Shown here piece after piece: positions 1 to 64,000 of a DNA stretch of 64,000 bases (position 1 is its first letter; every line of letters begins with the position of its first letter). The notes under the pieces were generated by a model. The model saw only the letters and a list, made by a program, of their open reading frames with translations. It did no database searches and was not told the DNA's origin. The translations under genes were made by a program, and so were the position numbers. Location of the stretch: assembly GCF_026988655.1 (NCBI RefSeq), contig NZ_JALSKT010000010.1:1-64000 (forward strand), given 5' to 3'. This DNA is from Sulfurimonas sp. (GTDB lineage: Bacteria; Campylobacterota; Campylobacteria; Campylobacterales; Sulfurimonadaceae).

Positions 1-17
1 TATTTTATGTCACCTGA

Positions 18-51
18 TTGTAATATTTCTGTAACCCAATTAACCTATAAT
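18..51 (+). promoter_or_regulatory. Pho-box promoter of the response regulator gene
   Basis: Two direct repeats, TTGTAAT and CTGTAAC, have their GTAA cores 11 bp apart (G at 20 and 31). A TATAAT -10 box begins at 46, 15 bp after the second core. The same spacing recurs at five other promoters in this window, so the regulator probably activates its own gene. The site is inferred from the repeats alone. Confidence 0.75.
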
Positions 52-77
52 ATTTCATATAAATAAGAGGATTTTTT

Positions 78-758
78 ATGCAAGAGCACATACTAGTTGT
101 TGATGATGACAATGATGTTTTAGAACTCTTAGAATACACTTTACGTTCAGCTGGCTATGATGTTCTGGGCTTTCTCAACACAAAACATGTAAGAGAAGTG
201 CTAGCCCAAGAGCGTATTGATCTTATCTTAATGGATAGATCACTTCCTGATATTGAGGGGAGTTTATATGTTGAAATGCTACGAAGTAAAAACATCAATA
301 TTCCTGTTATTTTTCTCTCTGGAAAAGATTCCCAAGAGGAGATAAAAAGTGCTTTTCTTAAAGGCGCTGATGATTATATGACAAAACCTTTTGATGTTGA
401 AGAGTTACTACTTCGCGTAAAAGCAGTCCTACGCCGTTCAAATTCGCAAACAAAAGAAGTTGTTCAAAATTTGGAGTACAAAGATATTGCACTTGATCTT
501 AATTTACAAAAGGTAAGGATTCAAGATCAAGATGTTAGTCTTACAAAACTTGAAGCAGCACTGCTCAAACTCCTCATTCAAAATAGAGGAAGAGTACTCG
601 ACAGAGAATATCTACTAAAAAAAGTATGGAAAAATTCACAAAATATTCATCAAAAAACTGTCAATGTTGCTATAAAAAGATTAAAAGAGAAGATTGACCC
701 CTCAAATAACAAAGAGTATATAAAAACGATAAGGGGAGTTGGGTATATGATGGCATAA
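78..758 (+). CDS. phoB: PhoB/OmpR-family response regulator
   Basis: A 226-residue two-component regulator. The receiver domain (about 1-120) has the acidic pocket DDD at 9-11, the probable phospho-acceptor D53 in LILMDRSLPD and the conserved lysine in TKPF. A winged-helix OmpR-type DNA-binding domain follows and ends in IRGVGYMM. The start has an AGAGG Shine-Dalgarno and lies behind a Pho box. Its probable partner kinase is at the far end of the pst cluster, separated by two opposite-strand porin genes. The gene content and shared promoter motif suggest it controls phosphate starvation (PhosR in Campylobacter); the pairing is inferred from context. Confidence 0.88.
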   Translation: MQEHILVVDDDNDVLELLEYTLRSAGYDVLGFLNTKHVREVLAQERIDLILMDRSLPDIEGSLYVEMLRSKNINIPVIFLSGKDSQEEIKSAFLKGADDYMTKPFDVEELLLRVKAVLRRSNSQTKEVVQNLEYKDIALDLNLQKVRIQDQDVSLTKLEAALLKLLIQNRGRVLDREYLLKKVWKNSQNIHQKTVNVAIKRLKEKIDPSNNKEYIKTIRGVGYMMA

Positions 759-759
759 A

Positions 760-788
760 AGAGATAGAACCAAAATGGTTCTATCTCT
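760..788. terminator. Hairpin terminator between converging genes
   Basis: A perfect 12-bp inverted repeat, AGAGATAGAACC with its complement around a five-base loop, lies just after the regulator stop codon. On the minus strand it is followed by TTTTA, so it is best placed to end the porin transcript and may also act on the plus-strand gene. Confidence 0.75.
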
Positions 789-816
789 AAGAAGAATGAA
801 ATTTGAAATTTGTTTT

Positions 817-2043
817 TTAGAATTTTACTTCTGCAGTAAGCATATACGCTGTTCCATTATTTGAGTATTTTGCACTACCTTTTTCATTATCTGTAATGAT
901 TGTATTTGCTACCCATTCTACATTACGGTTTTGTTCCCATGCCGCACCTATAATGTAACCTTTATCTTCTGTTTCTTTTACACCTGAGGGCTGCTCTTTT
1001 GTCCAAGAGTCATAACGAGCTAACAATCTGTACTCTTTATCATTTCCTAAACGGTATTCAACATTTGCGCTATAGCCTGAACCAGCTTGTGCTGAAACAT
1101 TTGACACTGACGGAGATGCTACACTTCCTGTATCTATTGATTTTGAACGTGTGTCTAAAGATTTTACATATTGTGCTGCCACTAAGAACGAAGGTTGGTT
1201 ATATACTGTGTGTAATCCACCAAATACTAAATCTTCATTTCCAACGTTTATATTATCGCCAGCTGCGTTTAGAAATGTTAATGCTTTATGTTTTTGATTG
1301 TATTGACCAAAGAAAGAAGCATCCCAATATGTTTTGCTTGTTTGTTTGTCTTTTCCACTCACACCTAAAATGTGCGCTGTAGTTCTCCACTCAAAACTCA
1401 TACCATTTTGAGCCACTTGAAATGCGTGATAACCTTCACCATTAAAGATTCCATAATCTGCATCAAAGTATTTTGTTCTTGTTTTAAACATTACACCAAA
1501 GTCAGCTGAGTTTGATAAATCTGGTCCACTCACTTTATCTTCAATTAAAATTTTTGAAATATTACGGAAGTACCAAGCGTTATGTTCTTCATAATCATGC
1601 CAAGGACGATGAGCCAAACCAATCTCAACACCAGTAGAAGGAAGAATATTATTTAAGTAAAGGTATGCATATTTTGCACGAAGTTTTTCATCTCCAGTTA
1701 CATCTTTTGACATATCATATGTTACACGATAGTAAGATTTTGGATCATCTAAAAGATAAGCTTTTAATTGAAAATAAGCACGTCTGATCTCTACTTGCGC
1801 AGTTGTGTCTTGTGCGTCACTAAAATCCTTTACAGTAGCCCCAATATAAGTTAAACCAGAAAATTTTAATTTATCAGCTTTTGAAAACATAGGTACTGTT
1901 TTGTCTTTTATTAAAGTACGACCTTCAGCAGGTTTTGTAAACACCTGACCATTTTCATCTTGATATAATTTAACATCAGCTGCGTTTGAAGCAACTGAAC
2001 CTAATGTAAGAGCAGCTAAAGCTGATAAAACGATTTTTTTCAT
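817..2043 (-). CDS. Phosphate-selective porin (OprO/P-like), copy 1
   Basis: A 408-residue outer-membrane beta-barrel protein. The signal peptide MKKIVLSALAALTLG ends at SNA-AD. The rest is rich in aromatic alternating strands and closes on a terminal Phe (TAEVKF), as outer-membrane porins do. It resembles the porin O/P family that takes up phosphate and polyphosphate. Two tandem Pho boxes precede it, supporting a role in phosphate acquisition. The leader peptide and 5-prime untranslated region are nearly identical to those of the neighbouring porin while the barrels differ. Substrate choice cannot be read from sequence. Confidence 0.8.
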   Translation of the reverse strand: MKKIVLSALAALTLGSVASNAADVKLYQDENGQVFTKPAEGRTLIKDKTVPMFSKADKLKFSGLTYIGATVKDFSDAQDTTAQVEIRRAYFQLKAYLLDDPKSYYRVTYDMSKDVTGDEKLRAKYAYLYLNNILPSTGVEIGLAHRPWHDYEEHNAWYFRNISKILIEDKVSGPDLSNSADFGVMFKTRTKYFDADYGIFNGEGYHAFQVAQNGMSFEWRTTAHILGVSGKDKQTSKTYWDASFFGQYNQKHKALTFLNAAGDNINVGNEDLVFGGLHTVYNQPSFLVAAQYVKSLDTRSKSIDTGSVASPSVSNVSAQAGSGYSANVEYRLGNDKEYRLLARYDSWTKEQPSGVKETEDKGYIIGAAWEQNRNVEWVANTIITDNEKGSAKYSNNGTAYMLTAEVKF

Positions 2044-2077
2044 TGATTAATTCCTCGTGGATATTTTTGTTGTCGGA

Positions 2078-2139
2078 ATTATAAAGCAGTTAGGTTACGA
2101 AAAGATTACAAAAGTAACATTGGATTACCATTAGGTTAC
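2078..2139 (-). promoter_or_regulatory. Double Pho box and -10 of porin copy 1
   Basis: Read on the minus strand, GTAA cores start at 2139, 2128, 2109 and 2098, giving two 11-bp-spaced pairs. A TATAAT -10 occupies 2083-2078, again 15 bp from the last core. The pair-to-pair offset of 19 bp is the same as at the second porin promoter. Confidence 0.78.
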
Positions 2140-2177
2140 AATGCTTACTTTTTAGGACTATAAACTCGTATAAATGT

Positions 2178-3488
2178 TTAGAAAAACCACTGAGAAGTGA
2201 TTTTTATTCTGCGCTCTTTTTCATTACCTATATTAGAACCATATTTATCTTCTTGTACAGTAAAACCAGCTTTAATTGAGTTCCCCATCAAATACCAGTT
2301 TACACCTGCCATCTTCGATGTTAAATCATATCCATTTGCATCTTTAAACTTGTCCCAAGACTCATACCTTACAAAAGGAGCAACAAAGCCATAATCTGCA
2401 AAAACATATTCACTAGTTGCGTACCAACCATTTGATTTGCCTGTTTCTAAAGAAGTAAAATCTTTCACTACCCCATCAAAATCAAAATATTCAGCCTGAA
2501 CAAAAGCCCCTTTATAGTGTGCTGACATTTCAAGATTAATCAATGTATGGTCAACTGTAATCCCCTCATCTAATTTAATATCAGAACTTTTCCAATACCC
2601 AGCACCAATTTCAAAGTGCTTTCCTTGAGCAAAGTATGTTTCTGTTCTTGATTTTTCTTCCCAACCATCAAATGGAGAAAGTACAACTTTACCACCATAA
2701 AAGAAATTCTTTTGATCTAAACCAGTTGACGTTTCTCCTTTAGCAGTTTTAAACTTTCCAGAATATACCCCATCACCAAAAGCAACTTGATAGTGAACTT
2801 TCTTCTCCCAGTTACCATACATTTGTGCATTTGTACCACGGCGGTTATGTGTAATATACTGTGCTGCTTCATCAGCTACATGCGGACGGTCATAATGAAT
2901 CACACGAGCTGACTTTACAGTTTCAGTACGAGAGATGTCAATCTTTGCACGGTAAAGTTTAAAATTTACTAGAGATGTAGCAAAAGGTTTTTTGATTTTT
3001 ACATAAGCATCACCAACATTAAATGATTGTTCACCTTTATCTTGAAAGTTAGCCTTATCATTTCTTACATCCATTGTAAAAGAAGCATATTTGTTAAAAC
3101 CAGCTGCAACTTCAAAACGAACTCGTCTCAAATATGCGTCATGATAACTTTGCGTATCTCCTGTAGCCAAATCTTCTATATGTCCATTTTCAAAAGTACC
3201 TTGAATTCTTACACCTGCTTTTAACCACATATCAGGATTATCATCAGCAACAAATTTCATATTAATATGTGTTTGCTTTCCAAGTACAAATTCAGGAGAT
3301 TTTGTATCTACAATTGTAATACTTTTTTTGGTTTTACGTATATTTGTAAGAGGAATTTCCACACGACCTTCAGCATTTTGTGTAAAGACCTGACCATGTA
3401 CGTCTTGATATAATCTAACATCAGCTGCGTTTGAAGCAACTGTTCCTAATGTAAGAGCAGCTAAAGCTGATAAAACGATTTTTTTCAT
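2178..3488 (-). CDS. Phosphate-selective porin (OprO/P-like), copy 2
   Basis: A 436-residue paralogue of the preceding porin. It begins with the same leader and first mature residues (AADVRLYQD), then diverges, and ends in ITSQWFF, a typical C-terminal aromatic signature for outer-membrane insertion. Motifs such as RVRFEVAAGFNKYASF fit the phosphate-selective porin O/P family. It is transcribed away from pstS, from a shared intergenic region packed with Pho repeats. Having two barrels under the same control suggests different substrates, for example phosphate and an organic or condensed phosphate; that is speculation. Confidence 0.8.
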   Translation of the reverse strand: MKKIVLSALAALTLGTVASNAADVRLYQDVHGQVFTQNAEGRVEIPLTNIRKTKKSITIVDTKSPEFVLGKQTHINMKFVADDNPDMWLKAGVRIQGTFENGHIEDLATGDTQSYHDAYLRRVRFEVAAGFNKYASFTMDVRNDKANFQDKGEQSFNVGDAYVKIKKPFATSLVNFKLYRAKIDISRTETVKSARVIHYDRPHVADEAAQYITHNRRGTNAQMYGNWEKKVHYQVAFGDGVYSGKFKTAKGETSTGLDQKNFFYGGKVVLSPFDGWEEKSRTETYFAQGKHFEIGAGYWKSSDIKLDEGITVDHTLINLEMSAHYKGAFVQAEYFDFDGVVKDFTSLETGKSNGWYATSEYVFADYGFVAPFVRYESWDKFKDANGYDLTSKMAGVNWYLMGNSIKAGFTVQEDKYGSNIGNEKERRIKITSQWFF

Positions 3489-3522
3489 TGATTAATTCCT
3501 CATTAATATTTTTCTTGGAGGA

Positions 3523-3584
3523 AGTATAAAATACTTAGGTTACGAAAAGGTTACAATATAAGGATATGATTACAAAATGATTAC
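3523..3584 (-). promoter_or_regulatory. Double Pho box and -10 of porin copy 2
   Basis: On the minus strand, GTAA cores start at 3584, 3573, 3554 and 3543. The -10 TATACT occupies 3528-3523, 15 bp from the last core. The arrangement copies the first porin promoter exactly. Confidence 0.78.
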
Positions 3585-3614
3585 TTGATATAGCTTTATT
3601 TTACTACAAAAACT

Positions 3615-3648
3615 TTGTAACCATTTTGTAATAATCCTATTCTATAAT
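3615..3648 (+). promoter_or_regulatory. Pho box and -10 of pstS
   Basis: TTGTAACCATTTTGTAAT has GTAA cores at 3617 and 3628, followed by TATAAT at 3643-3648. The spacing is 11 and 15 bp, as in the other Pho promoters of this window. Confidence 0.8.
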
Positions 3649-3681
3649 TTCACAAATCAAATCTTTACAAAGGTAAAACAA

Positions 3682-4686
3682 ATGACTCAAGCAATAAAAC
3701 TTACACTTGCAGCGACACTCCTAGCATCAGGACTCAGCGCAAATGACGTAATCAAAGGAAGTGGTGCTTCTTTTCCTTATAGTGTATACCAAAAATGGAC
3801 AAAAGCTTACAATAAAGCTACTGGCATCAAAGTAGACTACATTAAAAAAGGTTCTTCTAAAGGTATTAAAGACGCTGTTGCAAGACAAGTTGACTTTGCA
3901 GGAACAGATAAACCACTTTCTCCTAAAACACTCAAAAAACACAAGCTTTACCAATTCCCAGGTGTTGTTGGTGCAATCACAATGGGATACAATGTACCAG
4001 GCATAACAAACCTACAACTTAGCCGTAGCGCTATCGTTGCTATCTCTTCAGGTAAAGTAAAATACTGGGATGACAAAGTTATAGCAGCTGCAAACAAAGG
4101 CACTGTGCTTCCACATAAAAAACTAACATTTGTTCATCGTGCAGATGGAAGTGGTACAACATTCAACTATACTTATTATCTTTCAAAAGTATCAAAAGAT
4201 TGGAGAAAAACCTATGGTGCAAAAAAATCTCTGAACTGGCCTGGTAAACAGCACATTGGTGGAAACACAAACTCAGGTGTAGCTGCACTTATCAAACAAA
4301 CACCATTTTCTGTTGGTTACATCGATTATGCAGATGCAAAAAACAACAATATCATCATGGCAACTGTTGAAAACAAAGATGGAAACTACATCAAACCTGA
4401 ACTAAAAGCATTTCAAGCTGCAGCTGCAAAAGCAAACCTAGATCCTAAAAAAGATTTTTATTCAATTATCGCAGATCCAGCAGGTGCAGACTCTTACCCT
4501 ATGGTAGCAGCAACATTCATCTTAGTTCCTGCAGAAAAACCAGAAATGAATAAAAAAGTAACAGCATTTTTTGACTGGTCATATAAAAATGGTCAAGATA
4601 TAGCCAAAAGTCTTGGTTTTGTTCCACTTCCAGATACTCTTACAAATAAAATCAGAGCATACTGGGCAGAAAAAGGCATCAAATAA
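3682..4686 (+). CDS. pstS: Periplasmic phosphate-binding protein PstS
   Basis: A 334-residue substrate-binding protein of the high-affinity phosphate ABC importer. The signal peptide ends near GLSA-ND. The mature N-terminus IKGSGASFPYSVYQKW carries the family's phosphate-contacting GSGAS..P segment, and HRADGSGTTFNYTYYLS is the second ligand loop. Length fits PstS. It is the first gene of pstSCAB and has its own Pho promoter. A hairpin after the stop separates it from pstC, which probably makes its mRNA more abundant than the membrane components. Confidence 0.95.
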   Translation: MTQAIKLTLAATLLASGLSANDVIKGSGASFPYSVYQKWTKAYNKATGIKVDYIKKGSSKGIKDAVARQVDFAGTDKPLSPKTLKKHKLYQFPGVVGAITMGYNVPGITNLQLSRSAIVAISSGKVKYWDDKVIAAANKGTVLPHKKLTFVHRADGSGTTFNYTYYLSKVSKDWRKTYGAKKSLNWPGKQHIGGNTNSGVAALIKQTPFSVGYIDYADAKNNNIIMATVENKDGNYIKPELKAFQAAAAKANLDPKKDFYSIIADPAGADSYPMVAATFILVPAEKPEMNKKVTAFFDWSYKNGQDIAKSLGFVPLPDTLTNKIRAYWAEKGIK

Positions 4687-4720
4687 TCACTTCTTTTTGA
4701 AGTGATTTCCCTTTTCTTTT
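4685..4720 (+). terminator. Terminator or attenuator after pstS
   Basis: AATCACTTC and GAAGTGATT form a 9-bp stem around a T5 loop, followed by TCCCTTTTCTTTTT. It lies upstream of a separate pstC promoter, so it probably limits read-through from pstS. Confidence 0.78.
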
Positions 4721-4727
4721 TATCTCC

Positions 4728-4761
4728 ATGTAATCTCTTTGTAATCAAATTTTTATATAAT
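4728..4761 (+). promoter_or_regulatory. Pho box and -10 of pstC
   Basis: GTAA cores lie at 4730 and 4741, 11 bp apart, with TATAAT at 4756-4761, 15 bp after the second core. This gives pstCAB-phoU-phoR an internal Pho-type promoter. Confidence 0.78.
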
Positions 4762-4788
4762 GTCAATATATTTCAACTAGGGCTTTAA

Positions 4789-5742
4789 ATGGAAAAACTC
4801 TTTCAAAAAATATCTTTTGCTAGTGCATCACTTGTTTTAGCACTGCTATTAGGTATTTTTACTACACTGTATTTAGCTGCACAGCCAGCAATTTCTGAAT
4901 TTGGTTTCAACTTCTTAGTTGATGAACGATGGAATCAAGAAGTCTCTTTAGTAGATACCTCAGTTGCAACAACTCAGCCAACAGTGACTTCTGAAGAAAT
5001 TTTAGATGAAGATGACATGATTCTAGATGAAGATGATGAGGATGGAGCATCTACAAAAACAGTGTATGGTGGACTTGTTCCTATTATCGGTACACTTTTG
5101 TCTACACTCATTGCACTTATCTTTGCTCTTCCCATCGCCATGGGGATAGCAGTCTTTTTAGCTGAGATTGCTCCAAAAAATATTGCCAACATCACAGGAA
5201 TGGCAATTGAACTTTTAGCCGCTATTCCAAGTATTATTTTTGGTATGTGGGGGCTTTATTATTTTGCCCCTATTATTGCTGAAACATTTGGAGGCTATCA
5301 AGTCTCTTTGCTCACAGCAGGTCTTGTTTTAGGTGTTATGATTTTACCATTTATGGCAGCTATTACACGCGATAGTATGAACACAACACCAGATGTTTTA
5401 AAAGAGTCAGCTTATGCACTTGGTGCTACAAAATTTGAAGTAGTTAAAGATATCATTTTTCCATACTCAAAAGTCGGTATCATCGGTTCTATCATTTTAG
5501 CTCTTGGCCGTGCTCTTGGTGAGACAATGGCTGTTGCATTTCTTATCGGTGCGGTTTATTCAATGCCAGAGAAGATTACTGACCCTACTATTTCCATCCC
5601 TGTTGCCATGGCAGTCAACTTTGGTGAAGCAAGTGGACTTGGAGAGAGTGCACTTTTTTATCTTGGGCTTATTTTGTTTGTTCTTAGTTTTACCATCATA
5701 TCAATTGCAAAATTTTACTTTTTGAAAAAGGTTAAAAACTAA
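4789..5742 (+). CDS. pstC: Phosphate ABC transporter permease PstC
   Basis: A 317-residue inner-membrane permease. It has about six membrane spans and the cytoplasmic EAA-type loop (ESAYALGATKFEVVKDIIFPYSK) that docks on the ATPase PstB. Unusually, the periplasmic segment between the first and second spans holds an acidic run, LDEDDMILDEDDEDG. The gene is in operon order with pstA, and its TAA stop overlaps the ATG of a short leader ORF. Family identity is clear; the acidic loop's role is unknown. Confidence 0.93.
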   Translation: MEKLFQKISFASASLVLALLLGIFTTLYLAAQPAISEFGFNFLVDERWNQEVSLVDTSVATTQPTVTSEEILDEDDMILDEDDEDGASTKTVYGGLVPIIGTLLSTLIALIFALPIAMGIAVFLAEIAPKNIANITGMAIELLAAIPSIIFGMWGLYYFAPIIAETFGGYQVSLLTAGLVLGVMILPFMAAITRDSMNTTPDVLKESAYALGATKFEVVKDIIFPYSKVGIIGSIILALGRALGETMAVAFLIGAVYSMPEKITDPTISIPVAMAVNFGEASGLGESALFYLGLILFVLSFTIISIAKFYFLKKVKN

Positions 5743-5798
5743 TGAAACAATTTTATACAACTCCAAAAAATGCACTTTTAGGAGAAAATGATGTTTAA
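5742..5798 (+). CDS. Possible 18-codon leader ORF between pstC and pstA
   Basis: An ATG overlaps the pstC stop codon (TAATG) and opens MKQFYTTPKNALLGENDV, which ends 11 bases inside pstA in another frame. It contains the pstA ribosome-binding site within its codons. It could couple pstA translation to pstC, or be a chance ORF. No homology can be judged for such a short peptide. Confidence 0.3.
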   Translation: MKQFYTTPKNALLGENDV

Positions 5799-6606
5799 TA
5801 TGCGGCTTTTTGTCAATAAACTATTTTTAGCTCTTTCTATGTTTTCAGCACTCATAGGTTTGGGCTTTTTAGCTTGGATACTTCTGACTCTTTTCATTCA
5901 AGGGCTTGGTTCCTTGCACTTGAGTCTTTTTTTAAATGACTTAGTTGATGGAGGGTTGAGAAACCTTATCGTTGGACAACTGATTCTCGCATCATTAGCA
6001 GGGGCAATAGGAATTCCTCTTGGAATGGTTGCTGGTATCTATATCCGAGAATATGGCAGAGGAAAATACCCTGAACTTATTCGTGACTTGAGTGATATTA
6101 TGATGTCGGCACCTTCGATCGTTATCGGTGCTTTTGTTTATGCTATTGCTGTTGCACCTTATGGTGGAGCAAATGGTTTTGCCGGTATTATTGCACTCTC
6201 CATTATGATGATTCCTATCATCATTAACACAACTGATTCAATGCTTAGTCTTGTACCAAAAGAGTTACGTGAAGCTGGCATTGCACTTGGTGCTTCAAAA
6301 TACCGAGTTATTTTAGACATTGTCATTAAAGCTGCAAAAGTAGGAATCATGACAGGTATTCTTCTTGCATTTGCTAGAATTGCTGGTGAGACTGCACCTC
6401 TACTTTTTACATCTGAGACAAGTAACTACTTTAGTCTTGATTTGACAGAAAGTTTTCCATCTCTCACAGTAAGTATCTATAATCTTGCCAATGAGCCTGA
6501 ACAATCTAGCCGTGACTTAGCATGGGCAGCTTCATTTATCTTAACTGTCATGGTACTTATCATCAACCTCACTGGTCGATTTATCACTAGAAATAAACAC
6601 AAATAA
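5788..6606 (+). CDS. pstA: Phosphate ABC transporter permease PstA
   Basis: A 272-residue inner-membrane permease, the partner of PstC. It has about six hydrophobic spans and the permease loop LREAGIALGASKYRVILDIVIKAAKVG for contact with PstB. ARIAGETAPLLFT is characteristic of PstA. A TTAGGAG ribosome-binding site lies just upstream; the second ATG at 5791 gives better spacing and may be the true start. It is followed 12 bases later by pstB. Confidence 0.93.
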   Translation: MMFNMRLFVNKLFLALSMFSALIGLGFLAWILLTLFIQGLGSLHLSLFLNDLVDGGLRNLIVGQLILASLAGAIGIPLGMVAGIYIREYGRGKYPELIRDLSDIMMSAPSIVIGAFVYAIAVAPYGGANGFAGIIALSIMMIPIIINTTDSMLSLVPKELREAGIALGASKYRVILDIVIKAAKVGIMTGILLAFARIAGETAPLLFTSETSNYFSLDLTESFPSLTVSIYNLANEPEQSSRDLAWAASFILTVMVLIINLTGRFITRNKHK

Positions 6607-6618
6607 GGAACTAGCAAT

Positions 6619-7401
6619 ATGCCTGTAATGAATATAAAAAATTTCTCTTTTACTTATCCGGGAGTTGATCACCCATCATTAAAAAGTATCAATCTTCCAA
6701 TAGAAAAAAATAAAATAACAGCACTTATTGGTCCAAGTGGATGTGGTAAATCAACTCTTCTTCGTTCTATGAACCGTATTCATGACCTTTACCCTGGAAA
6801 TACTTACGATGGAGCTATCGAACTCCTCAACGAAAAAACGGGTACGTATAGCAATATCTTAGAGATCAAAAAAGAAAATGAGTTTATTGAACTTCGTCAA
6901 AAAATAGGTATGATTTTTCAAAAACCAACACCTTTTCCAATGAGCATCTTTGATAATGTTGCTTATGGACTGAAAATTTCTGGCATAAAAAACAAAAACG
7001 AACTCGCTGACAGAGTAGAAGCTGCACTCAAAGGTTCGGCGTTATGGCCTGAAGTAAGTGATAGACTCACGGCTTCAGCTATGGGACTCTCCGGAGGACA
7101 ACAACAACGTCTTTGTATCGCTAGAGCCGTTGCTGTAAAACCTGAAGTTTTACTTTTTGATGAGCCAACCTCAGCGCTTGACCCCATATCAACTGGAGCT
7201 ATTGAAGAGCTTATCGTTGAACTTAAAAAAGACATCAGCATAGCAATTGTTACTCATAACATGCAGCAAGCTTCTCGCATTAGCGACTATACTGCGTTTA
7301 TGTATTTGGGTGATTTAGTCGAGTATGACAAAACTGAAAATATCTTTTTAAATCCAAGAGAAAAACAAACAGAAGATTATATAACAGGAAGATTTGGATA
7401 A
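6619..7401 (+). CDS. pstB: Phosphate ABC transporter ATPase PstB
   Basis: A 260-residue ATP-binding subunit that powers phosphate import at the cytoplasmic face. The Walker A motif is GPSGCGKST, the signature is LSGGQQQR and the Walker B with D-loop is [12 protein letters not shown], followed by the H-loop [17 protein letters not shown] is typical of PstB. It ends just inside the ORF-track version of phoU. One copy of the CTGCGTTT repeat lies at 7292. Confidence 0.96.
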
Positions 7402-7426
7402 AATAAGTAAAAAAGGAAGCGAAAGT

Positions 7427-8086
7427 ATGTTACAAACATTTAAAACAAACTTAGAAGACATTAAAAATAAAATTACAGAAATAGGTGAAAATCTTGTAAA
7501 TGCGAATGCCATTATTTTGGATTCACTCAAAGATTGTGATCTTGATAAATTTGCAGATGCAAGAGACCGTATCAAGAACATCACAGCAAAAACTGATGAA
7601 ATTGATAACAGCATTATTAAAGTGCTAGCACTTTATACTCCTGAAGCAAAAGATTTAAGACAGCTTGTTGCCTATTTCAAAATCACAAATGAACTCTCAC
7701 GAGCTTGTTCCAACACAAGAAGCTTCATTAGAGGTTTTACAGATGTATGTGAAGACTTAGATGTAACTGCTATAAACGAGTATGCTCTTCCTATGCAAGC
7801 TTCAACGGTCAAAGCGATTAAGACAACGGTAGAAATGATAAAAACTGATGATCTTGATGAAATCCAAGAGATGTATGAAGAAGTACTTATAGAAGAGAAT
7901 AAAACGGATGATCTTTATGAGATGATTGAGCGTAGACTTGTCGAGCAAGCTGAGAGTGCAAACTCTTTTGAAAAATATCACAAAATGCTTAAAGCTTTAA
8001 GAAAGAGTGAAAAGATAGCTGGTCGTGCCATCAGTGTAGCTAACCTCTTAGTATATATAAAAATTGGTGGAACAATTCATAACTAA
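7427..8086 (+). CDS. phoU: Phosphate transport regulator PhoU
   Basis: A helical protein of the PhoU family. It links PstSCAB activity to the PhoR-type kinase and restrains the Pho response when phosphate is plentiful. The ORF track starts at 7394 inside pstB, but the ATG at 7427 is preceded by AAGGAAG and begins MLQTFKTNLEDIKNKI, the usual PhoU start. It has two repeated three-helix units with the family's acidic metal-binding residues (for example YTPEAKDLRQLVAYFKI). The next gene starts on the base after its stop codon. Confidence 0.9.
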   Translation: MLQTFKTNLEDIKNKITEIGENLVNANAIILDSLKDCDLDKFADARDRIKNITAKTDEIDNSIIKVLALYTPEAKDLRQLVAYFKITNELSRACSNTRSFIRGFTDVCEDLDVTAINEYALPMQASTVKAIKTTVEMIKTDDLDEIQEMYEEVLIEENKTDDLYEMIERRLVEQAESANSFEKYHKMLKALRKSEKIAGRAISVANLLVYIKIGGTIHN

Positions 8087-9481
8087 ATGTTAAAATTCCA
8101 TCAAATAATACTACGAAAGTTTCTTCTTCTTTTTATTTCTCTTTTTATTATTATAGGTGGTGTTGTATATTATTGGATTTACCAATACTATTTAGAATCT
8201 TCAAAACAAGCACTTATACAAAATGTTGAGCTTTTATCTAACATAATAAATGAAGATAGCAACCTCGATATGCTTGCAAAAAACATCAAAAATAATTTAC
8301 ATATGCGTTTAACTGTTATAGATGCAAATGGCGTAGTCATTGCTGAATCTGACACAGATAAATCAAAAATGGAAAATCACAGATACAGAAAAGAAATTCT
8401 TCAATCCGATAAAGAAGTATTTGGGTATATTGTTCGTCATTCCCATACTCTCGACAAAGACTTACAGTATGTGGCAAAAAAAATACTCTTAGGCAAAAAT
8501 ACAATTTATATACGTTTAGCAAATACTATTAAAGGCATTCAGGCTGAAATACTCAACCTAGGTATCAAAGTATTTGCCATACTTTTTCTTTTTTTCGTTA
8601 TATTGTTAACAATCAGCTACAAAATCAATTTACAAATACAATCTGAAACAAATAAAATAGCAGCTTTTCTAAAAGCTCTTACAAAAAAAGACAAACCAAC
8701 ATATATCACATCAAGATATTCTAAAGAGTTTGCTCTTATAACAGCACTATTAACAAAAGTTTCACAGATTCTTGCCAAAAAAGAGAAACAAAAAGCAAAA
8801 TACACAAAACGACTTGAAGAAGCTAACAGACAAAAAGATGACATAATTTCTGCCATTTCTCATGAGTTTAAAAATCCTATAGCTGTTGTCAATGGTTATT
8901 CTCAAACTCTTTTAGATGATGAAGATATCAACCCTGATATTCGTAAAAAATTTCTTACTAAGATACATTCAAATGGTATCAAACTAACCAATCTTATTGA
9001 TACCCTACGACTCTCTATGAAGCTAGATGGTGGACACCAAAATATTAAAACAAAAACAGTAAAACTTTATGATCTTATTGATGAATGCTATAAAAGCCTC
9101 AAGCTCAGCTATCCCTACAAAGAGTTAATAGTTTATGGAGATAAAGAATCTAAAATTGAGGTTGATGAAGCACTTTTTAGTATTGTTGTATGTAACCTTA
9201 TTGAAAATGCATTTAAGTACTCTGAAGATGAAGTTGTTGTAAATATTAACAAAAATTCTCTTGAGGTTATAGATACAGGAATAGGGATCAGTTCTAAAGA
9301 TTTGGAAAATATCACGAAAAAGTTTTACCGTGCGAATAAAAATACATGGAACAACTCTTTAGGTCTTGGTCTTTTTTTAGTTAACAATATTACAAAACTT
9401 CATCATTTCAAACTTCTTATAACAAGTAAACGAAACAAAGGTTCTACTTTCAAGATAGTGTTTTACAACTCAAAAATGTAA
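8087..9481 (+). CDS. phoR: Sensor histidine kinase, PhoR-like
   Basis: A 464-residue membrane kinase with spans at about 12-32 and 158-180 flanking a periplasmic domain. The HisKA segment SAISHEFKNPIAVVNGYSQT has the phospho-acceptor near H259. The catalytic domain has an N box NLIENAFKYS, a G1 box DTGIGIS and a G2 box GLGLFLV. It directly follows phoU with no gap and is the likely partner of the regulator at 78-758. The periplasmic domain is larger than that of E. coli PhoR and resembles PhosS in layout. Its stop codon lies inside the first Pho repeat of the next gene. Confidence 0.85.
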   Translation: MLKFHQIILRKFLLLFISLFIIIGGVVYYWIYQYYLESSKQALIQNVELLSNIINEDSNLDMLAKNIKNNLHMRLTVIDANGVVIAESDTDKSKMENHRYRKEILQSDKEVFGYIVRHSHTLDKDLQYVAKKILLGKNTIYIRLANTIKGIQAEILNLGIKVFAILFLFFVILLTISYKINLQIQSETNKIAAFLKALTKKDKPTYITSRYSKEFALITALLTKVSQILAKKEKQKAKYTKRLEEANRQKDDIISAISHEFKNPIAVVNGYSQTLLDDEDINPDIRKKFLTKIHSNGIKLTNLIDTLRLSMKLDGGHQNIKTKTVKLYDLIDECYKSLKLSYPYKELIVYGDKESKIEVDEALFSIVVCNLIENAFKYSEDEVVVNINKNSLEVIDTGIGISSKDLENITKKFYRANKNTWNNSLGLGLFLVNNITKLHHFKLLITSKRNKGSTFKIVFYNSKM

Positions 9482-9509
9482 CCCTCTTGTAACACGAATG
9501 TAATATAAT
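9477..9509 (+). promoter_or_regulatory. Triple Pho box and -10 of the olsF-like gene
   Basis: GTAA cores start at 9478, 9489 and 9500, each 11 bp apart. TATAAT at 9504-9509 begins 15 bp after the middle core. The first core includes the kinase stop codon. The geometry matches the pst promoters, which places the acyltransferase gene in the Pho regulon. Confidence 0.78.
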
Positions 9510-9538
9510 TTTTCGACACCAACATAAAAAGAGAAACA

Positions 9539-11254
9539 ATGATTGACGTTGAAAAAATGATTACGAAAAAGTATCCAAAACTTAAAAACAACAAAATAAT
9601 CAAAGGGGCAATCTCCAAATTTGCCGATGCAATAGTGCATGAAAAAGAGTTAAATGAATTTTTAGAAAAAAATGCTCATCTAGGAAGTTATGAATTTATA
9701 GATGAGATATTTGATAAGCTAAACTTTAATTTTTCAGCTTCAGATAGTGATGTACAAAACATACCTGAATCAGGAAGAGTTGTCATCATTGCAAACCATC
9801 CGCTTGGTGGTCTTGATGCTATATCTTTAATTAAACTTGTCAGTTCTGTACGTAAAGATATAAAAGTAGTTGCCAATGACTTTCTTGAAGTCCTCACACC
9901 ACTCAAGCCCATACTGTTAAGTATAAACAACTTTCAAAGCAGACAAAAAAAAGATGCAATTACTCAGGTTTATCAAGCTTTAGAAGATGAAAAAGCCATC
10001 ATCATCTTCCCTTCAGGAGAAGTAAGTCGTGCAGGAGCAAAAGGCATACAAGATAAAGTCTGGCATAAAGGATTTTTAAAATTTGCCCAACGAAGTAATG
10101 CTCCTATACTGCCTATATTTATAGGTGGAAAAAACTCTAAAACATTTTACTCTGTATCAACTCTCAACAAAAAACTCTCAACACTTTTACTGATTCATGA
10201 ACTCTTTAAGCAAAAAAACAAAAGTATTGAGTTAAAAGTGGGTGAAATAATTCCTAATGAAAATATTCTTCCAAAAGGAATTAAAACAAACAAAATAATT
10301 GAGCTGTACAAAAAACATCTTTATAGTCTAAAAAAAAATAAAAGTTACTTTATAACCCAAAAGGCAATTGCGCATCCTGAAGATAGAAGACTTATCAAAA
10401 AAGAACTCAAAAATTCCCAACTTTTAGGAGAAACAAAAGATGGAAAAAAAATCTATCTTTACTCTTCTGAGGATAATAACTCAATAGTTATTAATGAGAT
10501 AGGTCGTCTGAGAGAAGTCTCATTTAGAAAAGTGGGTGAAGGTATCAACAAAAAAAGAGATATTGACAAATACGATAGATATTACAAACATATAGTCCTT
10601 TGGGATGATGAAGATTTAGAAATAGTAGGGGCATATCGTATTGCTGAGTGTAAACAAATCATCCAATCAAAAGGTGTGGATGCACTCTATACGACGACAC
10701 TCTTTAACTACAATGAAAACTTTAAACCCTATCTTCATGATTCTATAGAACTCGGTAGAAGTTTCGTACAGCCTAAATACTGGGGAAGTCGCGCACTTGA
10801 TTATCTTTGGTATGGCATAGGTGCGTATCTACGTAATAATCCCCAAATCAAGTATATGTATGGTCCAGTATCTATCAGCGCAAATTATTCCAAAACCGCA
10901 AAAGATATGCTTTTATATTTTTATAATAAAAATTTTCAAGATGATAAAAACCTTGTAAGTGCCAAAATCCCATATAATTTTAAATCCGATGAAGCATTAA
11001 TCAAAAACCTCAAAGAAGAGTTCAATGCACCCGAGTATAAAGAAAACTTTAAAACGCTTAAAAAGGCACTGAACTCTATTGGAGCTAGTGTGCCAACACT
11101 CTACAAGCAGTATGCAGACCTTTGTGAAAAAGGGGGAATAAAATTTTCAGCTTATAATGTTGACCCTGATTTTTCAAACTGCATCGACAGCTTTATAATC
11201 GTAGACATCAGTAAAATAAAAGAATCTCAAAGAAAGAGATACATCACATCATGA
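9539..11254 (+). CDS. olsF: Bifunctional acyltransferase, probable ornithine lipid synthase OlsF
   Basis: A 571-residue fusion. The N-terminal half is a PlsC/lysophospholipid-type acyltransferase (NHPLGGLD near residue 86, FPSGEVSR near 160). The C-terminal half is a GNAT-like OlsB or hemolysin-type N-acyltransferase (FRKVGEGINKKRDIDKYDRYY, then ELGRSFVQPKYWG). This order is that of OlsF, which first N-acylates ornithine and then O-acylates it to make a phosphorus-free membrane lipid. The Pho promoter immediately upstream fits membrane remodelling under phosphate limitation. Enzyme identity is inferred from domain order and context; a generic hemolysin-like acyltransferase is the alternative. 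Confidence 0.8.
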   Translation: MIDVEKMITKKYPKLKNNKIIKGAISKFADAIVHEKELNEFLEKNAHLGSYEFIDEIFDKLNFNFSASDSDVQNIPESGRVVIIANHPLGGLDAISLIKLVSSVRKDIKVVANDFLEVLTPLKPILLSINNFQSRQKKDAITQVYQALEDEKAIIIFPSGEVSRAGAKGIQDKVWHKGFLKFAQRSNAPILPIFIGGKNSKTFYSVSTLNKKLSTLLLIHELFKQKNKSIELKVGEIIPNENILPKGIKTNKIIELYKKHLYSLKKNKSYFITQKAIAHPEDRRLIKKELKNSQLLGETKDGKKIYLYSSEDNNSIVINEIGRLREVSFRKVGEGINKKRDIDKYDRYYKHIVLWDDEDLEIVGAYRIAECKQIIQSKGVDALYTTTLFNYNENFKPYLHDSIELGRSFVQPKYWGSRALDYLWYGIGAYLRNNPQIKYMYGPVSISANYSKTAKDMLLYFYNKNFQDDKNLVSAKIPYNFKSDEALIKNLKEEFNAPEYKENFKTLKKALNSIGASVPTLYKQYADLCEKGGIKFSAYNVDPDFSNCIDSFIIVDISKIKESQRKRYITS

Positions 11255-13014
11255 CAAATGAAAAACTAACACCACAACTTTTAAAAACTCTTGAAGTGCT
11301 TGACTTTGCGTTTCAACCTATCATCAACATACACAGTGGAAAAATTTATGGAGTCGAAGCACTGCTAAGAAATTTCCAAGAAGTTGGTTTTCGCTCTATC
11401 TTTAGCCTCTTTGATGCAGTTTACAATCAAAAAATGCTCTATAATTTTGATCTTGCTCTTCGAAAAAAAGCATTTATAAAGTATACTGAAATTACAGAAT
11501 ATGAAAATATAAAACTCTTTTACAATCTAGACAATAGACTCTTCTCAATGAATGATTTTTCATCTGGTAATACAAAAAAAATTCTTAAAGATTTAAATAT
11601 CAAGCAAGATAGAATATGCTTTGAAATTTCAGAGAGACATGAGATTTCCAATGAATTTGATTTAGAAATGGTTGTACAACATTATAAGGCAGAAGACTTT
11701 TTCATTGCTATTGATGACTTTGGAGTCGGTTATGCTGGATATAAACTTTTTTATGATTCGACACCAAATATCATTAAAATAGATAGATTTTTTCTCCAAG
11801 AGATACAAACAAATCTCAAAAAAAAGCTAATGGTTAGAAATATCACACACTTAGCTATCCAACTCGGAATAAAAGTAATAGCCGAAGGGATTGAAACAAA
11901 AGAAGAATATCTCACCTGCTTGGACATTGGCTGTCACTTTGCACAAGGCTACTACATCCAAAGACCAACACAAGAGAGTAGTAGAATCTTACCTACATAT
12001 ACTCACGTCGTTGATCTCCTTGAACAAAACAAACGAGGTACAACAGAAAAATCACTGCTTCTTAATTATGTAAATAAAGTTGTACCTATTGATATAAATA
12101 GTAGTATGGAAAAAGTAATTGATTACTTTAAGGTACACAAAGATGTTGCTGTTGTTCCCATCATAAATGCTAACAAAGAGCCTAAAGGTATTCTTCTTGA
12201 ATCACAAATCAAAGATTTTCTCTATTCCCCATTTGGCATATCACTTTTACTCAACAAAAACAACAATGCAACCATTCCTACTCTCTTGAATGAATGTGGA
12301 CATATTGATGTAAACAGTAGTCTAAGCACGCTTATAGAACTTTTTGCGAACAATCCTGAGTCTACAGGGATTATCATTACAAAAGATGCATGCTATTATG
12401 GATTTTTATCAGCAAAAGCTATTATAAATTTAATGCATCAAGAAAATATCATACAAGCAAGAGATCAAAATCCTCTGACAAAGCTTCCTGGCAACACTAT
12501 GATAGATAAGTGTATTACAGCTGTTCTTAACTCATCCAAAAATCATATATTGTGCTACTTTGATTTAGATAACTTTAAAGCATTCAATGATGTGTATGGA
12601 TTTAGAAATGGCGATAGAATTATTCAACTTTTTGCCAATATACTCAGAAAAAAAATACCAAAAAAAGATTTTATTGGACACATTGGTGGGGATGATTTTT
12701 TTGCTTCATTGCAAGATATAAATACACAAGAGTATGAAGTACATATCAATATAATTAAAAAAGTTTTACATGACTTTTCAGAAGATGCAAAAGGTTTTTA
12801 TTCCAAAGAGGATAGAGAAAAAGGCTTTATTGTTGCAAAAGACAGATATGGAGTAACTCGTAAATATCCTCTCTTAACTGTTAGTGCATCTATTCTCATA
12901 GTTTCCAAACATTGTAAAAGCTACTCTGAAGAAGATATAAATCAAGTATTGAGTTCTCAAAAAAAAGTTGCAAAAAGTGATGAAAACCATCTAGCTATAA
13001 GCTGTTTACTATAA
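11251..13014 (+). CDS. EAL-CBS-GGDEF c-di-GMP protein
   Basis: A soluble 587-residue protein with three modules. The EAL phosphodiesterase domain (about 15-245) keeps the catalytic motifs VEALLR, FEISERH, DDFGVGYAGY, KIDRFF and AEGIE. A CBS-pair segment follows (about 260-400). The C-terminal GGDEF domain has HIGGDDFF instead of GGDEF or GGEEF and lacks the RxxD inhibitory site. It probably hydrolyses c-di-GMP, with cyclase activity uncertain. Its ATG overlaps the acyltransferase stop by 4 bp, so it is translated from the same Pho-controlled message. Direct links to phosphate sensing are inference. Confidence 0.85.
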   Translation: MTNEKLTPQLLKTLEVLDFAFQPIINIHSGKIYGVEALLRNFQEVGFRSIFSLFDAVYNQKMLYNFDLALRKKAFIKYTEITEYENIKLFYNLDNRLFSMNDFSSGNTKKILKDLNIKQDRICFEISERHEISNEFDLEMVVQHYKAEDFFIAIDDFGVGYAGYKLFYDSTPNIIKIDRFFLQEIQTNLKKKLMVRNITHLAIQLGIKVIAEGIETKEEYLTCLDIGCHFAQGYYIQRPTQESSRILPTYTHVVDLLEQNKRGTTEKSLLLNYVNKVVPIDINSSMEKVIDYFKVHKDVAVVPIINANKEPKGILLESQIKDFLYSPFGISLLLNKNNNATIPTLLNECGHIDVNSSLSTLIELFANNPESTGIIITKDACYYGFLSAKAIINLMHQENIIQARDQNPLTKLPGNTMIDKCITAVLNSSKNHILCYFDLDNFKAFNDVYGFRNGDRIIQLFANILRKKIPKKDFIGHIGGDDFFASLQDINTQEYEVHINIIKKVLHDFSEDAKGFYSKEDREKGFIVAKDRYGVTRKYPLLTVSASILIVSKHCKSYSEEDINQVLSSQKKVAKSDENHLAISCLL

Positions 13015-13120
13015 CTATCTGAAACAATATAGAAAATTGATTATTTTTTAATCACTTACAAAGTTGTAAATTTAGATTAATAAGATATACTAAGTGCAGA
13101 TAAAATTCAGGAGAAAATTA

Positions 13121-14551
13121 ATGGGAAAATTCGTTAATAATATAGAAGAGTTCTTTACATTTTGTAATGAAAATGATGTTCAATTTGTAGATTTAAGATT
13201 TAGTGATATCAAAGGTGCATGGCATCACCTTACATACCGTTATAGTGCTGTTAATGCAGAAATTTTAGAAAATGGTTTCCCATTTGATGGTTCTTCAGTT
13301 GAAAACTGGCAACCAATTAATGAATCAGATATGCTTTTAAAAGCTGATGTACCAACAGCATTTCTTGATCCTTTTACTGCTGATCCTACTGTTATTCTTA
13401 TTTGTGATGTGTATGACATTTATAAAAATGAACTATATGAAAGATGTCCACGTTCAATTGCTAAAAAAGCATTAAAATATGCTGCTGAACATGGAATTGC
13501 TGACGCTGCATATTTTGGACCTGAAAATGAGTTTTTCATTTTTGACAATGTACAATTTGTTGACAATATCAACGAAATTGGTTTCAAAGTAGATACAGAA
13601 GAAGGCGAATGGAATTCAAATACTTCATATGACGATATGTACAATACAGGTCACAGACCAGGAACTAAGGGTGGTTACTTCCCTGTTGCACCAACAGATT
13701 CTATGGTAGATATGCGCGCTGAAATGATGCAAGTATTAGAGCAAGTTGGTCTTGAAGTTATTCTTGGTCATCATGAAGTTGCTCAAGGTCAAGGTGAAAT
13801 CGGAATCGTATTTGGTGACATCATCACAGCAGGTGACAATGTTCAAAAATATAAATACGTTGTAAAAATGATTGCACACCTTAATGGAAAAACTGCTACA
13901 TTTATGCCTAAACCACTGTATGGTGACAATGGAAATGGTATGCATGTACACCAATCATTATGGAAAGATGGTAAAAACCTTTTCTATAAAGAAGGTGGAT
14001 ATGGAAACCTTTCTGATTTAGCAATTAACTATGCTGGTGGTATCTTTAAACACTCTGCAGCAGTTGCTTCATTCACTAACCCAACAACAAACTCATACAA
14101 GCGTCTACTTCCAGGTTTTGAAGCACCAAGTATTCTTACTTACTCTGCTAAAAACCGTTCAGCAGCTTGTCGTGTTCCATATGGTGCAGGTGAAAAAGCT
14201 ACTCGTATTGAGATGAGATTCCCAGACAGCACAGCTTGTCCTTACCTTGCATTTGCTGCAATGATGATGGCTGGACTTGATGGTATCACTAAAAATGAAA
14301 TGCCTGTAGGTCCACTTGATGAAGATTTATTTGAACTTTCTCAAGCTGAAATTGCAGAGCGTGGAATTCCACAAATGCCACATACACTTCGTGAAGCCTT
14401 AGAAGGTCTTGCAGGTGATTATGAATTCTTAAAACCTGTATTTTCTGAAACATTTATCAAAACATACCTTGAGTATAGATTTGAGCGTGATGTTATCCCT
14501 GATGAGGGTCGTCCAACTGCATATGAGTTTAAAACTACTTATCAATGCTAA
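13121..14551 (+). CDS. glnA: Glutamine synthetase type I
   Basis: A 476-residue ATP-dependent ligase making glutamine from glutamate and ammonium in the cytoplasm. The start at 13121 ([12 protein letters not shown]) is preceded by CAGGAGA; the ORF-track start at 13094 lacks this. Conserved motifs are [39 protein letters not shown] and [12 protein letters not shown]. The usual adenylylated Tyr is replaced by Phe ([10 protein letters not shown] near residue 403), as I recall for Helicobacter pylori GlnA, so covalent control by GlnE is unlikely. It stands alone, followed by a hairpin. Confidence 0.96.
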
Positions 14552-14557
14552 TTTAAC

Positions 14558-14576
14558 CTCTCCCTATTTGGGAGAG
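14558..14576 (+). terminator. Hairpin after glnA
   Basis: CTCTCCC and GGGAGAG form a perfect 7-bp stem around a TATTT loop directly after the glnA stop codon. No T-run follows, so termination strength is uncertain. Confidence 0.55.
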
Positions 14577-14705
14577 TAAATAATAAAAATTATCTTTAAC
14601 TTTCTTCATTAACCCACAAAATCCTTTTTAAAAAACTCCAATTTCGATATAATTCGCTTCATACATGTAAGAGTGTAGTAATATTCAAGTACAAAAGGAT
14701 TTTCA

Positions 14706-16364
14706 ATGAAAAATATTCCTAAAGGCAAATACAAGCCTTATCCTAAGATAGACTTGCCAGAGAGAAAATGGCCGGACAATACAATAACAAAAGCACCTAT
14801 ATGGTGTAGTGTAGATTTACGTGATGGAAATCAGGCACTTATCAACCCTATGGATATGAAGAAAAAACTTGAATTATTTGCACTCTTACTCAAACTTGGT
14901 TTTAAAGAGATAGAAGTTGGTTTTCCTTCTGCTTCAAAAATAGAATTTGATTTTTTGCGTAAACTTGTTACGGATAACTTAATACCTGATGATGTAACTA
15001 TCCAGGTACTTGTCCAAGCAAGAGAACATCTTATTGCTAAAACTTTTGAAGCCCTAGATGGTGTCAAAAAAGCAACTGTTCATCTTTATAATTCAACTTC
15101 TATTGCACAAAGAAAAATCGTCTTTGCAAAAACGCAAGATGAGATTATTGACTTAGCTTTAGAAGGTGTTGATTTAGTGAAGAGATATGAGGCAAATCAT
15201 AATGGAGAAATATTTTTAGAATACTCTCCAGAGAGTTTCACCGGAACTGAGCTAGACTTTGCAGCGCGCATCTCAAACGCAGTAACTGCACGTTGGGGCA
15301 TTAATGAAGATAGAAAAGTCATTATTAACCTACCTGCAACTGTGGAGATGGCTACGCCAAATATTTATGCAGACCAGATAGAGTGGATGAGTAGACATTT
15401 AGACAATCGTGAAAATGTCATCATCTCGACCCATACGCATAATGACAGAGGAACCTCCATCGCAGCAACAGAACTTGCACTCTTAGCAGGGGCTGATAGA
15501 GTGGAAGGAACGCTTTTAAGCAATGGTGAGAGAACAGGTAATGTTGACATTATTACGCTTGCGCTTAATATGACTTCACAAGGAATAGATACGGGGCTTG
15601 ACTTTTCAGACATAAATGAAGTGGTTCAAGTAGTTGAGCAATGTACTGAACTACCGACACATCCTAGACATCCTTATGTAGGGGAGCTTGTTTATACTGC
15701 ATTTTCCGGTTCGCATCAAGATGCTATCAATAAGGGTCTTGCATATCAACAAGCAAAAGAGGACCCTTTTTGGGAAGTACCTTACCTGCCAATAGACCCA
15801 GCTGATGTTGGTCGTACTTATGAGAGTATCATTCGTATAAATTCACAATCAGGAAAAGGCGGGGTAGCTTATATTTTAGAACACAGCTATGGTTATCATC
15901 TTCCAAAAAGTATGCACCCTGAAATTGGTCGTGCAGTACAAACTTTAAGTGATCAAAAAGGCAGAGAGCTAGAAGCTGATGAAATATTGGAAGTATTTAA
16001 AAATACATACTTTAATATCAAAGAGCATATCTCTTTTAAGGATGTCTCCTTAAGTACTGACAATGGTGTGTCAAAATGTACTTTAACCTATCTTTACAAT
16101 AATAAAGAAATTGTATCTAAAGGTGAAGGCAATGGTCCCATTGATGCCTGTAAAGATGCACTTATGAAAGAGTATAAAAATGATTTTACTATCAAATCCT
16201 ATTCTGAGCACTCATGTGGTGACAAAAGTACAGCAAAAGCTGTAGCCTATATCGAGATACAAAGCAGAGAATTACTTTCATGTTTTGGTGTCGGTACAGA
16301 CAATGACATAACAGTCGCTTCAATAAAAGCAATGTTTTGTGCACTAAACAGAGCTTTTAGCTAA
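14706..16364 (+). CDS. leuA: 2-isopropylmalate synthase (long form)
   Basis: A 552-residue enzyme condensing acetyl-CoA with 2-oxoisovalerate, the first step of leucine synthesis. The TIM-barrel has the HMGL-like motif DLRDGNQALINPMD and the metal-binding HTHNDRGTS. The C-terminal allosteric domain with LSSCFGVGTDNDI-like ending is present. Its length and start PKGKYKPYPKIDLPERKWPD belong to the long LeuA type common in actinobacteria rather than the 500-residue type. It is monocistronic, with a weak promoter region in front and a palindromic element behind. Confidence 0.93.
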   Translation: MKNIPKGKYKPYPKIDLPERKWPDNTITKAPIWCSVDLRDGNQALINPMDMKKKLELFALLLKLGFKEIEVGFPSASKIEFDFLRKLVTDNLIPDDVTIQVLVQAREHLIAKTFEALDGVKKATVHLYNSTSIAQRKIVFAKTQDEIIDLALEGVDLVKRYEANHNGEIFLEYSPESFTGTELDFAARISNAVTARWGINEDRKVIINLPATVEMATPNIYADQIEWMSRHLDNRENVIISTHTHNDRGTSIAATELALLAGADRVEGTLLSNGERTGNVDIITLALNMTSQGIDTGLDFSDINEVVQVVEQCTELPTHPRHPYVGELVYTAFSGSHQDAINKGLAYQQAKEDPFWEVPYLPIDPADVGRTYESIIRINSQSGKGGVAYILEHSYGYHLPKSMHPEIGRAVQTLSDQKGRELEADEILEVFKNTYFNIKEHISFKDVSLSTDNGVSKCTLTYLYNNKEIVSKGEGNGPIDACKDALMKEYKNDFTIKSYSEHSCGDKSTAKAVAYIEIQSRELLSCFGVGTDNDITVASIKAMFCALNRAFS

Positions 16365-16396
16365 AATTAAATATCATAAGTATAGAAAAATACACA

Positions 16397-16515
16397 AGTA
16401 GCGGTCCTCTCTGATACGGTAAATCAAAACTCAAGTCACCCTGAACTTGATTCAGGGTGACTTGAGTTTTGAAGTTGTCTTAGTTTTGATGTACCGTACC
16501 TCACTGACTGCTACA
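16397..16515. repeat. Palindromic intergenic element with nested inverted repeats
   Basis: The core is a perfect 22-bp inverted repeat, 16424-16445 and 16451-16472, around the five-base loop CTTGA; the centre reads CACCCTGAACTTGATTCAGG. Outer parts pair imperfectly: GTAGCGGTC near 16397 with GACTGCTAC near 16507, and TACGGTA with TACCGTA. The design resembles a REP or small foldback element. It sits between convergent leuA and the PBP gene and may also serve as their terminator. Copy number elsewhere is unknown. Confidence 0.75.
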
Positions 16516-16532
16516 GCTTAACTATAAATTTA

Positions 16533-18539
16533 TTAAAATAACAACTCCCCTTCTGGGTCTGCTTCATCTTCTGCTCTTGGCGGTTTGGATATATCACTAA
16601 AGTACTCTTTTTTTCCATCAATCTCAACTTCAATAATACCCTCAGGCACATCAAATTTTCTTTTTACTTGCGGATATAAATTTAATACATTTTCAAAATA
16701 TTTTTTAAACGCAGGACCGGCAACGCGTCCTCCTGTTTCTTTATGATACATCGGGGTATTGTTATCATTCCCAAACCATACTACACATTCTATCGTTGGA
16801 GAATAGCCTGCGAACCAAGCATCTATATTTTTATTTGTAGTTCCCGTTTTACCAGCGAGTTCTATCCCTCTTGCTCTTGCTCGTCTTCCTGTACCTCTTT
16901 TAACTACATCTTGCAATATTGTTGTCATAATATATGCCTGTGTAGCAAGTGAAGTTTGATGCGACGTATACTCTTTTTCATACACGGTACTACCAGACTT
17001 ATCAATGCTGTCAATTAAATGCGGTTCAACCTGTACTCCATTATTTGAAAAAGAAGTATAATATTTTGCAAGTTGTAAAGGTGAGAGAGACATTGTCCCT
17101 AAAGCAATAGATAAATCATTTGGCAGTTTTTTAATATTGAACTTTCTCAACTCTCTTAAAAGTTGAGAAAGCCCTATATCGTTGACTAGATTTATCGTAG
17201 CAAGGTTTCGTGAATGCACAAGTGCCTCTCGTAGTGTAACTAGCCCTTTATAATTTTTTTCATAATTTTTCGGACGCCATTTCATATCTTCACCATCTTT
17301 TTCATAGTTATATGTTTTAGCAATATCTACAAGTTTTGTTGCTCCAGAATAGCCTAAATCAATAGCAACTTGGTATATAAACGGTTTAAACGCAGAACCA
17401 GGTTGGCGTCTTCCTTGTGTTGCACGATTATAAGAACTTTTCTTATAATCTACACTTCCCACAAGTGCTAGTATATCCCCGGTTGCTGAGTCAAGAGAGA
17501 CTATGGCACCATTGAGTTGGGATACATTAACATCTTGAAGCTGAAAACTTTCATCATTATTTACTAGAGCCTCTTGCTCTTTTTGCAAATCTTTTTCTTT
17601 ATACTTTTGTATACGTTTGAGTGATAAATCATAAGCATATGTAAGTGACTCTCTCGCAGCCTTTTGCAGCCTCAAATCCACTGTTGTATATATTTCATAC
17701 CCACCCGTTTTCAGATCATTTCTCCCCATCTCACGAAATCTTCTTGCAACTTCATCCACAATAAAAGGAGCTTTATTCTGCGTGAGAGTATCATCATACA
17801 CTTTTGGTCGTGTAATAAGTGCCTTTTCAAATGTAGCATCATCTATCCAACCTAACGTATGCATTCTAGCGATAACACGATTAGCTCTTCCCATAGATAT
17901 TTCATAATTTTTTGTCGGTGCATAGGTACTTGGAGCTTTAGGTAGTCCAACTAAAATTGCCATCTCTTTAAGGCTTAAATCTGAGAGCTTTTTATGAAAA
18001 TAGCCATCAGCTGCAGTTTTAATACCATAATACCCATGCCCATAATAGATTTCATTTAAGTATCTTTCTAAAATCTCTTGCTTGGTTAAAGCCTGCTCTA
18101 TTTTATATGAAAAGATAAGTTCTTTAATTTTACGTGAAAGTTTTTTCTCTCGTGTTAAAAGTTTATTTTTAACAAGCTGCTGCGTAATTGTACTCGCACC
18201 TTCAACCATCTTTCTCGCTTTAACATCTTTAATAATTGCACGAAAAATTGCATCAAAATTTACACCAGAATGTTCAAAAAAGCTTGTATCTTCTATGGCC
18301 ACAAGTGCTTCTATCACACGAGGAGGTATCTCATCAAACCTAGCATAATATCTATGTTTTTTATTAAAAACGTTTGCTATTTTTTCTCCATTTTTATCAT
18401 AAATTCGGCTTGTCACTTCAGGTTTGTAATCAACCAAAGATGAAATGTCATACTCATAGTTAAAATAATAATATCCGATAATTCCAAAAGGCGTTAAAAC
18501 ACCTAAAATAAATAAGCTTAAAAATATTTTTTTAATCAT
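16533..18539 (-). CDS. mrcA: Class A penicillin-binding protein (PBP1A)
   Basis: A 668-residue bifunctional peptidoglycan synthase anchored by an N-terminal span (about 5-27). The glycosyltransferase domain has EDTSFFEHSG with the catalytic Glu, then EGASTITQQLVKN. The transpeptidase has SxxK in GSAFKPFIYQ, SxN in SRNLATINL and KTGTTNK. It acts in the periplasm in cell-wall polymerisation and cross-linking. Its start overlaps the stop of the upstream ABC ATPase by 4 bp. It is the last gene of the alaS operon. Confidence 0.95.
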   Translation of the reverse strand: MIKKIFLSLFILGVLTPFGIIGYYYFNYEYDISSLVDYKPEVTSRIYDKNGEKIANVFNKKHRYYARFDEIPPRVIEALVAIEDTSFFEHSGVNFDAIFRAIIKDVKARKMVEGASTITQQLVKNKLLTREKKLSRKIKELIFSYKIEQALTKQEILERYLNEIYYGHGYYGIKTAADGYFHKKLSDLSLKEMAILVGLPKAPSTYAPTKNYEISMGRANRVIARMHTLGWIDDATFEKALITRPKVYDDTLTQNKAPFIVDEVARRFREMGRNDLKTGGYEIYTTVDLRLQKAARESLTYAYDLSLKRIQKYKEKDLQKEQEALVNNDESFQLQDVNVSQLNGAIVSLDSATGDILALVGSVDYKKSSYNRATQGRRQPGSAFKPFIYQVAIDLGYSGATKLVDIAKTYNYEKDGEDMKWRPKNYEKNYKGLVTLREALVHSRNLATINLVNDIGLSQLLRELRKFNIKKLPNDLSIALGTMSLSPLQLAKYYTSFSNNGVQVEPHLIDSIDKSGSTVYEKEYTSHQTSLATQAYIMTTILQDVVKRGTGRRARARGIELAGKTGTTNKNIDAWFAGYSPTIECVVWFGNDNNTPMYHKETGGRVAGPAFKKYFENVLNLYPQVKRKFDVPEGIIEVEIDGKKEYFSDISKPPRAEDEADPEGELLF

Positions 18540-19225
18540 TTTCTAAATTTCCTATTTGTAAAATTTGCTTCTATTAATGTTTTAGTATACTCTTCTTTAG
18601 GACTTGCTATCACCTGAACTATTTTACCACTCTCAACTACTCTTCCCTCTTTAATGATACAAACATCTTCACACAAATCTTTTGCTGAGTTAATATCATG
18701 TGTTACAAAAAGCATTTTAAATGCCTCTTTTTTTTGTAAACGTTTTAAAAGCTCTATGATTATCGTTTTTGTCTCTGGGTCAAGTGCAGTTGTTGGTTCA
18801 TCAAGGAGTAAAAGTTTAGGCTTTGATTCAAGCGCTATAGCGATGACCACACGTTGTAACTGTCCACCAGAAAGCTCAGGAGCAAAACGCTCCAAAAGAG
18901 ACGTATCCAGCCCAACTTCTTTAAAAAGTTCTGCTACTCTGCCCTCATCTACAAAAAATTGTTTTTTTATTTTTGTTAATGGGGAGAGTGCTGTAAAAGG
19001 ATTTTGAGGAACAAAAGCCACTGTTTTACCTGCAATCAGTTCAAAGTCAAACCCTTCTTTAAGTTCTACTCTCATCTCTTTTGGCAACATTCCCAACAGT
19101 GCTTTAATGGTTAGACTTTTCCCACTACCACTTTGTCCGATAAGGGCAAGAGAGTTTTCAATATGAAAAGATATATCTACTAAAGTTTTTTCACGATATT
19201 TTATTTTGAGTTTTTCTACATTCAT
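18536..19225 (-). CDS. ABC transporter ATP-binding protein, oligopeptide/nickel type
   Basis: A 229-residue single-domain ATPase. It has Walker A GQSGSGKS, signature LSGGQLQR, Walker B LLLLDEPTTALDP and H-loop THDINSA. The closest recognisable group is DppD/OppD/NikD, but it is shorter than the usual 320 residues and lacks the C-terminal oligopeptide domain. No permease or binding protein is adjacent, so its partners must be elsewhere. It overlaps bioF and the PBP gene by 4 bp each. Confidence 0.8.
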   Translation of the reverse strand: MNVEKLKIKYREKTLVDISFHIENSLALIGQSGSGKSLTIKALLGMLPKEMRVELKEGFDFELIAGKTVAFVPQNPFTALSPLTKIKKQFFVDEGRVAELFKEVGLDTSLLERFAPELSGGQLQRVVIAIALESKPKLLLLDEPTTALDPETKTIIIELLKRLQKKEAFKMLFVTHDINSAKDLCEDVCIIKEGRVVESGKIVQVIASPKEEYTKTLIEANFTNRKFRK

Positions 19226-20319
19226 TCTCTAAACGCAGCCACTCTTTTACATATCTCTCGCAACGCTTCATCACTCTCACCCAAACGTGCTATAAGTCTT
19301 ATAATAGCATGAGGGACTGTGGGCTGCCGAATAGCACCAACCCCATAGCCATCATTTAAAAGAGCGTTCTTAATCTCTATGACTTTTTTGTTCTCCCCTA
19401 TAGATATAGGGACGATTAGCCCATCTATTTTTATACCCAACTCATCGAAAACTATTTCTTGACGAAGGGCTATCTCTTTTTTTAACTCTACTGCGTTTGA
19501 GAGAATAAAATCGAGTGACTGATGTGCAAGTAAGGTATCATACAAAGAGAGTGAAGTTGCATATATAACAGGTTTCGCTCTGTTAAGGAGATACTCTACA
19601 ATATGCCCAGACCCTAGGATGAATGCTCCAAAACTTCCATATGCTTTACCAAGTGTTCCCATTTTTATATAGTTGTTTTTAATTTCAATATCATAATAAT
19701 CAAAAACACCCATAAGTTTTTTTCCAATGACACCGCTGCTATGTGCTTCATCAACTATAATAATTGCTTCATAGTTATCAGCAAGTGCAAAAACCTCTTT
19801 TGAGCAGATATCCCCATCCATTGAGTAGATACCCTCAACTGCAACAATTTTTCTTTTTGCAGTTGAGTTTTGTAACAACTCTTCAAGATGTTTCATATCA
19901 TTATGTCTAAAAAAATGCACTGCAATATCGCCAATACTTGAAGCTAAAATACCCGATGCATGATAAAACTCATCCATAAAAAGAACATCACCACGACGAA
20001 CAAGTGCTTCAATGAGTGCAATGTTCGCATTGAAACCGCTACCAAGCACTATCCCTGCTTCAAATCCATTTGCCTTACACATTGCATCTTCAAACTCTTT
20101 ATGTATTTGATGATATCCATTTACTAGCATAGAGGCTTTAGAGCTTTGCAATGGTTGCGCCTGAAGAATAGCACAAGCTTGTTTGTGCAAATCTTTGTTA
20201 TGTGCTAAACCAAGATAGTCGTTAGAAGCAAAGTCTTTCAAACGCATATCTACAACTTCTCTGGTTCTATATCTACCTGCCCGTTTAAGCGCCTTGAGCT
20301 CATTCTCGTAAAAAATCAT
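19222..20319 (-). CDS. bioF: 8-amino-7-oxononanoate synthase-like aminotransferase
   Basis: A 365-residue PLP enzyme of the alpha-oxoamine synthase family. The PLP lysine lies in KMGTLGKAYGSFGAF and the cofactor aspartate in IIVDEAHSSGVIG. BioF condenses pimeloyl thioester with alanine in biotin synthesis. The close relatives KBL and serine palmitoyltransferase are less likely given its shorter length. No other bio genes are nearby. It overlaps its neighbours by 4 bp on both sides. Two copies of the AAACGCAG repeat lie inside, one encoding the C-terminal AAF. Confidence 0.82.
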   Translation of the reverse strand: MIFYENELKALKRAGRYRTREVVDMRLKDFASNDYLGLAHNKDLHKQACAILQAQPLQSSKASMLVNGYHQIHKEFEDAMCKANGFEAGIVLGSGFNANIALIEALVRRGDVLFMDEFYHASGILASSIGDIAVHFFRHNDMKHLEELLQNSTAKRKIVAVEGIYSMDGDICSKEVFALADNYEAIIIVDEAHSSGVIGKKLMGVFDYYDIEIKNNYIKMGTLGKAYGSFGAFILGSGHIVEYLLNRAKPVIYATSLSLYDTLLAHQSLDFILSNAVELKKEIALRQEIVFDELGIKIDGLIVPISIGENKKVIEIKNALLNDGYGVGAIRQPTVPHAIIRLIARLGESDEALREICKRVAAFRE

Positions 20320-22124
20320 CCTAACACTACTCTATTTCTTCCACTCTTTTTTGCTTCATACAAAGCATTGTCTGCTCGTTTAAAAAAGGAGTCTTTACTT
20401 TCACAATCTTTATACTCAGCAACACCAAAGCTCACAGTTATCGGTAAAATCATATGATGTTCTTCAATAGCCTTACGAATCTTTTCAGCAATAACATAGG
20501 TGTCAATCTGTGAAGTATGTGTCGCTATTATCACAAACTCTTCACCACCTATACGACAAAGTTCATCCGTATCACGAAGCATTGATTTGACAAGTTTTGT
20601 GTATTCCATAAGTACTTTATCTCCTACATCATGCCCATGTTCATCATTGACTTTCTTAAAAAAATCAATATCAAAAAGTATAATTGAAAGCTTTTCATTG
20701 TATCGACATGCACGTGACACTTCTTTTTCTATTCTTAACTCATAATATCTTCGATTTCTTACATTTGTCAAAGGATCTGTAATAGTGAGTTTTTCTAGCT
20801 CTTCTTTATATATTTCTTCTGTTGTAATGTCAGATAAAACTATCGCATGTCTAAGAGGCTTGTCTGAAATTATTGATGCCGATATTAAAAAATAATATAT
20901 TCTTCCATTCAAATATAATTTTATTTTATTTGTCTTGTTAGGATAAGCAAGGATATACTCTACCCAGCTCTTACCATCCATCTCTTCTTTTATATAACCC
21001 TCATCTTCCACAAAAAATTCACAAATACAATTATATTTTTCCTTAAATTCTTTCAATGTTTTATACTCGTTAAAAATTTGGAAAAACCTACTGTTTACTT
21101 CTAAGATTTGATTGCCTTCATTAATAAGTACAACATTCGTCGAATTGTTCATAATCTTTTGATAATATTTTTTTTGCTTTCTTAAAACCATATACAATAT
21201 GATGTTTATAATACTCACTGCTAGCATCAGAATTAAAATACCAAAAAGTATCCACTGTAACATAAAGTCCTTGATACTTTTTAAAGATAAATCATCTAAT
21301 TTTTGAAATGTTATATAGCTTCCAATATTTTCACTACTGTTTTCAAGTTTGTAGCTAACTATAAAATACCCATTTTCTATTTTATATCCACTATCTAAAT
21401 AATTTTGTATATTATTTTTCTTGAGATACTCCATTAACTCTGGTTTTGCATCATAATTTGCTACATAATAATCATCTATAAATAATTTCGTAACAGGAAA
21501 TTTGAGTTGCGTTTTATATTTTTTATCTGCTACTACAATCGAATCTATGCCGCTTCTGCTTAACTGTTTTGATATAGAGTTAAAATGCGATATAACTTCT
21601 ATCATACCTATAAAAATATTATTGTCAAATATCGGGACAATAGCCTTTATACTCATATCAAACTTACCTACGCTGATAAAAAATTCATTTTTAGGTGCTA
21701 TAAGAAACTTGACTATGTCTTCTCTATAGTGTGAAAGATTATCTCCATGATGCTTACTCCAACTACGATAAATTGAAACACCATGTTTATCTAAAACCTG
21801 TATCCAGATATTTTTATAAAGTGTAGATTTGGAATATTTTGCTAATAAATCATCATAATAATTATAAGGTACTCTTTTATTTATGATAAACTTTGACAAG
21901 TTTTTATCTGTATGCGCTAGTGTAATAGCAAGTGCTAAGGTCGATTTTTGTTTAGCCACAATGTTATCATGGATACGATTTTGCAGATTTTTTGCATTGT
22001 TAGCGTATTTTTCAACTAGGAGTTGCTTTTCTGTTTTTTCAAGCATCACTATATATACTACAGCAGAGATACTAAACAAAAAAATCAAAAATACAACAAT
22101 AAAGTAGGATCTTCTGTTTTTCAT
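20316..22124 (-). CDS. Membrane diguanylate cyclase with periplasmic sensor
   Basis: About 602 residues if translation starts at the ATG overlapping the maf stop (TAATG at 22126-22122). The ORF-track start at 22160 is less likely. It has a membrane span near residues 8-28, a large periplasmic sensor of probable Cache type, a second span near 275, a PAS-like segment, then a GGDEF domain. DPLTNVRNRRYYE opens that domain. The active motif is RIGGEEF, with an RxxD inhibitory site (RDTD) five residues ahead. It should make c-di-GMP in response to an unknown periplasmic signal. Confidence 0.85.
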   Translation of the reverse strand: MKNRRSYFIVVFLIFLFSISAVVYIVMLEKTEKQLLVEKYANNAKNLQNRIHDNIVAKQKSTLALAITLAHTDKNLSKFIINKRVPYNYYDDLLAKYSKSTLYKNIWIQVLDKHGVSIYRSWSKHHGDNLSHYREDIVKFLIAPKNEFFISVGKFDMSIKAIVPIFDNNIFIGMIEVISHFNSISKQLSRSGIDSIVVADKKYKTQLKFPVTKLFIDDYYVANYDAKPELMEYLKKNNIQNYLDSGYKIENGYFIVSYKLENSSENIGSYITFQKLDDLSLKSIKDFMLQWILFGILILMLAVSIINIILYMVLRKQKKYYQKIMNNSTNVVLINEGNQILEVNSRFFQIFNEYKTLKEFKEKYNCICEFFVEDEGYIKEEMDGKSWVEYILAYPNKTNKIKLYLNGRIYYFLISASIISDKPLRHAIVLSDITTEEIYKEELEKLTITDPLTNVRNRRYYELRIEKEVSRACRYNEKLSIILFDIDFFKKVNDEHGHDVGDKVLMEYTKLVKSMLRDTDELCRIGGEEFVIIATHTSQIDTYVIAEKIRKAIEEHHMILPITVSFGVAEYKDCESKDSFFKRADNALYEAKKSGRNRVVLG

Positions 22125-22678
22125 TATTTGTCCATAAATGTCTGTAATACTTCTACACAAAGCCCCATAGCTGTACTCTCAAAGCCACGAACTTCTTTAA
22201 TGTAAGATTTACAAAATCCCTCAACCATACAGGCACCGGCCTTACCACGCCATTCACCACTCTCTAAGTAAGCTTCCAAATCATCTTGATTAAATGCATT
22301 GAAAATATAATCGGTTTGAGAAATATCTATGATTTTTTTACTTTTTGAATGATAAATCATGCAGGTAATAATACTCGTAACATTTCCACTTTGTGTCATT
22401 AAAATATTACGAGCATCATCAATGCAGCGCGCTTTACGAAGAATATGCCCCTGACTTGTCACAACAGTATCAGCCACAACAAGAGGATAATCTTCAAAAC
22501 CAAAAGCTTTTAAGTTAGTCTCATATTTTCCAAGGGTTGCCTGATAAACAAAGTTTTTTGCATTTACTGCGTTTACACGCTCTTCATCAAAATCTACACT
22601 CTCTTGAATGAAGTCAATACCAGCTTGATCTAAAAGCATCGCCCTAGTTTGTGATGAAGAACAGAGTCTAATACGCAT
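22124..22678 (-). CDS. maf: Maf-family nucleotide pyrophosphatase
   Basis: A 184-residue cytoplasmic house-cleaning enzyme hydrolysing non-canonical nucleoside triphosphates. It shows the N-terminal LCSSSQTRAMLL (family consensus SxSxxR) and VVADTVV with the catalytic Asp. A C-terminal GKAGACMVEGF resembles the usual GKAGAY..QG. Its start overlaps the upstream membrane-protein gene by 11 bp and its stop overlaps the cyclase start. Confidence 0.88.
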   Translation of the reverse strand: MRIRLCSSSQTRAMLLDQAGIDFIQESVDFDEERVNAVNAKNFVYQATLGKYETNLKAFGFEDYPLVVADTVVTSQGHILRKARCIDDARNILMTQSGNVTSIITCMIYHSKSKKIIDISQTDYIFNAFNQDDLEAYLESGEWRGKAGACMVEGFCKSYIKEVRGFESTAMGLCVEVLQTFMDK

Positions 22679-23204
22679 TTCTGAGTGTCACTCCAAGATA
22701 AATAGCGATTATGCCAAGGACTATATTGATAGGAACCATATACTTTCCAATAAGTTCAAGTGCTTTTTTTGCACCTTGAGCATCACCTTTTTCTAGTAGT
22801 TTTTGCGCTTTATTATGTCTAAGTATCATCCCTAAAAGATTTGCTGCCATCAACATCCAGATCACTTCTTTGACATGCACAAGATTGTAAAGATGCATTG
22901 CACCTTCATCTATGACATTACCATTTGCATCAACTGCCGCCACACGAAATCCAAGACCAACAGCCATAATGACCGCTGTAATTATTAAAATAATTACAAA
23001 AGGAGTTACAATAGTAAAGAGTCTTTTAAGTGCATGAGAAATTCGCTCAAGTCTATGCAAAGGAGACTCAATTTGTACAAATGAATTATGCGCTGCAAAC
23101 TTCATAGCTATCATTCCGCCAACCCATACAACTGCAGAAATGACATGTAAAAATACGATTTGCGTTCTGTAATCTGCAAAAAGTTCGATCATTAAATCTT
23201 TCAT
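22668..23204 (-). CDS. CopD-like integral membrane protein
   Basis: A 178-residue protein with four predicted membrane spans. HVISAVVWVGGMIAMKF resembles the CopD/PcoD domain and related haem-binding membrane proteins, with conserved His residues in spans. The first codon shares a base with the alaS stop and its end overlaps maf. A role in copper or haem handling is only a family-level suggestion. Confidence 0.65.
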   Translation of the reverse strand: MKDLMIELFADYRTQIVFLHVISAVVWVGGMIAMKFAAHNSFVQIESPLHRLERISHALKRLFTIVTPFVIILIITAVIMAVGLGFRVAAVDANGNVIDEGAMHLYNLVHVKEVIWMLMAANLLGMILRHNKAQKLLEKGDAQGAKKALELIGKYMVPINIVLGIIAIYLGVTLRNAY

Positions 23205-25756
23205 TACTTAAGAACCTCTGTTATAAATTTAAGTGCTTCTTCTTTTGCCTCTGGCAATTTTGAAGCATCTTTTCCACCTGCTTGTGCAAAGTCTGGACGA
23301 CCACCGCCACCACCACCAAGAATTGGAGCTATTTTTTTGATCCAATCACCAGCTTTAGCATCACTGTTTTTTACACCTGCAGCTATTAAAACTTTATCGC
23401 CTTTAACTTGAAAAAGCATTGCACAAAGTTTTTCATTTTGATTTTTTAATTCATCAATTTTATCTTTAATATCCCCTGCTGGATACTCTTCAACCACTAC
23501 ACTTACACCATTAATATCACTTGCTGTGATTTCAACTTTTGCAGATTCTTGTGCTTCTTTCAATTCGCTTTTTAATTCTGTAATATTTGACTTAAGTCTA
23601 TTGATACCCGCAATAAGATCAAGGTTTTTTACTTCTGCTTGAGCAGATTTGAGCACTTCTCTTTGGGCTGTAAAGTATTTATACGCTGCGTTTCCACAAA
23701 CGGCTTCAATTCTTCTCACACCCGCACTTACACCTGACTCTTTTGTAATGATAAATGAGCCTATATTTGCAGTATTGTTCACATGCACACCACCACAAAA
23801 TTCTATACTTGCATCTGCAAAACTCACCACTCGAACTTCATCACCATACTTCTCACCAAACTGAGACTTTGCACCAGATTTTTTTGCATCTTCTATGCCT
23901 AAAACTTCTGTTTTTGCAGGAATTGCTCTCATGATTTCAATGTTCACTCGCTCTTCTATCTCACTTAATTCGGCTTCACTGAGAGCTTTTGGATGAGAAA
24001 AATCGAAACGCAGTCGTGTTGCTTCATTGAGTGAACCCGCTTGAGAGATATGATCACCAAGTACATCATAAAGCACCGCATGAAGTAAATGCGTAGCTGA
24101 GTGATGTTTTACAATCTCATTACGTGAAATGTCCACTATCGCATCCACATTTGTATCTTCTTTTATACTCGAAGTTACTTCAATTTTAGAAAGATTAATG
24201 TCAAAAAACTTCTTTGTATCAAGAACTTTTGCACGACACTGTAGCTCACCACTATCACCACATTGCCCACCACTCTCTGCATAAAATGGCGTTTTATCAA
24301 GCATCACCCAACCTTTTTCACCAAGGTCAAGTTGCTCAACTCTATGAAAATTTTCATCTAAAACTGCTAAAACTTTTGAAACACTTTGTGTTGTCTCATA
24401 ACCGATAAATTCATTTTTGCCAAAACTCTCAAGCAATGCCTTAAAGTCACCACTTACAGCATCATCTCCACTTCCCTTCCAAGCAGCTTTTGCCCGTTTT
24501 CTCTGCTCGCTCATTAAAGCTTCGAACTTTTGTGTATCTAATGTCAGGTTTTTTTCTTTGAGCATATCTTCTGTCAGGTCAAGTGGAAAACCAAAAGTAT
24601 CATAAAGTTTAAAAGCGACTTCGCCACTAAAAACCTCTTTTGTATTTTGTAGTTCCATCTCAAATAGTGCTATTCCCGACTCGATAGTTTTAAAAAATCT
24701 TGCCTCTTCAAGTTCTATCTGCTCTTTTACTGCGTTTGACTTTGTAGCGATATAGTCATACTCTTGTCCCATAATGTCAACTAAAGTATCTACGAGTTTA
24801 TACATAAATGGTTTACGAAATCCTAAAAGATACCCATGTCTTACAGCACGACGAAGAATACGACGAAGCACATAACCACGTCCCTCATTTGAGAAGTTTG
24901 TTCCTTGAGAGAGTAAAAAGACTGTTGTTCTAATGTGATCTGCGATGACGCGAAAAGAGGCACCTGTCTTATAAACATACTCTTTAGAAATCATATCTTC
25001 AACTTTACGGATAAGTGGCATAAAAAGTGATGAACCATAGTTTGAGAGCGCACCTTCTTTGATAGCTACAACACGTTCAAGTCCCATACCAGTATCAATA
25101 GAAGGATGTGCAAGAGGGATTCTCTCTCCACCTTTTTCTTTGACTTCATACTGCATAAAAACAAGATTCCAAATCTCTAAAAACCTGTCACCCTCTCCAC
25201 CCATATGATCTTCAGGGCCACTAAAATGCTCAGCGCCTTGATCGTAAAAGATTTCAGAACATGGTCCGCATGGTCCAGTATCACCCATTGACCAAAAGTT
25301 ATCTGCGTCACCAAGACGCATAATTCTCTCTTTAGAGATGTGCTTTTGCCATAGTTTTTCAGCTTCATCATCACTCTCATGCACTGTAACCCAAAGTTTA
25401 TCTTTGTCTAAATGCAGTACTTCTGTGATAAACTCCCAAGCATAAGCAATAGCCTCTTCTTTAAAGTAATCTCCAAAGCTAAAGTTACCAAGCATCTCAA
25501 AGAAAGTATGATGGCGTGCCGTATGTCCAACATTTTCAAGGTCATTGTGTTTTCCACCTGCACGGATACAAGTTTGACAAGATGTTGCACGTGGATTTAC
25601 AGGACGAGGAACTTCACCCGTAAATATCGACTTAAAAGGCACCATGCCCGCGTTGTTAAACAATAAAGTCGCATCATCAGGCACTAAGGGTGCTGAAGGA
25701 ACTCTTGTGTGTTGTTTTGATTCAAAAAATTTTAAATACTCTTCTCTAATATCCAT
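23204..25756 (-). CDS. alaS: Alanyl-tRNA synthetase
   Basis: An 850-residue class II synthetase charging tRNA-Ala. It begins [25 protein letters not shown], the motif 1 region. The editing domain has [12 protein letters not shown] and CGGVHVNNT zinc-type motifs. The C-terminal DHHA1 oligomerisation region has [15 protein letters not shown]. It is the first gene of a seven-gene minus-strand operon reaching to the PBP gene. Three AAACGCAG repeats lie inside. Confidence 0.97.
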
Positions 25757-25869
25757 GTATATTCTCTTGTGTAAAATTACGCGATTATATCTAAAAGGGA
25801 ATAAAAACCTTATAATAATGCTAATAATGAAAGAAAATTAATATTTAAGTACCTCTCTATAAGTGCCTG

Positions 25870-25910
25870 ACAATACTAAATTTTACATTCATTTTACTTT
25901 ACAATACTAA
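25870..25910. repeat. Short direct repeat in the divergent promoter region
   Basis: ACAATACTAA occurs at 25870-25879 and 25901-25910, 31 bp apart, between alaS and the divergent DsrE-like gene. It may be an operator or chance in an AT-rich spacer. Nothing else stands out in this 177-bp gap. Confidence 0.3.
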
Positions 25911-25933
25911 GATGCCTTTATAAGGAGATATCT

Positions 25934-26401
25934 ATGAAAAGAGTAATAATAATTTTAGCCTTACTATTTGGTTTGGTTCAAGCAGAAGATGAGAGTGCAA
26001 AGGTTGTTTATGATTTAACAACAAATGATTTAGTAAAGTTTGAAAGAAGTGTACTCAAAGGCATCGTATTTAACAAAACACTTTACTCAGATCAGCTAAA
26101 AGAGTTAGAAGTTGCTGTTGTTATCCACGGAGGGGCGTATAGATTTTTTGTAAAAGATTTAGATAGCACTATCTTTAAGAAGGATAAAAAACTTCAAAAA
26201 GTCTATAAAGAGTTAAAAAAACGTATCGCAACAATGGCGGACACTTATGAAGTAGAGTTTTTGATGTGTGGTGCAGCGATGAAACGAAATAAGCTGACAA
26301 AAAAAGATATTGTCAATTTCGTACACATCATTCCCAACTCTACTATCGGACTTATCGACAAACAAAATGAGGGCTTTGCATACATTCCTGTACGAAATTA
26401 A
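25934..26401 (+). CDS. Secreted DsrE/DsrF-like protein
   Basis: A 155-residue protein with a cleavable signal peptide (LLFGLVQAED). The mature part has the DsrE-like fold pattern: VVYDLTTNDLVKFERSVLKG, then LEVAVVIHGGAYRFF, then VEFLMCGAAMKRNK, a single Cys at the position often used in sulfur relay. The AAGGAG ribosome-binding site is strong. Periplasmic DsrE-like proteins are common in sulfur oxidisers, but the substrate here is unknown. Confidence 0.75.
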   Translation: MKRVIIILALLFGLVQAEDESAKVVYDLTTNDLVKFERSVLKGIVFNKTLYSDQLKELEVAVVIHGGAYRFFVKDLDSTIFKKDKKLQKVYKELKKRIATMADTYEVEFLMCGAAMKRNKLTKKDIVNFVHIIPNSTIGLIDKQNEGFAYIPVRN

Positions 26402-26496
26402 GAATGAATTGTCACTTTTTTAGGTACTTTTTGTAACCTCTATGAGATAAATCTTTTATACAATTTCCAAACTAACTAGTAATGGAGTATTTGATT

Positions 26497-26730
26497 ATGC
26501 ATGAAAGAGAATTTATGGTAGATGCTAATAACCCTGATTTGGAATTTTTTTGTGAGCTTGATGATAGTTGTGCCCAAAGTATCTGTGAGAATGAGCTTGA
26601 AATACCCCAAGACTACATTAAAAAGATAGAATGTTATGATGCTGCGTTTAAAATATATCTCAAACCATCCCGTACATATTACCGTGATGACTGGTATGTA
26701 AACCTTACTCGCTTGGATTATGTATCATAA
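26497..26730 (+). CDS. Small acidic hypothetical protein
   Basis: The ORF track opens at 26482, but GGAG at 26484-26487 is well placed for the ATG at 26497 (MHEREFMVDANNPDLEF), giving 77 residues. It is acidic with two closely spaced Cys (DDSCAQSICENE) and ends in a Tyr/Arg-rich segment. No family recognised. One CTGCGTTT repeat lies inside, encoding AAF. Confidence 0.6.
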   Translation: MHEREFMVDANNPDLEFFCELDDSCAQSICENELEIPQDYIKKIECYDAAFKIYLKPSRTYYRDDWYVNLTRLDYVS

Positions 26731-26818
26731 AATAACATTTTATTATATTTTTTCCAATTAAATTGACATTCTAAATATAATTAATTATAATGAATCTATC
26801 TAAATAACAGGGGATAGA

Positions 26819-27631
26819 ATGAAAAAAATATTAATTAGTAGTGTGTTAACAACGCTTTTGGCTTCAAGCCTATTTGCAAAGGATATAAGTAGTTATGAAT
26901 ATGCAGCACTTAAAAGCAGTACAGATGTAAAAAGTGCGCTTTCAAGTAATGGTTTTAATGTTGTTGGTGAGTATGATGCAATGGGAAATCCAAACTATCA
27001 TGTCGTTGCATTTACATGTCCTACTATGACAAATGCAGCTTCAAAAGAAGAGCGCGGTTTTGCGGGAGTACAAAAGGTTCTCGTTGATAAACAAGACAAT
27101 AAACTTGTCTTTACAAATCCTGAGTATTTCATGCGTGCTTTTTTACAAGGTGACTTCAAAGAAGAATCTGCAGAGAAAATCAACTCAAAACTTGCTGCTG
27201 CGTTTGGAAAGATGACTCTCTCGCCTGATGCACTTGAAGATGATGATATTGAAGGTTACCACTTTATGATGGGAATGCCGTATTATGAAGATATGATTGA
27301 AATTGGTAAAGGTGGCGATTTACTTGCTAAACTCAAGAAAAATGCTGGTAAAAATCTCGTTTTTGAATTAAAACTAAAAAATTCTACCCTCGTAGGTGTT
27401 GCAATGCCAACAGAAAAAGGAGAAGCTTCTTATCTTCCTAAAATCAGAGGTGAAAAACACGCAGCTTTCTTACCATATATGATTTTAATAGAAGACAATA
27501 AAGCAAAAATTATGCATCCAAAATACGCTCTCTCAATCGCATTTCCAAAATTAAGTATGGGTGAATTTATGACTATATCTTCAACACCTGATGACATTGA
27601 AGAGTATATGACAGCCTTAGTTACTAAATAA
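26819..27631 (+). CDS. Secreted hypothetical protein, DUF302-like
   Basis: A 270-residue protein with a signal peptide (LLASSLFAKD). Residues 30-75 (SNGFNVVGEYDAMGNPNYHVVAFTC) resemble DUF302, and the second half (LKNSTLVGVAMPTEKGE then LPYMILIEDNKAKI) may be a second diverged copy. It has its own ribosome-binding site and is followed by a strong hairpin. Function unknown; the DUF302 likeness is by eye. Confidence 0.6.
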   Translation: MKKILISSVLTTLLASSLFAKDISSYEYAALKSSTDVKSALSSNGFNVVGEYDAMGNPNYHVVAFTCPTMTNAASKEERGFAGVQKVLVDKQDNKLVFTNPEYFMRAFLQGDFKEESAEKINSKLAAAFGKMTLSPDALEDDDIEGYHFMMGMPYYEDMIEIGKGGDLLAKLKKNAGKNLVFELKLKNSTLVGVAMPTEKGEASYLPKIRGEKHAAFLPYMILIEDNKAKIMHPKYALSIAFPKLSMGEFMTISSTPDDIEEYMTALVTK

Positions 27632-27639
27632 TATTAGGC

Positions 27640-27669
27640 ACTATAATGAGCAAAAACGCTCATTATAGT
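27640..27669. terminator. Bidirectional hairpin terminator
   Basis: ACTATAATGAGC and its exact complement form a 12-bp stem around AAAAAC, between two convergent genes only 47 bp apart. Confidence 0.8.
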
Positions 27670-27678
27670 ATCAAAAAT

Positions 27679-28644
27679 CTACTCTATGCTACCGTCTAAA
27701 AGCCCTTGCATATAGGCTTTTCTATCAGTAGTAATTTCTTCACCATCGTGATATAAGAGTGGGATTGTAAACCTGCTATTTTCTTCAACTGACTTGACTG
27801 CTACATTATCTGGACTGATTGTATTTATACCTGCCGCTGTTTCTGTTTCCCAATCTAGGAAGTAAGTTGCATACACAAGTTCTGAACAGACAATTTTTAT
27901 ACTTGTCTCAATGTCAAATTTAAAATCATAATCTTTTCCAAGTTGACGAAGTGTCAAAATTATACGTGCTTTTTGATCTTCTAAAGACTCCTGTGTATCA
28001 TGCATAATTGCTAAATCATCAATATTTAAAAAGTGTTCAATTGTATTGATTTGTACACCATCACGCAATGCTTCATCTATTACTTTACCTGTTTGAATCT
28101 CTCTTCGGAGTGAATCTATCTTCTCTTGTGTAAAATATCTATCACCAGCATCTTTAAGTCTCTCAAGCTCATCCCAAATTCCTAAATTTTTAAGCTCTTC
28201 ATCTGTACCAATGTATACAGCCGCATGTCCCCAATGTCCAGGAATAAGCTTATCTGTCAATCATCAAAAACTTTTATAGGCAAGTAAATAATCATCATAA
28301 CGAATAAGCATAGCAGAAAGGCTAAGAGCAACAAGCTAAAAACGCTCTTTTTCACTATACTGAGGATCACTCTCTTTGACAAGATACTGGTATCTTGAGA
28401 TATAATCATCTGATGCTGCTTTTGTGTCAAGATAAGCTAGAGTCATCTTATGCATATCATCCAAATCTTCACCACTCAATGGATCTTTCTCTTTTACTTC
28501 TTCAAAAAGTCTAAATGCTTTTGTTCTGTTTGCTAACATCTCTTCAACAAACATTTGGTATGGATTGAGTGTATTTCCTGATGGTTGGAGTATCTCTATC
28601 GCTGTTTTTTCATTACCGTTCGAGCTTTGACAAGCTGTTTTCAT
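27679..28644 (-). pseudogene. Decayed YiiX/NlpC-P60-like gene
   Basis: One reading frame runs through 322 codons but is cut by TAG (28338-28336) and two consecutive TGA (28266-28261). The ORF track therefore shows pieces of 102 and 193 residues, the latter from a TTG. The C-terminal piece has GHWGHAAVYIG and later IVCSELVYATYF, the His and Cys motifs of the permuted papain-like YiiX/YaeF family. The segment that should precede this motif (family pattern GDIxLT) is missing between SF and TDKL. This indicates a deletion as well as stops. Its start overlaps the DUF523 gene. Confidence 0.75.
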
Positions 28645-29074
28645 CCTCGATAATTATCTCTTTATATCGCCTAGATAGCATACTTGCAGCGATTCCACTC
28701 CCAAGTTTTTGCACCTCTTTATCGAGGTTTAAAATGGGTGTTGTGTGATAACCGCAACTTGGGGATTTTGCTTTTAACACAATTTTATCAACTTCTTTAT
28801 GCTCATCCATAAACGCAGTTATCTCTTTTTCTAAACGCAGTGTTACATCTTTGTTTGTTTCATCAGTAATGATTCTGTTTTGGCCATCAATTTCTACTAC
28901 ATTGATGCGTTCTCTAGGTGTTCCAAAGAGCGGAGCTTCAGGACAAAAAGGAATTATCTCATACTCTTTTAAAGCCTCTGTTACTGCGTTTAGCTTTTTA
29001 GTTTTACCATCGTAACGGCACTGTTCACCTAAAATACAGGCAGAGACTATGACCTTTTTTTTAGCAGATGACAA
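28613..29074 (-). CDS. DUF523 family protein
   Basis: A 153-residue cytoplasmic protein of the DUF523 (YbbK-type) family. It carries VIVSACILGEQCRYDG, FCPE, TPRER and KAKSPSCGYH, the Cys-rich motif set of that family. Some homologues are linked to thiouracil desulfidase activity, but the role in this organism is unknown. It overlaps the aldehyde dehydrogenase stop by 14 bp. Three AAACGCAG repeats fall within 180 bp of each other. Confidence 0.85.
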   Translation of the reverse strand: MSSAKKKVIVSACILGEQCRYDGKTKKLNAVTEALKEYEIIPFCPEAPLFGTPRERINVVEIDGQNRIITDETNKDVTLRLEKEITAFMDEHKEVDKIVLKAKSPSCGYHTTPILNLDKEVQKLGSGIAASMLSRRYKEIIIEDENSLSKLER

Positions 29075-30476
29075 TAGACTTTATCTCCGTCATCTCTTCT
29101 ATAGCAAAACGTGGACCCTCACGCCCTACTCCACTGAGTTTCACTCCACCATAGGGCTGAATATCAAAACGCAAGGTCGGCATATCATTAATGACAATTC
29201 CACCGGCATCAAGTTCATCTATCGCACGATTTGTTAAGCCCAGATCATTTGTAAAGATAGAAAACTGTAGTCCATAGGGAGAGTCATTCATACGCTCGAT
29301 CGCATCATCAAAACTACTTACCTTTACAAGGCTGACAATTGGTGCAAATACCTCTTCACAGACTATTGCCATATCATCACGAACATTAGCCATCACACAA
29401 GGATAAAATGTTCGTCCTTCAAGTCGCGGTAACAGTAAAGGAATTGCACCCTCTTCTATGGCAGACTCTACCCAAGCCATAGCACGTTTACAAGCTTCAT
29501 CATCGATTAGTGGTCCCATAAAGGTTTCATCTTCATAAGGAGAACCAACTTTGAGTTTCTTTGTTGCAGTTGCCACCATCTCAGCAAACTCATCATAGAT
29601 ATCTTCTTCAACATAGATGCGTTGCAGACTAATGCACACCTGACCTGAATTTACAAAAGCCCCTAGAGCACATTTTGTGGCTGCATAAGCTAAATCAGCT
29701 GATTTTTCTATAAAAGTCGCTGCATTTCCACCAAGCTCAAGTCCTACTTTTTTGATACCTGCATTTTTTGTAATGATATTGCCAACTGGAACAGAACCAG
29801 TAAAGGAAATCACACGAGGAATATCTGAAGTAATCAAGGCACTCCCAACCTCTGCATCACCATACACAACACTCAAAGCATCAGGTATAGCATAATCACT
29901 CTCTATAAAAAGCTTGGCAAATTTGTAAGCAGTTAAAGGTGCTTCTGGGGTAGGTTTGAGCACTACTGCGTTTCCTGCAACAAGTGCAGGTCCAAGTTTA
30001 TGTGCTACAAGGTTGAGAGGAAAATTAAAAGGCGTAATGGCAACAACAACACCGGCAGGCTCACGACGAAACATTGCTAGTGTCTTTTTCCCACTTGCCA
30101 TTGCATCTGTATTTATCGTCTCTCCATGCATTGTTCGCATTGTCTCTGCAGAGAGCGTGATAGTCTCAATACAACGCTCAACTTCTATACGCGCAAAAGT
30201 GATAGGTTTTCCAACCTCATCAGTAATGGTATGTGCTATATCTTCTTTATTTTCTTTAAGTTTTTTAGCCACATCTAAAAGCCACTCACAGCGTTGTGCA
30301 AGTGTAGACTTTTTAGCAAACTTTGCAGCCTCTTTAGCTATTTTCAATGCTTTTTTTGCGTCATCTGCGTCACATATAGGGGCAGTTGAGACAACCTCCC
30401 CACTAAATGGAGATTTTCGCTCACTTAGATTCTTTTTTGTAGCTTCAGTAGAACCGAAAAATATTTTTGCATGCAT
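29061..30476 (-). CDS. NAD(P)-dependent aldehyde dehydrogenase
   Basis: A 471-residue aldehyde dehydrogenase superfamily enzyme. It has the cofactor motif FTGSVPVGN, the general base Glu in GLELGGNAATFIE and the catalytic Cys in NSGQVCISLQRIYV. Overall it resembles lactaldehyde, succinate-semialdehyde or non-phosphorylating glyceraldehyde-3-phosphate dehydrogenases. The substrate cannot be set from sequence. It may be co-transcribed with DUF523 through the overlap. Confidence 0.85.
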   Translation of the reverse strand: MHAKIFFGSTEATKKNLSERKSPFSGEVVSTAPICDADDAKKALKIAKEAAKFAKKSTLAQRCEWLLDVAKKLKENKEDIAHTITDEVGKPITFARIEVERCIETITLSAETMRTMHGETINTDAMASGKKTLAMFRREPAGVVVAITPFNFPLNLVAHKLGPALVAGNAVVLKPTPEAPLTAYKFAKLFIESDYAIPDALSVVYGDAEVGSALITSDIPRVISFTGSVPVGNIITKNAGIKKVGLELGGNAATFIEKSADLAYAATKCALGAFVNSGQVCISLQRIYVEEDIYDEFAEMVATATKKLKVGSPYEDETFMGPLIDDEACKRAMAWVESAIEEGAIPLLLPRLEGRTFYPCVMANVRDDMAIVCEEVFAPIVSLVKVSSFDDAIERMNDSPYGLQFSIFTNDLGLTNRAIDELDAGGIVINDMPTLRFDIQPYGGVKLSGVGREGPRFAIEEMTEIKSIVIC

Positions 30477-30580
30477 AATATAGTATCCCTTACTAAATAA
30501 TATGAGAGATTATATCATTTATAAAATAATTTTTATTTTACAAACTCAAAATCTTGTGTTCAATTTTGACATGCATGCTC

Positions 30581-31213
30581 TTATTTTTCTAACTGCTCAA
30601 GATCTGCTTCATCAAGAAGTTCCATTTTTGGAATTGCTATAGCAATGATAATAAGTGCAATTCCATATAACAATACAAAAAATGTTGCATGCTCCCCACT
30701 AACATCTACCAAGCTTATTTTTCCATGGTTTTCGCCCATAAGTGGTTTAAAGATTGTGTCGTAATATTTTGTAAAAACATACCCACCGAAAATACCACCA
30801 ACTGCACCTACAAGAACATCAACTCTTCCCTCTGCTATAGAGACAGGACCTGTTCCTGGACATTTTCCAAGAATAGCCATAGAGATACCAAATAAAATAC
30901 CCCCAATAACTAAACCGGAGATTATCATAGGTTTTACATGATACGATGCATACCCCATTTTTATCGCAAAATAGAGAGCTATACTTGTAATTCCGATCGC
31001 TAAAAAAAGCATTTTTGGGATGATTGTATCTTTACCCATTGCAAAACCAGCTATCTTTTCAAATTTATCAACCCTTGTGTATTGGATAATTCCACCAAAC
31101 AAGATACCGATAAAAAAGACCATCCAAAATGAACCATGCCCCTCATACTGAACAATATTGTACATATTTTCTGTTCTGTCTAAAACAAAATCAATATATT
31201 CACTCATACTCAT
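30581..31213 (-). CDS. YeeE/YedE-type membrane protein, second half
   Basis: A 210-residue protein with about five spans. KCPGTGPVSIAEGR is the Cys motif of the YeeE/YedE (TsuA-like) sulfur-compound transporter family. It pairs with the upstream gene, which it overlaps by 4 bp, and the two together resemble the single-chain transporter. A role in thiosulfate or related sulfur uptake is likely for the family; direction and substrate are not shown. Confidence 0.8.
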   Translation of the reverse strand: MSMSEYIDFVLDRTENMYNIVQYEGHGSFWMVFFIGILFGGIIQYTRVDKFEKIAGFAMGKDTIIPKMLFLAIGITSIALYFAIKMGYASYHVKPMIISGLVIGGILFGISMAILGKCPGTGPVSIAEGRVDVLVGAVGGIFGGYVFTKYYDTIFKPLMGENHGKISLVDVSGEHATFFVLLYGIALIIIAIAIPKMELLDEADLEQLEK

Positions 31214-31719
31214 TTTGAAGCTCCTTTGTTATAAAAAAACTTACCAGTAATGAGTAGTGTCACCAAAACAACTCCCCCAAATATCATGCTGCTAAAAGCA
31301 GTTTGGCTCATTCCTGAGAGAAAATGCCCTGATGTGCATCCGCCAGCAAGTCTCGCGCCTACAATAAGAAAAAATCCAGAGATAAAGCTCCAAACAAGAC
31401 GAGACTTTACAGAATTATTTTTGTAACGCTTCCATGCACTTGGCATAACACTGATACGAAAAGATTTTGTTATAAAAACAGAGGTAAAAAGCCCACCGAC
31501 TAAAGCACCAAGAAGCATCACACCTTCCCATGCTCCAGGTTTTTCTATCTCTTGAAGGTAAGTATACTGTTCTGGATCCATGCCAAACAATATCCCTGCA
31601 TAATAAGGAACATAAGTAGATGCTCCAATAGGTCTATCTGCTCCAAATACAGAAAATGTAAATAAGAGTAATAAACTCATCAATATCCCACCTAACCACC
31701 AAGGCAATCTTCTTTTCAT
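31210..31719 (-). CDS. YeeE/YedE-type membrane protein, first half
   Basis: A 169-residue membrane protein with about four spans and the motif GARLAGGCTSGHFLSG, the first conserved Cys site of the YeeE/YedE family. It overlaps the second-half gene by 4 bp, so the two are made together. In one-chain members both Cys motifs line the conduit that passes thiosulfate. Confidence 0.8.
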   Translation of the reverse strand: MKRRLPWWLGGILMSLLLLFTFSVFGADRPIGASTYVPYYAGILFGMDPEQYTYLQEIEKPGAWEGVMLLGALVGGLFTSVFITKSFRISVMPSAWKRYKNNSVKSRLVWSFISGFFLIVGARLAGGCTSGHFLSGMSQTAFSSMIFGGVVLVTLLITGKFFYNKGASK

Positions 31720-31818
31720 AACTTTTCCTTATGCATTTTATAATTACTAGAAATTGTACTATTAAAAAAACAAGAAATGGTAAACAAATTGTAAATAAAA
31801 ACTCATTACAATAGTATC

Positions 31819-32214
31819 ATGAAAATATTTATCTTAATTTCTATCTTGTATTCCTTTCTAAGTGGATATGAAGCAGACAATTGGTCCCATGATTACAACA
31901 AAACTCTGAAACTTGCACAAAAAGAGCATAAAAATATTTATCTCTTTATAGGTGCTGACAAATGTCATTTTTGTAAAATGTTTAAAGAAAAAACACTTTC
32001 TAAAAAATGGATTATAAAAAGACTCAAGCAAGACTATAAGGTCATTTATCTCTCACGTGACAGACACTACATCCCAGAAAAGTTTCAAAAGTTTGGCGTA
32101 CCACGCCACTATTTTCTAGATTCTAATGGCAAGATACTTTTTGAGAGTTTTGGTGTCTTAGAACCTGCAGGATTTGTGACTATGCTCGATGAGGCGGACT
32201 TAACTAAAGAGTGA
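31819..32214 (+). CDS. Secreted thioredoxin-fold protein
   Basis: A 131-residue protein with an N-terminal signal or anchor (MKIFILISILYSFLSG) and a thioredoxin-like domain. CHFC is the redox motif (GADKCHFCKMF), VPRHYFLD includes the cis-Pro region, and ILFESFG is the last strand. It looks like the thioredoxin_7/SoxW-like group that reduces periplasmic thiols. It is divergent from the YeeE/YedE pair and converges on yraN with an 11-bp overlap. Confidence 0.8.
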   Translation: MKIFILISILYSFLSGYEADNWSHDYNKTLKLAQKEHKNIYLFIGADKCHFCKMFKEKTLSKKWIIKRLKQDYKVIYLSRDRHYIPEKFQKFGVPRHYFLDSNGKILFESFGVLEPAGFVTMLDEADLTKE

Positions 32215-32533
32215 TATTTTCTACAATAGCAATTTCATTTGGTGTTACAATAACTGCATCAAAAGTAAAAGTAACATCCAGAGCATTTTTTTTCATATAA
32301 ACATTGGCTGTTTTAATAAGTCGTGAAAGTTTTGTCGGTGTGATATTTTGAATAGCAAGTTCATAATCTTCTCCACTTTTAACCTCAACAAAATGTAGTA
32401 CATCATCTTTTGAGCTTATGATATCTATCTCCCCAAAACGAGCATAGAAGTTTCTCTCAACTATCGTATGACCAAGCTCAATAAGATATCTACAAGCCTT
32501 CTCTTCTGCTATATTTCCTTTTACTCTACTCAT
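32204..32533 (-). CDS. yraN: YraN (UPF0102) endonuclease-like protein
   Basis: A 109-residue UPF0102 protein: GNIAEEKACRYLIELGH, then FGEIDIISSKDDVLHFVEVKSG, the restriction-endonuclease-like fold motif (ExD, ExK). Function unproven. In Campylobacter it sits next to hom; here a formate dehydrogenase-like gene and an SDR lie between them. Confidence 0.9.
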   Translation of the reverse strand: MSRVKGNIAEEKACRYLIELGHTIVERNFYARFGEIDIISSKDDVLHFVEVKSGEDYELAIQNITPTKLSRLIKTANVYMKKNALDVTFTFDAVIVTPNEIAIVENITL

Positions 32534-32563
32534 ATATACATCTTGAAATTACTGACATAAATA

Positions 32564-34633
32564 TTAGCAGTTAATCACATTTACTTTTATAGACTTAAAC
32601 GCAGCAGTTAAGATAAGTTCATCACTTTTATCTCCGAAAAGATTGTTTATTTTGGAGTCTGCATGATGAAAAGTTGCAAAAAGTGTTTTTGGTTGTACTT
32701 TGTCTGTAAACTTAATAGTCAAAGGATTTGTTTCACCAAACTCTGTCTTGAGTATCACCTTCTCACTTGTAAAGTCTGCAGCATCCTCTTCATAAACCAA
32801 CAAAATATCTTCGTCATATCTGTCATTGAGCTTCGCACTGCGTTTAGTTTGTGCTGCATTGTTGTAGTGTGCTAGCGTTCTTCCTGTAGTAAGATGATAT
32901 CCATCAAGTTTTTTGCTTTGTATCTCTTGTATCATTCCACGTAGTTTGTACTGATGGTATTTGAAGTATCCATACCCATCATCTGTTCGAAAATCAAGCT
33001 GATGTAAAATAGGTGTATCTTCTGTATGTACAGGCCATTGTAGTCCACGTTTACGATGTTTTTCTAGTCTGTGATAATCTGCCCCGCTAAAACGTTTATA
33101 CGCTACACGTTGCACTTCACTCCAAACATCTTTACTTGAATTGTAGTTCGCATCTCCGCCCATTTTATTATCAAGTATTTGTAATACTTCCCAATCATCT
33201 GGCAGGTCTGATTTGACTAAGGGTTGTGAGAGATGCAGTCTTCTCATAGCATTGATGTAAACACCTGTTTTTTCATAAGCAGACTTTACACCCACAACAA
33301 TATCAGCACGATGTGCAATATCCGTCATAAAAAGCTCTTGAACAAAAATCATCTCTAATTTTTCAAATGCTTTATCTACTTTGTTAAGATTTGGATGAAT
33401 ATGTGTTAAATCCTCTCCAATGTTGAGCACAACTTTTACTTCATCTTCAAGCATCGCATCAACAAGCTGTGGTGTCATAAGACCAACTTCTTTTGGAGTT
33501 TCGTAGTCAGGGTCATAATAAGGAAGCATTCCCATATCACAAGCGCCTTGAACATTATTTTGACCACGAAGAGGCATAAGTCCTGCCCCCGGTTTACCGA
33601 TATTTCCTGTCATAAGAGCCAAGTGTGTTATAGCCATAACAGCGTAACTTCCATCAGTATGTTCAGTGATGCCAAGTCCCCAAAAAATCATAGACTTTTT
33701 AAGTGCATACTCTCGTGCTACTTTACGTAGCATTTTTGCAAGATATTCATAGCCTTCAATACTCTTAAAATAGTCAGGATTTGCATAATGGTCACTCAAG
33801 ATTTTCTCTTTAAAGTCCAAAAATCCTTTTGTTCTGTCTGCAACAAAACTCTCATCATACAGCTCTTCATCTATAATAACATAGGCAAGCATATTTAAAA
33901 TAAGAAGATTTGCTTCATGTGGCATGATAGCCTTATACTTTGCAAAACGATGAAGTTTTATCTCTCGAACATCAAAAACTGCTAAGTTATCATGTTCACG
34001 TGCGACATCAAGAATGCGATTTGCAATGATGGGATGCGCTTCTGTTGTATTTGACCCGATAACGATCATAAACTCAGCATTATATATATCGTTATAAGGA
34101 TTTGTTGCAGCGCCCTCACCGATAGTCTCACGCATACCTCGCAAAGAAGGAGAGTGACATACCCGTGCACAGTTATCAACATGAGGAGAGTTTAAAGTAT
34201 GGCGTGTAAATTTTTGAAAAAGATAAGCTGATTCACAAGAAGTACGTGCTCCACCAATAGAACAAATTGCCTTACGTCCATACTTTTCTTGTACCTCTCT
34301 CATCTTCATAGCGGCTGCTGTTGTAGCACTCTGTAGTGTAGTCTCATACCAAACATCGTCTAATTCTGTAAGTGTATCTACTACTGCTTCTTTAATAGCA
34401 GGATTTTCTGCAAGAAAACTCTTTTTGATACGGGGAATACGAAGTCTATCATCAGCATCAACAAAATCAAACCCGTACTTTCCCTTGATACAAAGTTTCC
34501 CTTGGGACACTACTCCATCAGGATGGGCAAAAATCTTTTTGATTTTATTCTCTTTGACATCTACATGAGCGGCTATATCACACCCTACCCCACAGTATGT
34601 ACATACGCTGTCTATTGTTTCTATGTTTTCCAT
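32564..34633 (-). CDS. Molybdopterin oxidoreductase, formate dehydrogenase alpha-like
   Basis: About 689 residues from the ATG at 34633 (MENIETIDSVCTYCGVGCD); the track start at 34666 adds eleven residues. The N-terminal [4Fe-4S] site is CTYCGVGC plus GKLCIKGKYG. The molybdenum ligand is probably the Cys in DNCARVCHSPSLRG, a Cys-type formate dehydrogenase motif with no selenocysteine. No signal peptide or twin-arginine motif is visible, so it should be cytoplasmic. No electron-transfer subunit is adjacent. Assimilatory nitrate reductase is a less likely alternative. Confidence 0.78.
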   Translation of the reverse strand: MENIETIDSVCTYCGVGCDIAAHVDVKENKIKKIFAHPDGVVSQGKLCIKGKYGFDFVDADDRLRIPRIKKSFLAENPAIKEAVVDTLTELDDVWYETTLQSATTAAAMKMREVQEKYGRKAICSIGGARTSCESAYLFQKFTRHTLNSPHVDNCARVCHSPSLRGMRETIGEGAATNPYNDIYNAEFMIVIGSNTTEAHPIIANRILDVAREHDNLAVFDVREIKLHRFAKYKAIMPHEANLLILNMLAYVIIDEELYDESFVADRTKGFLDFKEKILSDHYANPDYFKSIEGYEYLAKMLRKVAREYALKKSMIFWGLGITEHTDGSYAVMAITHLALMTGNIGKPGAGLMPLRGQNNVQGACDMGMLPYYDPDYETPKEVGLMTPQLVDAMLEDEVKVVLNIGEDLTHIHPNLNKVDKAFEKLEMIFVQELFMTDIAHRADIVVGVKSAYEKTGVYINAMRRLHLSQPLVKSDLPDDWEVLQILDNKMGGDANYNSSKDVWSEVQRVAYKRFSGADYHRLEKHRKRGLQWPVHTEDTPILHQLDFRTDDGYGYFKYHQYKLRGMIQEIQSKKLDGYHLTTGRTLAHYNNAAQTKRSAKLNDRYDEDILLVYEEDAADFTSEKVILKTEFGETNPLTIKFTDKVQPKTLFATFHHADSKINNLFGDKSDELILTAAFKSIKVNVINC

Positions 34634-34685
34634 TTTTTCCCATCCCTCACGATAACTACAATTCAATAAGATTGTTCAAAGAAAT

Positions 34686-35417
34686 CTATTTTGTGGAGTT
34701 TACAATTCTTTGTCTTAAAAAGCTTGGAAGTAAGTTTATAATGTGAATGATTAAATAAAACCTAAGCGGAAATGCATAGAACTTTTTTCCTTTTTCTATG
34801 GCATTTTTCATTCGTTTAACCCCTTCCTCTGTCTCAAGCAAAAAAGGCATCTTAAACTCATTTTTATCCGTAAGCTCACTTTTTATAAATCCAGGCAAAA
34901 GCGTTATCACTTTAATTCCATAAGGCGCATATTTATATCTAATGCCTTCAGCATAGGCATTTAACGCACGTTTTGAAGATGCATATACCTTTGCACTCGG
35001 CATTGTAAAAAGAGAAGAGAGCGAAGAGATAAATACTATCTTAGCACTGCGTTTAGCTTTGAGTTTTGGGAGTAATATCTCTAAAATAGCATGATTTGCA
35101 AGAACATTGACATCATACAAATGTTTAAACTCTTTAATAGTGGCAATATCCCCTGAGTGTCCAAGTGAAACACCAGCATTGAGTATGACCAGATCAGGTA
35201 CTGTCATGGCATCTATCTTCTTTTGTAAAAGCTCAAAATCTGTCACATCAACAGCTATAATGCTGATATTTTTACATTTATCTTTTAACTCATCTCGTAA
35301 AGCCTCAAGGCGTTCTTTTCGTCTTGCTAAGAGTATAAGTTCATTATCAAACGCAGCATATTGACGGGCAAACTCTGCCCCAAGTCCACTACTCGCACCC
35401 GTAACAAAAACCCTCAT
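34686..35417 (-). CDS. Short-chain dehydrogenase/reductase
   Basis: A 243-residue Rossmann enzyme. It has the cofactor motif TGASSGLG, NAG at the strand-4 end, a catalytic Ser in VFISSLSS and YASSK as the YxxxK pair. It resembles the DltE/YdfG-like group. The substrate is unknown. It lies between hom and the formate dehydrogenase-like gene and carries two AAACGCAG repeats. Confidence 0.85.
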   Translation of the reverse strand: MRVFVTGASSGLGAEFARQYAAFDNELILLARRKERLEALRDELKDKCKNISIIAVDVTDFELLQKKIDAMTVPDLVILNAGVSLGHSGDIATIKEFKHLYDVNVLANHAILEILLPKLKAKRSAKIVFISSLSSLFTMPSAKVYASSKRALNAYAEGIRYKYAPYGIKVITLLPGFIKSELTDKNEFKMPFLLETEEGVKRMKNAIEKGKKFYAFPLRFYLIIHIINLLPSFLRQRIVNSTK

Positions 35418-35471
35418 AAAATAATAAGTGTTATGCTTATTTTTCTCAAGAGCATATGATGTTCCACTAAA

Positions 35472-36734
35472 TTAGATTATCCTAATCATAGCAGGTCTTC
35501 CATTTACAAAGTTAAGAGACTCTATCTCGTTTATCATATTTTTGAGATTTTTTTCTCTTGCACAATGGGTAGAAATCAGTAAATTTGCGCTCTCTTTTTC
35601 ACTCGGACGTTGTAGCATTGTCTCAATGGAAATATGATGATTTTCAAATATTTTTGCAAGATTAGCCAAAACTCCAGCTCTATCATTTACATTAATTCGA
35701 AGGTAGTATTTTGACTCTATATCATCATTAGATTTTAATGTCAGTTGGTTCCCTTCCATAGGTTTGTTAAACCCAAGCATTGGTGTAGATTTACCACTTC
35801 TTGCAATATCAATGATATTTGCTACAACAGCAGAAGCCGTTGCATCACCACCAGCACCCGGACCATAATAGAGTGTTTCACCTACTTTGTCACCGACCAC
35901 AGAGATACCATTCATAACACCGTCAATCTTTGCTATCATCTCTTCTTTTTTAATTAAACATGCATGAACACGAAGTTCCACTTCATTTGCATCTTTTTTT
36001 GCAATTCCCAGTAATTTGATAGCATAACCAAACTCTTTAGCAAATGCGATATCTTCTTGTGTAACATTTTCAATACCTTCGATAAGAATATCTTCAGGTT
36101 TTGCATTAATACCATAAGCAATAGAAGCTAAGATGAGAAGTTTATGTGCCGCATCATAACCACCAACATCAAAAGTTGGATCTGCTTCTGCGTAGCCAAG
36201 CTCTTGAGACTCTTTAAGTATAGCATCATAAGCTACACCCTCGTCTGTCATTTTGCTCATCATATAGTTACAAGTACCATTCATTATTCCCATGATGGAT
36301 TCTATGTGATTTGCAGAGAGTCCATCACGCAATGCTGTAATGATAGGAATACCCCCAGCAACACTTGCTTCAAACTCAAAGGGAATATCACCCGCTAATT
36401 CTTGAAGCTCATATCTATGATACGCTAGTAGTGCTTTGTTTGCAGTAACAACTGCTTTACCAGCTGCAAGTGCACGTTTTACAACTTCAAATGCTTCATC
36501 AACCCCACCCATAAGTTCTACTACAATGTCTATTGTCTCATCTTGTAAAATATCATCAATATTATCTGTTAGTTTGATGTCTAAACCACGCTCTTTTGAA
36601 AGGTTCTTCACTACTCCACTTTTGACAACTATCTTATTACCAGCACGCGCAGAAATCACATCTGCATTATCTTTTAAAATATTGGCAACACTTGTTCCAA
36701 CAGTTCCAACACCTATAATTCCAACTTTAATCAT
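35472..36734 (-). CDS. hom: Homoserine dehydrogenase with ACT domain
   Basis: A 420-residue enzyme reducing aspartate semialdehyde to homoserine for threonine and methionine synthesis. It has a Rossmann start VGIIGVGTVGTSV, substrate motif GIMNGTCNYMMSKM and YGPGAGGDATASAVV, then a C-terminal ACT domain (RINVNDRAGVLANLAKIF) that usually mediates threonine inhibition. Its start codon shares a base with the aminotransferase stop. Confidence 0.96.
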   Translation of the reverse strand: MIKVGIIGVGTVGTSVANILKDNADVISARAGNKIVVKSGVVKNLSKERGLDIKLTDNIDDILQDETIDIVVELMGGVDEAFEVVKRALAAGKAVVTANKALLAYHRYELQELAGDIPFEFEASVAGGIPIITALRDGLSANHIESIMGIMNGTCNYMMSKMTDEGVAYDAILKESQELGYAEADPTFDVGGYDAAHKLLILASIAYGINAKPEDILIEGIENVTQEDIAFAKEFGYAIKLLGIAKKDANEVELRVHACLIKKEEMIAKIDGVMNGISVVGDKVGETLYYGPGAGGDATASAVVANIIDIARSGKSTPMLGFNKPMEGNQLTLKSNDDIESKYYLRINVNDRAGVLANLAKIFENHHISIETMLQRPSEKESANLLISTHCAREKNLKNMINEIESLNFVNGRPAMIRII

Positions 36735-37960
36735 TATTTATTTTCCTTACCACAATCGAACTGCTTCAAAAATTCTTTAACATTTCTTGCTGCTTGGCGA
36801 ATTCGGTTATCATTTTCTATAAGTGCTATACGCACATAACCTTCTCCATATTCACCAAAACCAATTCCCGGAGCAACAGCAACACCTGCTTCAGTTAAAA
36901 GTCTTTTTGAAAATTCCAATGAACCTAAATGTGCAGCACACTCTGGGATTTTAGCCCAAGAAAACATACTCGCCTGATTTTTATTGATATGCCAACCAGC
37001 ACGGCCAAATGCTTCAATGAGTACTTCCTGACGATGATTATACTTATCTGTAATCTCTTGTACACAGGTTTGATCCCCATTTAGTGCAACAGTCGCAGCA
37101 ACTTGAATAGGAGTAAACATCCCATAATCAAGCCATGATTTAATCTTTTGTAATGCCCCTATAAGTTTAGGATTACCTACAAAAAAGCCAACACGCCATC
37201 CAGCCATATTGTAGCTTTTTGAAAGTGTAAATGATTCTACTGCAACATCCTTAGCGCCTTTGACTTGCATAATCGAAGGAGTTTTGTAACCATCAAATGT
37301 TATATCACCATAGGCTATATCTGAGATTATGTAAAATCGCTTCTCTTTTGCCATAGCAACTAGACGCTCATAAAACTCTGGTGTTACTGTTGCTGTCGTT
37401 GGATTATGTGGAAAGTTTACCAGTACATATTTTGGTTTTGGAGAGCTCTCTTTGAAAACTTTTTCTAGACTTTCAAAAAATTTATCTTCATCAAGATTAT
37501 AATGCTCATCAAACTCTAAGCCAAATTTTATAACATTTCCACCAGCAAGTATAAAAGAATACTCATGGATAGGATACGTAGGATCTGGAACTACAGCGAC
37601 ATCACCTGGATTTGTAATAGCATAGGTAAGATGCGCATAACCCTCTTTTGAGCCCATAGTTGCTACACATTCAGTCTCTGGGTCAAGCTTACAATCATAA
37701 CGACGCTCATACCAGTCAGCAATTGCTTTGAGTAGTTTAGGAATTCCTTTTGAAGAAGAGTATCCATGTGTTTTTGTTTTTTGGGCTGACTCAATGAGTT
37801 TATCTCTTATATGCTCAGGAGTAGGTCCATCAGGATTACCCATAGAAAAATCAATTACATCTTTACCTGCACGACGCTCAGCCATTTTAATGTCATTTAC
37901 TTCTGCAAATACATACTTAGGAAGTCTCTCAACTCTATTAAATTTAAACTCATCAAACAT
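36734..37960 (-). CDS. Class I aminotransferase (AlaC/LL-DAP type)
   Basis: A 408-residue PLP-dependent aminotransferase. VDFSMGNPDGPTP-like start (VIDFSMGNPDGPTPEHI), NFPHNPT, the cofactor segment SDIAYGDITF and the PLP lysine in SFTLSKSYNMAGWRVGF. It belongs to the group with AlaC (glutamate-pyruvate) and related aspartate transaminases and directly precedes hom in the operon. The exact amino donor is uncertain. Confidence 0.88.
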   Translation of the reverse strand: MFDEFKFNRVERLPKYVFAEVNDIKMAERRAGKDVIDFSMGNPDGPTPEHIRDKLIESAQKTKTHGYSSSKGIPKLLKAIADWYERRYDCKLDPETECVATMGSKEGYAHLTYAITNPGDVAVVPDPTYPIHEYSFILAGGNVIKFGLEFDEHYNLDEDKFFESLEKVFKESSPKPKYVLVNFPHNPTTATVTPEFYERLVAMAKEKRFYIISDIAYGDITFDGYKTPSIMQVKGAKDVAVESFTLSKSYNMAGWRVGFFVGNPKLIGALQKIKSWLDYGMFTPIQVAATVALNGDQTCVQEITDKYNHRQEVLIEAFGRAGWHINKNQASMFSWAKIPECAAHLGSLEFSKRLLTEAGVAVAPGIGFGEYGEGYVRIALIENDNRIRQAARNVKEFLKQFDCGKENK

Positions 37961-38030
37961 TTTTTGCCCTCTAAAATAATTAATGTTATTTTAGCAAAAA
38001 ATTATTAGAATAAGGTAACATCGAAGAAAG

Positions 38031-38891
38031 TTATCTACTTCCTAGGGGATGTAAGATTAGTCCATCTCGTACATTTTTAAGCGTATACAAATCTGATATT
38101 TTCATATACTTCGCATTTTTAGGTATCACAAGTGAAATTTTTTTATAGACTCTATCTCTTTTGAGTAACTTAACAAGATGAAGAGAAGCGTCATAATATG
38201 CAATATATGGATACCAATGATTTCGTCTTGAACTATTAATATTGAGTCCGCGAATCTCAGAAACATTAAACCAATGTGCATACAAAGAACGACGCAATTC
38301 TACTTTTTTTGCATTTTCAAGTTTTGGAAGGTTGAGATGTCCTTCATCCATATCTATAGTAAAAGTCCACTCTTTTGCATTGTTTCGTGTTACATCTACG
38401 ATTTCACAACCACTTTTGTTGAGTTCATTTTGTAAAATCAGTGGGTCAGTTAAATACTCTGAAACAAGCTTAATACTCCATGAAAACTCTGAAGCATCAA
38501 GATGAGATGCGCTCGTAACATATCTAAAATACCCTATACTTCGTAGTGTATCATCCATAATTCGCACAAAGAAGATAGGATAACCATTTGTTTTAAAATT
38601 CAATGTAAATTCTTGAGGTGATTTAAAAAAAAGTTTTAAGAGTCCATTATCTTTAAGTGTTTGTATAATTTTAACGGCATCAACTCTGTCTTTTATATAA
38701 TAAGCAGACTTTGGATCAAAAATAACACGAATGAAATCTTCATTATTTGTATAAGTTTTTTCATCTATAAAAGTTTTTATCTTTGCAATAACCGGATCGT
38801 CATATGATTCTACACCATCAAGCGTAAATTGATTTTCTAGTGCAGATAAAACTACGACTGATAACAAAAAGCTTACAAAGAGCTTTACCAT
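38031..38891 (-). CDS. Conserved secreted hypothetical protein
   Basis: A 286-residue protein with a signal peptide (FLLSVVVLSALE). The body is mixed alpha/beta with many Lys/Asp residues and no catalytic motif I can name. It overlaps the RodZ-like gene by 7 bp, in the position of a hypothetical gene conserved in the same Campylobacter cluster. A link to the cell envelope is inferred from the neighbour only. Confidence 0.7.
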   Translation of the reverse strand: MVKLFVSFLLSVVVLSALENQFTLDGVESYDDPVIAKIKTFIDEKTYTNNEDFIRVIFDPKSAYYIKDRVDAVKIIQTLKDNGLLKLFFKSPQEFTLNFKTNGYPIFFVRIMDDTLRSIGYFRYVTSASHLDASEFSWSIKLVSEYLTDPLILQNELNKSGCEIVDVTRNNAKEWTFTIDMDEGHLNLPKLENAKKVELRRSLYAHWFNVSEIRGLNINSSRRNHWYPYIAYYDASLHLVKLLKRDRVYKKISLVIPKNAKYMKISDLYTLKNVRDGLILHPLGSR

Positions 38892-39694
38892 CTACGGCCT
38901 CGGTTGAGTCTTTTAAATTCATCTGCACTAATCTCTTGGAGTTTTCCATCTTTATACCAAAGTCTCAAAGTATTTTTATTATTAAATTTGATTTTCTTTC
39001 CATTAAGATTTACATCAACATACCCGTGTCCAAACATCAATATCCACTCTTTTTTAGGGTCTAATTCAAAAGGAGTTTTAAAAGTTCTTTGGTACTTTTT
39101 ATTTGTTTCTACATCAACGTAACCAAGCCATACTTTTGAACGTGGCATCACTTCTAAAGAATATACAACTGCTTTTTCTTTTTTTATTGAAGGCGTTTTT
39201 TTCTCTACTTTTGTAAGGTTTACTTCTACGACATCAGCACTTGTAGCATTGACTTCTATTTTTGCAAGAAGTGGTTTTTTTATATTCTTAGCAGCTTTTT
39301 CTATTGTAGTATTATCTACTTTGAGTCTCTTCTCATTTGAGTTTTGTGCTACACCAAGCGTATAATACAAAGCAACTAAAAAGATAATTATAGCAATCAC
39401 TATATAAACAATGGTAAGATTTATAGACTTCTTAGGTGATCCAAAAACACCTGCATCAAATATTTCTTCTGCTAATGGTTCATCTTTAAAACACAAAAGC
39501 CCTTGCTCTTTTAACTCATCTAAATTTAGATTGTATTCTCTTTGCAAGATACCTATAAAACCTATAAACTGAACACGTGTAAAACCATCAAAATCTTCAT
39601 CTAAAATCGCTTGAATATGAACAATAGGAATATGTGTATCTTCTGATATTTTTTGCGCACCAATTTTTTTGAGTTTTTCTACTGTCTCACTCAT
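38885..39694 (-). CDS. RodZ-like membrane protein with helix-turn-helix
   Basis: A 269-residue protein. The N-terminus (about 1-70) is HTH-like (EKLKKIGAQKISEDTHIPIVHIQAILDEDF), followed by one membrane span near 92-115 and a periplasmic beta-rich domain ending in KIKFNNKNTLRLWYKDGKLQEIS. This order matches RodZ, which links MreB to the envelope in rod-shape control. The HTH is short, so this is a family-level call. It overlaps the TrmH-type gene by 8 bp. Confidence 0.65.
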   Translation of the reverse strand: MSETVEKLKKIGAQKISEDTHIPIVHIQAILDEDFDGFTRVQFIGFIGILQREYNLNLDELKEQGLLCFKDEPLAEEIFDAGVFGSPKKSINLTIVYIVIAIIIFLVALYYTLGVAQNSNEKRLKVDNTTIEKAAKNIKKPLLAKIEVNATSADVVEVNLTKVEKKTPSIKKEKAVVYSLEVMPRSKVWLGYVDVETNKKYQRTFKTPFELDPKKEWILMFGHGYVDVNLNGKKIKFNNKNTLRLWYKDGKLQEISADEFKRLNRGRRW

Positions 39695-40370
39695 ATCGCA
39701 TCCTATCCATTAAAATAGCTCCGGCAACACTGACATTTAAAGAGTCAAAATCATGCGCCATTTTTATGCTTACAATCTTGTCGAGCTTAGAACTAACCCG
39801 AGAAGTGAGTCCTTCACCTTCATTGCCTAGAACCAAGACTCTTTTTTTCGCAATGTTTACTTCTCGTATATCTGTACCACCCATATCAGCACCATAACTT
39901 ATAAAACCTGACATTTTAAAATCATTCAGTAAGTTATGAATATTTTGCTCTACAGCTAAAGGCATATCAAACAAAGCTCCTGTACTTGTTCTAAGGACAG
40001 GTTCAATATTTAAATGCTTAATCCCGCTAACGATGATAGCCTCAACACCTAAAGCATACGCACTTCGAACTATCGCACCAATATTGCCTACATCCGTTAA
40101 ACCGGCTAAAACAAGAACAAAATCTTTATCAAAAAAAGTCTTATAATCATGAAGTTTATAATCTTCAACCTCAGCTAAAAAACCTTGATGATTAGAATTT
40201 TTACTCATCTTTACAGCAGCTTCATTTGGAATACGTTTGATTTCAAAGCCCATTTTCATAAGACGAGAATACTCTTTTTTGTCGAGTTCTTTTGCAAGAT
40301 AAAGTGTCTTTATTTTTTGCGGATAGTGGTTGATAAGATAGTAGATTGGTTGTTTTGCATAAATTAACAT
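39687..40370 (-). CDS. TrmH/SpoU-family rRNA/tRNA 2-prime-O-methyltransferase
   Basis: A 227-residue SPOUT methyltransferase. It has a short N-terminal substrate domain then the knotted SAM domain: LVLAGLTDVGNIGAIVRSAYALG (motif 1), VLVLGNEGEGLTSRV (motif 2) and IKMAHDFDSLNVSVAGAILMDRM (motif 3). It resembles RlmB, but the target nucleotide is not determined. Confidence 0.9.
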   Translation of the reverse strand: MLIYAKQPIYYLINHYPQKIKTLYLAKELDKKEYSRLMKMGFEIKRIPNEAAVKMSKNSNHQGFLAEVEDYKLHDYKTFFDKDFVLVLAGLTDVGNIGAIVRSAYALGVEAIIVSGIKHLNIEPVLRTSTGALFDMPLAVEQNIHNLLNDFKMSGFISYGADMGGTDIREVNIAKKRVLVLGNEGEGLTSRVSSKLDKIVSIKMAHDFDSLNVSVAGAILMDRMRYE

Positions 40371-40436
40371 AAGTGTATTTTATCTAAAAAAGGTGTCTAG
40401 TAGCTTATTTTTACAAAAATTATATATAAATTCATA

Positions 40437-41246
40437 CTAAAGGAGTCGTTGATATATCTCTTTGACATTTTCACCTGTAATTTTGGCGATAAGTTTGGCT
40501 TGTACTTTTTTAGGTAAATCAAGTGCTAATATATCATTTTCACTTACAGCAGAACTATTTTGAGCAGCACTTGCTTTAATCACGACAACCCACTCACCCC
40601 GAAAATTTCCATCCAAAGTTTTAAGTATTTCACTAGCAGTACCACGCAAATATCTCTGATATTTCTTTGTAAGCTCTTTGCATAAAAATATCTCCCGCTG
40701 AGGAGCTTCTTTATCTAGCTCTAAAAGAAGTTTTTCCAAACGATGTGGAGACTCATACAACACTGTAGTATATCCATTATGCAATGCTTGGTGTAGTCCT
40801 TCACTTCGACTTGCACCTTTATGATCTAAAAATCCAAAAAAGAGCATCTTTGTTTCACAAAATCCACTTGCTACAAACGCAGTAAGTACTGCGTTTGCAC
40901 CAGGTAGCACATCATATTTAAGTCCATTTTCAAGACAATAAGAAACTAAAACTTGTCCAGGATCACTCACACCCGGCATGCCTGCATCACTAGCATAAAC
41001 AACATTTTGTTCAAAAAAAGAGGGTTCTAGTTTTTCAACAAAAGCTGACTCGTTATGAGAATGCAGTGAAATAAATTCTTGATCTTCTTTAAACGCAGTG
41101 TTATAACGTTCTTTCAAAATGTGGATGAGTTTTTTTGTGACGCGAGTATCTTCGCAAAGTAGAATGTCGGCACCACTCAAAGCTTCAATAGCTCTAAGTG
41201 AGATGTCGCCAATATTTCCAATCGGAGTTGGAACTAAAGTTAGCAA
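40437..41246 (-). CDS. rsmI: 16S rRNA C1402 2-prime-O-methyltransferase RsmI
   Basis: A 269-residue tetrapyrrole-methylase-fold enzyme that methylates C1402 of 16S rRNA. Characteristic motifs are LVPTPIGNIGDISLRA, CEDTR, SDAGMPGVSDPG and YESPHRL. It follows rpmE with a nine-base gap. The segment GANAVLTAF contains two AAACGCAG repeats as an inverted pair, and a third copy lies 200 bp upstream in the gene. Confidence 0.95.
   Translation of the reverse strand: MLTLVPTPIGNIGDISLRAIEALSGADILLCEDTRVTKKLIHILKERYNTAFKEDQEFISLHSHNESAFVEKLEPSFFEQNVVYASDAGMPGVSDPGQVLVSYCLENGLKYDVLPGANAVLTAFVASGFCETKMLFFGFLDHKGASRSEGLHQALHNGYTTVLYESPHRLEKLLLELDKEAPQREIFLCKELTKKYQRYLRGTASEILKTLDGNFRGEWVVVIKASAAQNSSAVSENDILALDLPKKVQAKLIAKITGENVKEIYQRLL
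40875..40896. repeat. Inverted pair of AAACGCAG repeats in rsmI
   Basis: AAACGCAG at 40875-40882 and CTGCGTTT at 40889-40896 face each other across TAAGTA. They form an interrupted palindrome of 22 bp that extends by the flanking T and A. On the coding strand it encodes NAVLTAF. Confidence 0.9.
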
Positions 41247-41255
41247 GTTAAAAAA

Positions 41256-41456
41256 TTATTTTTTATTGTAACGTGCGTTAAATTTCTCGATACGTCCAGC
41301 AGTATCAACCATACGCTCAGAACCTGTGAAGAATGGGTGACATTCATTACAAATATCTATTTTCATTTCTGGTTTTTGGCTTTTTGTTACAAAACTATTT
41401 CCACATGCACATGTTACAGTACAATCAACTAACTCTGGGTGAATACCTTTTTTCAT
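41256..41456 (-). CDS. rpmE: 50S ribosomal protein L31
   Basis: A 66-residue protein from the ATG at 41456 ([19 protein letters not shown]). The track start at 41474 adds six residues, whereas AAGG lies seven bases before the shorter start. Cys residues in CTVTCACG and CNEC mark the zinc-binding C+ form of L31. Confidence 0.96.
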
Positions 41457-41577
41457 CTTTTTACCTTTTGACACTCGTCGAAGTACGAATATCTATATAT
41501 TTTTTAATTCCGTATGGGGGCAGAATTTTGTAAAGCGAATTATAACCAAATTTTTCTTAAATTGCGCCAAATATACA

Positions 41578-42249
41578 TTACAAAAGTATTTTTGAAGCCA
41601 CTGCTAGTGCTGCACTTTCTGAACGCAGTACCATAGGAGTATTGAGACGAAAGACCTCTTGATTTGCTAAAAATTCTTTCTCTTTTGGAGAAAATCCACC
41701 TTCACAACCAATCAGCACAGTTGTAAAATCACTCTCACACGCTAAAATTTTTGGAGTAAAATCAAATACTTTTGTATCTGGAAAGTTTTCAATAAAAGTT
41801 TCGATGTTTTTATAGGTATCAAACTCCATCATCTGCGTTCTTCCACACTGCTGATTGGATGCTTGTAAAATCCGCTCATAGCGTTTAAAATCTGGTTTAA
41901 AATTCTTTTGGCTTCTGTCGCAATAGACAAATGATATTTTCTCAACACCAATTTCATTTAAACTTGCCAAAACCTTTTCAACTGATTTGTTATCAATAAC
42001 ACACCAGCCAATGTGCAGACTTTTCATTGCTTTTATTTCTAAAATTTCTGATGATACACGTTCAAAAAATGCACCTCGAGCTTCTATCTCTTGCAATCTG
42101 TAAATGTGAAGTCGCTCTATCTCATGTGGATTACGAAAGCCAAGGGTATCACCTACTCCGTGACGGCGTACTTTGATAAGGTATTTAAAATCCTCTCCCT
42201 TAATGCGAAAAGACTCTTTTCCTGCATCTTCATTCAAAAGATAAATCAT
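41578..42249 (-). CDS. rsmE: 16S rRNA m3U1498 methyltransferase RsmE
   Basis: A 223-residue SPOUT enzyme. The N-terminal PUA-like domain (HYLIKVRRHGVGDTL-like, here FKYLIKVRRHGVGD) precedes a knotted domain with LIGCEGGFSPKE and LRSESAALAVASKILL. It acts on U1498 of 16S rRNA. It ends 121 bp before rpmE and starts two bases after the upstream membrane-protein gene. Confidence 0.93.
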   Translation of the reverse strand: MIYLLNEDAGKESFRIKGEDFKYLIKVRRHGVGDTLGFRNPHEIERLHIYRLQEIEARGAFFERVSSEILEIKAMKSLHIGWCVIDNKSVEKVLASLNEIGVEKISFVYCDRSQKNFKPDFKRYERILQASNQQCGRTQMMEFDTYKNIETFIENFPDTKVFDFTPKILACESDFTTVLIGCEGGFSPKEKEFLANQEVFRLNTPMVLRSESAALAVASKILL

Positions 42250-42250
42250 A

Positions 42251-42664
42251 CTAAATAAACCACATCCATAAAGAGATAAGCACTACAAGTATAAATTCAA
42301 TCTGTAAAATTGTTCTTGCAAAAGGCTTATAGACATTAAAAGCATGCTCTTTTGTAGTACTTAAATACTTTAAACCTTTTGCACGTTTGGCTTCAAGCAC
42401 TATGAGAACAATAGCCAAAATTATCATAATGATATTTTCAACACTAAAAGAGAGATGTTTCGCTGCCATCATGACAATGCCCGTAAAAAGCAGTGTTCCA
42501 AGTATCGTTATCATCAAAGGCATAAGATACAAAGCATTCATACGCTTATATTTTTCAAGATCTTTTGAGGAGATAAGTATAAAAAGATTTAAAAAAATCA
42601 CCACTAAAAAACCGACTGCACTCCAACTGTGTAGGGATAAACCCATAGTATACATTTCATTCAT
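42251..42664 (-). CDS. Small integral membrane hypothetical protein
   Basis: About 137 residues from the ATG at 42664; the track uses a GTG at 42691. It has four predicted spans, a Met-rich first half and a short positively charged loop (KRAKGLKY). No family recognised with confidence. It is probably co-transcribed with rsmE. A TATAAT-like minus-strand hexamer lies 10-20 bases upstream of the ATG, which favours the shorter start. Confidence 0.6.
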   Translation of the reverse strand: MNEMYTMGLSLHSWSAVGFLVVIFLNLFILISSKDLEKYKRMNALYLMPLMITILGTLLFTGIVMMAAKHLSFSVENIIMIILAIVLIVLEAKRAKGLKYLSTTKEHAFNVYKPFARTILQIEFILVVLISLWMWFI

Positions 42665-42724
42665 AACGAAATTATAGTAAAATATGCCCACTAAACAAAG
42701 TACGCAATAAAAGGATGCCTTATT

Positions 42725-43939
42725 ATGACTGTTTCAATTGAAAAAGCTTTAGAACTTATCTACACCAATACAAAACCTAAATCCATAAAAATCATTCCTA
42801 TTGAAGAGGCTTTAGGCTTCATTTTAGCCGAAGATATTATTGCTACACATAACCTTCCTCCCTTTGACAACTCCGCTATGGATGGCTATGCTGTAAAAGT
42901 TGAAGATTCAAATAAATGCGTAGAAGTAGGCTGCACAATTTTTGCTGGGGATGACTTTAGAGGTGAACTCAAACACGGTCAAGCGATTAAGATCATGACA
43001 GGGGCGAGGATTCCACTTGGAACACAGTGTATTGTTCCCATAGAAGAGACTCAAGTATGCCAAAGCGGTGTCAAACTTCCAGATAACCTTACAATGTCTA
43101 AGCATATTAGACTAAGCGGTGAAGATATCAAAAAGCAAACGCAGCTACTGTGTCATGGAGATAAAATTGATGCACATCAGATCACGCTTTTAGCATCTCA
43201 AGGTATTTCTCATATAAAAGTATATAAAAAGCCAAGAGTTGCGCTCTTTGCCTCTGGAAATGAGCTAAAAATGCATTTTGAAAATGTAGAAGAGTATCAA
43301 CTCTACAATACAAACACACCAACACTACTCTCACGCGCAAAAGAGCTTGGTTGCGAAGTAGAGTTCATAGGTACTGCAGCAGATACACTTGAGGATATTC
43401 ATACTCATATAAAAAGTGCACTTGAGTGTGATTTTATCATTACATCTGGAGGGGTAAGCGTTGGGGATGCAGACTTTACTAAAGAAGCATTTACTGCGTT
43501 TGGCTATGAAATACTTTTTGATAAAGTAGAAATAAAACCCGGTAAACCAACAACTTTTGGAAAAACAGGCGATAAAATCATCTTAAACCTTCCAGGAAAT
43601 CCAATGGCGGCTGCTTTAAACTTTGAACTCTTTGGACAAAGTATCATCTATGCTATGAGTGGTGTCAAAAAGAAATTTATCAATACTATAGATGCAAAAA
43701 TGAAAGATGACTATAAACTTAGAGCAGGAAGAAGAAGCTTAATACCAGGATATTTTGATGGAGAGTATTTTTCTGTATGTGAAGAGTTTGCACCGGGAAT
43801 GGTCTCACCACTTGCTTATGCAAATGCTTTTATCATGGTAAGTGAGGAGTGTTCCCAAATAAAAAAAGATGCAATTGTAAAAATCATCAGTACAAAATTT
43901 AGTTTTACAACAGAGAAGATCAAAAGCCTAGTTAGTTAG
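42725..43939 (+). CDS. moeA: Molybdopterin molybdenumtransferase MoeA
   Basis: A 404-residue enzyme inserting molybdate into adenylylated molybdopterin. Motifs are LPPFDNSAMDGYAV, IMTGARIP, SGGVSVGD and NLPGNPMAA, all typical of MoeA. It supports molybdoenzymes such as the formate dehydrogenase-like protein at 32.6-34.6 kb. Its end overlaps the convergent queD gene by 4 bp. Confidence 0.95.
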   Translation: MTVSIEKALELIYTNTKPKSIKIIPIEEALGFILAEDIIATHNLPPFDNSAMDGYAVKVEDSNKCVEVGCTIFAGDDFRGELKHGQAIKIMTGARIPLGTQCIVPIEETQVCQSGVKLPDNLTMSKHIRLSGEDIKKQTQLLCHGDKIDAHQITLLASQGISHIKVYKKPRVALFASGNELKMHFENVEEYQLYNTNTPTLLSRAKELGCEVEFIGTAADTLEDIHTHIKSALECDFIITSGGVSVGDADFTKEAFTAFGYEILFDKVEIKPGKPTTFGKTGDKIILNLPGNPMAAALNFELFGQSIIYAMSGVKKKFINTIDAKMKDDYKLRAGRRSLIPGYFDGEYFSVCEEFAPGMVSPLAYANAFIMVSEECSQIKKDAIVKIISTKFSFTTEKIKSLVS

Positions 43940-44517
43940 ACTGACTCAGGGTTTATAAACTTCTCTTCTCTTTTTATCTTCTCAAAAAGTTCGCTATCTT
44001 TAAAATCATTCAGCACTTGCTGTGAGAAGATAATCTCTTCAAGTTTTATTTTTCCCATATTTTCAGAATAAGCATCTTCATTAAAGCATTGTGCATAACC
44101 AGTCTCTGTCTCATGCACTATCACACTATGAAGTTTTACCTCTTTTTCGCCATTGATTTTAGAGGTAAGCTGTAACAGTTTATCTATCATTACAAATATG
44201 ACACGAGAAAATTGTTCAGCTGAGGGAGAAACAGGAAGCAAAACCCAGCGTGCAGAATGTTTTTTCATATCTTCTACAAACGCAGTATCATCATCTCGCC
44301 ACAAAGCAATAGCATGATCAAAACTCTCAATCAAATCTTTCATATTCTGCTTCATCAAACCAAAGTCATACACCATCTGACCATTATCTAAAAAATTTGA
44401 CTCAAAAAGAAGTTCAATTTTGTAAGAGTGTCCATGGATAGAACTTCTACACTTAATAGTAGAACACCCTCTCACAATATGTGCATTTTCAAATTTAAAC
44501 AGTTTTCTTATTATCAT
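43936..44517 (-). CDS. queD: 6-carboxy-tetrahydropterin synthase QueD
   Basis: A 193-residue member of the 6-pyruvoyl-tetrahydropterin synthase family. Zinc ligands appear as FENAH near the start and SSIHGHSYKIE, with a catalytic Cys in VRGCSTIKCRSSIHGH. It converts dihydroneopterin triphosphate to the queuosine precursor. It starts two bases after queE. It is longer than the 120-residue minimal enzyme because of inserted helices, as I recall for campylobacterial homologues. Confidence 0.88.
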   Translation of the reverse strand: MIIRKLFKFENAHIVRGCSTIKCRSSIHGHSYKIELLFESNFLDNGQMVYDFGLMKQNMKDLIESFDHAIALWRDDDTAFVEDMKKHSARWVLLPVSPSAEQFSRVIFVMIDKLLQLTSKINGEKEVKLHSVIVHETETGYAQCFNEDAYSENMGKIKLEEIIFSQQVLNDFKDSELFEKIKREEKFINPESV

Positions 44518-44519
44518 AC

Positions 44520-45278
44520 TTACACCCCTTTATTTGCATCCCAAATTCGTATATGCAGTCTATCACTAAAGTTATATCCCTTTGCTTTACAAAACTCAAT
44601 AAGCGGTTCTGTATTTTCTTCAAGTTCTTCTTTATTTCCAGCAACCGGCATACAATAAACTTTCGTTTGAGGAGAATGTATACAAATGCTTTGTATCTCA
44701 TCTTCAAGCGCAATATTGATGGATTCTTTGTCAATAGAGAACTTAAAAAACGCATCCTTTGCATTAGATGCGATATTATAAATCACATCTCCTCTGATAC
44801 GCTTAGACTCTGGTTCATTTGAATTTGAAAGCTTTACTGAAAGTGCAAAAATACACTCCTTATAAACAGGATACTTTTCAAAATCAACGGATAGAGAGCC
44901 ATTAGTCTCAAAAGTTATCTGATGTCCATTTGCAACAAGCATTTCTAAAAACATAACAAATACTTCATCATTTGCATAAATAAGTGGTTCACCACCAGTA
45001 AGTACAATATCTACAGCTTCAGGTAAATCATATAAAGACAAGACATTCAACAACTCTTGCGCTTTATTTATAGGAATCCAATTTTGCAAGAAATGCTCTT
45101 TATTTACTGCATAGACTGTATCACAGCCTAAAACTTCATCTCCATTGGGAGCACGTTCACTGCAAGCAAAACCCTCACATTTCATATTGCATCCACCAAA
45201 ACGAAAAAAGAAAGAAGGTGTACCTACATACTTTCCTTCCCCTTGTATAGAGTAAAAGTGTTCAACGAGGTAAATCAT
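44520..45278 (-). CDS. queE: 7-carboxy-7-deazaguanine synthase QueE
   Basis: A 252-residue radical SAM enzyme of queuosine synthesis. [31 protein letters not shown] holds the substrate loop and an expanded Cys cluster motif. GGEP is present in [13 protein letters not shown]. It overlaps moaA by 4 bp and is followed by queD. This is the long-insert form between the cluster Cys residues ([14 protein letters not shown]). Confidence 0.9.
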
Positions 45279-46240
45279 CCACCCGTCTCATAAAATGCAC
45301 GGTTAGAGCTTTCATCATCTTCTCCACCCCAGCGGTTTTTCTCAGGTTTTGTACGTACGACTTCTTTTAGCACAGCTGCTGCACCTTTGATGTCCCCACG
45401 TTTAATTGATTCTGCGATACTCATCGCTTCATCAAAATACAAACATGGGATAAGATTTCCCTCCGCTGTCAATCGAATGCGATTACACTGCTTACAAAAA
45501 TCATCACCATAGGGCTCGATAATGCCAAACCTGTAAGCATCTTTCATACGATAATAGTGAGAAGGAGAGCTACCATCAAATCCTTCATCTTCAAACTCAT
45601 ATTTTGTACGTAAAATTTCTAAAAGTTCATCTGACTTGAGTCCAGATATATCTGCTTTAGCAAACTTGTTTTGCATATATTCGATAAAACGCACCGTCAT
45701 GCCACGCTCTTTAGAATATTCTAAAACATCTATGATTTCATCTGCATTCATATTTTTCATTGGAACCATATTTACTTTAACTTTAAGCCCAACTTTTAAT
45801 GCCTCTTCTACACCCTCAAGTACATTTTTAAGTACATCTTTTCCTGCAATAGCCTGTGCCACTTCAGGTTTTAGGGTGTCTATACTTACATTGATACGTT
45901 TTAGTCCTGCATCTTTGAGCCTTTGAGCTGTGCCTTTGAGTAAAAAAGCATTTGTTGTCATTGCAAGATCAATATCTGGGGAATATTCATAAATCATATG
46001 TATAAATTTATCCAAATCCTCACGTAAAAGTGGTTCGCCACCTGTTATACGGATTTTTTTCACACCTTCATCAATCGCGACTTTCATAAACTCAAAAAGT
46101 TCTTCAAAAGTCAATAAGTTTTCTTTTGGAACCCATGAAAAAGGCTTCTCCGGCATACAGTACTGACATCTAAAATTACACCGCTCGGTCACGGATACCC
46201 TTAAATAATCAACTACTCTATCATAGCTATCAATTAGCAT
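45275..46240 (-). CDS. moaA: GTP 3-prime,8-cyclase MoaA
   Basis: A 321-residue radical SAM enzyme starting molybdopterin synthesis from GTP. The N-terminal cluster is CNFRCQYC and the C-terminal one is [20 protein letters not shown]. The end should be GG, and the protein does finish ETGG, the double-glycine tail used in catalysis. It leads the moaA-queE-queD operon. Confidence 0.95.
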
Positions 46241-46270
46241 TTTTTATCCTAATATATTTTAATTTTGCCA

Positions 46271-46597
46271 TTATATCTTAATAATTTGAATCTCACCATT
46301 AGGTGTTTTTACAACTTTTAAATGATACTCTTGCCTAGGTTTTGTCTCTAAATGCATCACTGCACTTTGGCGTTCATAGGTTATATAGATATATTTTTTA
46401 CCACTTTGCACAATGATTCTTTCATCTTTTGTATCTAAAACTTTTTCTTCATTGTCAATGTTTATTTTATAAGCACCATCAACTTCAAACGCAGTAGTGA
46501 TACATAAAATACTTTTATCATCTAGAGGAATCATTTTTGTTGTACTACAAGCACTTATAAGCAGCAGACTCAACAAAGCAACAATTTTTTTCATCAT
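46271..46597 (-). CDS. Small lipoprotein
   Basis: A 108-residue protein with a lipobox, LLLISACSTT, so it is probably anchored in a membrane by its Cys. The rest is beta-rich (IIVQSGKKYIYITYERQ). No family recognised. One AAACGCAG repeat lies inside. Confidence 0.7.
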   Translation of the reverse strand: MMKKIVALLSLLLISACSTTKMIPLDDKSILCITTAFEVDGAYKINIDNEEKVLDTKDERIIVQSGKKYIYITYERQSAVMHLETKPRQEYHLKVVKTPNGEIQIIKI

Positions 46598-46646
46598 TAT
46601 AATACTCCTTTATTCCAAATTATACATAATAATCCTATAATCTAGC

Positions 46647-47108
46647 ATGAGATTTAGAAAACTAAAAAAACAGACAAAACAAAAAAGAGAACCACGCGTT
46701 CAAGTCCTTTATGCCTCTTATCCAGATAGAATAAAAGCACTCATCACAGATACATTTATGATTTATGCTCCTATACTATATCTTATTGCCTATGTTATCA
46801 TGGGTGGTAAAGATGCATTTCAATCTTCACAACTAGCTCCCCTAATAGGTGTGACACTTTACGGTCTTATTTATGCTGTCTTACTTGCAAAATTCGGTCA
46901 AACTCCAGGGAAAAAAGCTTACAATATTAAAGTACTAGATGATAAAACATTTGAAAACATCTCTTTTTTAAGAGCTTTCATACGCTTTATTGCATTTTTA
47001 TTTTCGGCAACTATTTTGTTTGGTCTTTTAACACCATTTTACAGAAAAGATAAAAAAGCTTTACACGACATAATATGTAATACAGTTGAAATTCAGATTA
47101 AAGATTAA
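46647..47108 (+). CDS. RDD-family membrane protein
   Basis: A 153-residue protein of the RDD family. It has RIKALITDTFMIYAPILY, an RDD-like opening in which the motif is altered, then FGQTPGKKAYNIKVLD and SFLRAFIRF, with about three spans. Some RDD proteins are Na+/H+ antiporters, but most are uncharacterised. A hairpin follows. Confidence 0.8.
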   Translation: MRFRKLKKQTKQKREPRVQVLYASYPDRIKALITDTFMIYAPILYLIAYVIMGGKDAFQSSQLAPLIGVTLYGLIYAVLLAKFGQTPGKKAYNIKVLDDKTFENISFLRAFIRFIAFLFSATILFGLLTPFYRKDKKALHDIICNTVEIQIKD

Positions 47109-47135
47109 TTTTTATGAAGTAATTTCGAGGGAAGG

Positions 47136-47161
47136 ATAAGGTGAGCTACTGCTCACCTTAT
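47136..47161. terminator. Bidirectional hairpin between RDD gene and petC
   Basis: ATAAGGTGAGC and its complement form a perfect 11-bp stem around TACT between convergent genes. Confidence 0.75.
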
Positions 47162-47174
47162 GATGTAGGATAGA

Positions 47175-48116
47175 CTAGTGTAAATCTTTCCACACTTCTT
47201 TTTTCCATAGAAGAGCAAAGATCGCAAATATTATAATGTAGATCATTACATTTTTTCCAACTTCTTCACGTTCGTGACGTTTTGAATCACCAACATCTTC
47301 TAAATGTTCAATAACTTTCTCAGCAGCTTCTGCATTCACACCAACACGAGGCATTGCAGTCCCTTTAAGGTAGTTTTGAGGGTTTTCAACAAATGTTTCT
47401 ATATAGTGAGCACCACGTGAACGAATATACATACTCAAATCTGGTGGTAATGTACCCATATATTTAGCAAGAGAATCTTGGTAATCTAACACTTGTGTAT
47501 CAAAAGCCAACTCATCTTGTTTTTTCTTAAATGCTGGTTTCTCACCAATTTGTGTCCATTTTTCATAATGCATAGCATGACATCTACCACAAGCAAGTTC
47601 AAATGTCATTTTAGGAGTTAACTCTTCACCTTTTACTGCGATAGATTGTAAGTAAGCAACCATGTCTGCTACTTCTTGGTCCATATCTCCGCCTGCACCA
47701 TAAAATTGAGGCATTGGATGCATTTGACCTTTTGCTGGATCAAATTTATGCTCTACCATTAAGGCATGTGCCGGATTCTTGATAAGATTTCCTAAAAATT
47801 TTGCATCATATACAGAACCAGCATTTGATAAATCTGGTGGGTTTACACCATAAGACGCAGCTGCAGTAACAGCATCCATAGGAGCTGGCATACCTGCCAC
47901 TTTAATACCATGACAACCAGTACAAGCACCAGCTCCCATCACTAAATCTTTCCCACGAGTTGCATCGCCTTTTTTTGTCAATGCAGGTAAATCTGCATAC
48001 GCAAAACCTTCACTCTCGTAATGCTTATGCATTTGAGAATGAGCAAAAGGCTCAACCAAATAGTAAGTTACAAGAGTAAAAACAGTCACTACTACTAATA
48101 TAAATAATTCTTTCAT
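47175..48116 (-). CDS. petC: Dihaem cytochrome c1 of the bc1 complex
   Basis: A 313-residue cytochrome with two haem c sites, CTGCHG and CGRCHA. It has an N-terminal span and a C-terminal anchor near 290-310. This two-haem form is characteristic of epsilonproteobacterial bc complexes, in place of the monohaem c1. It passes electrons from the Rieske protein to a soluble cytochrome. It follows petB by ten bases. Confidence 0.93.
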   Translation of the reverse strand: MKELFILVVVTVFTLVTYYLVEPFAHSQMHKHYESEGFAYADLPALTKKGDATRGKDLVMGAGACTGCHGIKVAGMPAPMDAVTAAASYGVNPPDLSNAGSVYDAKFLGNLIKNPAHALMVEHKFDPAKGQMHPMPQFYGAGGDMDQEVADMVAYLQSIAVKGEELTPKMTFELACGRCHAMHYEKWTQIGEKPAFKKKQDELAFDTQVLDYQDSLAKYMGTLPPDLSMYIRSRGAHYIETFVENPQNYLKGTAMPRVGVNAEAAEKVIEHLEDVGDSKRHEREEVGKNVMIYIIIFAIFALLWKKEVWKDLH

Positions 48117-48126
48117 TTTTTACTCC

Positions 48127-49341
48127 TTAAGCTTTTTTTTCAAACATAGTGATAAACGGAAGTGCAATCCATAAACCAATAAACGTTAATGCTGCATAAA
48201 ATCCGATAGTTCCAAACGGCTCAACAGGTGGTACTTTACCCATTGCAGTTAGGATTATCATATCAATCAACATTGCCCAGAACCAGTATTTAAACAAACC
48301 ACGACGAGATGCAGGTACTGCGTTTGGACTTCTATCTAAAAATGGTAATAAGAAAAAGATCACTTGAGCAAATGCAAAAGCAATAAGTCCAACATTTGTA
48401 GAGAATGGACGTAAAATTTCATAAGACCATAAGAAATACCACTCAGGATAAATATGTGTAGGCGTCTTCAAACCATTTGCAGGGTCAAAGTTAACCGGAT
48501 CCATTGCGAAATCATAATGAAAAAAGACAAGATAGAAAAAGAAAATAAGGTAAATTCCAACAACCATCATATCTTTAGACATAAAGTCATTCACAAAAGC
48601 AATAACTTTTGAGCTTCTTTTGTCCCCAGCTTTATATTTTGCAGCTTCAGCTTCAAAATCAATCTCTTCACCATCTTGGTTGTTAACATGAGGGATACGA
48701 AGTGCACCAAAATGTAAACCAATAAGACCAATAATTGCTAAAGGAATAAGTAATACATGAAGCATAAAGAAACGATTTAAGAATGCTTGTGCAGGAACAT
48801 AATCCCCACGAATCCATTCAACTAATCCATCTGCATGCAGTGAACCACCAGCAAAAAGGTTTGTGATAACCATACCAGCCCAATAAGACATTTGTCCCCA
48901 TGGAAGCATATAACCTGAAAATGCTTCTGCTGAGAATGCAACAAAAAGAAGCATACCAGAGATCCAAATCATCTCACGTCCCTTTTTGTAAGAACCATAA
49001 TATATACCAGTAAACATGTGGATATATATGATTAAGAAAACAACAGATGCCGCAACACCATGTACATGTCTCCATAACCAACCATAACCAACTTCTTGCA
49101 TAATAGTATAGTTAACACTATCAAATGCAAGGTCTACATTTGGTTGATAATACATCAATAAAAATATTCCAGAAACAAGTAAAAGAGCGAAAGTAATAGC
49201 TAAAACCATACCCATTGCCCATAAAAAATTTATGTTTTTTGGAATCCAATATTCTGTAGCCAAAACACGACGGAGCGTATCAACAGCAAGGCGTTGATTT
49301 AACCAGTCGTGAAGGCTTGTTGCTTTTGTAAAATGTGCCAT
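48127..49341 (-). CDS. petB: Cytochrome b of the bc1 complex
   Basis: A 404-residue integral membrane protein with about eight spans. Haem-binding histidines lie in RHVHGVAASVVFLIIYIHMF and in HVLLIPLAIIGLIGLHF. The quinol-site motif PEWYFL is present. It oxidises quinol (menaquinone in this group) and drives proton translocation. It sits between petA and petC in the operon. Confidence 0.96.
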   Translation of the reverse strand: MAHFTKATSLHDWLNQRLAVDTLRRVLATEYWIPKNINFLWAMGMVLAITFALLLVSGIFLLMYYQPNVDLAFDSVNYTIMQEVGYGWLWRHVHGVAASVVFLIIYIHMFTGIYYGSYKKGREMIWISGMLLFVAFSAEAFSGYMLPWGQMSYWAGMVITNLFAGGSLHADGLVEWIRGDYVPAQAFLNRFFMLHVLLIPLAIIGLIGLHFGALRIPHVNNQDGEEIDFEAEAAKYKAGDKRSSKVIAFVNDFMSKDMMVVGIYLIFFFYLVFFHYDFAMDPVNFDPANGLKTPTHIYPEWYFLWSYEILRPFSTNVGLIAFAFAQVIFFLLPFLDRSPNAVPASRRGLFKYWFWAMLIDMIILTAMGKVPPVEPFGTIGFYAALTFIGLWIALPFITMFEKKA

Positions 49342-49353
49342 TTATTTTCCTTA

Positions 49354-49884
49354 TTAAAGCGTTACGCCAGTTTCTTTCATCTTTTTATATTCAGGACCTT
49401 CTTCGCCTAAGACCAGTTTATTTCCATCTACTTTAAAAGGAGGAATATCTAGTCCACGTGGTGGCGGAGCTTTTGTCACTTCTCCTGTAAAATCATACAT
49501 ACCACCATGACATGCACAAAGGAATGACTCTTCATCAGAGTTGTATCCTGGAATACATCCAAGATGTGTACACAATCCAATACAAACCATAAAATAAGAA
49601 TCACCAACTTTAATAAGTCTCTCAATATCTTTAGGATTTGCCTCTGCTTTTTCAGCCATTGTTTTTGTCTGTTTTAAAACAAAAATTGGCTTTCCTCTCC
49701 ATTTTTCTGTAATCAACTCATTGTCTTTATATGCAGACATATCAAGAGTCGTGAAACCTGCTGCTTTTACACTTGGTAAAGGGTCCCAGCTTCTTTTCAT
49801 TGCATATAATGCACCGACAGCACCGACACCTGCAACAGCACCAAATGCTTTACCCATAAAACCTCTACGGCTACTATTTTTCAT
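49354..49884 (-). CDS. petA: Rieske iron-sulfur protein
   Basis: A 176-residue subunit. The N-terminus carries a twin-arginine-like signal (SSRRGFMGKAF) that also anchors it. The [2Fe-2S] site is CTHLGC and CACHGG, with the disulfide pattern of bc1 Rieske proteins. It is the first gene of petABC. Confidence 0.95.
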   Translation of the reverse strand: MKNSSRRGFMGKAFGAVAGVGAVGALYAMKRSWDPLPSVKAAGFTTLDMSAYKDNELITEKWRGKPIFVLKQTKTMAEKAEANPKDIERLIKVGDSYFMVCIGLCTHLGCIPGYNSDEESFLCACHGGMYDFTGEVTKAPPPRGLDIPPFKVDGNKLVLGEEGPEYKKMKETGVTL

Positions 49885-49942
49885 TGTTTCTCACTTTTGT
49901 GAATTTTCAGCCCTTATTATATACTAAATAAGTTTTAATTAA

Positions 49943-50809
49943 TTATAAATTTAAGTTTTCTTTTATAAAGTGAGTGATTTTGTAACTATTTTGTTCTATT
50001 TTTGCATAAGCTACCGTGTCAATATTTCTAATTAACTCATGTAGCTTTTTTTTATCATAATCAAAAATCATTGGAATACCCAATCTCTCAAATAAAGAAT
50101 GAAAATCTCTTGTATAATCTTCTCTTTGAAAGTAGATTGGTTTACCCCCTGAAGCAAGAGAATCTAAAACAGCTTGAGGAGAAGCAGTAATAACAATTTT
50201 ACTGCTTGTTATCATTGCATCATACTCTTCAAATTCAAAATGTTGAGGAAATTTTTTCATAAGCATACTTTCATAATCTAAAAAGTAATAAAATCCAAGT
50301 TGCAGTTGCGGATTTAAATCTTCGATAAATTCAAAATGCTTTTCTAAATCTTTTTCATAATCATCATCACCAAAAAAGTAGGAAATTTCTACACTTTTTT
50401 CAAATTCTTTAAAATACTTCTCATGAACAGGAAGACAGTTACAGATACCCTCACCATTCAAATATGGTGAAAGCAAAGCTTCATTTTCTGCTTTTACATC
50501 ATTTTTATCATCACTGATACGAATGAATTTTGAAAAATAGTTTCTCATATCTTCAAGCATAACTGGATTTGCTTCAACGGAGTCGAAAATGAGTTTATCC
50601 CCATTATGCGCAATTTGAGGAATATTTCTCACCACATCAAGTCCGACACTTTTTTCAATTCCAAAATCACGAGCCACTTGCGCAATGCGATAGTCACTTG
50701 TTAAAAGCGTAATATCTTCATTTTGAATGGCATTCAAGATAGCCACACTGCGACGAAATCTATCAAGTCCTATTCTGTGCCCAGTGTGTACATAATAAAA
50801 AGTACGCAT
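49943..50809 (-). CDS. Glycosyltransferase-like hypothetical protein
   Basis: A 288-residue cytoplasmic protein. The N-terminus [20 protein letters not shown] and the later SSKIVITASPQAVLDSLASGGKPIYF recall the two-domain fold of PseG and GT28-type proteins. I could not place it in a named family. It shares one base with the mnmG stop, so is likely co-transcribed with it. Confidence 0.55.
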   Translation of the reverse strand: MRTFYYVHTGHRIGLDRFRRSVAILNAIQNEDITLLTSDYRIAQVARDFGIEKSVGLDVVRNIPQIAHNGDKLIFDSVEANPVMLEDMRNYFSKFIRISDDKNDVKAENEALLSPYLNGEGICNCLPVHEKYFKEFEKSVEISYFFGDDDYEKDLEKHFEFIEDLNPQLQLGFYYFLDYESMLMKKFPQHFEFEEYDAMITSSKIVITASPQAVLDSLASGGKPIYFQREDYTRDFHSLFERLGIPMIFDYDKKKLHELIRNIDTVAYAKIEQNSYKITHFIKENLNL

Positions 50810-52683
50810 TACTTTCTCTTAGCCATTTTAATATATATATGCAGTATTTCTATAGCAGCAGGTGTAATCCCGCTGATATTCATCGCTGCTTGTAAGGTTG
50901 GTGGATTAAACTCTGCTAATTTCTCTTGAATTTCATTACTCAGACCACTTACAATTGAAAAGTCAAAACCTTCTGGGATAGCAATTTTGAGATATTTTTT
51001 CATACGCTCTATCTCTAAACTTTGCTTCTCAACATAACGTGCATACTTTCCTTCGACTAATATTTCTTCTTTTATATAATCATCATATTTGTCAAGCTCA
51101 GGCATGATAGTTATCATTTTTTGCACATCAAAAGTTTTACGCGCTACAAGCTGCTGTGCCGTTGAGACATCTTTGAGCGGTTGTTCGTCCATAGATTCCA
51201 ACAAAGCATTAAACTCTTTATTTGGGGTAAATTTTGTCTCTTCTAAAAGTAGTGCTCCGGCTTGAATCTGCTCTGCTTTTAATTTTATTTTTTCATACTG
51301 TTCATCCGAGATAAGACCTAGCTCATGTCCATAATGTCCGAGTCTTACATCCGCTGACTCTTCACGAAGAAGGAGTCGGTACTCTGCACGTGATGTAAAC
51401 ATTCGATAGGGTTCATTTGTTCCTTTTGTAACAAGATCATCAATAAGAACACCGATGTAAGCTTCATCTCGACGAAGGATTAAAGGCTCTTTTCCTTGAA
51501 GTGAAAGCACTGCGTTTATACCTGCCATAATTCCCTGTGCGGCAGCTTCTTCGTATCCAGTCGTTCCATTTATCTGACCAGCTAAATAGAGACCTTTGAT
51601 CTTTTTCGTCTCTAAAGTATGTTTTAATTCACGGGGATCCACAAAATCATACTCTATCGCATATCCATAACGAACAATTTTTGCATCTTCCATTCCTTTT
51701 ACAGAGTGAATCATCTCTCTTTGCACTTCTGGTGGCAAAGAAGTACTCAATCCATTAACATATATTTCAGTGTTGTCCATCGTTTGTGGCTCTAAAAAAA
51801 GATGATGTCTCTCTTTGTCAGGAAACTTGTCTATTTTATCTTCAATAGAGGGACAATATCTTGGACTTTTTCCTGCAATTTGTCCAGTAAAAAGCGGTGC
51901 TCTATAAAAATTACTCTCTATAATACTATGCGTATCTGGATTTGTATAAGCGATATAACAAGGTAGCTGTTTTTTTGTTTTTCTAAATTCTTCACGATTT
52001 GTTCGAAAACTAAATGGATTTGGTAGAGCATCTCCATCTTGTTCTTCCATCACAGAAAAATCAATCGTTGAGCTATCAATCCGTGCACAAGTACCTGTTT
52101 TAAGACGTGCCATGTTAAGACCAGCATCATTTTTAAGTGAAGCACTCAGCCCTACACTTCTTTGTTCTCCATATCTTCCAGCCTCTTGTTGCACTTCACC
52201 TACATGAATAATTCCATTTAAAAATGTTCCTGAAGTGATGATGACTTTTTTTGCTCTATACTCATTTAAAAGCGTTGTTACAACACCTCGTACTTCATTG
52301 TTTTCAATAATTAATGACTCAACAGTATCTTGCGCTAAATCTAAATTTGGCGTATTTAAAATAACATTTCTAGCAATAACACGATATCTATCCATGTCAA
52401 TCTGTGCGCGGCTTCCACGAACGGCAGGACCTTTTGTTTGATTAAGGATGCGAAATTGGATTCCGGCCTCATCTGTGATAAGTCCCATCTCTCCACCAAG
52501 TGCATCAAGCTCACGAACTAAATGCCCTTTTGCAAGCCCACCTATTGCAGGATTACAGCTTGTAGCACCAACATTTTCTGCGAGCATTGAGATCAACAAG
52601 GTTTTTTTACCCATTCTTGCGGCAGCTAAGGAGGCTTCAACGCCTGCATGACCGCCACCAACTACTATTACATCATAATTCAT
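50809..52683 (-). CDS. mnmG: tRNA uridine-5-carboxymethylaminomethyl enzyme MnmG
   Basis: A 624-residue FAD protein that with MnmE modifies the wobble uridine of tRNAs. The dinucleotide motif [23 protein letters not shown] opens the protein, and [12 protein letters not shown] and [12 protein letters not shown] are family hallmarks. The Cys-containing tail [17 protein letters not shown] is also present. MnmD further down (56.4 kb) acts in the same wobble pathway. Confidence 0.96.
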
Positions 52684-52704
52684 TTAAAAATCCATTTTAT
52701 TATC

Positions 52705-52976
52705 TTAAAGTGTTTGATCACAAAATATACCATCAGCAGCAATAAAAAAAGTATTCTAGTGCTAGACAGATTTTCGCAGAACTAGCAGGGCTAATTCAAG
52801 GAAATCTAACGACGCAATAGGATACTTTTTTTATCGCCCACAGGGAAACCTAAAAAGACAACTACTGACTGCGTTAAAAGCACTTGAAGCTACTAGTAGC
52901 TCCTGCGTACTTTTGCCTTGCATTAGTCATCTTTTTATGTTTCTGCTGTTAGTATACTCTTTGATCAAACACTTAA
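52705..52976. repeat. Large imperfect palindromic (foldback/MITE-like) element
   Basis: This fills most of the 358-bp gap between mnmG and the next gene. Outer arms of about 45 bp (52705-52750 and 52931-52976) share TGTTTGATCA and most other bases in inverted orientation. Resemblance continues inward, for example CTAGTGCTAGACA against CTAATGCAAGGCA, to a CCCACAGGG centre near 52838. Each half also forms its own double-stem hairpin. No transposase is encoded. It may be a non-autonomous mobile element or an RNA-forming repeat. Confidence 0.7.
52751..52833 (+). ncRNA. Possible structured RNA within the foldback element
   Basis: GTATTCTA (52751) pairs with TAGGATAC (52818-52825), and inside it AGATTTTC pairs with GGAAATCT. 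Each is an 8-bp stem containing one G-U pair that exists only in plus-strand RNA. The closing stem is followed by TTTTTTT, like an intrinsic terminator. No promoter or known family is recognised. Confidence 0.35.
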
Positions 52977-53041
52977 TGCGAATTTTATCATTTTTCAGTA
53001 TCATTTGCATAATATATAGGAAATTAATTAAGGTTTTTAAT

Positions 53042-53245
53042 ATGAGTGCAGAACTATTTAAAGATTATGTACCTGAGATACTTGAATATGACCCTAAAGT
53101 TGATGGAAGTTATGAACATAAAATTCGAGACGAACATCTCAGTACAAAAGAAAAACTACTCGAAAAAATCAGAAAAGCAAAAGCTGCTGCAAAAGGGAAC
53201 CAAACAACCTACAGACAGCCGATTCGTACGGAGAATGAAAGATAA
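53042..53245 (+). CDS. Small charged hypothetical protein
   Basis: 67 residues from the ATG at 53042 (MSAELFKDYVPEILEYD), with AAGG upstream. The longer track version from 52913 would read through the palindromic element and lacks a ribosome-binding site. The protein is Lys/Glu-rich and helical (KEKLLEKIRKAKAAAKG). Its TAA overlaps the ATG of the Sel1 gene, so the two are coupled. No family recognised. Confidence 0.65.
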   Translation: MSAELFKDYVPEILEYDPKVDGSYEHKIRDEHLSTKEKLLEKIRKAKAAAKGNQTTYRQPIRTENER

Positions 53246-53931
53246 TGATAGAAAAAGCAAACAAAGCTTATAACGATGGTGATTACGAAACAGCATACAA
53301 ACTCTACACAGAATTAGCCAAAGAAGGAAATGCAGATGCACAAACTTCTCTAGGTTATATGCACCAAATGGCTCAAGGCTGTGAGAAAGATGAAGCAAAA
53401 ACACTAGAGTTATACACAAAAGCGGCTGAAGCGAAACAGCCTTACGCACTTTTTAACCTTGCTATTCTTTATGAAAATGGCATTGGTGGCGTTGCGCATG
53501 ATATGTTTAAAGCACATGAGCTACACATGGAAGCGGCAACAAGAGGCGTTCCCCCTGCAATGTATGAAGTAGCCCTTATGTTAGAGCGTGGGCTTGGTTG
53601 TATGCAAAACTATTCTGAAGCTGCCTTTTGGTACGAAGAAGCTGCTAAACGCGGTCATCTACAAGCTTTTAACAATCTTGGTGCACTCTATAAAGAGGGG
53701 CATGGTGTAACACAAAATGATGCTAGATGTTTTACCTGCTTTAAGCGTGCTGCTGATGGTGGATTAGCTGAGGGTCTTTACAACCTCGGTCTCTTGTATG
53801 ACCAAGGTATTGGCTGTGAAATGGACAATGATAAAGCACTTGATTTATGTAGAAAAGCCGCTTATAAAGGACATGCTAAAGCTAAAGAGATTATCAAAGG
53901 CTTACAAGAAGATGGAAAAATTGTCTTTTGA
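53245..53931 (+). CDS. Sel1-like tetratricopeptide repeat protein
   Basis: A 228-residue protein made of about six Sel1 repeats, each like AYNDGDYETAYKLYTELA or YNLGLLYDQGIGCEMD. No signal peptide is visible, so it is cytoplasmic. Sel1 proteins are scaffolds; in Helicobacter some secreted ones are Cys-rich (Hcp). Partner unknown. Confidence 0.85.
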   Translation: MIEKANKAYNDGDYETAYKLYTELAKEGNADAQTSLGYMHQMAQGCEKDEAKTLELYTKAAEAKQPYALFNLAILYENGIGGVAHDMFKAHELHMEAATRGVPPAMYEVALMLERGLGCMQNYSEAAFWYEEAAKRGHLQAFNNLGALYKEGHGVTQNDARCFTCFKRAADGGLAEGLYNLGLLYDQGIGCEMDNDKALDLCRKAAYKGHAKAKEIIKGLQEDGKIVF

Positions 53932-53998
53932 TTTTTTGATACGCTAGCCACTAAGGCACTAAAGCTAGCCTCTAATGAGGCAGAGGAGAAATAGATAT

Positions 53999-54613
53999 AT
54001 GTTTACTGGTTTAATTAGAGAAGTTGCTACTGTAAAAAGTTTTGTAGGCTCGACTCTAACCATCAAAGCAAAATACAAAGCAAATCTTGGTGACTCTATC
54101 GCTATTAATGGGGCATGCCTAACTATAGTAAAGGTAAATCCGGATGGTTTTGCAGTTGAACTCTCCCCTGAGAGTCAAAAACTCTTGGCAATACAAAACT
54201 ATAAAAACGAAGTTCATATCGAACCAGCAATGACTATGGGTGAGCGTTTTGAAGGGCATATCGTTCAAGGGCATATTGACACTATAGGGACAATTAAAGA
54301 GATAAAAAACAATGGCAACTCTTATGATATTTTTGTCACAGTCGATAAGCAGTTTATCCCTTACATTGTGCCCAAAGGTTCTATCACCATAGATGGTGTC
54401 AGCCTGACCGTAAACGATGTAGGTGCAGCAGAGTTTCGTCTCACAATTATCCCGCATACGATGAAAGAGACACTCTTTAAAAACTACAAAAAAGGCTCAA
54501 AAGTCAATGTAGAAACAGATATGTTTGCTCGCTATGTCGCGCACATCATCAAACATCAAAAATCAACTTCGCTCTCTTGGGATGAAGTCGATGCAATAAA
54601 CGCAAGTTTCTAG
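53999..54613 (+). CDS. ribE: Riboflavin synthase alpha subunit
   Basis: A 204-residue enzyme from the ATG at 53999 (MFTGLIREVATV), preceded by GAGGAG. The start at 53975 in the track adds a non-family segment. Two lumazine-binding repeats contain MFTGLI, NGACLTI and GHIVQGHIDTIG, then TIDGVSLTVNDV. It dismutates dimethyl-ribityl-lumazine to riboflavin. recQ begins within 60 bp. Confidence 0.95.
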   Translation: MFTGLIREVATVKSFVGSTLTIKAKYKANLGDSIAINGACLTIVKVNPDGFAVELSPESQKLLAIQNYKNEVHIEPAMTMGERFEGHIVQGHIDTIGTIKEIKNNGNSYDIFVTVDKQFIPYIVPKGSITIDGVSLTVNDVGAAEFRLTIIPHTMKETLFKNYKKGSKVNVETDMFARYVAHIIKHQKSTSLSWDEVDAINASF

Positions 54614-54672
54614 GCAAAATCATAAAAAATCAAGTACTCAAAGACATCTTTGGACACAATAACTTCCGCTCT

Positions 54673-56397
54673 TTGCAAGAAGAGGGAGTTGATGCCATCT
54701 TAAATGGACAAGACCTCCTTATGATACTGCCAACCGGTGGTGGAAAATCTCTTGTTTTTCAACTCCCCACTATGATGATGGCAGGTATCACTATCGTAGT
54801 CTCTCCTCTTATCGCACTTATGCAAGACCAAGTAGCAGCCCTGCAAGCACAAAACATTGCTGCACAGATGATAAGTTCTGCACAAAGCTATGAAGAGGTA
54901 CAAGATATCATTGCCGAGGCTTACAGTGGAGAGTTAAAGTTTCTTTATCTCTCTCCAGAGCGTCTAAACAATGGTTCAACTATCCAAATACTTCGTGGAC
55001 TCAACATCAACTTCTTTGTGATAGATGAAGCACACTGTATCTCTCAATGGGGTCATGAATTTCGTGATGATTATCGTGCGCTAGGAAATCTCAAGCAGAA
55101 TTTTCCAAATACTACAATCGCTGCGTTTACAGCCACTTCTACAGACAATGTAACAGACGACATTATGCGTGAGCTGCGTTTAGAAAATCCTCTTTTACTC
55201 AAAGGGAAAATTTTTCGTAAAAATATTTTCATTTCTGCACAGCGACGCATTAGCAATGGTCACGCACAGCTCAAAAACTTTTTACTAAGACATAAAAATG
55301 AGAGTGGCATCATTTATGTCAGTTCTCGCAAAAAAGCAGAAGAGTTGAGTACATTTTTAAATGTAAATGGCTACAAGTCTTTAGCCTATCATGCAGGACT
55401 TCCTCAGCATATACGAGAGCAAAATTTTAAAATTTTTGTAAATGATAAGATAGATATCATGGTTGCTACTATTGCCTTTGGGATGGGAATAGATAAGAGT
55501 GATATTCGTTTTGTTGTCCATATGTCCCTGCCAAAATCTCAAGAAAATTATTATCAAGAGATAGGTCGTGCTGGTCGTGATGGTGAAGATAGTGAAGTTC
55601 TACTCCTCTTTAATGCTTCAGATATGGTGCAACACAAAAGATTTTTAGCTGACATCATAAATGAAGACTATAAAGCCCATCTTGATGCCAAAATAGATAA
55701 AATATACAAATATGCAACCAGTGAGATATGCTTTCACAAACAATTAGCCGAATACTTTAATGATACACTAGATTCATGTAAAGATCGTTGCGATAACTGC
55801 CTTAATTCTGATGATAAACGCCAAGATATTACAAAAGAAGCGCAAATGATTTTAAGTGCAATATATAAAACAAATCAAGGCTTTGGAAAAAACTATATCA
55901 TAGATATATTAAGAGGTTCAACCGAGCAAAAGATTCTTGCAAACGCAGCTGACAAGCTATCTGTTTACGCCATAGGGATGCAACGAAGTAAAAAAGAGTG
56001 GTTTGTCATCATTGAGCGTCTTTTAGAACTCAAAATCTTAACATTAGGTGACTTTAGTGTACTCAAACTCACAAACGATGCCATAGAAGTTTTAAAATCA
56101 CAAAAACTTGTAGATATCAAACTCTCAAGACTACAGATAAATATCAAAGAAAAACAAATCAAACAAGAAAAAGAGTTTGATTATGACAATGAACTCTTTG
56201 AAAAACTTCGAGCTAAACGCAGTGAACTTGCAAGTGAGATGGGTGTCCCTGCTTATATTATATTTGGAGATAAAACACTTAAACATTTAGCAAATGATAT
56301 GCCGACAAATAAAGAAGAGATGCTTGAAGTCAATGGTGTAGGTGCAAAGAAATTTGCACAGTTTGGGGAAGAGTTTTTAGATGTTATTAATGACTAA
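54673..56397 (+). CDS. recQ: RecQ-type DNA helicase, start uncertain
   Basis: A superfamily 2 helicase of about 574 residues from the TTG in the track. Motifs are PTGGGKSL, DEAHCISQWGHEFRDDY, FTATST and QEIGRAGRDG. The RecQ zinc site is CDNC plus nearby Cys, and an HRDC domain closes the protein. The reading frame is open upstream to 54586 and encodes VLKDIFGHNNFRSLQ, the conserved aromatic start of RecQ. That stretch has no ATG, GTG or TTG. Either an unusual start (ATA or ATC near 54620) or damage at the 5-prime end is likely. Four AAACGCAG repeats lie inside. Confidence 0.85.
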   Translation: MQEEGVDAILNGQDLLMILPTGGGKSLVFQLPTMMMAGITIVVSPLIALMQDQVAALQAQNIAAQMISSAQSYEEVQDIIAEAYSGELKFLYLSPERLNNGSTIQILRGLNINFFVIDEAHCISQWGHEFRDDYRALGNLKQNFPNTTIAAFTATSTDNVTDDIMRELRLENPLLLKGKIFRKNIFISAQRRISNGHAQLKNFLLRHKNESGIIYVSSRKKAEELSTFLNVNGYKSLAYHAGLPQHIREQNFKIFVNDKIDIMVATIAFGMGIDKSDIRFVVHMSLPKSQENYYQEIGRAGRDGEDSEVLLLFNASDMVQHKRFLADIINEDYKAHLDAKIDKIYKYATSEICFHKQLAEYFNDTLDSCKDRCDNCLNSDDKRQDITKEAQMILSAIYKTNQGFGKNYIIDILRGSTEQKILANAADKLSVYAIGMQRSKKEWFVIIERLLELKILTLGDFSVLKLTNDAIEVLKSQKLVDIKLSRLQINIKEKQIKQEKEFDYDNELFEKLRAKRSELASEMGVPAYIIFGDKTLKHLANDMPTNKEEMLEVNGVGAKKFAQFGEEFLDVIND

Positions 56398-57147
56398 ATC
56401 GTCATCACTCAGTGGTTTTACATCAGGATTGCATGAAATTTTATGTTGCATGTTTACCAGTTCTAAGCCATTAAGCTCAGACAAAGAAGCAATAGTCGCA
56501 TCACGATAATCTTCTCCACAATTGAGATAGATATTACATCCATTCTCATATAAAGCCAAACGAGTTTTTAAGGCTATGGAGTACGTCGTTATAATTCCCT
56601 CATCTCTCATAGCTTTAACAATATCTGAAAAATACTCTTTCGTCCAAAGAAGAGGATTTGAAGCAGGTGAAAAAGCATCTTGATAGACTATGTCAAACTT
56701 ATTTTCAAATCTTTTTACATACTCCCTAGCATCGCCTACAAAAAGCTCTATATAAACATTAGCATTTGTATATTTTCCAGAGTCACTTAAAGTATTTATC
56801 ACATCTCTAAACGCAGTAAACTCTTCTGGGTAGTTAAAATCCTTCAATGATTTGATTAAATCAGAATCTAGTTCAGGAGAGTAGATATTAAGCTGCGTTT
56901 GCGGTCTGTTTTGTGCATAATACAGGAGTGTTGCGAGTGTATTAAAACCAAGTCCATAGCAAATATCTAAAATATTCACCTCATCATTTTGAACTAGTTC
57001 AAATGCAGGTATCACATGTTTTTGCAAAGATTCTTTTAGTGCACCATCTTTTGTAGAGTGATAGTGTTCTTCATATTCTTTAGAATAGGCAGTGTAGGAG
57101 CCATCCTGACTTAAGGTAAGTATATGTAGTTCAGTATTAAAGCTCAA
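56377..57147 (-). CDS. mnmD: MnmD-like tRNA methyltransferase
   Basis: A 256-residue SAM methyltransferase of the DUF752/MnmD family, which finishes the mnm5s2U wobble modification. It has DICYGLGFNTLATLLY (SAM site) and YQDAFSPASNPLLWTKEYF, the DAFSP motif of the family. There is no fused oxidase domain as in E. coli MnmC. It overlaps the convergent recQ end by 21 bp. Confidence 0.88.
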   Translation of the reverse strand: MSFNTELHILTLSQDGSYTAYSKEYEEHYHSTKDGALKESLQKHVIPAFELVQNDEVNILDICYGLGFNTLATLLYYAQNRPQTQLNIYSPELDSDLIKSLKDFNYPEEFTAFRDVINTLSDSGKYTNANVYIELFVGDAREYVKRFENKFDIVYQDAFSPASNPLLWTKEYFSDIVKAMRDEGIITTYSIALKTRLALYENGCNIYLNCGEDYRDATIASLSELNGLELVNMQHKISCNPDVKPLSDDDLVINNI

Positions 57148-57212
57148 ATTATCATTCCATTTTATTTGTATCTACTTAAAGCGCAAAATCAAGTATGCCT
57201 TTTACAAGATTA

Positions 57213-57440
57213 TTATCTATCTTTTTCAAACTCTTTATCTAATTTGTCCAAAAGTTCTAAACCTCTTTTGTTATTTCCTTTAGAAGCATTGATTTGAAAT
57301 CTTGTTTTTGCGTCAAACTGGGCAAGTGCTACAGTTGCTAGTTCATCAAACAATTTATTAAGACTAATACCCTGCTCTTTTGCATACTGTTTTAATCTTT
57401 CATGCTTAGAATCTGGAACTCTTAATGTAATAGTACTCAT
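57213..57440 (-). CDS. Ribbon-helix-helix antitoxin
   Basis: A 75-residue protein with STITLRVPDSKHERLKQYAKEQGISLNKLFDE, a typical RHH DNA-binding unit. It is transcribed after the PIN gene with a 4-bp overlap, the layout of a type II toxin-antitoxin pair. It would neutralise the PIN toxin and repress the operon. Confidence 0.75.
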   Translation of the reverse strand: MSTITLRVPDSKHERLKQYAKEQGISLNKLFDELATVALAQFDAKTRFQINASKGNNKRGLELLDKLDKEFEKDR

Positions 57441-57856
57441 TGCATCTCCTTTATAAAATTTTCTGGTGTAATTACTTTATGATTAAAAAGAAGTTCACTC
57501 TCTTTAAAATCTTTTTCATTATATGTAAGAATAACTTTTGCATTACTTGCAACAGCAAGTTCTACTAAAAAGTTGTCATCTTCATCTTTTAAGTTTGGTC
57601 TCCATGAGTAATACATACCATTCCATTGACAATTATTTAAAAAAGCACAAAAAAGTTCTTCTTGCTCACAATGACTGAGAACTGTCAGTTTTTGTATCTT
57701 TTTTCTCTTCATTACAGACTCATACTCTCGGTATAGAGCTTCACCCATTTGAGGATGCAGTTTTCCTATAAAAACCAATCGCAAAATCTCTCTTACCTGT
57801 GACTCTTTTATTATGAGAGCTGAAATCCATACACTTGTATCTATTACTATTTTCAT
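57437..57856 (-). CDS. PIN-domain toxin
   Basis: About 139 residues from the ATG at 57856 (MKIVIDTSVWISALI); the track start at 57925 adds a hydrophobic stretch that is unlikely. Acidic PIN residues appear in IDTSVW and DEDDNFLVELA, with AKVILTYNEKDF near the end. It resembles the PIN family toxins of COG1569 and probably cleaves RNA. Ribosome-binding site is weak. Toxicity not tested. Confidence 0.75.
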   Translation of the reverse strand: MKIVIDTSVWISALIIKESQVREILRLVFIGKLHPQMGEALYREYESVMKRKKIQKLTVLSHCEQEELFCAFLNNCQWNGMYYSWRPNLKDEDDNFLVELAVASNAKVILTYNEKDFKESELLFNHKVITPENFIKEMQ

Positions 57857-57934
57857 ATAATATGATAGCATATTTGCATTCAAAATACAAATAAGTAATA
57901 GCAGTGATATGGAGGGATATAGCAAATAAAAAGG

Positions 57935-58426
57935 CTACAACCCATTCCCCCACATATGCATTTTTTTTGCCATGACCAGGTCATATTCATCAAGAACGTC
58001 TATCTCATTTGGTGCACGAAATTCAAACTTCTCAAGTAATTCTTTTGTTGCTTGAATATCCATCGTGCCTTTATCTTGCATGATAATAATATTGGCAGTA
58101 TTAGCTAAAGTGGTATAAGCTATGCGCAGGAGTAACTCAGGATTTGCATGTTTATAAAAAATATTTTTAAATATAACCATATCATTATCGCGAGGTAGAG
58201 CACGAAATGGATTTGAAAGTTTTTGTATTGACTGGAGTTTTACATCTTTTAAATTTTGAGGCAAAGTGCTTTGTTGTTCTTCATAAAGAGCAATACTTAA
58301 CTCTCCATCAACCCCTTGTAGAAGCTCATAAAGAGCCTCAGTAGTCTCATCTATACTGTCAGTAATTTGTATATAATGATTACCCGGTAATGGATGAAAA
58401 AGTTCACAAAATTGTTTTAAATCCAT
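57935..58426 (-). CDS. Conserved hypothetical protein downstream of luxS
   Basis: A 163-residue cytoplasmic protein. The core alternates strands and helices (GELSIALYEEQQ, NDMVIFKNIFYKH, NTANIIIMQDKG), suggestive of a Rossmann-like fold. A remnant methyltransferase is possible, but no SAM motif is visible. It follows the 100-residue unknown by 18 bases and may share the luxS transcript. Confidence 0.6.
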   Translation of the reverse strand: MDLKQFCELFHPLPGNHYIQITDSIDETTEALYELLQGVDGELSIALYEEQQSTLPQNLKDVKLQSIQKLSNPFRALPRDNDMVIFKNIFYKHANPELLLRIAYTTLANTANIIIMQDKGTMDIQATKELLEKFEFRAPNEIDVLDEYDLVMAKKMHMWGNGL

Positions 58427-58444
58427 TTTATTTATCTCTTTATT

Positions 58445-58747
58445 TTAATAAGCTAAATCATGAAGCTCACGAAATAGATACGCTTCTACAATGTCATCAA
58501 TAGTTTTTTGTGTATGTGCAACAAGTACCATCATAGACATATTGATAAAATCCATGACAGGCTCACCATCATTTTGCACGACAACAGCTTCTGACCAGTT
58601 CTCAAACCCATCATAAGCGTCACTATGCACCACCTCCACCAATTCACCCTCTTCTATACGCAACTGTGCCCAAGTTTTTGCTTCTAAAACAGATGTGATT
58701 TCTGCTTCTTGAAGCTCTGTTGAATTCATTGGTAACTGTAATAACAT
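58445..58747 (-). CDS. Small hypothetical protein after luxS
   Basis: A 100-residue acidic protein with SxVLEAKTWAQLRIEEGELVEVV and a Met-rich segment (FINMSMMVLVAH). Its start shares a base with the luxS stop. No family recognised; the tight coupling suggests a related role. Confidence 0.6.
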   Translation of the reverse strand: MLLQLPMNSTELQEAEITSVLEAKTWAQLRIEEGELVEVVHSDAYDGFENWSEAVVVQNDGEPVMDFINMSMMVLVAHTQKTIDDIVEAYLFRELHDLAY

Positions 58748-59262
58748 TATTTATTTATCTCTTTTAATTGTTTTTTACTAAGTTGGAGTTTTTTGTTGTC
58801 CATCACACCTATTTTATGTGAAAGTACATCGCTTGCAATTTTTTTAGCATTTTTTAGAGAATGCATTTTATATGTTCCACATTGATATATATTGAGTTCT
58901 GGAATATCTTTTTTACTTTTAACTTTTAAAACATCTTCCATAGACTTTTTCCATGCTTTTGCTACACGCTTTTCATCAGGTGTTCCAATCACTGACATAT
59001 AAAATCCAGTACGACATCCCATAGGCGAGAGATCAATAATCTCTAGATTTTTAGAGTTTAGATGATTTCTCATAAAACCTGCGAAAAGGTGTTCGAGAGT
59101 ATGTATCCCTCGTCCATCCATTTTATCAACATTTGGTACATAAAAACGTAAATCATATACTGTAATTTTATCTCCACTTGGAGTTTTCATAGTCTTTGCT
59201 TTACGCACTGCAGGAGCTGGCATGATGGTATGGTCTACGGTAAATGAGTCTAATAATGGCAT
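58747..59262 (-). CDS. luxS: S-ribosylhomocysteine lyase LuxS
   Basis: 171 residues from the ATG at 59262 ([22 protein letters not shown]), preceded by AAGGA; the track start at 59289 is longer. The metal site is HTLEHLFAG (HxxEH) plus the catalytic Cys in [11 protein letters not shown]. It splits S-ribosylhomocysteine into homocysteine and the AI-2 precursor, recycling the methyl cycle. Two uncharacterised genes follow. Confidence 0.95.
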
Positions 59263-59407
59263 TATATAATTCCTTAATTTTTTTTTCATTGCACTTAGGC
59301 AATAGTCTAAAGTAATTTTAGCGAAATAGATTGATTGTAAATTGAAGAATTAATGTAAGAAAGTTCTAAAGAATGAAAAAAGTTTTAGATTTGCTGTAGT
59401 TTGTGCT

Positions 59408-59452
59408 AAAGTCAAAACAAGGCTAGGCTAAAAGCCTGCCACTTTTGACTTT
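59408..59452. repeat. Hairpin between porB and luxS
   Basis: AAAGTCAAAA (59408) pairs with TTTTGACTTT (59443), enclosing AGGCT/AGCCT around AAA. It sits about 30 bases after the porB stop, so it may end the por transcript, though no T-run follows on the minus strand. The rest of the 219-bp gap is AT-rich with no gene seen. Confidence 0.6.
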
Positions 59453-59481
59453 TGTGCAAAATGCGGTGAAGCTAAAGCTTT

Positions 59482-60438
59482 TTAAACGCGAGCTTCTTCT
59501 CTGCGGTTTAGATATGCCCAATTCGCATCAACGCGTTCTTGCCACTCTTTGATAAGATATTTATATTCATCTTTAAAAAGGTGTTTAAAACGCCCTTGTG
59601 CAGCTAAGTACTCTTCAACAGGAACGACATTTTTTGGTCTATATGTAATGTTTAGTTCATGTCCATCAATGATTTCATATAAAGGGAAAACCAATGAATC
59701 AGTAGATAAATCTGTTAAAAGCATAGTATCTTTAGGGTCAAATTTCCACTCAGTAGTACAAGGAGAAACAGCATTAATAAATACTGGTCCATCTACTTCC
59801 ATACCATGTTGGATTTTTTTAACCATATCTTTCCATTTGTTTGGTGCAACTTGTGCAGAGTATGGAATACCATGAGAAGCCATGATAGAGACCATATCTT
59901 TTTTATTTTGTTTTTCACCATAACTTACACGACCCGCAGGTGATGTTGTTGCTGATGAACCAATAGGAGTAGACGATGAGCGTTGTCCACCAGTATTTGC
60001 ATACACTTCATTATCAAGTACAACGTGCATGATGTTGTGACCACGTTCCATACAGCCAGAAATCCACTGGAAACCGATGTCGTAAGAAGCACCATCACCT
60101 GCAAAAGATACAAATTTAGGATTACGATCAGGTTGCTTTAGACGACCTTTGTTTTTTAGTGCTTTGTACATTGCCTCAGCACCTGCAACTGCAGTTGAAC
60201 CATTTTCAAATCCAATGTGAATCCATGATGCATCCCAAGATGTATATGGATAAACCGCTGTACAAACTTCTAAACATCCTGTTGATGCTGAAAGTACTAA
60301 GTCATCATTCGTTGCATTTAAAACTTCACGAACGATAATAGAGTGCGCACAACCAGGACAAAGAAGGTTCGCACCCTCAAAACGATCGGCTGATGTAGAA
60401 AACTCTTTTAAGTTTTTTATTTTTTTTAATTCACTCAT
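59482..60438 (-). CDS. porB: Pyruvate:ferredoxin oxidoreductase, beta subunit
   Basis: A 318-residue thiamine diphosphate subunit. It has the cluster Cys motif LLCPGCAHS and the TPP segment FAGDGASYDIGFQW, then DNEVYANTGGQRSSSTP. With PorA it oxidises pyruvate to acetyl-CoA and CO2, or runs in reverse in reductive TCA carbon fixation, the usual use in this group. It is last in porGDAB. Confidence 0.93.
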   Translation of the reverse strand: MSELKKIKNLKEFSTSADRFEGANLLCPGCAHSIIVREVLNATNDDLVLSASTGCLEVCTAVYPYTSWDASWIHIGFENGSTAVAGAEAMYKALKNKGRLKQPDRNPKFVSFAGDGASYDIGFQWISGCMERGHNIMHVVLDNEVYANTGGQRSSSTPIGSSATTSPAGRVSYGEKQNKKDMVSIMASHGIPYSAQVAPNKWKDMVKKIQHGMEVDGPVFINAVSPCTTEWKFDPKDTMLLTDLSTDSLVFPLYEIIDGHELNITYRPKNVVPVEEYLAAQGRFKHLFKDEYKYLIKEWQERVDANWAYLNRREEARV

Positions 60439-60447
60439 AGTTTTCTC

Positions 60448-61671
60448 CTATAAAAATTGTAATTTCGGTCCACGAACACCGATGAATTGTTGTAGTGGAG
60501 TAGTTACTTTACCTGCATCAACATTTGCTTGAAGCTCAGTATATAAATCTACTAAATGTTTTTTTGTCAAGTCACGACCACCAAGGCCATATACATAGCC
60601 AGAAAGCAGTGCTTTTGTATCTGTATTGAAAAGCGTACCTGCAATTTCATTAAACAACATACCTGGAGCACCATTTGGAGATGAACGATCAAGCGCAGCA
60701 ATTGCTTTTACTTCTTTAAGAGCTTCTTGAATTTCAAAAAACGGGAATGGTCTTACAACACGAAGTCCAACAACACCAGCTTTGATGCCTTTCTCTCTCA
60801 TCTCAAGTGCAACTTCACGAGCAGTTTCAACTGAAGTACCCATACAAACAACTGCTACATCAGCATCATCCATATCGTATTTTTCAACGATGTTATACTT
60901 GCGACCAGTCAGTTTTTCAAAATCATCAAACACTGTTTGAATTTTTGGAAGTACTTTTGTCATAAGGTCATTATGTTGACGTGCTTTGTGCTCAAAGTGC
61001 CAATCTTCTTCAGTTTGTACACCATGAGTAACAGGATGCTCAAAATCAAGCATATCATTCATAGGTTTAAAATCACCCACAAAATTGTAAGCAGTATCAT
61101 CATCTAAAGTATGTACACCTTGTGCAGTATGTGATGTCATAAAACCATCTTGATGCACCATAGCCGGTAAACGAATATCATGATCTTCTGCTACTTTAAA
61201 TGCTATGAAATTTAAATCATATGCATCTTGAGGACAATATGCATCAAATTGAATCCAACCAGAGTCACGTCCTAAATACATATCAGAATGGTCACCATTA
61301 ACATTGAGTGGTGCAGCAAGAGCACGGTTTACTACATTTAAAATAATTGGTAAACGCATACCGGAAGCTTGATAGAGTGTTTCAACCATCAATGCAAAAC
61401 CTTGAGAAGAAGTTGCAGTAGCAACACGACCACCAGCAGCAGAAGCGCCTATACATCCTGACATTGCAGCATGTTCAGACTCTACCATTACAAATTCGCC
61501 TTCAACATAATTGTCAGCTAAAAATTTTGCATAACCCTCAACAATCGGAGTTGATGGAGTAATCGGGTATGCCGATACAACGTCAATTTGACACTGTCTC
61601 ATTGCCTGAGCAGCAGCAAAGTTACCATCCCATACTTCAATATCTTTTAATTCCATTTTATCAAATGCCAT
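60448..61671 (-). CDS. porA: Pyruvate:ferredoxin oxidoreductase, alpha subunit
   Basis: A 407-residue subunit. SAYPITPSTPIVEGYAKF is the substrate-binding start, ESEHAAMSGCIGASAAGGRVATATSSQG a conserved core, and ALDRSSPNGAPG a later motif. The 2-oxoglutarate paralogue is an alternative, but this short subunit composition and the PorG/PorD fit pyruvate. Nine bases separate it from porB and none from porD. Confidence 0.9.
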   Translation of the reverse strand: MAFDKMELKDIEVWDGNFAAAQAMRQCQIDVVSAYPITPSTPIVEGYAKFLADNYVEGEFVMVESEHAAMSGCIGASAAGGRVATATSSQGFALMVETLYQASGMRLPIILNVVNRALAAPLNVNGDHSDMYLGRDSGWIQFDAYCPQDAYDLNFIAFKVAEDHDIRLPAMVHQDGFMTSHTAQGVHTLDDDTAYNFVGDFKPMNDMLDFEHPVTHGVQTEEDWHFEHKARQHNDLMTKVLPKIQTVFDDFEKLTGRKYNIVEKYDMDDADVAVVCMGTSVETAREVALEMREKGIKAGVVGLRVVRPFPFFEIQEALKEVKAIAALDRSSPNGAPGMLFNEIAGTLFNTDTKALLSGYVYGLGGRDLTKKHLVDLYTELQANVDAGKVTTPLQQFIGVRGPKLQFL

Positions 61672-62067
61672 CTATTTCTCCTTCGTTTCTTTTGCAGGCC
61701 AATTAGCAATCTCTACTTCTTCGTCTGCTTTTTCTGGGAACATTAAAAGTGATTTTGGGTTTGTAGGACAAACCTCAACACAGATTGCACACCCTTTACA
61801 GTGATCCATATCTATACCTATCATCTTCTTGTCTCGTGAAATAATTGAAATATCTGGACAATAAATCCAACAAAATTGACAATCAATACAATAATCTTTG
61901 TTAAAAACTGGTTTTTCAATTCTCCAGTCAGCAACACTTGCAGAAAAAGAGCTGTTTTGTGAGTATGGACGGTCTTCTTGAAGTGTACCAGCAATATCAT
62001 CTATTCCGCCATCAAACGTACGAAGCATCGCTCCGATTTCAAATTCATCCCAACCTGTATTTGGCAT
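61672..62067 (-). CDS. porD: Pyruvate:ferredoxin oxidoreductase, delta (ferredoxin-like) subunit
   Basis: A 131-residue subunit with two [4Fe-4S] motifs, CIDCQFCWIYCPD and CKGCAICVEVCP. It relays electrons to external ferredoxin. The N-terminal tail before the clusters is longer than in minimal PorD. Confidence 0.92.
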   Translation of the reverse strand: MPNTGWDEFEIGAMLRTFDGGIDDIAGTLQEDRPYSQNSSFSASVADWRIEKPVFNKDYCIDCQFCWIYCPDISIISRDKKMIGIDMDHCKGCAICVEVCPTNPKSLLMFPEKADEEVEIANWPAKETKEK

Positions 62068-62077
62068 TTTTAGCTCC

Positions 62078-62635
62078 TTATTTTACTTCGTCATATGCAC
62101 GTTGAATAGCAATCATATTTGCATCAACGATTTTTTTAGGCAATTTACCTAGAATTCTGACCATACTCTCTTTAAAGAAATCAATATCATACATTCCGGA
62201 TATTTTCATAAATGCACCAAGCATTGGTGTATTTGGTATAGGACGCCCAATAGTCTCTTGAGCAATTTTAATACAATCGACTGTATAAACCTCTTTACCC
62301 TTTAGTTTAGGCTGAGAAGCGATTAACTCATCTGTAGTTAAATGCGTTGTGATAATATATTTTGTTTCATCTTTTCCATTGATAGTAACATCTGTTGTGT
62401 ACACTAAAGCTGGATCTATTACAAAAACATAATCAGGCTCCATATATTTTTCATGATTCATAATTACTTTATCATCAACACGATTATATGCTGTCATAGC
62501 AGCCCCGCGTTTTGCAGAACCGTAAAATGCAAATGCCTGCACATGCTTACCAGTTGTAGAAATAACGTCTGCTAAACCTTTAGCACCTGTAACAGCGCCT
62601 TGACCCGCACGACTATGCCATCTGATTTCTAGCAT
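62078..62635 (-). CDS. porG: Pyruvate:ferredoxin oxidoreductase, gamma subunit
   Basis: A 185-residue subunit. It opens MLEIRWHSRAGQGAVTGAKGLA, the PorG signature, and continues with FYGSAKRGAAMTAYNRV. It is the first gene of porGDAB. Its promoter should lie in the 107-bp gap upstream. Confidence 0.92.
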   Translation of the reverse strand: MLEIRWHSRAGQGAVTGAKGLADVISTTGKHVQAFAFYGSAKRGAAMTAYNRVDDKVIMNHEKYMEPDYVFVIDPALVYTTDVTINGKDETKYIITTHLTTDELIASQPKLKGKEVYTVDCIKIAQETIGRPIPNTPMLGAFMKISGMYDIDFFKESMVRILGKLPKKIVDANMIAIQRAYDEVK

Positions 62636-62742
62636 AAATTCTCCTTCGATTTTTTAAAAAAACTTATAAAAATTATTTATACAAGTATATTCAATGCTAT
62701 TTTAGACAACTGCCACTTAAATATAGCTTCATAATATAACTA

Positions 62743-63405
62743 TCATTGAGATATAATATTCATTTGTGAAAATTTTCTACTTTTAAGATATGAAACTGCA
62801 TCTAAAGAATCGCTAACGACAATATTGGTATATTTTTTTAAAATCTCTTCTTTATCATATCCACTCAATACACCGATAGAATGAATCTTTGCATTGGATG
62901 CTGAAACAAGATCCATTTGTGTATCGCCAATCATCCAAATTTCTTTATCCTTTGTCTCAAATTTTTCTAGTGCTTTTAAGATAGGTTCCTCGTGTGGTTT
63001 AGGGTGTTTCACATCTTCACGACCAATCAATACATCAAACTTATCCATTACTCCAAAATACTCCATCAATACCTTAGAATATTTTCCAGTTTTTGTCGTT
63101 ACAATTCCTAACTCTGCAAAACTACTTGCAAGTTCTATAGCTTCTTTTGCCCTTGAGAGTAAGAGAGTCTTTTGCGTAGAAATAACGCGGTAATGCTCTT
63201 TGTACGCAGCAACATAATCCCAAATTTTCTCTTCTTGGATACCTAAACCCCTATACATTACATCCAAGGGATGCCCTATAAGCGACTTAATCTTTTCATC
63301 CTCAGGATGTGGTTCATTATAAACATCATAGGAGTTATGAAAACTCTCCAATATTGCCTCAGTTGAATCTATAAGCGTACCGTCTAAATCAAATAATATT
63401 ATCAT
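62743..63405 (-). CDS. HAD-superfamily phosphatase, phosphoglycolate phosphatase-like
   Basis: 220 residues from the ATG at 63405, which has GGGAGA upstream; the track start at 63450 overlaps the preceding gene. HAD motifs are LFDLDGTLIDS, VTTKTGK, KHPKPHEEP and IGDTQMDLVSASNA. It resembles Gph or PpaX, but the substrate is unknown. Confidence 0.82.
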   Translation of the reverse strand: MIILFDLDGTLIDSTEAILESFHNSYDVYNEPHPEDEKIKSLIGHPLDVMYRGLGIQEEKIWDYVAAYKEHYRVISTQKTLLLSRAKEAIELASSFAELGIVTTKTGKYSKVLMEYFGVMDKFDVLIGREDVKHPKPHEEPILKALEKFETKDKEIWMIGDTQMDLVSASNAKIHSIGVLSGYDKEEILKKYTNIVVSDSLDAVSYLKSRKFSQMNIISQ

Positions 63406-63406
63406 A

Positions 63407-64000
63407 CTAATTTTTCTCCCATTGTATATAATTGTGCCAAATTCCACCAAGTGCTGGCTCGATGTTTTTGATATCTTTATTGACCGCTGTGATAGAGTTT
63501 GGAATATATAAAAATAGGTATGGATTATCTTCTGCTATGATAGCAAACATCTCTCTACAAAGCTTGCCAAGCTGCTTTTTGTCGATGATAGCCTGAGATT
63601 TTTCTATCATTTTATCCATCTTTTTATTATGATAGCCAACAAGATTAAAACCGCCCTTTTTATCGCTATCACTATGCCAAAATACATAAGGATCAGGGGT
63701 CGGTGAAAGCCCCCAACCAAGCAATACTGCATCAAAATTATGAGGAAATACAACCATATTTAAAAAAGCCTGCCACTCCATCACACGCAGTTTGACAATA
63801 ACACCAATTTTTTTAAGCTGATATTGTAAAATTTCGGCTGCATACGGGCGAATAGAGCTCGCATTTGATGTTACTATTTCAAATTCAAAAGGATGCTTCT
63901 CATCATATCCTGCTGCGTTTAGCAGACGTTTTGCTTCCTCAATATTTTGCTTTGGAGCTTTTACATCAGGATTAAAAGCAAGTGTTCCCGGTAAAAAGGG
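63407..64000 (-). CDS. Family 5 solute-binding protein (3-prime part)
   Basis: The frame is open to the window edge, beyond the 125-residue track ORF. The upstream part reads LAFNPDVKAPKQNIEEAKRL then LNAAGYDEKHPFEFEIV, the C-terminal lobe of an oligopeptide/dipeptide/nickel-binding protein. It ends in GGIWHNYIQWEKN. The N-terminus lies outside the window. It could work with the orphan ABC ATPase at 18.5 kb, though that is distant. One CTGCGTTT repeat (63913) lies inside. Confidence 0.8.
   Translation of the reverse strand, partial: PFLPGTLAFNPDVKAPKQNIEEAKRLLNAAGYDEKHPFEFEIVTSNASSIRPYAAEILQYQLKKIGVIVKLRVMEWQAFLNMVVFPHNFDAVLLGWGLSPTPDPYVFWHSDSDKKGGFNLVGYHNKKMDKMIEKSQAIIDKKQLGKLCREMFAIIAEDNPYLFLYIPNSITAVNKDIKNIEPALGGIWHNYIQWEKN

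Follow-up and report, generated by a model that had tools for sequence, protein, structure and literature searches.

A MITE-like intergenic element in a Sulfurimonas-like genome carrying two inverted copies of a covarying hairpin module

The window analysed here is a 64,000-nt stretch of a Sulfurimonas sp. contig (NZ_JALSKT010000010.1). Within it, mnmG (minus strand, start at 52683; identity supported by a Pfam GIDA match) is separated by a 358-bp gap from an ORF of 67 aa (plus strand, start at 53042), which is followed downstream by a Sel1-repeat gene. The first-pass annotation had described this gap as filled by one large imperfect palindrome at 52705–52976. This description was borne out, with inverted arms at 52699–52779 and 52903–52983, and to it we add that the two flanking genes are divergent. 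The insertion between mnmG and the small ORF measures 266 bp, and its features are as follows.

52708–52973, no strand: whole element, 266 bp when the TA on each side is taken as target duplication (empty-site comparison)
52706–52707, no strand: left flanking TA, or part of TTAA 52705–52708 (sequence and empty-site comparison)
52708–52740, plus strand: left side of the outer stem P1, terminal inverted repeat beginning AAAGTGTTTGATCA (folds of both strands)
52743–52833, plus strand: arm A, a hairpin in the plus sense (arm model R1, 84.3 bits, E = 3.9e-15)
52837–52845, no strand: P3 mini-hairpin CCC-ACA-GGG between the arms (sequence)
52850–52938, minus strand: arm B, the same hairpin as arm A in the minus sense (arm model R1, 78.9 bits, E = 7.5e-14)
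52943–52973, minus strand: right side of the outer stem P1, beginning TGATCAAACACT (folds of both strands)
52974–52975, no strand: right flanking TA, or part of TTAA 52973–52976 (empty-site comparison)

Upstream of the small gene, a block that is promoter-like in appearance (GCGAATTTTATCATTTTTCAGTATCATTTGCATAATATA, 52978–53017) is strongly conserved in nearly all relatives compared; it begins at most 5 bp from the insertion.

Compared with 200 dinucleotide shuffles, both strands of the element folded much more stably (z = –7.7 for the plus strand and –10.6 for the minus strand). The stems proposed by the first-pass annotation were recovered in full. In the plus sense, the left half forms the nested 8-bp stems GTATTCTA/TAGGATAC and AGATTTTC/GGAAATCT, with one U-G pair each, and the outer left stem runs into the seven Ts (TTTTTTT) with which this half had been said to end; in the minus sense, the right half pairs AAAAGTAC with GTGCTTTT and GGAGCTAC with GTAGCTTC through U-G and G-U pairs. 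An innermost left hairpin, GAACTAGC/GCTAATTC, which contains a C.A mismatch in the plus sense, had been overlooked. Each half is a complete hairpin of ~90 nt with conserved internal loops, and the CCC-ACA-GGG mini-hairpin separates the two. An arm runs in the order outer stem, CAAGGC, second stem, GCAGG, terminal hairpin, TTCAAG, second stem, AACGNAG and outer stem; in arm A the outer stem ends in T7, enclosing the internal loops, second stem and hairpin, and arm B, read on the minus strand, is a hairpin of the type that arm A forms on the plus strand. Eleven copies in the same genome adopt the same overall fold, namely P1, arm A, P3 (3-bp stem and 3-nt loop), arm B and the return of P1. P3 was found between the arms as [CT]CC-NNN-GG[GA] in 92 of 98 two-arm elements, with a GNA loop in 61 of these 92.

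Comparison with relatives revealed unoccupied sites. In G014 and G023 the empty site TATTATCTTAATGCG stands against the filled arrangement TATTATCTTA..element..CTTAATGCG in the window, and the mnmG gap of both genomes reads uninterrupted (TATTATCTTAATGCGAATTT) exactly at the insertion point. A second copy from the window's genome, L010, likewise corresponded to uninterrupted sites in G014, G023 and G011. The flanking duplication in the window could be 2, 3 or 4 bp as read from the sequence, because the palindromic ends of this family make TA, TTA, TTAA or zero duplication indistinguishable. For the families outside G039 in general, both a uniform 4-bp TTAA duplication and zero duplication are compatible with the palindromic ends. 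Unambiguous 5-bp target duplications came from the G039 family only, whose elements (ends ACTGATG..CATCAGT) are flanked by 5-bp duplications that match perfectly and of which several are non-palindromic (TCATA, TTGTA, TAGGA, GATAA, TCCAA). Judged by sequence, these non-palindromic duplications are the mark of transposition. Separately, the mnmG gap of several relatives (L122, L127, L132, L133, L137) holds a different foldback with ends like AAGTTTATATAAGTGGTT..AACCACTTATATAAACTT, and in G011 (L120) a copy of the present element from a different family is nested in such a foldback. The mnmG gap seems to be an insertion hot spot.

The window's genome is a Sulfurimonas-like assembly of 1.97 Mb in 87 contigs, 96% complete. 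When the window copy was used as a DNA query, about a dozen more copies were found in this genome at 77–94% identity over parts of the element, and near-identical copies occurred at several loci of one genome. A single-arm covariance model built from 18 arms gave 38 matches in the same genome at E ≤ 8e-5, mostly plus/minus pairs ~16 bp apart, at least one of the 38 being the reverse strand of another arm. Among 60 relatives, 26 had matches to the model. A survey of 397 genomes drawn from the phylum, at E 1e-5, gave matches in 51 genomes belonging to 22 of the 68 genera and none in the remaining 346; in the named genome collection, matches fell in Sulfurimonas, Helicobacteraceae MAGs, Nitratifractor and Sulfuricurvum. 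The arm core also occurs outside Campylobacterota, in Clostridia and Gammaproteobacteria. A plasmid of Subdoligranulum variabile was matched by BLAST and scored 67.5 bits with the arm model (E = 8e-14 in 5 kb), and BLAST with this plasmid copy led on to replicons of Pseudoalteromonas and Catenovulum, where a single arm sits at the tip of a long hairpin; the arm model confirmed the Pseudoalteromonas copies at 46.7–48 bits. No matches were found in the phage records and viral contigs searched, nor in the E. coli genomes searched with the GC-rich G039 arm. The first-pass annotation had proposed a genome-wide search and had named a lack of other copies as a point against its reading; many other copies exist.

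Two-arm elements (n = 86) were mostly 262–276 bp long despite unrelated stem sequences, and 46 elements with trimmed ends measured 261–271 bp. The copies lie between genes that are tandem in 25 cases, divergent in 14 and convergent in 6. One locus in a Sulfurimonas MAG (L213, around 1841–1930) retains the element's ends and lacks one whole arm. A candidate for a larger, gene-carrying relative (L150, the one pair of arm matches ~800 bp apart) was rejected and read as two separate elements.

Covariance modelling across copies, which had also been proposed together with absence of covariation as a second point against the reading, gave strong covariation. Among 143 distinct arms, 95.2% of cells held a standard pair, a fraction inflated by the fitting of the alignment to the model; the stems were nearly ungapped, and some weaker reverse-strand matches were included. 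The covariation score of these arms was 0.836, compared to 0.230 ± 0.007 after shuffling and at most 0.177 for slid structures, and two-sided changes were present in all 33 of 33 pairs. The 18-arm starting set gave the same picture.

We then counted, for 149 non-redundant arms in their own forward sense, the mismatch types that distinguish one strand from the other, using alignments that had been fitted with a model whose training arms were in that same sense. The inner six pairs of stem1 contained 195 G-U against 6 A-C, and stem2 contained 139 against 9. Left arms (n = 63) and right arms (n = 61), whose DNA senses are opposite, showed the same excess when counted separately. Part of it lies at fixed positions beside the internal loops, and this part may represent conserved sequence rather than free G-U exchange. 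Given this large surplus of G-U over A-C when every arm is read in its own sense, selection seems to maintain each core in a single-stranded, folded form, with the two cores of an element on opposite DNA strands. At the nine outermost pairs of stem1 (22 G-U, 15 A-C), pairing is nearly strictly Watson-Crick with no clear strand preference, and these stretches look like plain DNA palindromes. The earlier proposal that the hairpins are favoured on opposite strands therefore holds for left and right arms alike. Its reading of the paired changes as selection for RNA structure stands as far as selection for a single-strand fold goes; the strand itself is probably RNA, although G.T pairs formed in single-stranded DNA would produce an identical signature. 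The two identities then offered as alternatives, a structured RNA present as an inverted pair and a MITE, appear to apply together, with MITE-like movement and a body made of two inverted copies of the structured motif.

The module and the ends that surround it did not travel as one unit. Two copies in one genome, L007 and L010, are 85% identical over 214 interior bp (in inverted orientation) while their outer ~28 bp cannot be aligned, and L154 and L173 share 81% identity over 207 bp with unrelated ends. From these alignments, the interior module and the transposon ends are separable. The ends found around the module are of TA-centred, 5-bp-duplication and IS5-like types. For one element family the transposase partner is clear, because the terminal GAACCCTCTGARCAA of L330, an IS5-family transposon in the same genome (NCBIfam IS5_4, 252 bits), is common with the ends of element L158; L330 and L331 are the IS5-family counterparts of these ends. 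Between its ends L330 holds only the transposase gene and short flanks, and none of the arm matches of this genome lies on it. An element fragment (L330 2572–2640, contig C39; AAGTAACTCTCCATAAATAATCCC at its start) directly adjoins the IS5-family transposon. For the window element's own ends, no partner was found among the transposase families searched (PF01609, PF13358). IS630 (PF13358) was rejected as the partner of the TA-flanked families, being absent from the window's genome and from most carriers. In G011, 31 matches to DDE_Tnp_1 were counted; about a dozen of them score equally and are copies of a single insertion sequence, a pattern suggestive of recent expansion.

We believe, with slightly better than even confidence, that the element is a non-autonomous, MITE-like element carrying a conserved two-arm fold module that probably acts in RNA. 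It sits at a TA/TTAA insertion site, upstream of the conserved promoter-like block of the small gene, its terminal inverted repeats presumably serving an insertion-sequence transposase acting in trans. The interior is a conserved structural module, with two inverted hairpins of ~90 nt, fixed loops (CAAGGC / AACGNAG and GCAGG / TTCAAG), the mini-hairpin and a near-constant length. Covariation and the G-U bias indicate that selection maintains the hairpin core in its own sense, folded as a single strand, which is probably RNA. With the arms inverted, transcription entering from either flank would encounter a correctly oriented arm first, and the inverted pair may exist for this reason. Such an orientation-independent, cis-acting RNA could shield the element or its neighbours against the consequences of read-through; alternatively, it could be processed by a host RNA-binding protein or RNase. 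A broader proposal, to which we give somewhat less than even weight, is that the module is a mobile structured nucleic-acid domain, probably RNA, which occurs in at least three bacterial groups as a passenger within ends of different transposase types and is built as an inverted pair, allowing it to function regardless of which strand is transcribed or single-stranded.

Another reading, which we regard as unlikely though worth weighing, is that the arms act as single-stranded DNA, as lagging-strand or cruciform hairpins that are recognised by the transposition or replication machinery and whose fold is selected for mobility. The arms would then be likened to REP hairpins or IS200/IS605 ends, and their inversion would put one correct hairpin on each strand. 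The nearly strict Watson-Crick outer stems without strand bias fit such a role, as does the near-constant element length, and selection on a mobile element acts most directly on mobility. The P3 loop is moreover mostly GNA closed by C-G, a combination that is exceptionally stable in DNA. However, three genomes rich in the element (G000, G001 and G026) lack PF01797, the usual family of single-strand (Y1) transposases, and with the module inside ends of three different types, no one transposase explains it.

It is improbable, in our estimation, that the element belongs to an ordinary MITE family in which template-switch (quasipalindrome) correction maintains the palindromes, the core being shared by descent and functionless. 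Foldback MITEs are common, and templated correction would give just the near-perfect compensation with few G-U intermediates that the outer stems display. Yet such correction would also remove the core's U-G positions and its asymmetric internal loops, both of which persist under unrelated stems; the asymmetric core reaches Clostridia and Gammaproteobacteria, and the more than 15-fold excess of G-U over A-C in the core would be left without a cause. A mobile bidirectional terminator or insulator, built of A-tract/hairpin/T-tract stems, is very doubtful, since although a T7 run follows the strong hairpin of arm A in the window and outer stems are purine-rich 5' and pyrimidine-rich 3' (A-T 683 and G-C 214 vs T-A 242 and C-G 82), many arms end without a T-run (e.g. 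TCTGCTATA, CCTTTTAAA), copies are not enriched between convergent genes, and termination has no need of the conserved internal loops.

As an object, the MITE-like element is of a known kind. It is short, non-coding and multi-copy with terminal inverted repeats, and it shows empty orthologous sites and target duplication, the 5-bp duplication coming from the G039 family only. These traits it shares with MITEs derived from IS5-type and other insertion sequences, including target duplication (proved for one family) and ends common with a full insertion sequence (again for one family). MITEs are usually regarded as dead remnants of insertion sequences. In contrast to IS-derived MITEs, the present body is no evident insertion-sequence remnant and consists of a covarying two-hairpin module that occurs with unrelated ends and different duplication types. 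The body shows strong selection for its fold, independent of the surrounding transposon ends, and this fold recurs in distant bacteria; how a gene-less element manages to persist through what it carries can be tested directly here. No description of a covarying two-arm module across unrelated transposon ends and distant hosts was found in the literature searched, which included few subscription journals. Like the structured RNA families of Rfam, the arms can be described by a covariance model in which covariation is strong and the loops are conserved; a search of Rfam 15 gave no family for the window copy (E ≤ 1) and none for the Clostridia copy (E ≤ 10), and the elements offer an RNA (or DNA) motif absent from that release, with more than 100 varied examples to work from. 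An identity as attC sites was dropped, as the core motifs of such sites seem to be lacking.

REPINs of REP-RAYT systems are similar in that two inverted hairpins form one mobile intergenic unit and several sequence families occur per genome, but the present hairpins are ~90 nt long with internal loops, compared to 20–40 nt for REPs, and terminal repeats are present. A REP/RAYT reading was rejected on the same absence of PF01797 (Y1) from the three element-rich genomes, and an IS200/IS605-type reading on the absence of this HUH Y1 transposase from the window's own genome at 96% completeness. The foldback, MITE-like repeats ERIC, BOX, RUP and Correia are likewise intergenic, mobile and structured if transcribed. 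Each of these is largely one sequence, whereas here the stems differ completely between families with pairing and loops kept, and this variety spans several genera and phyla.
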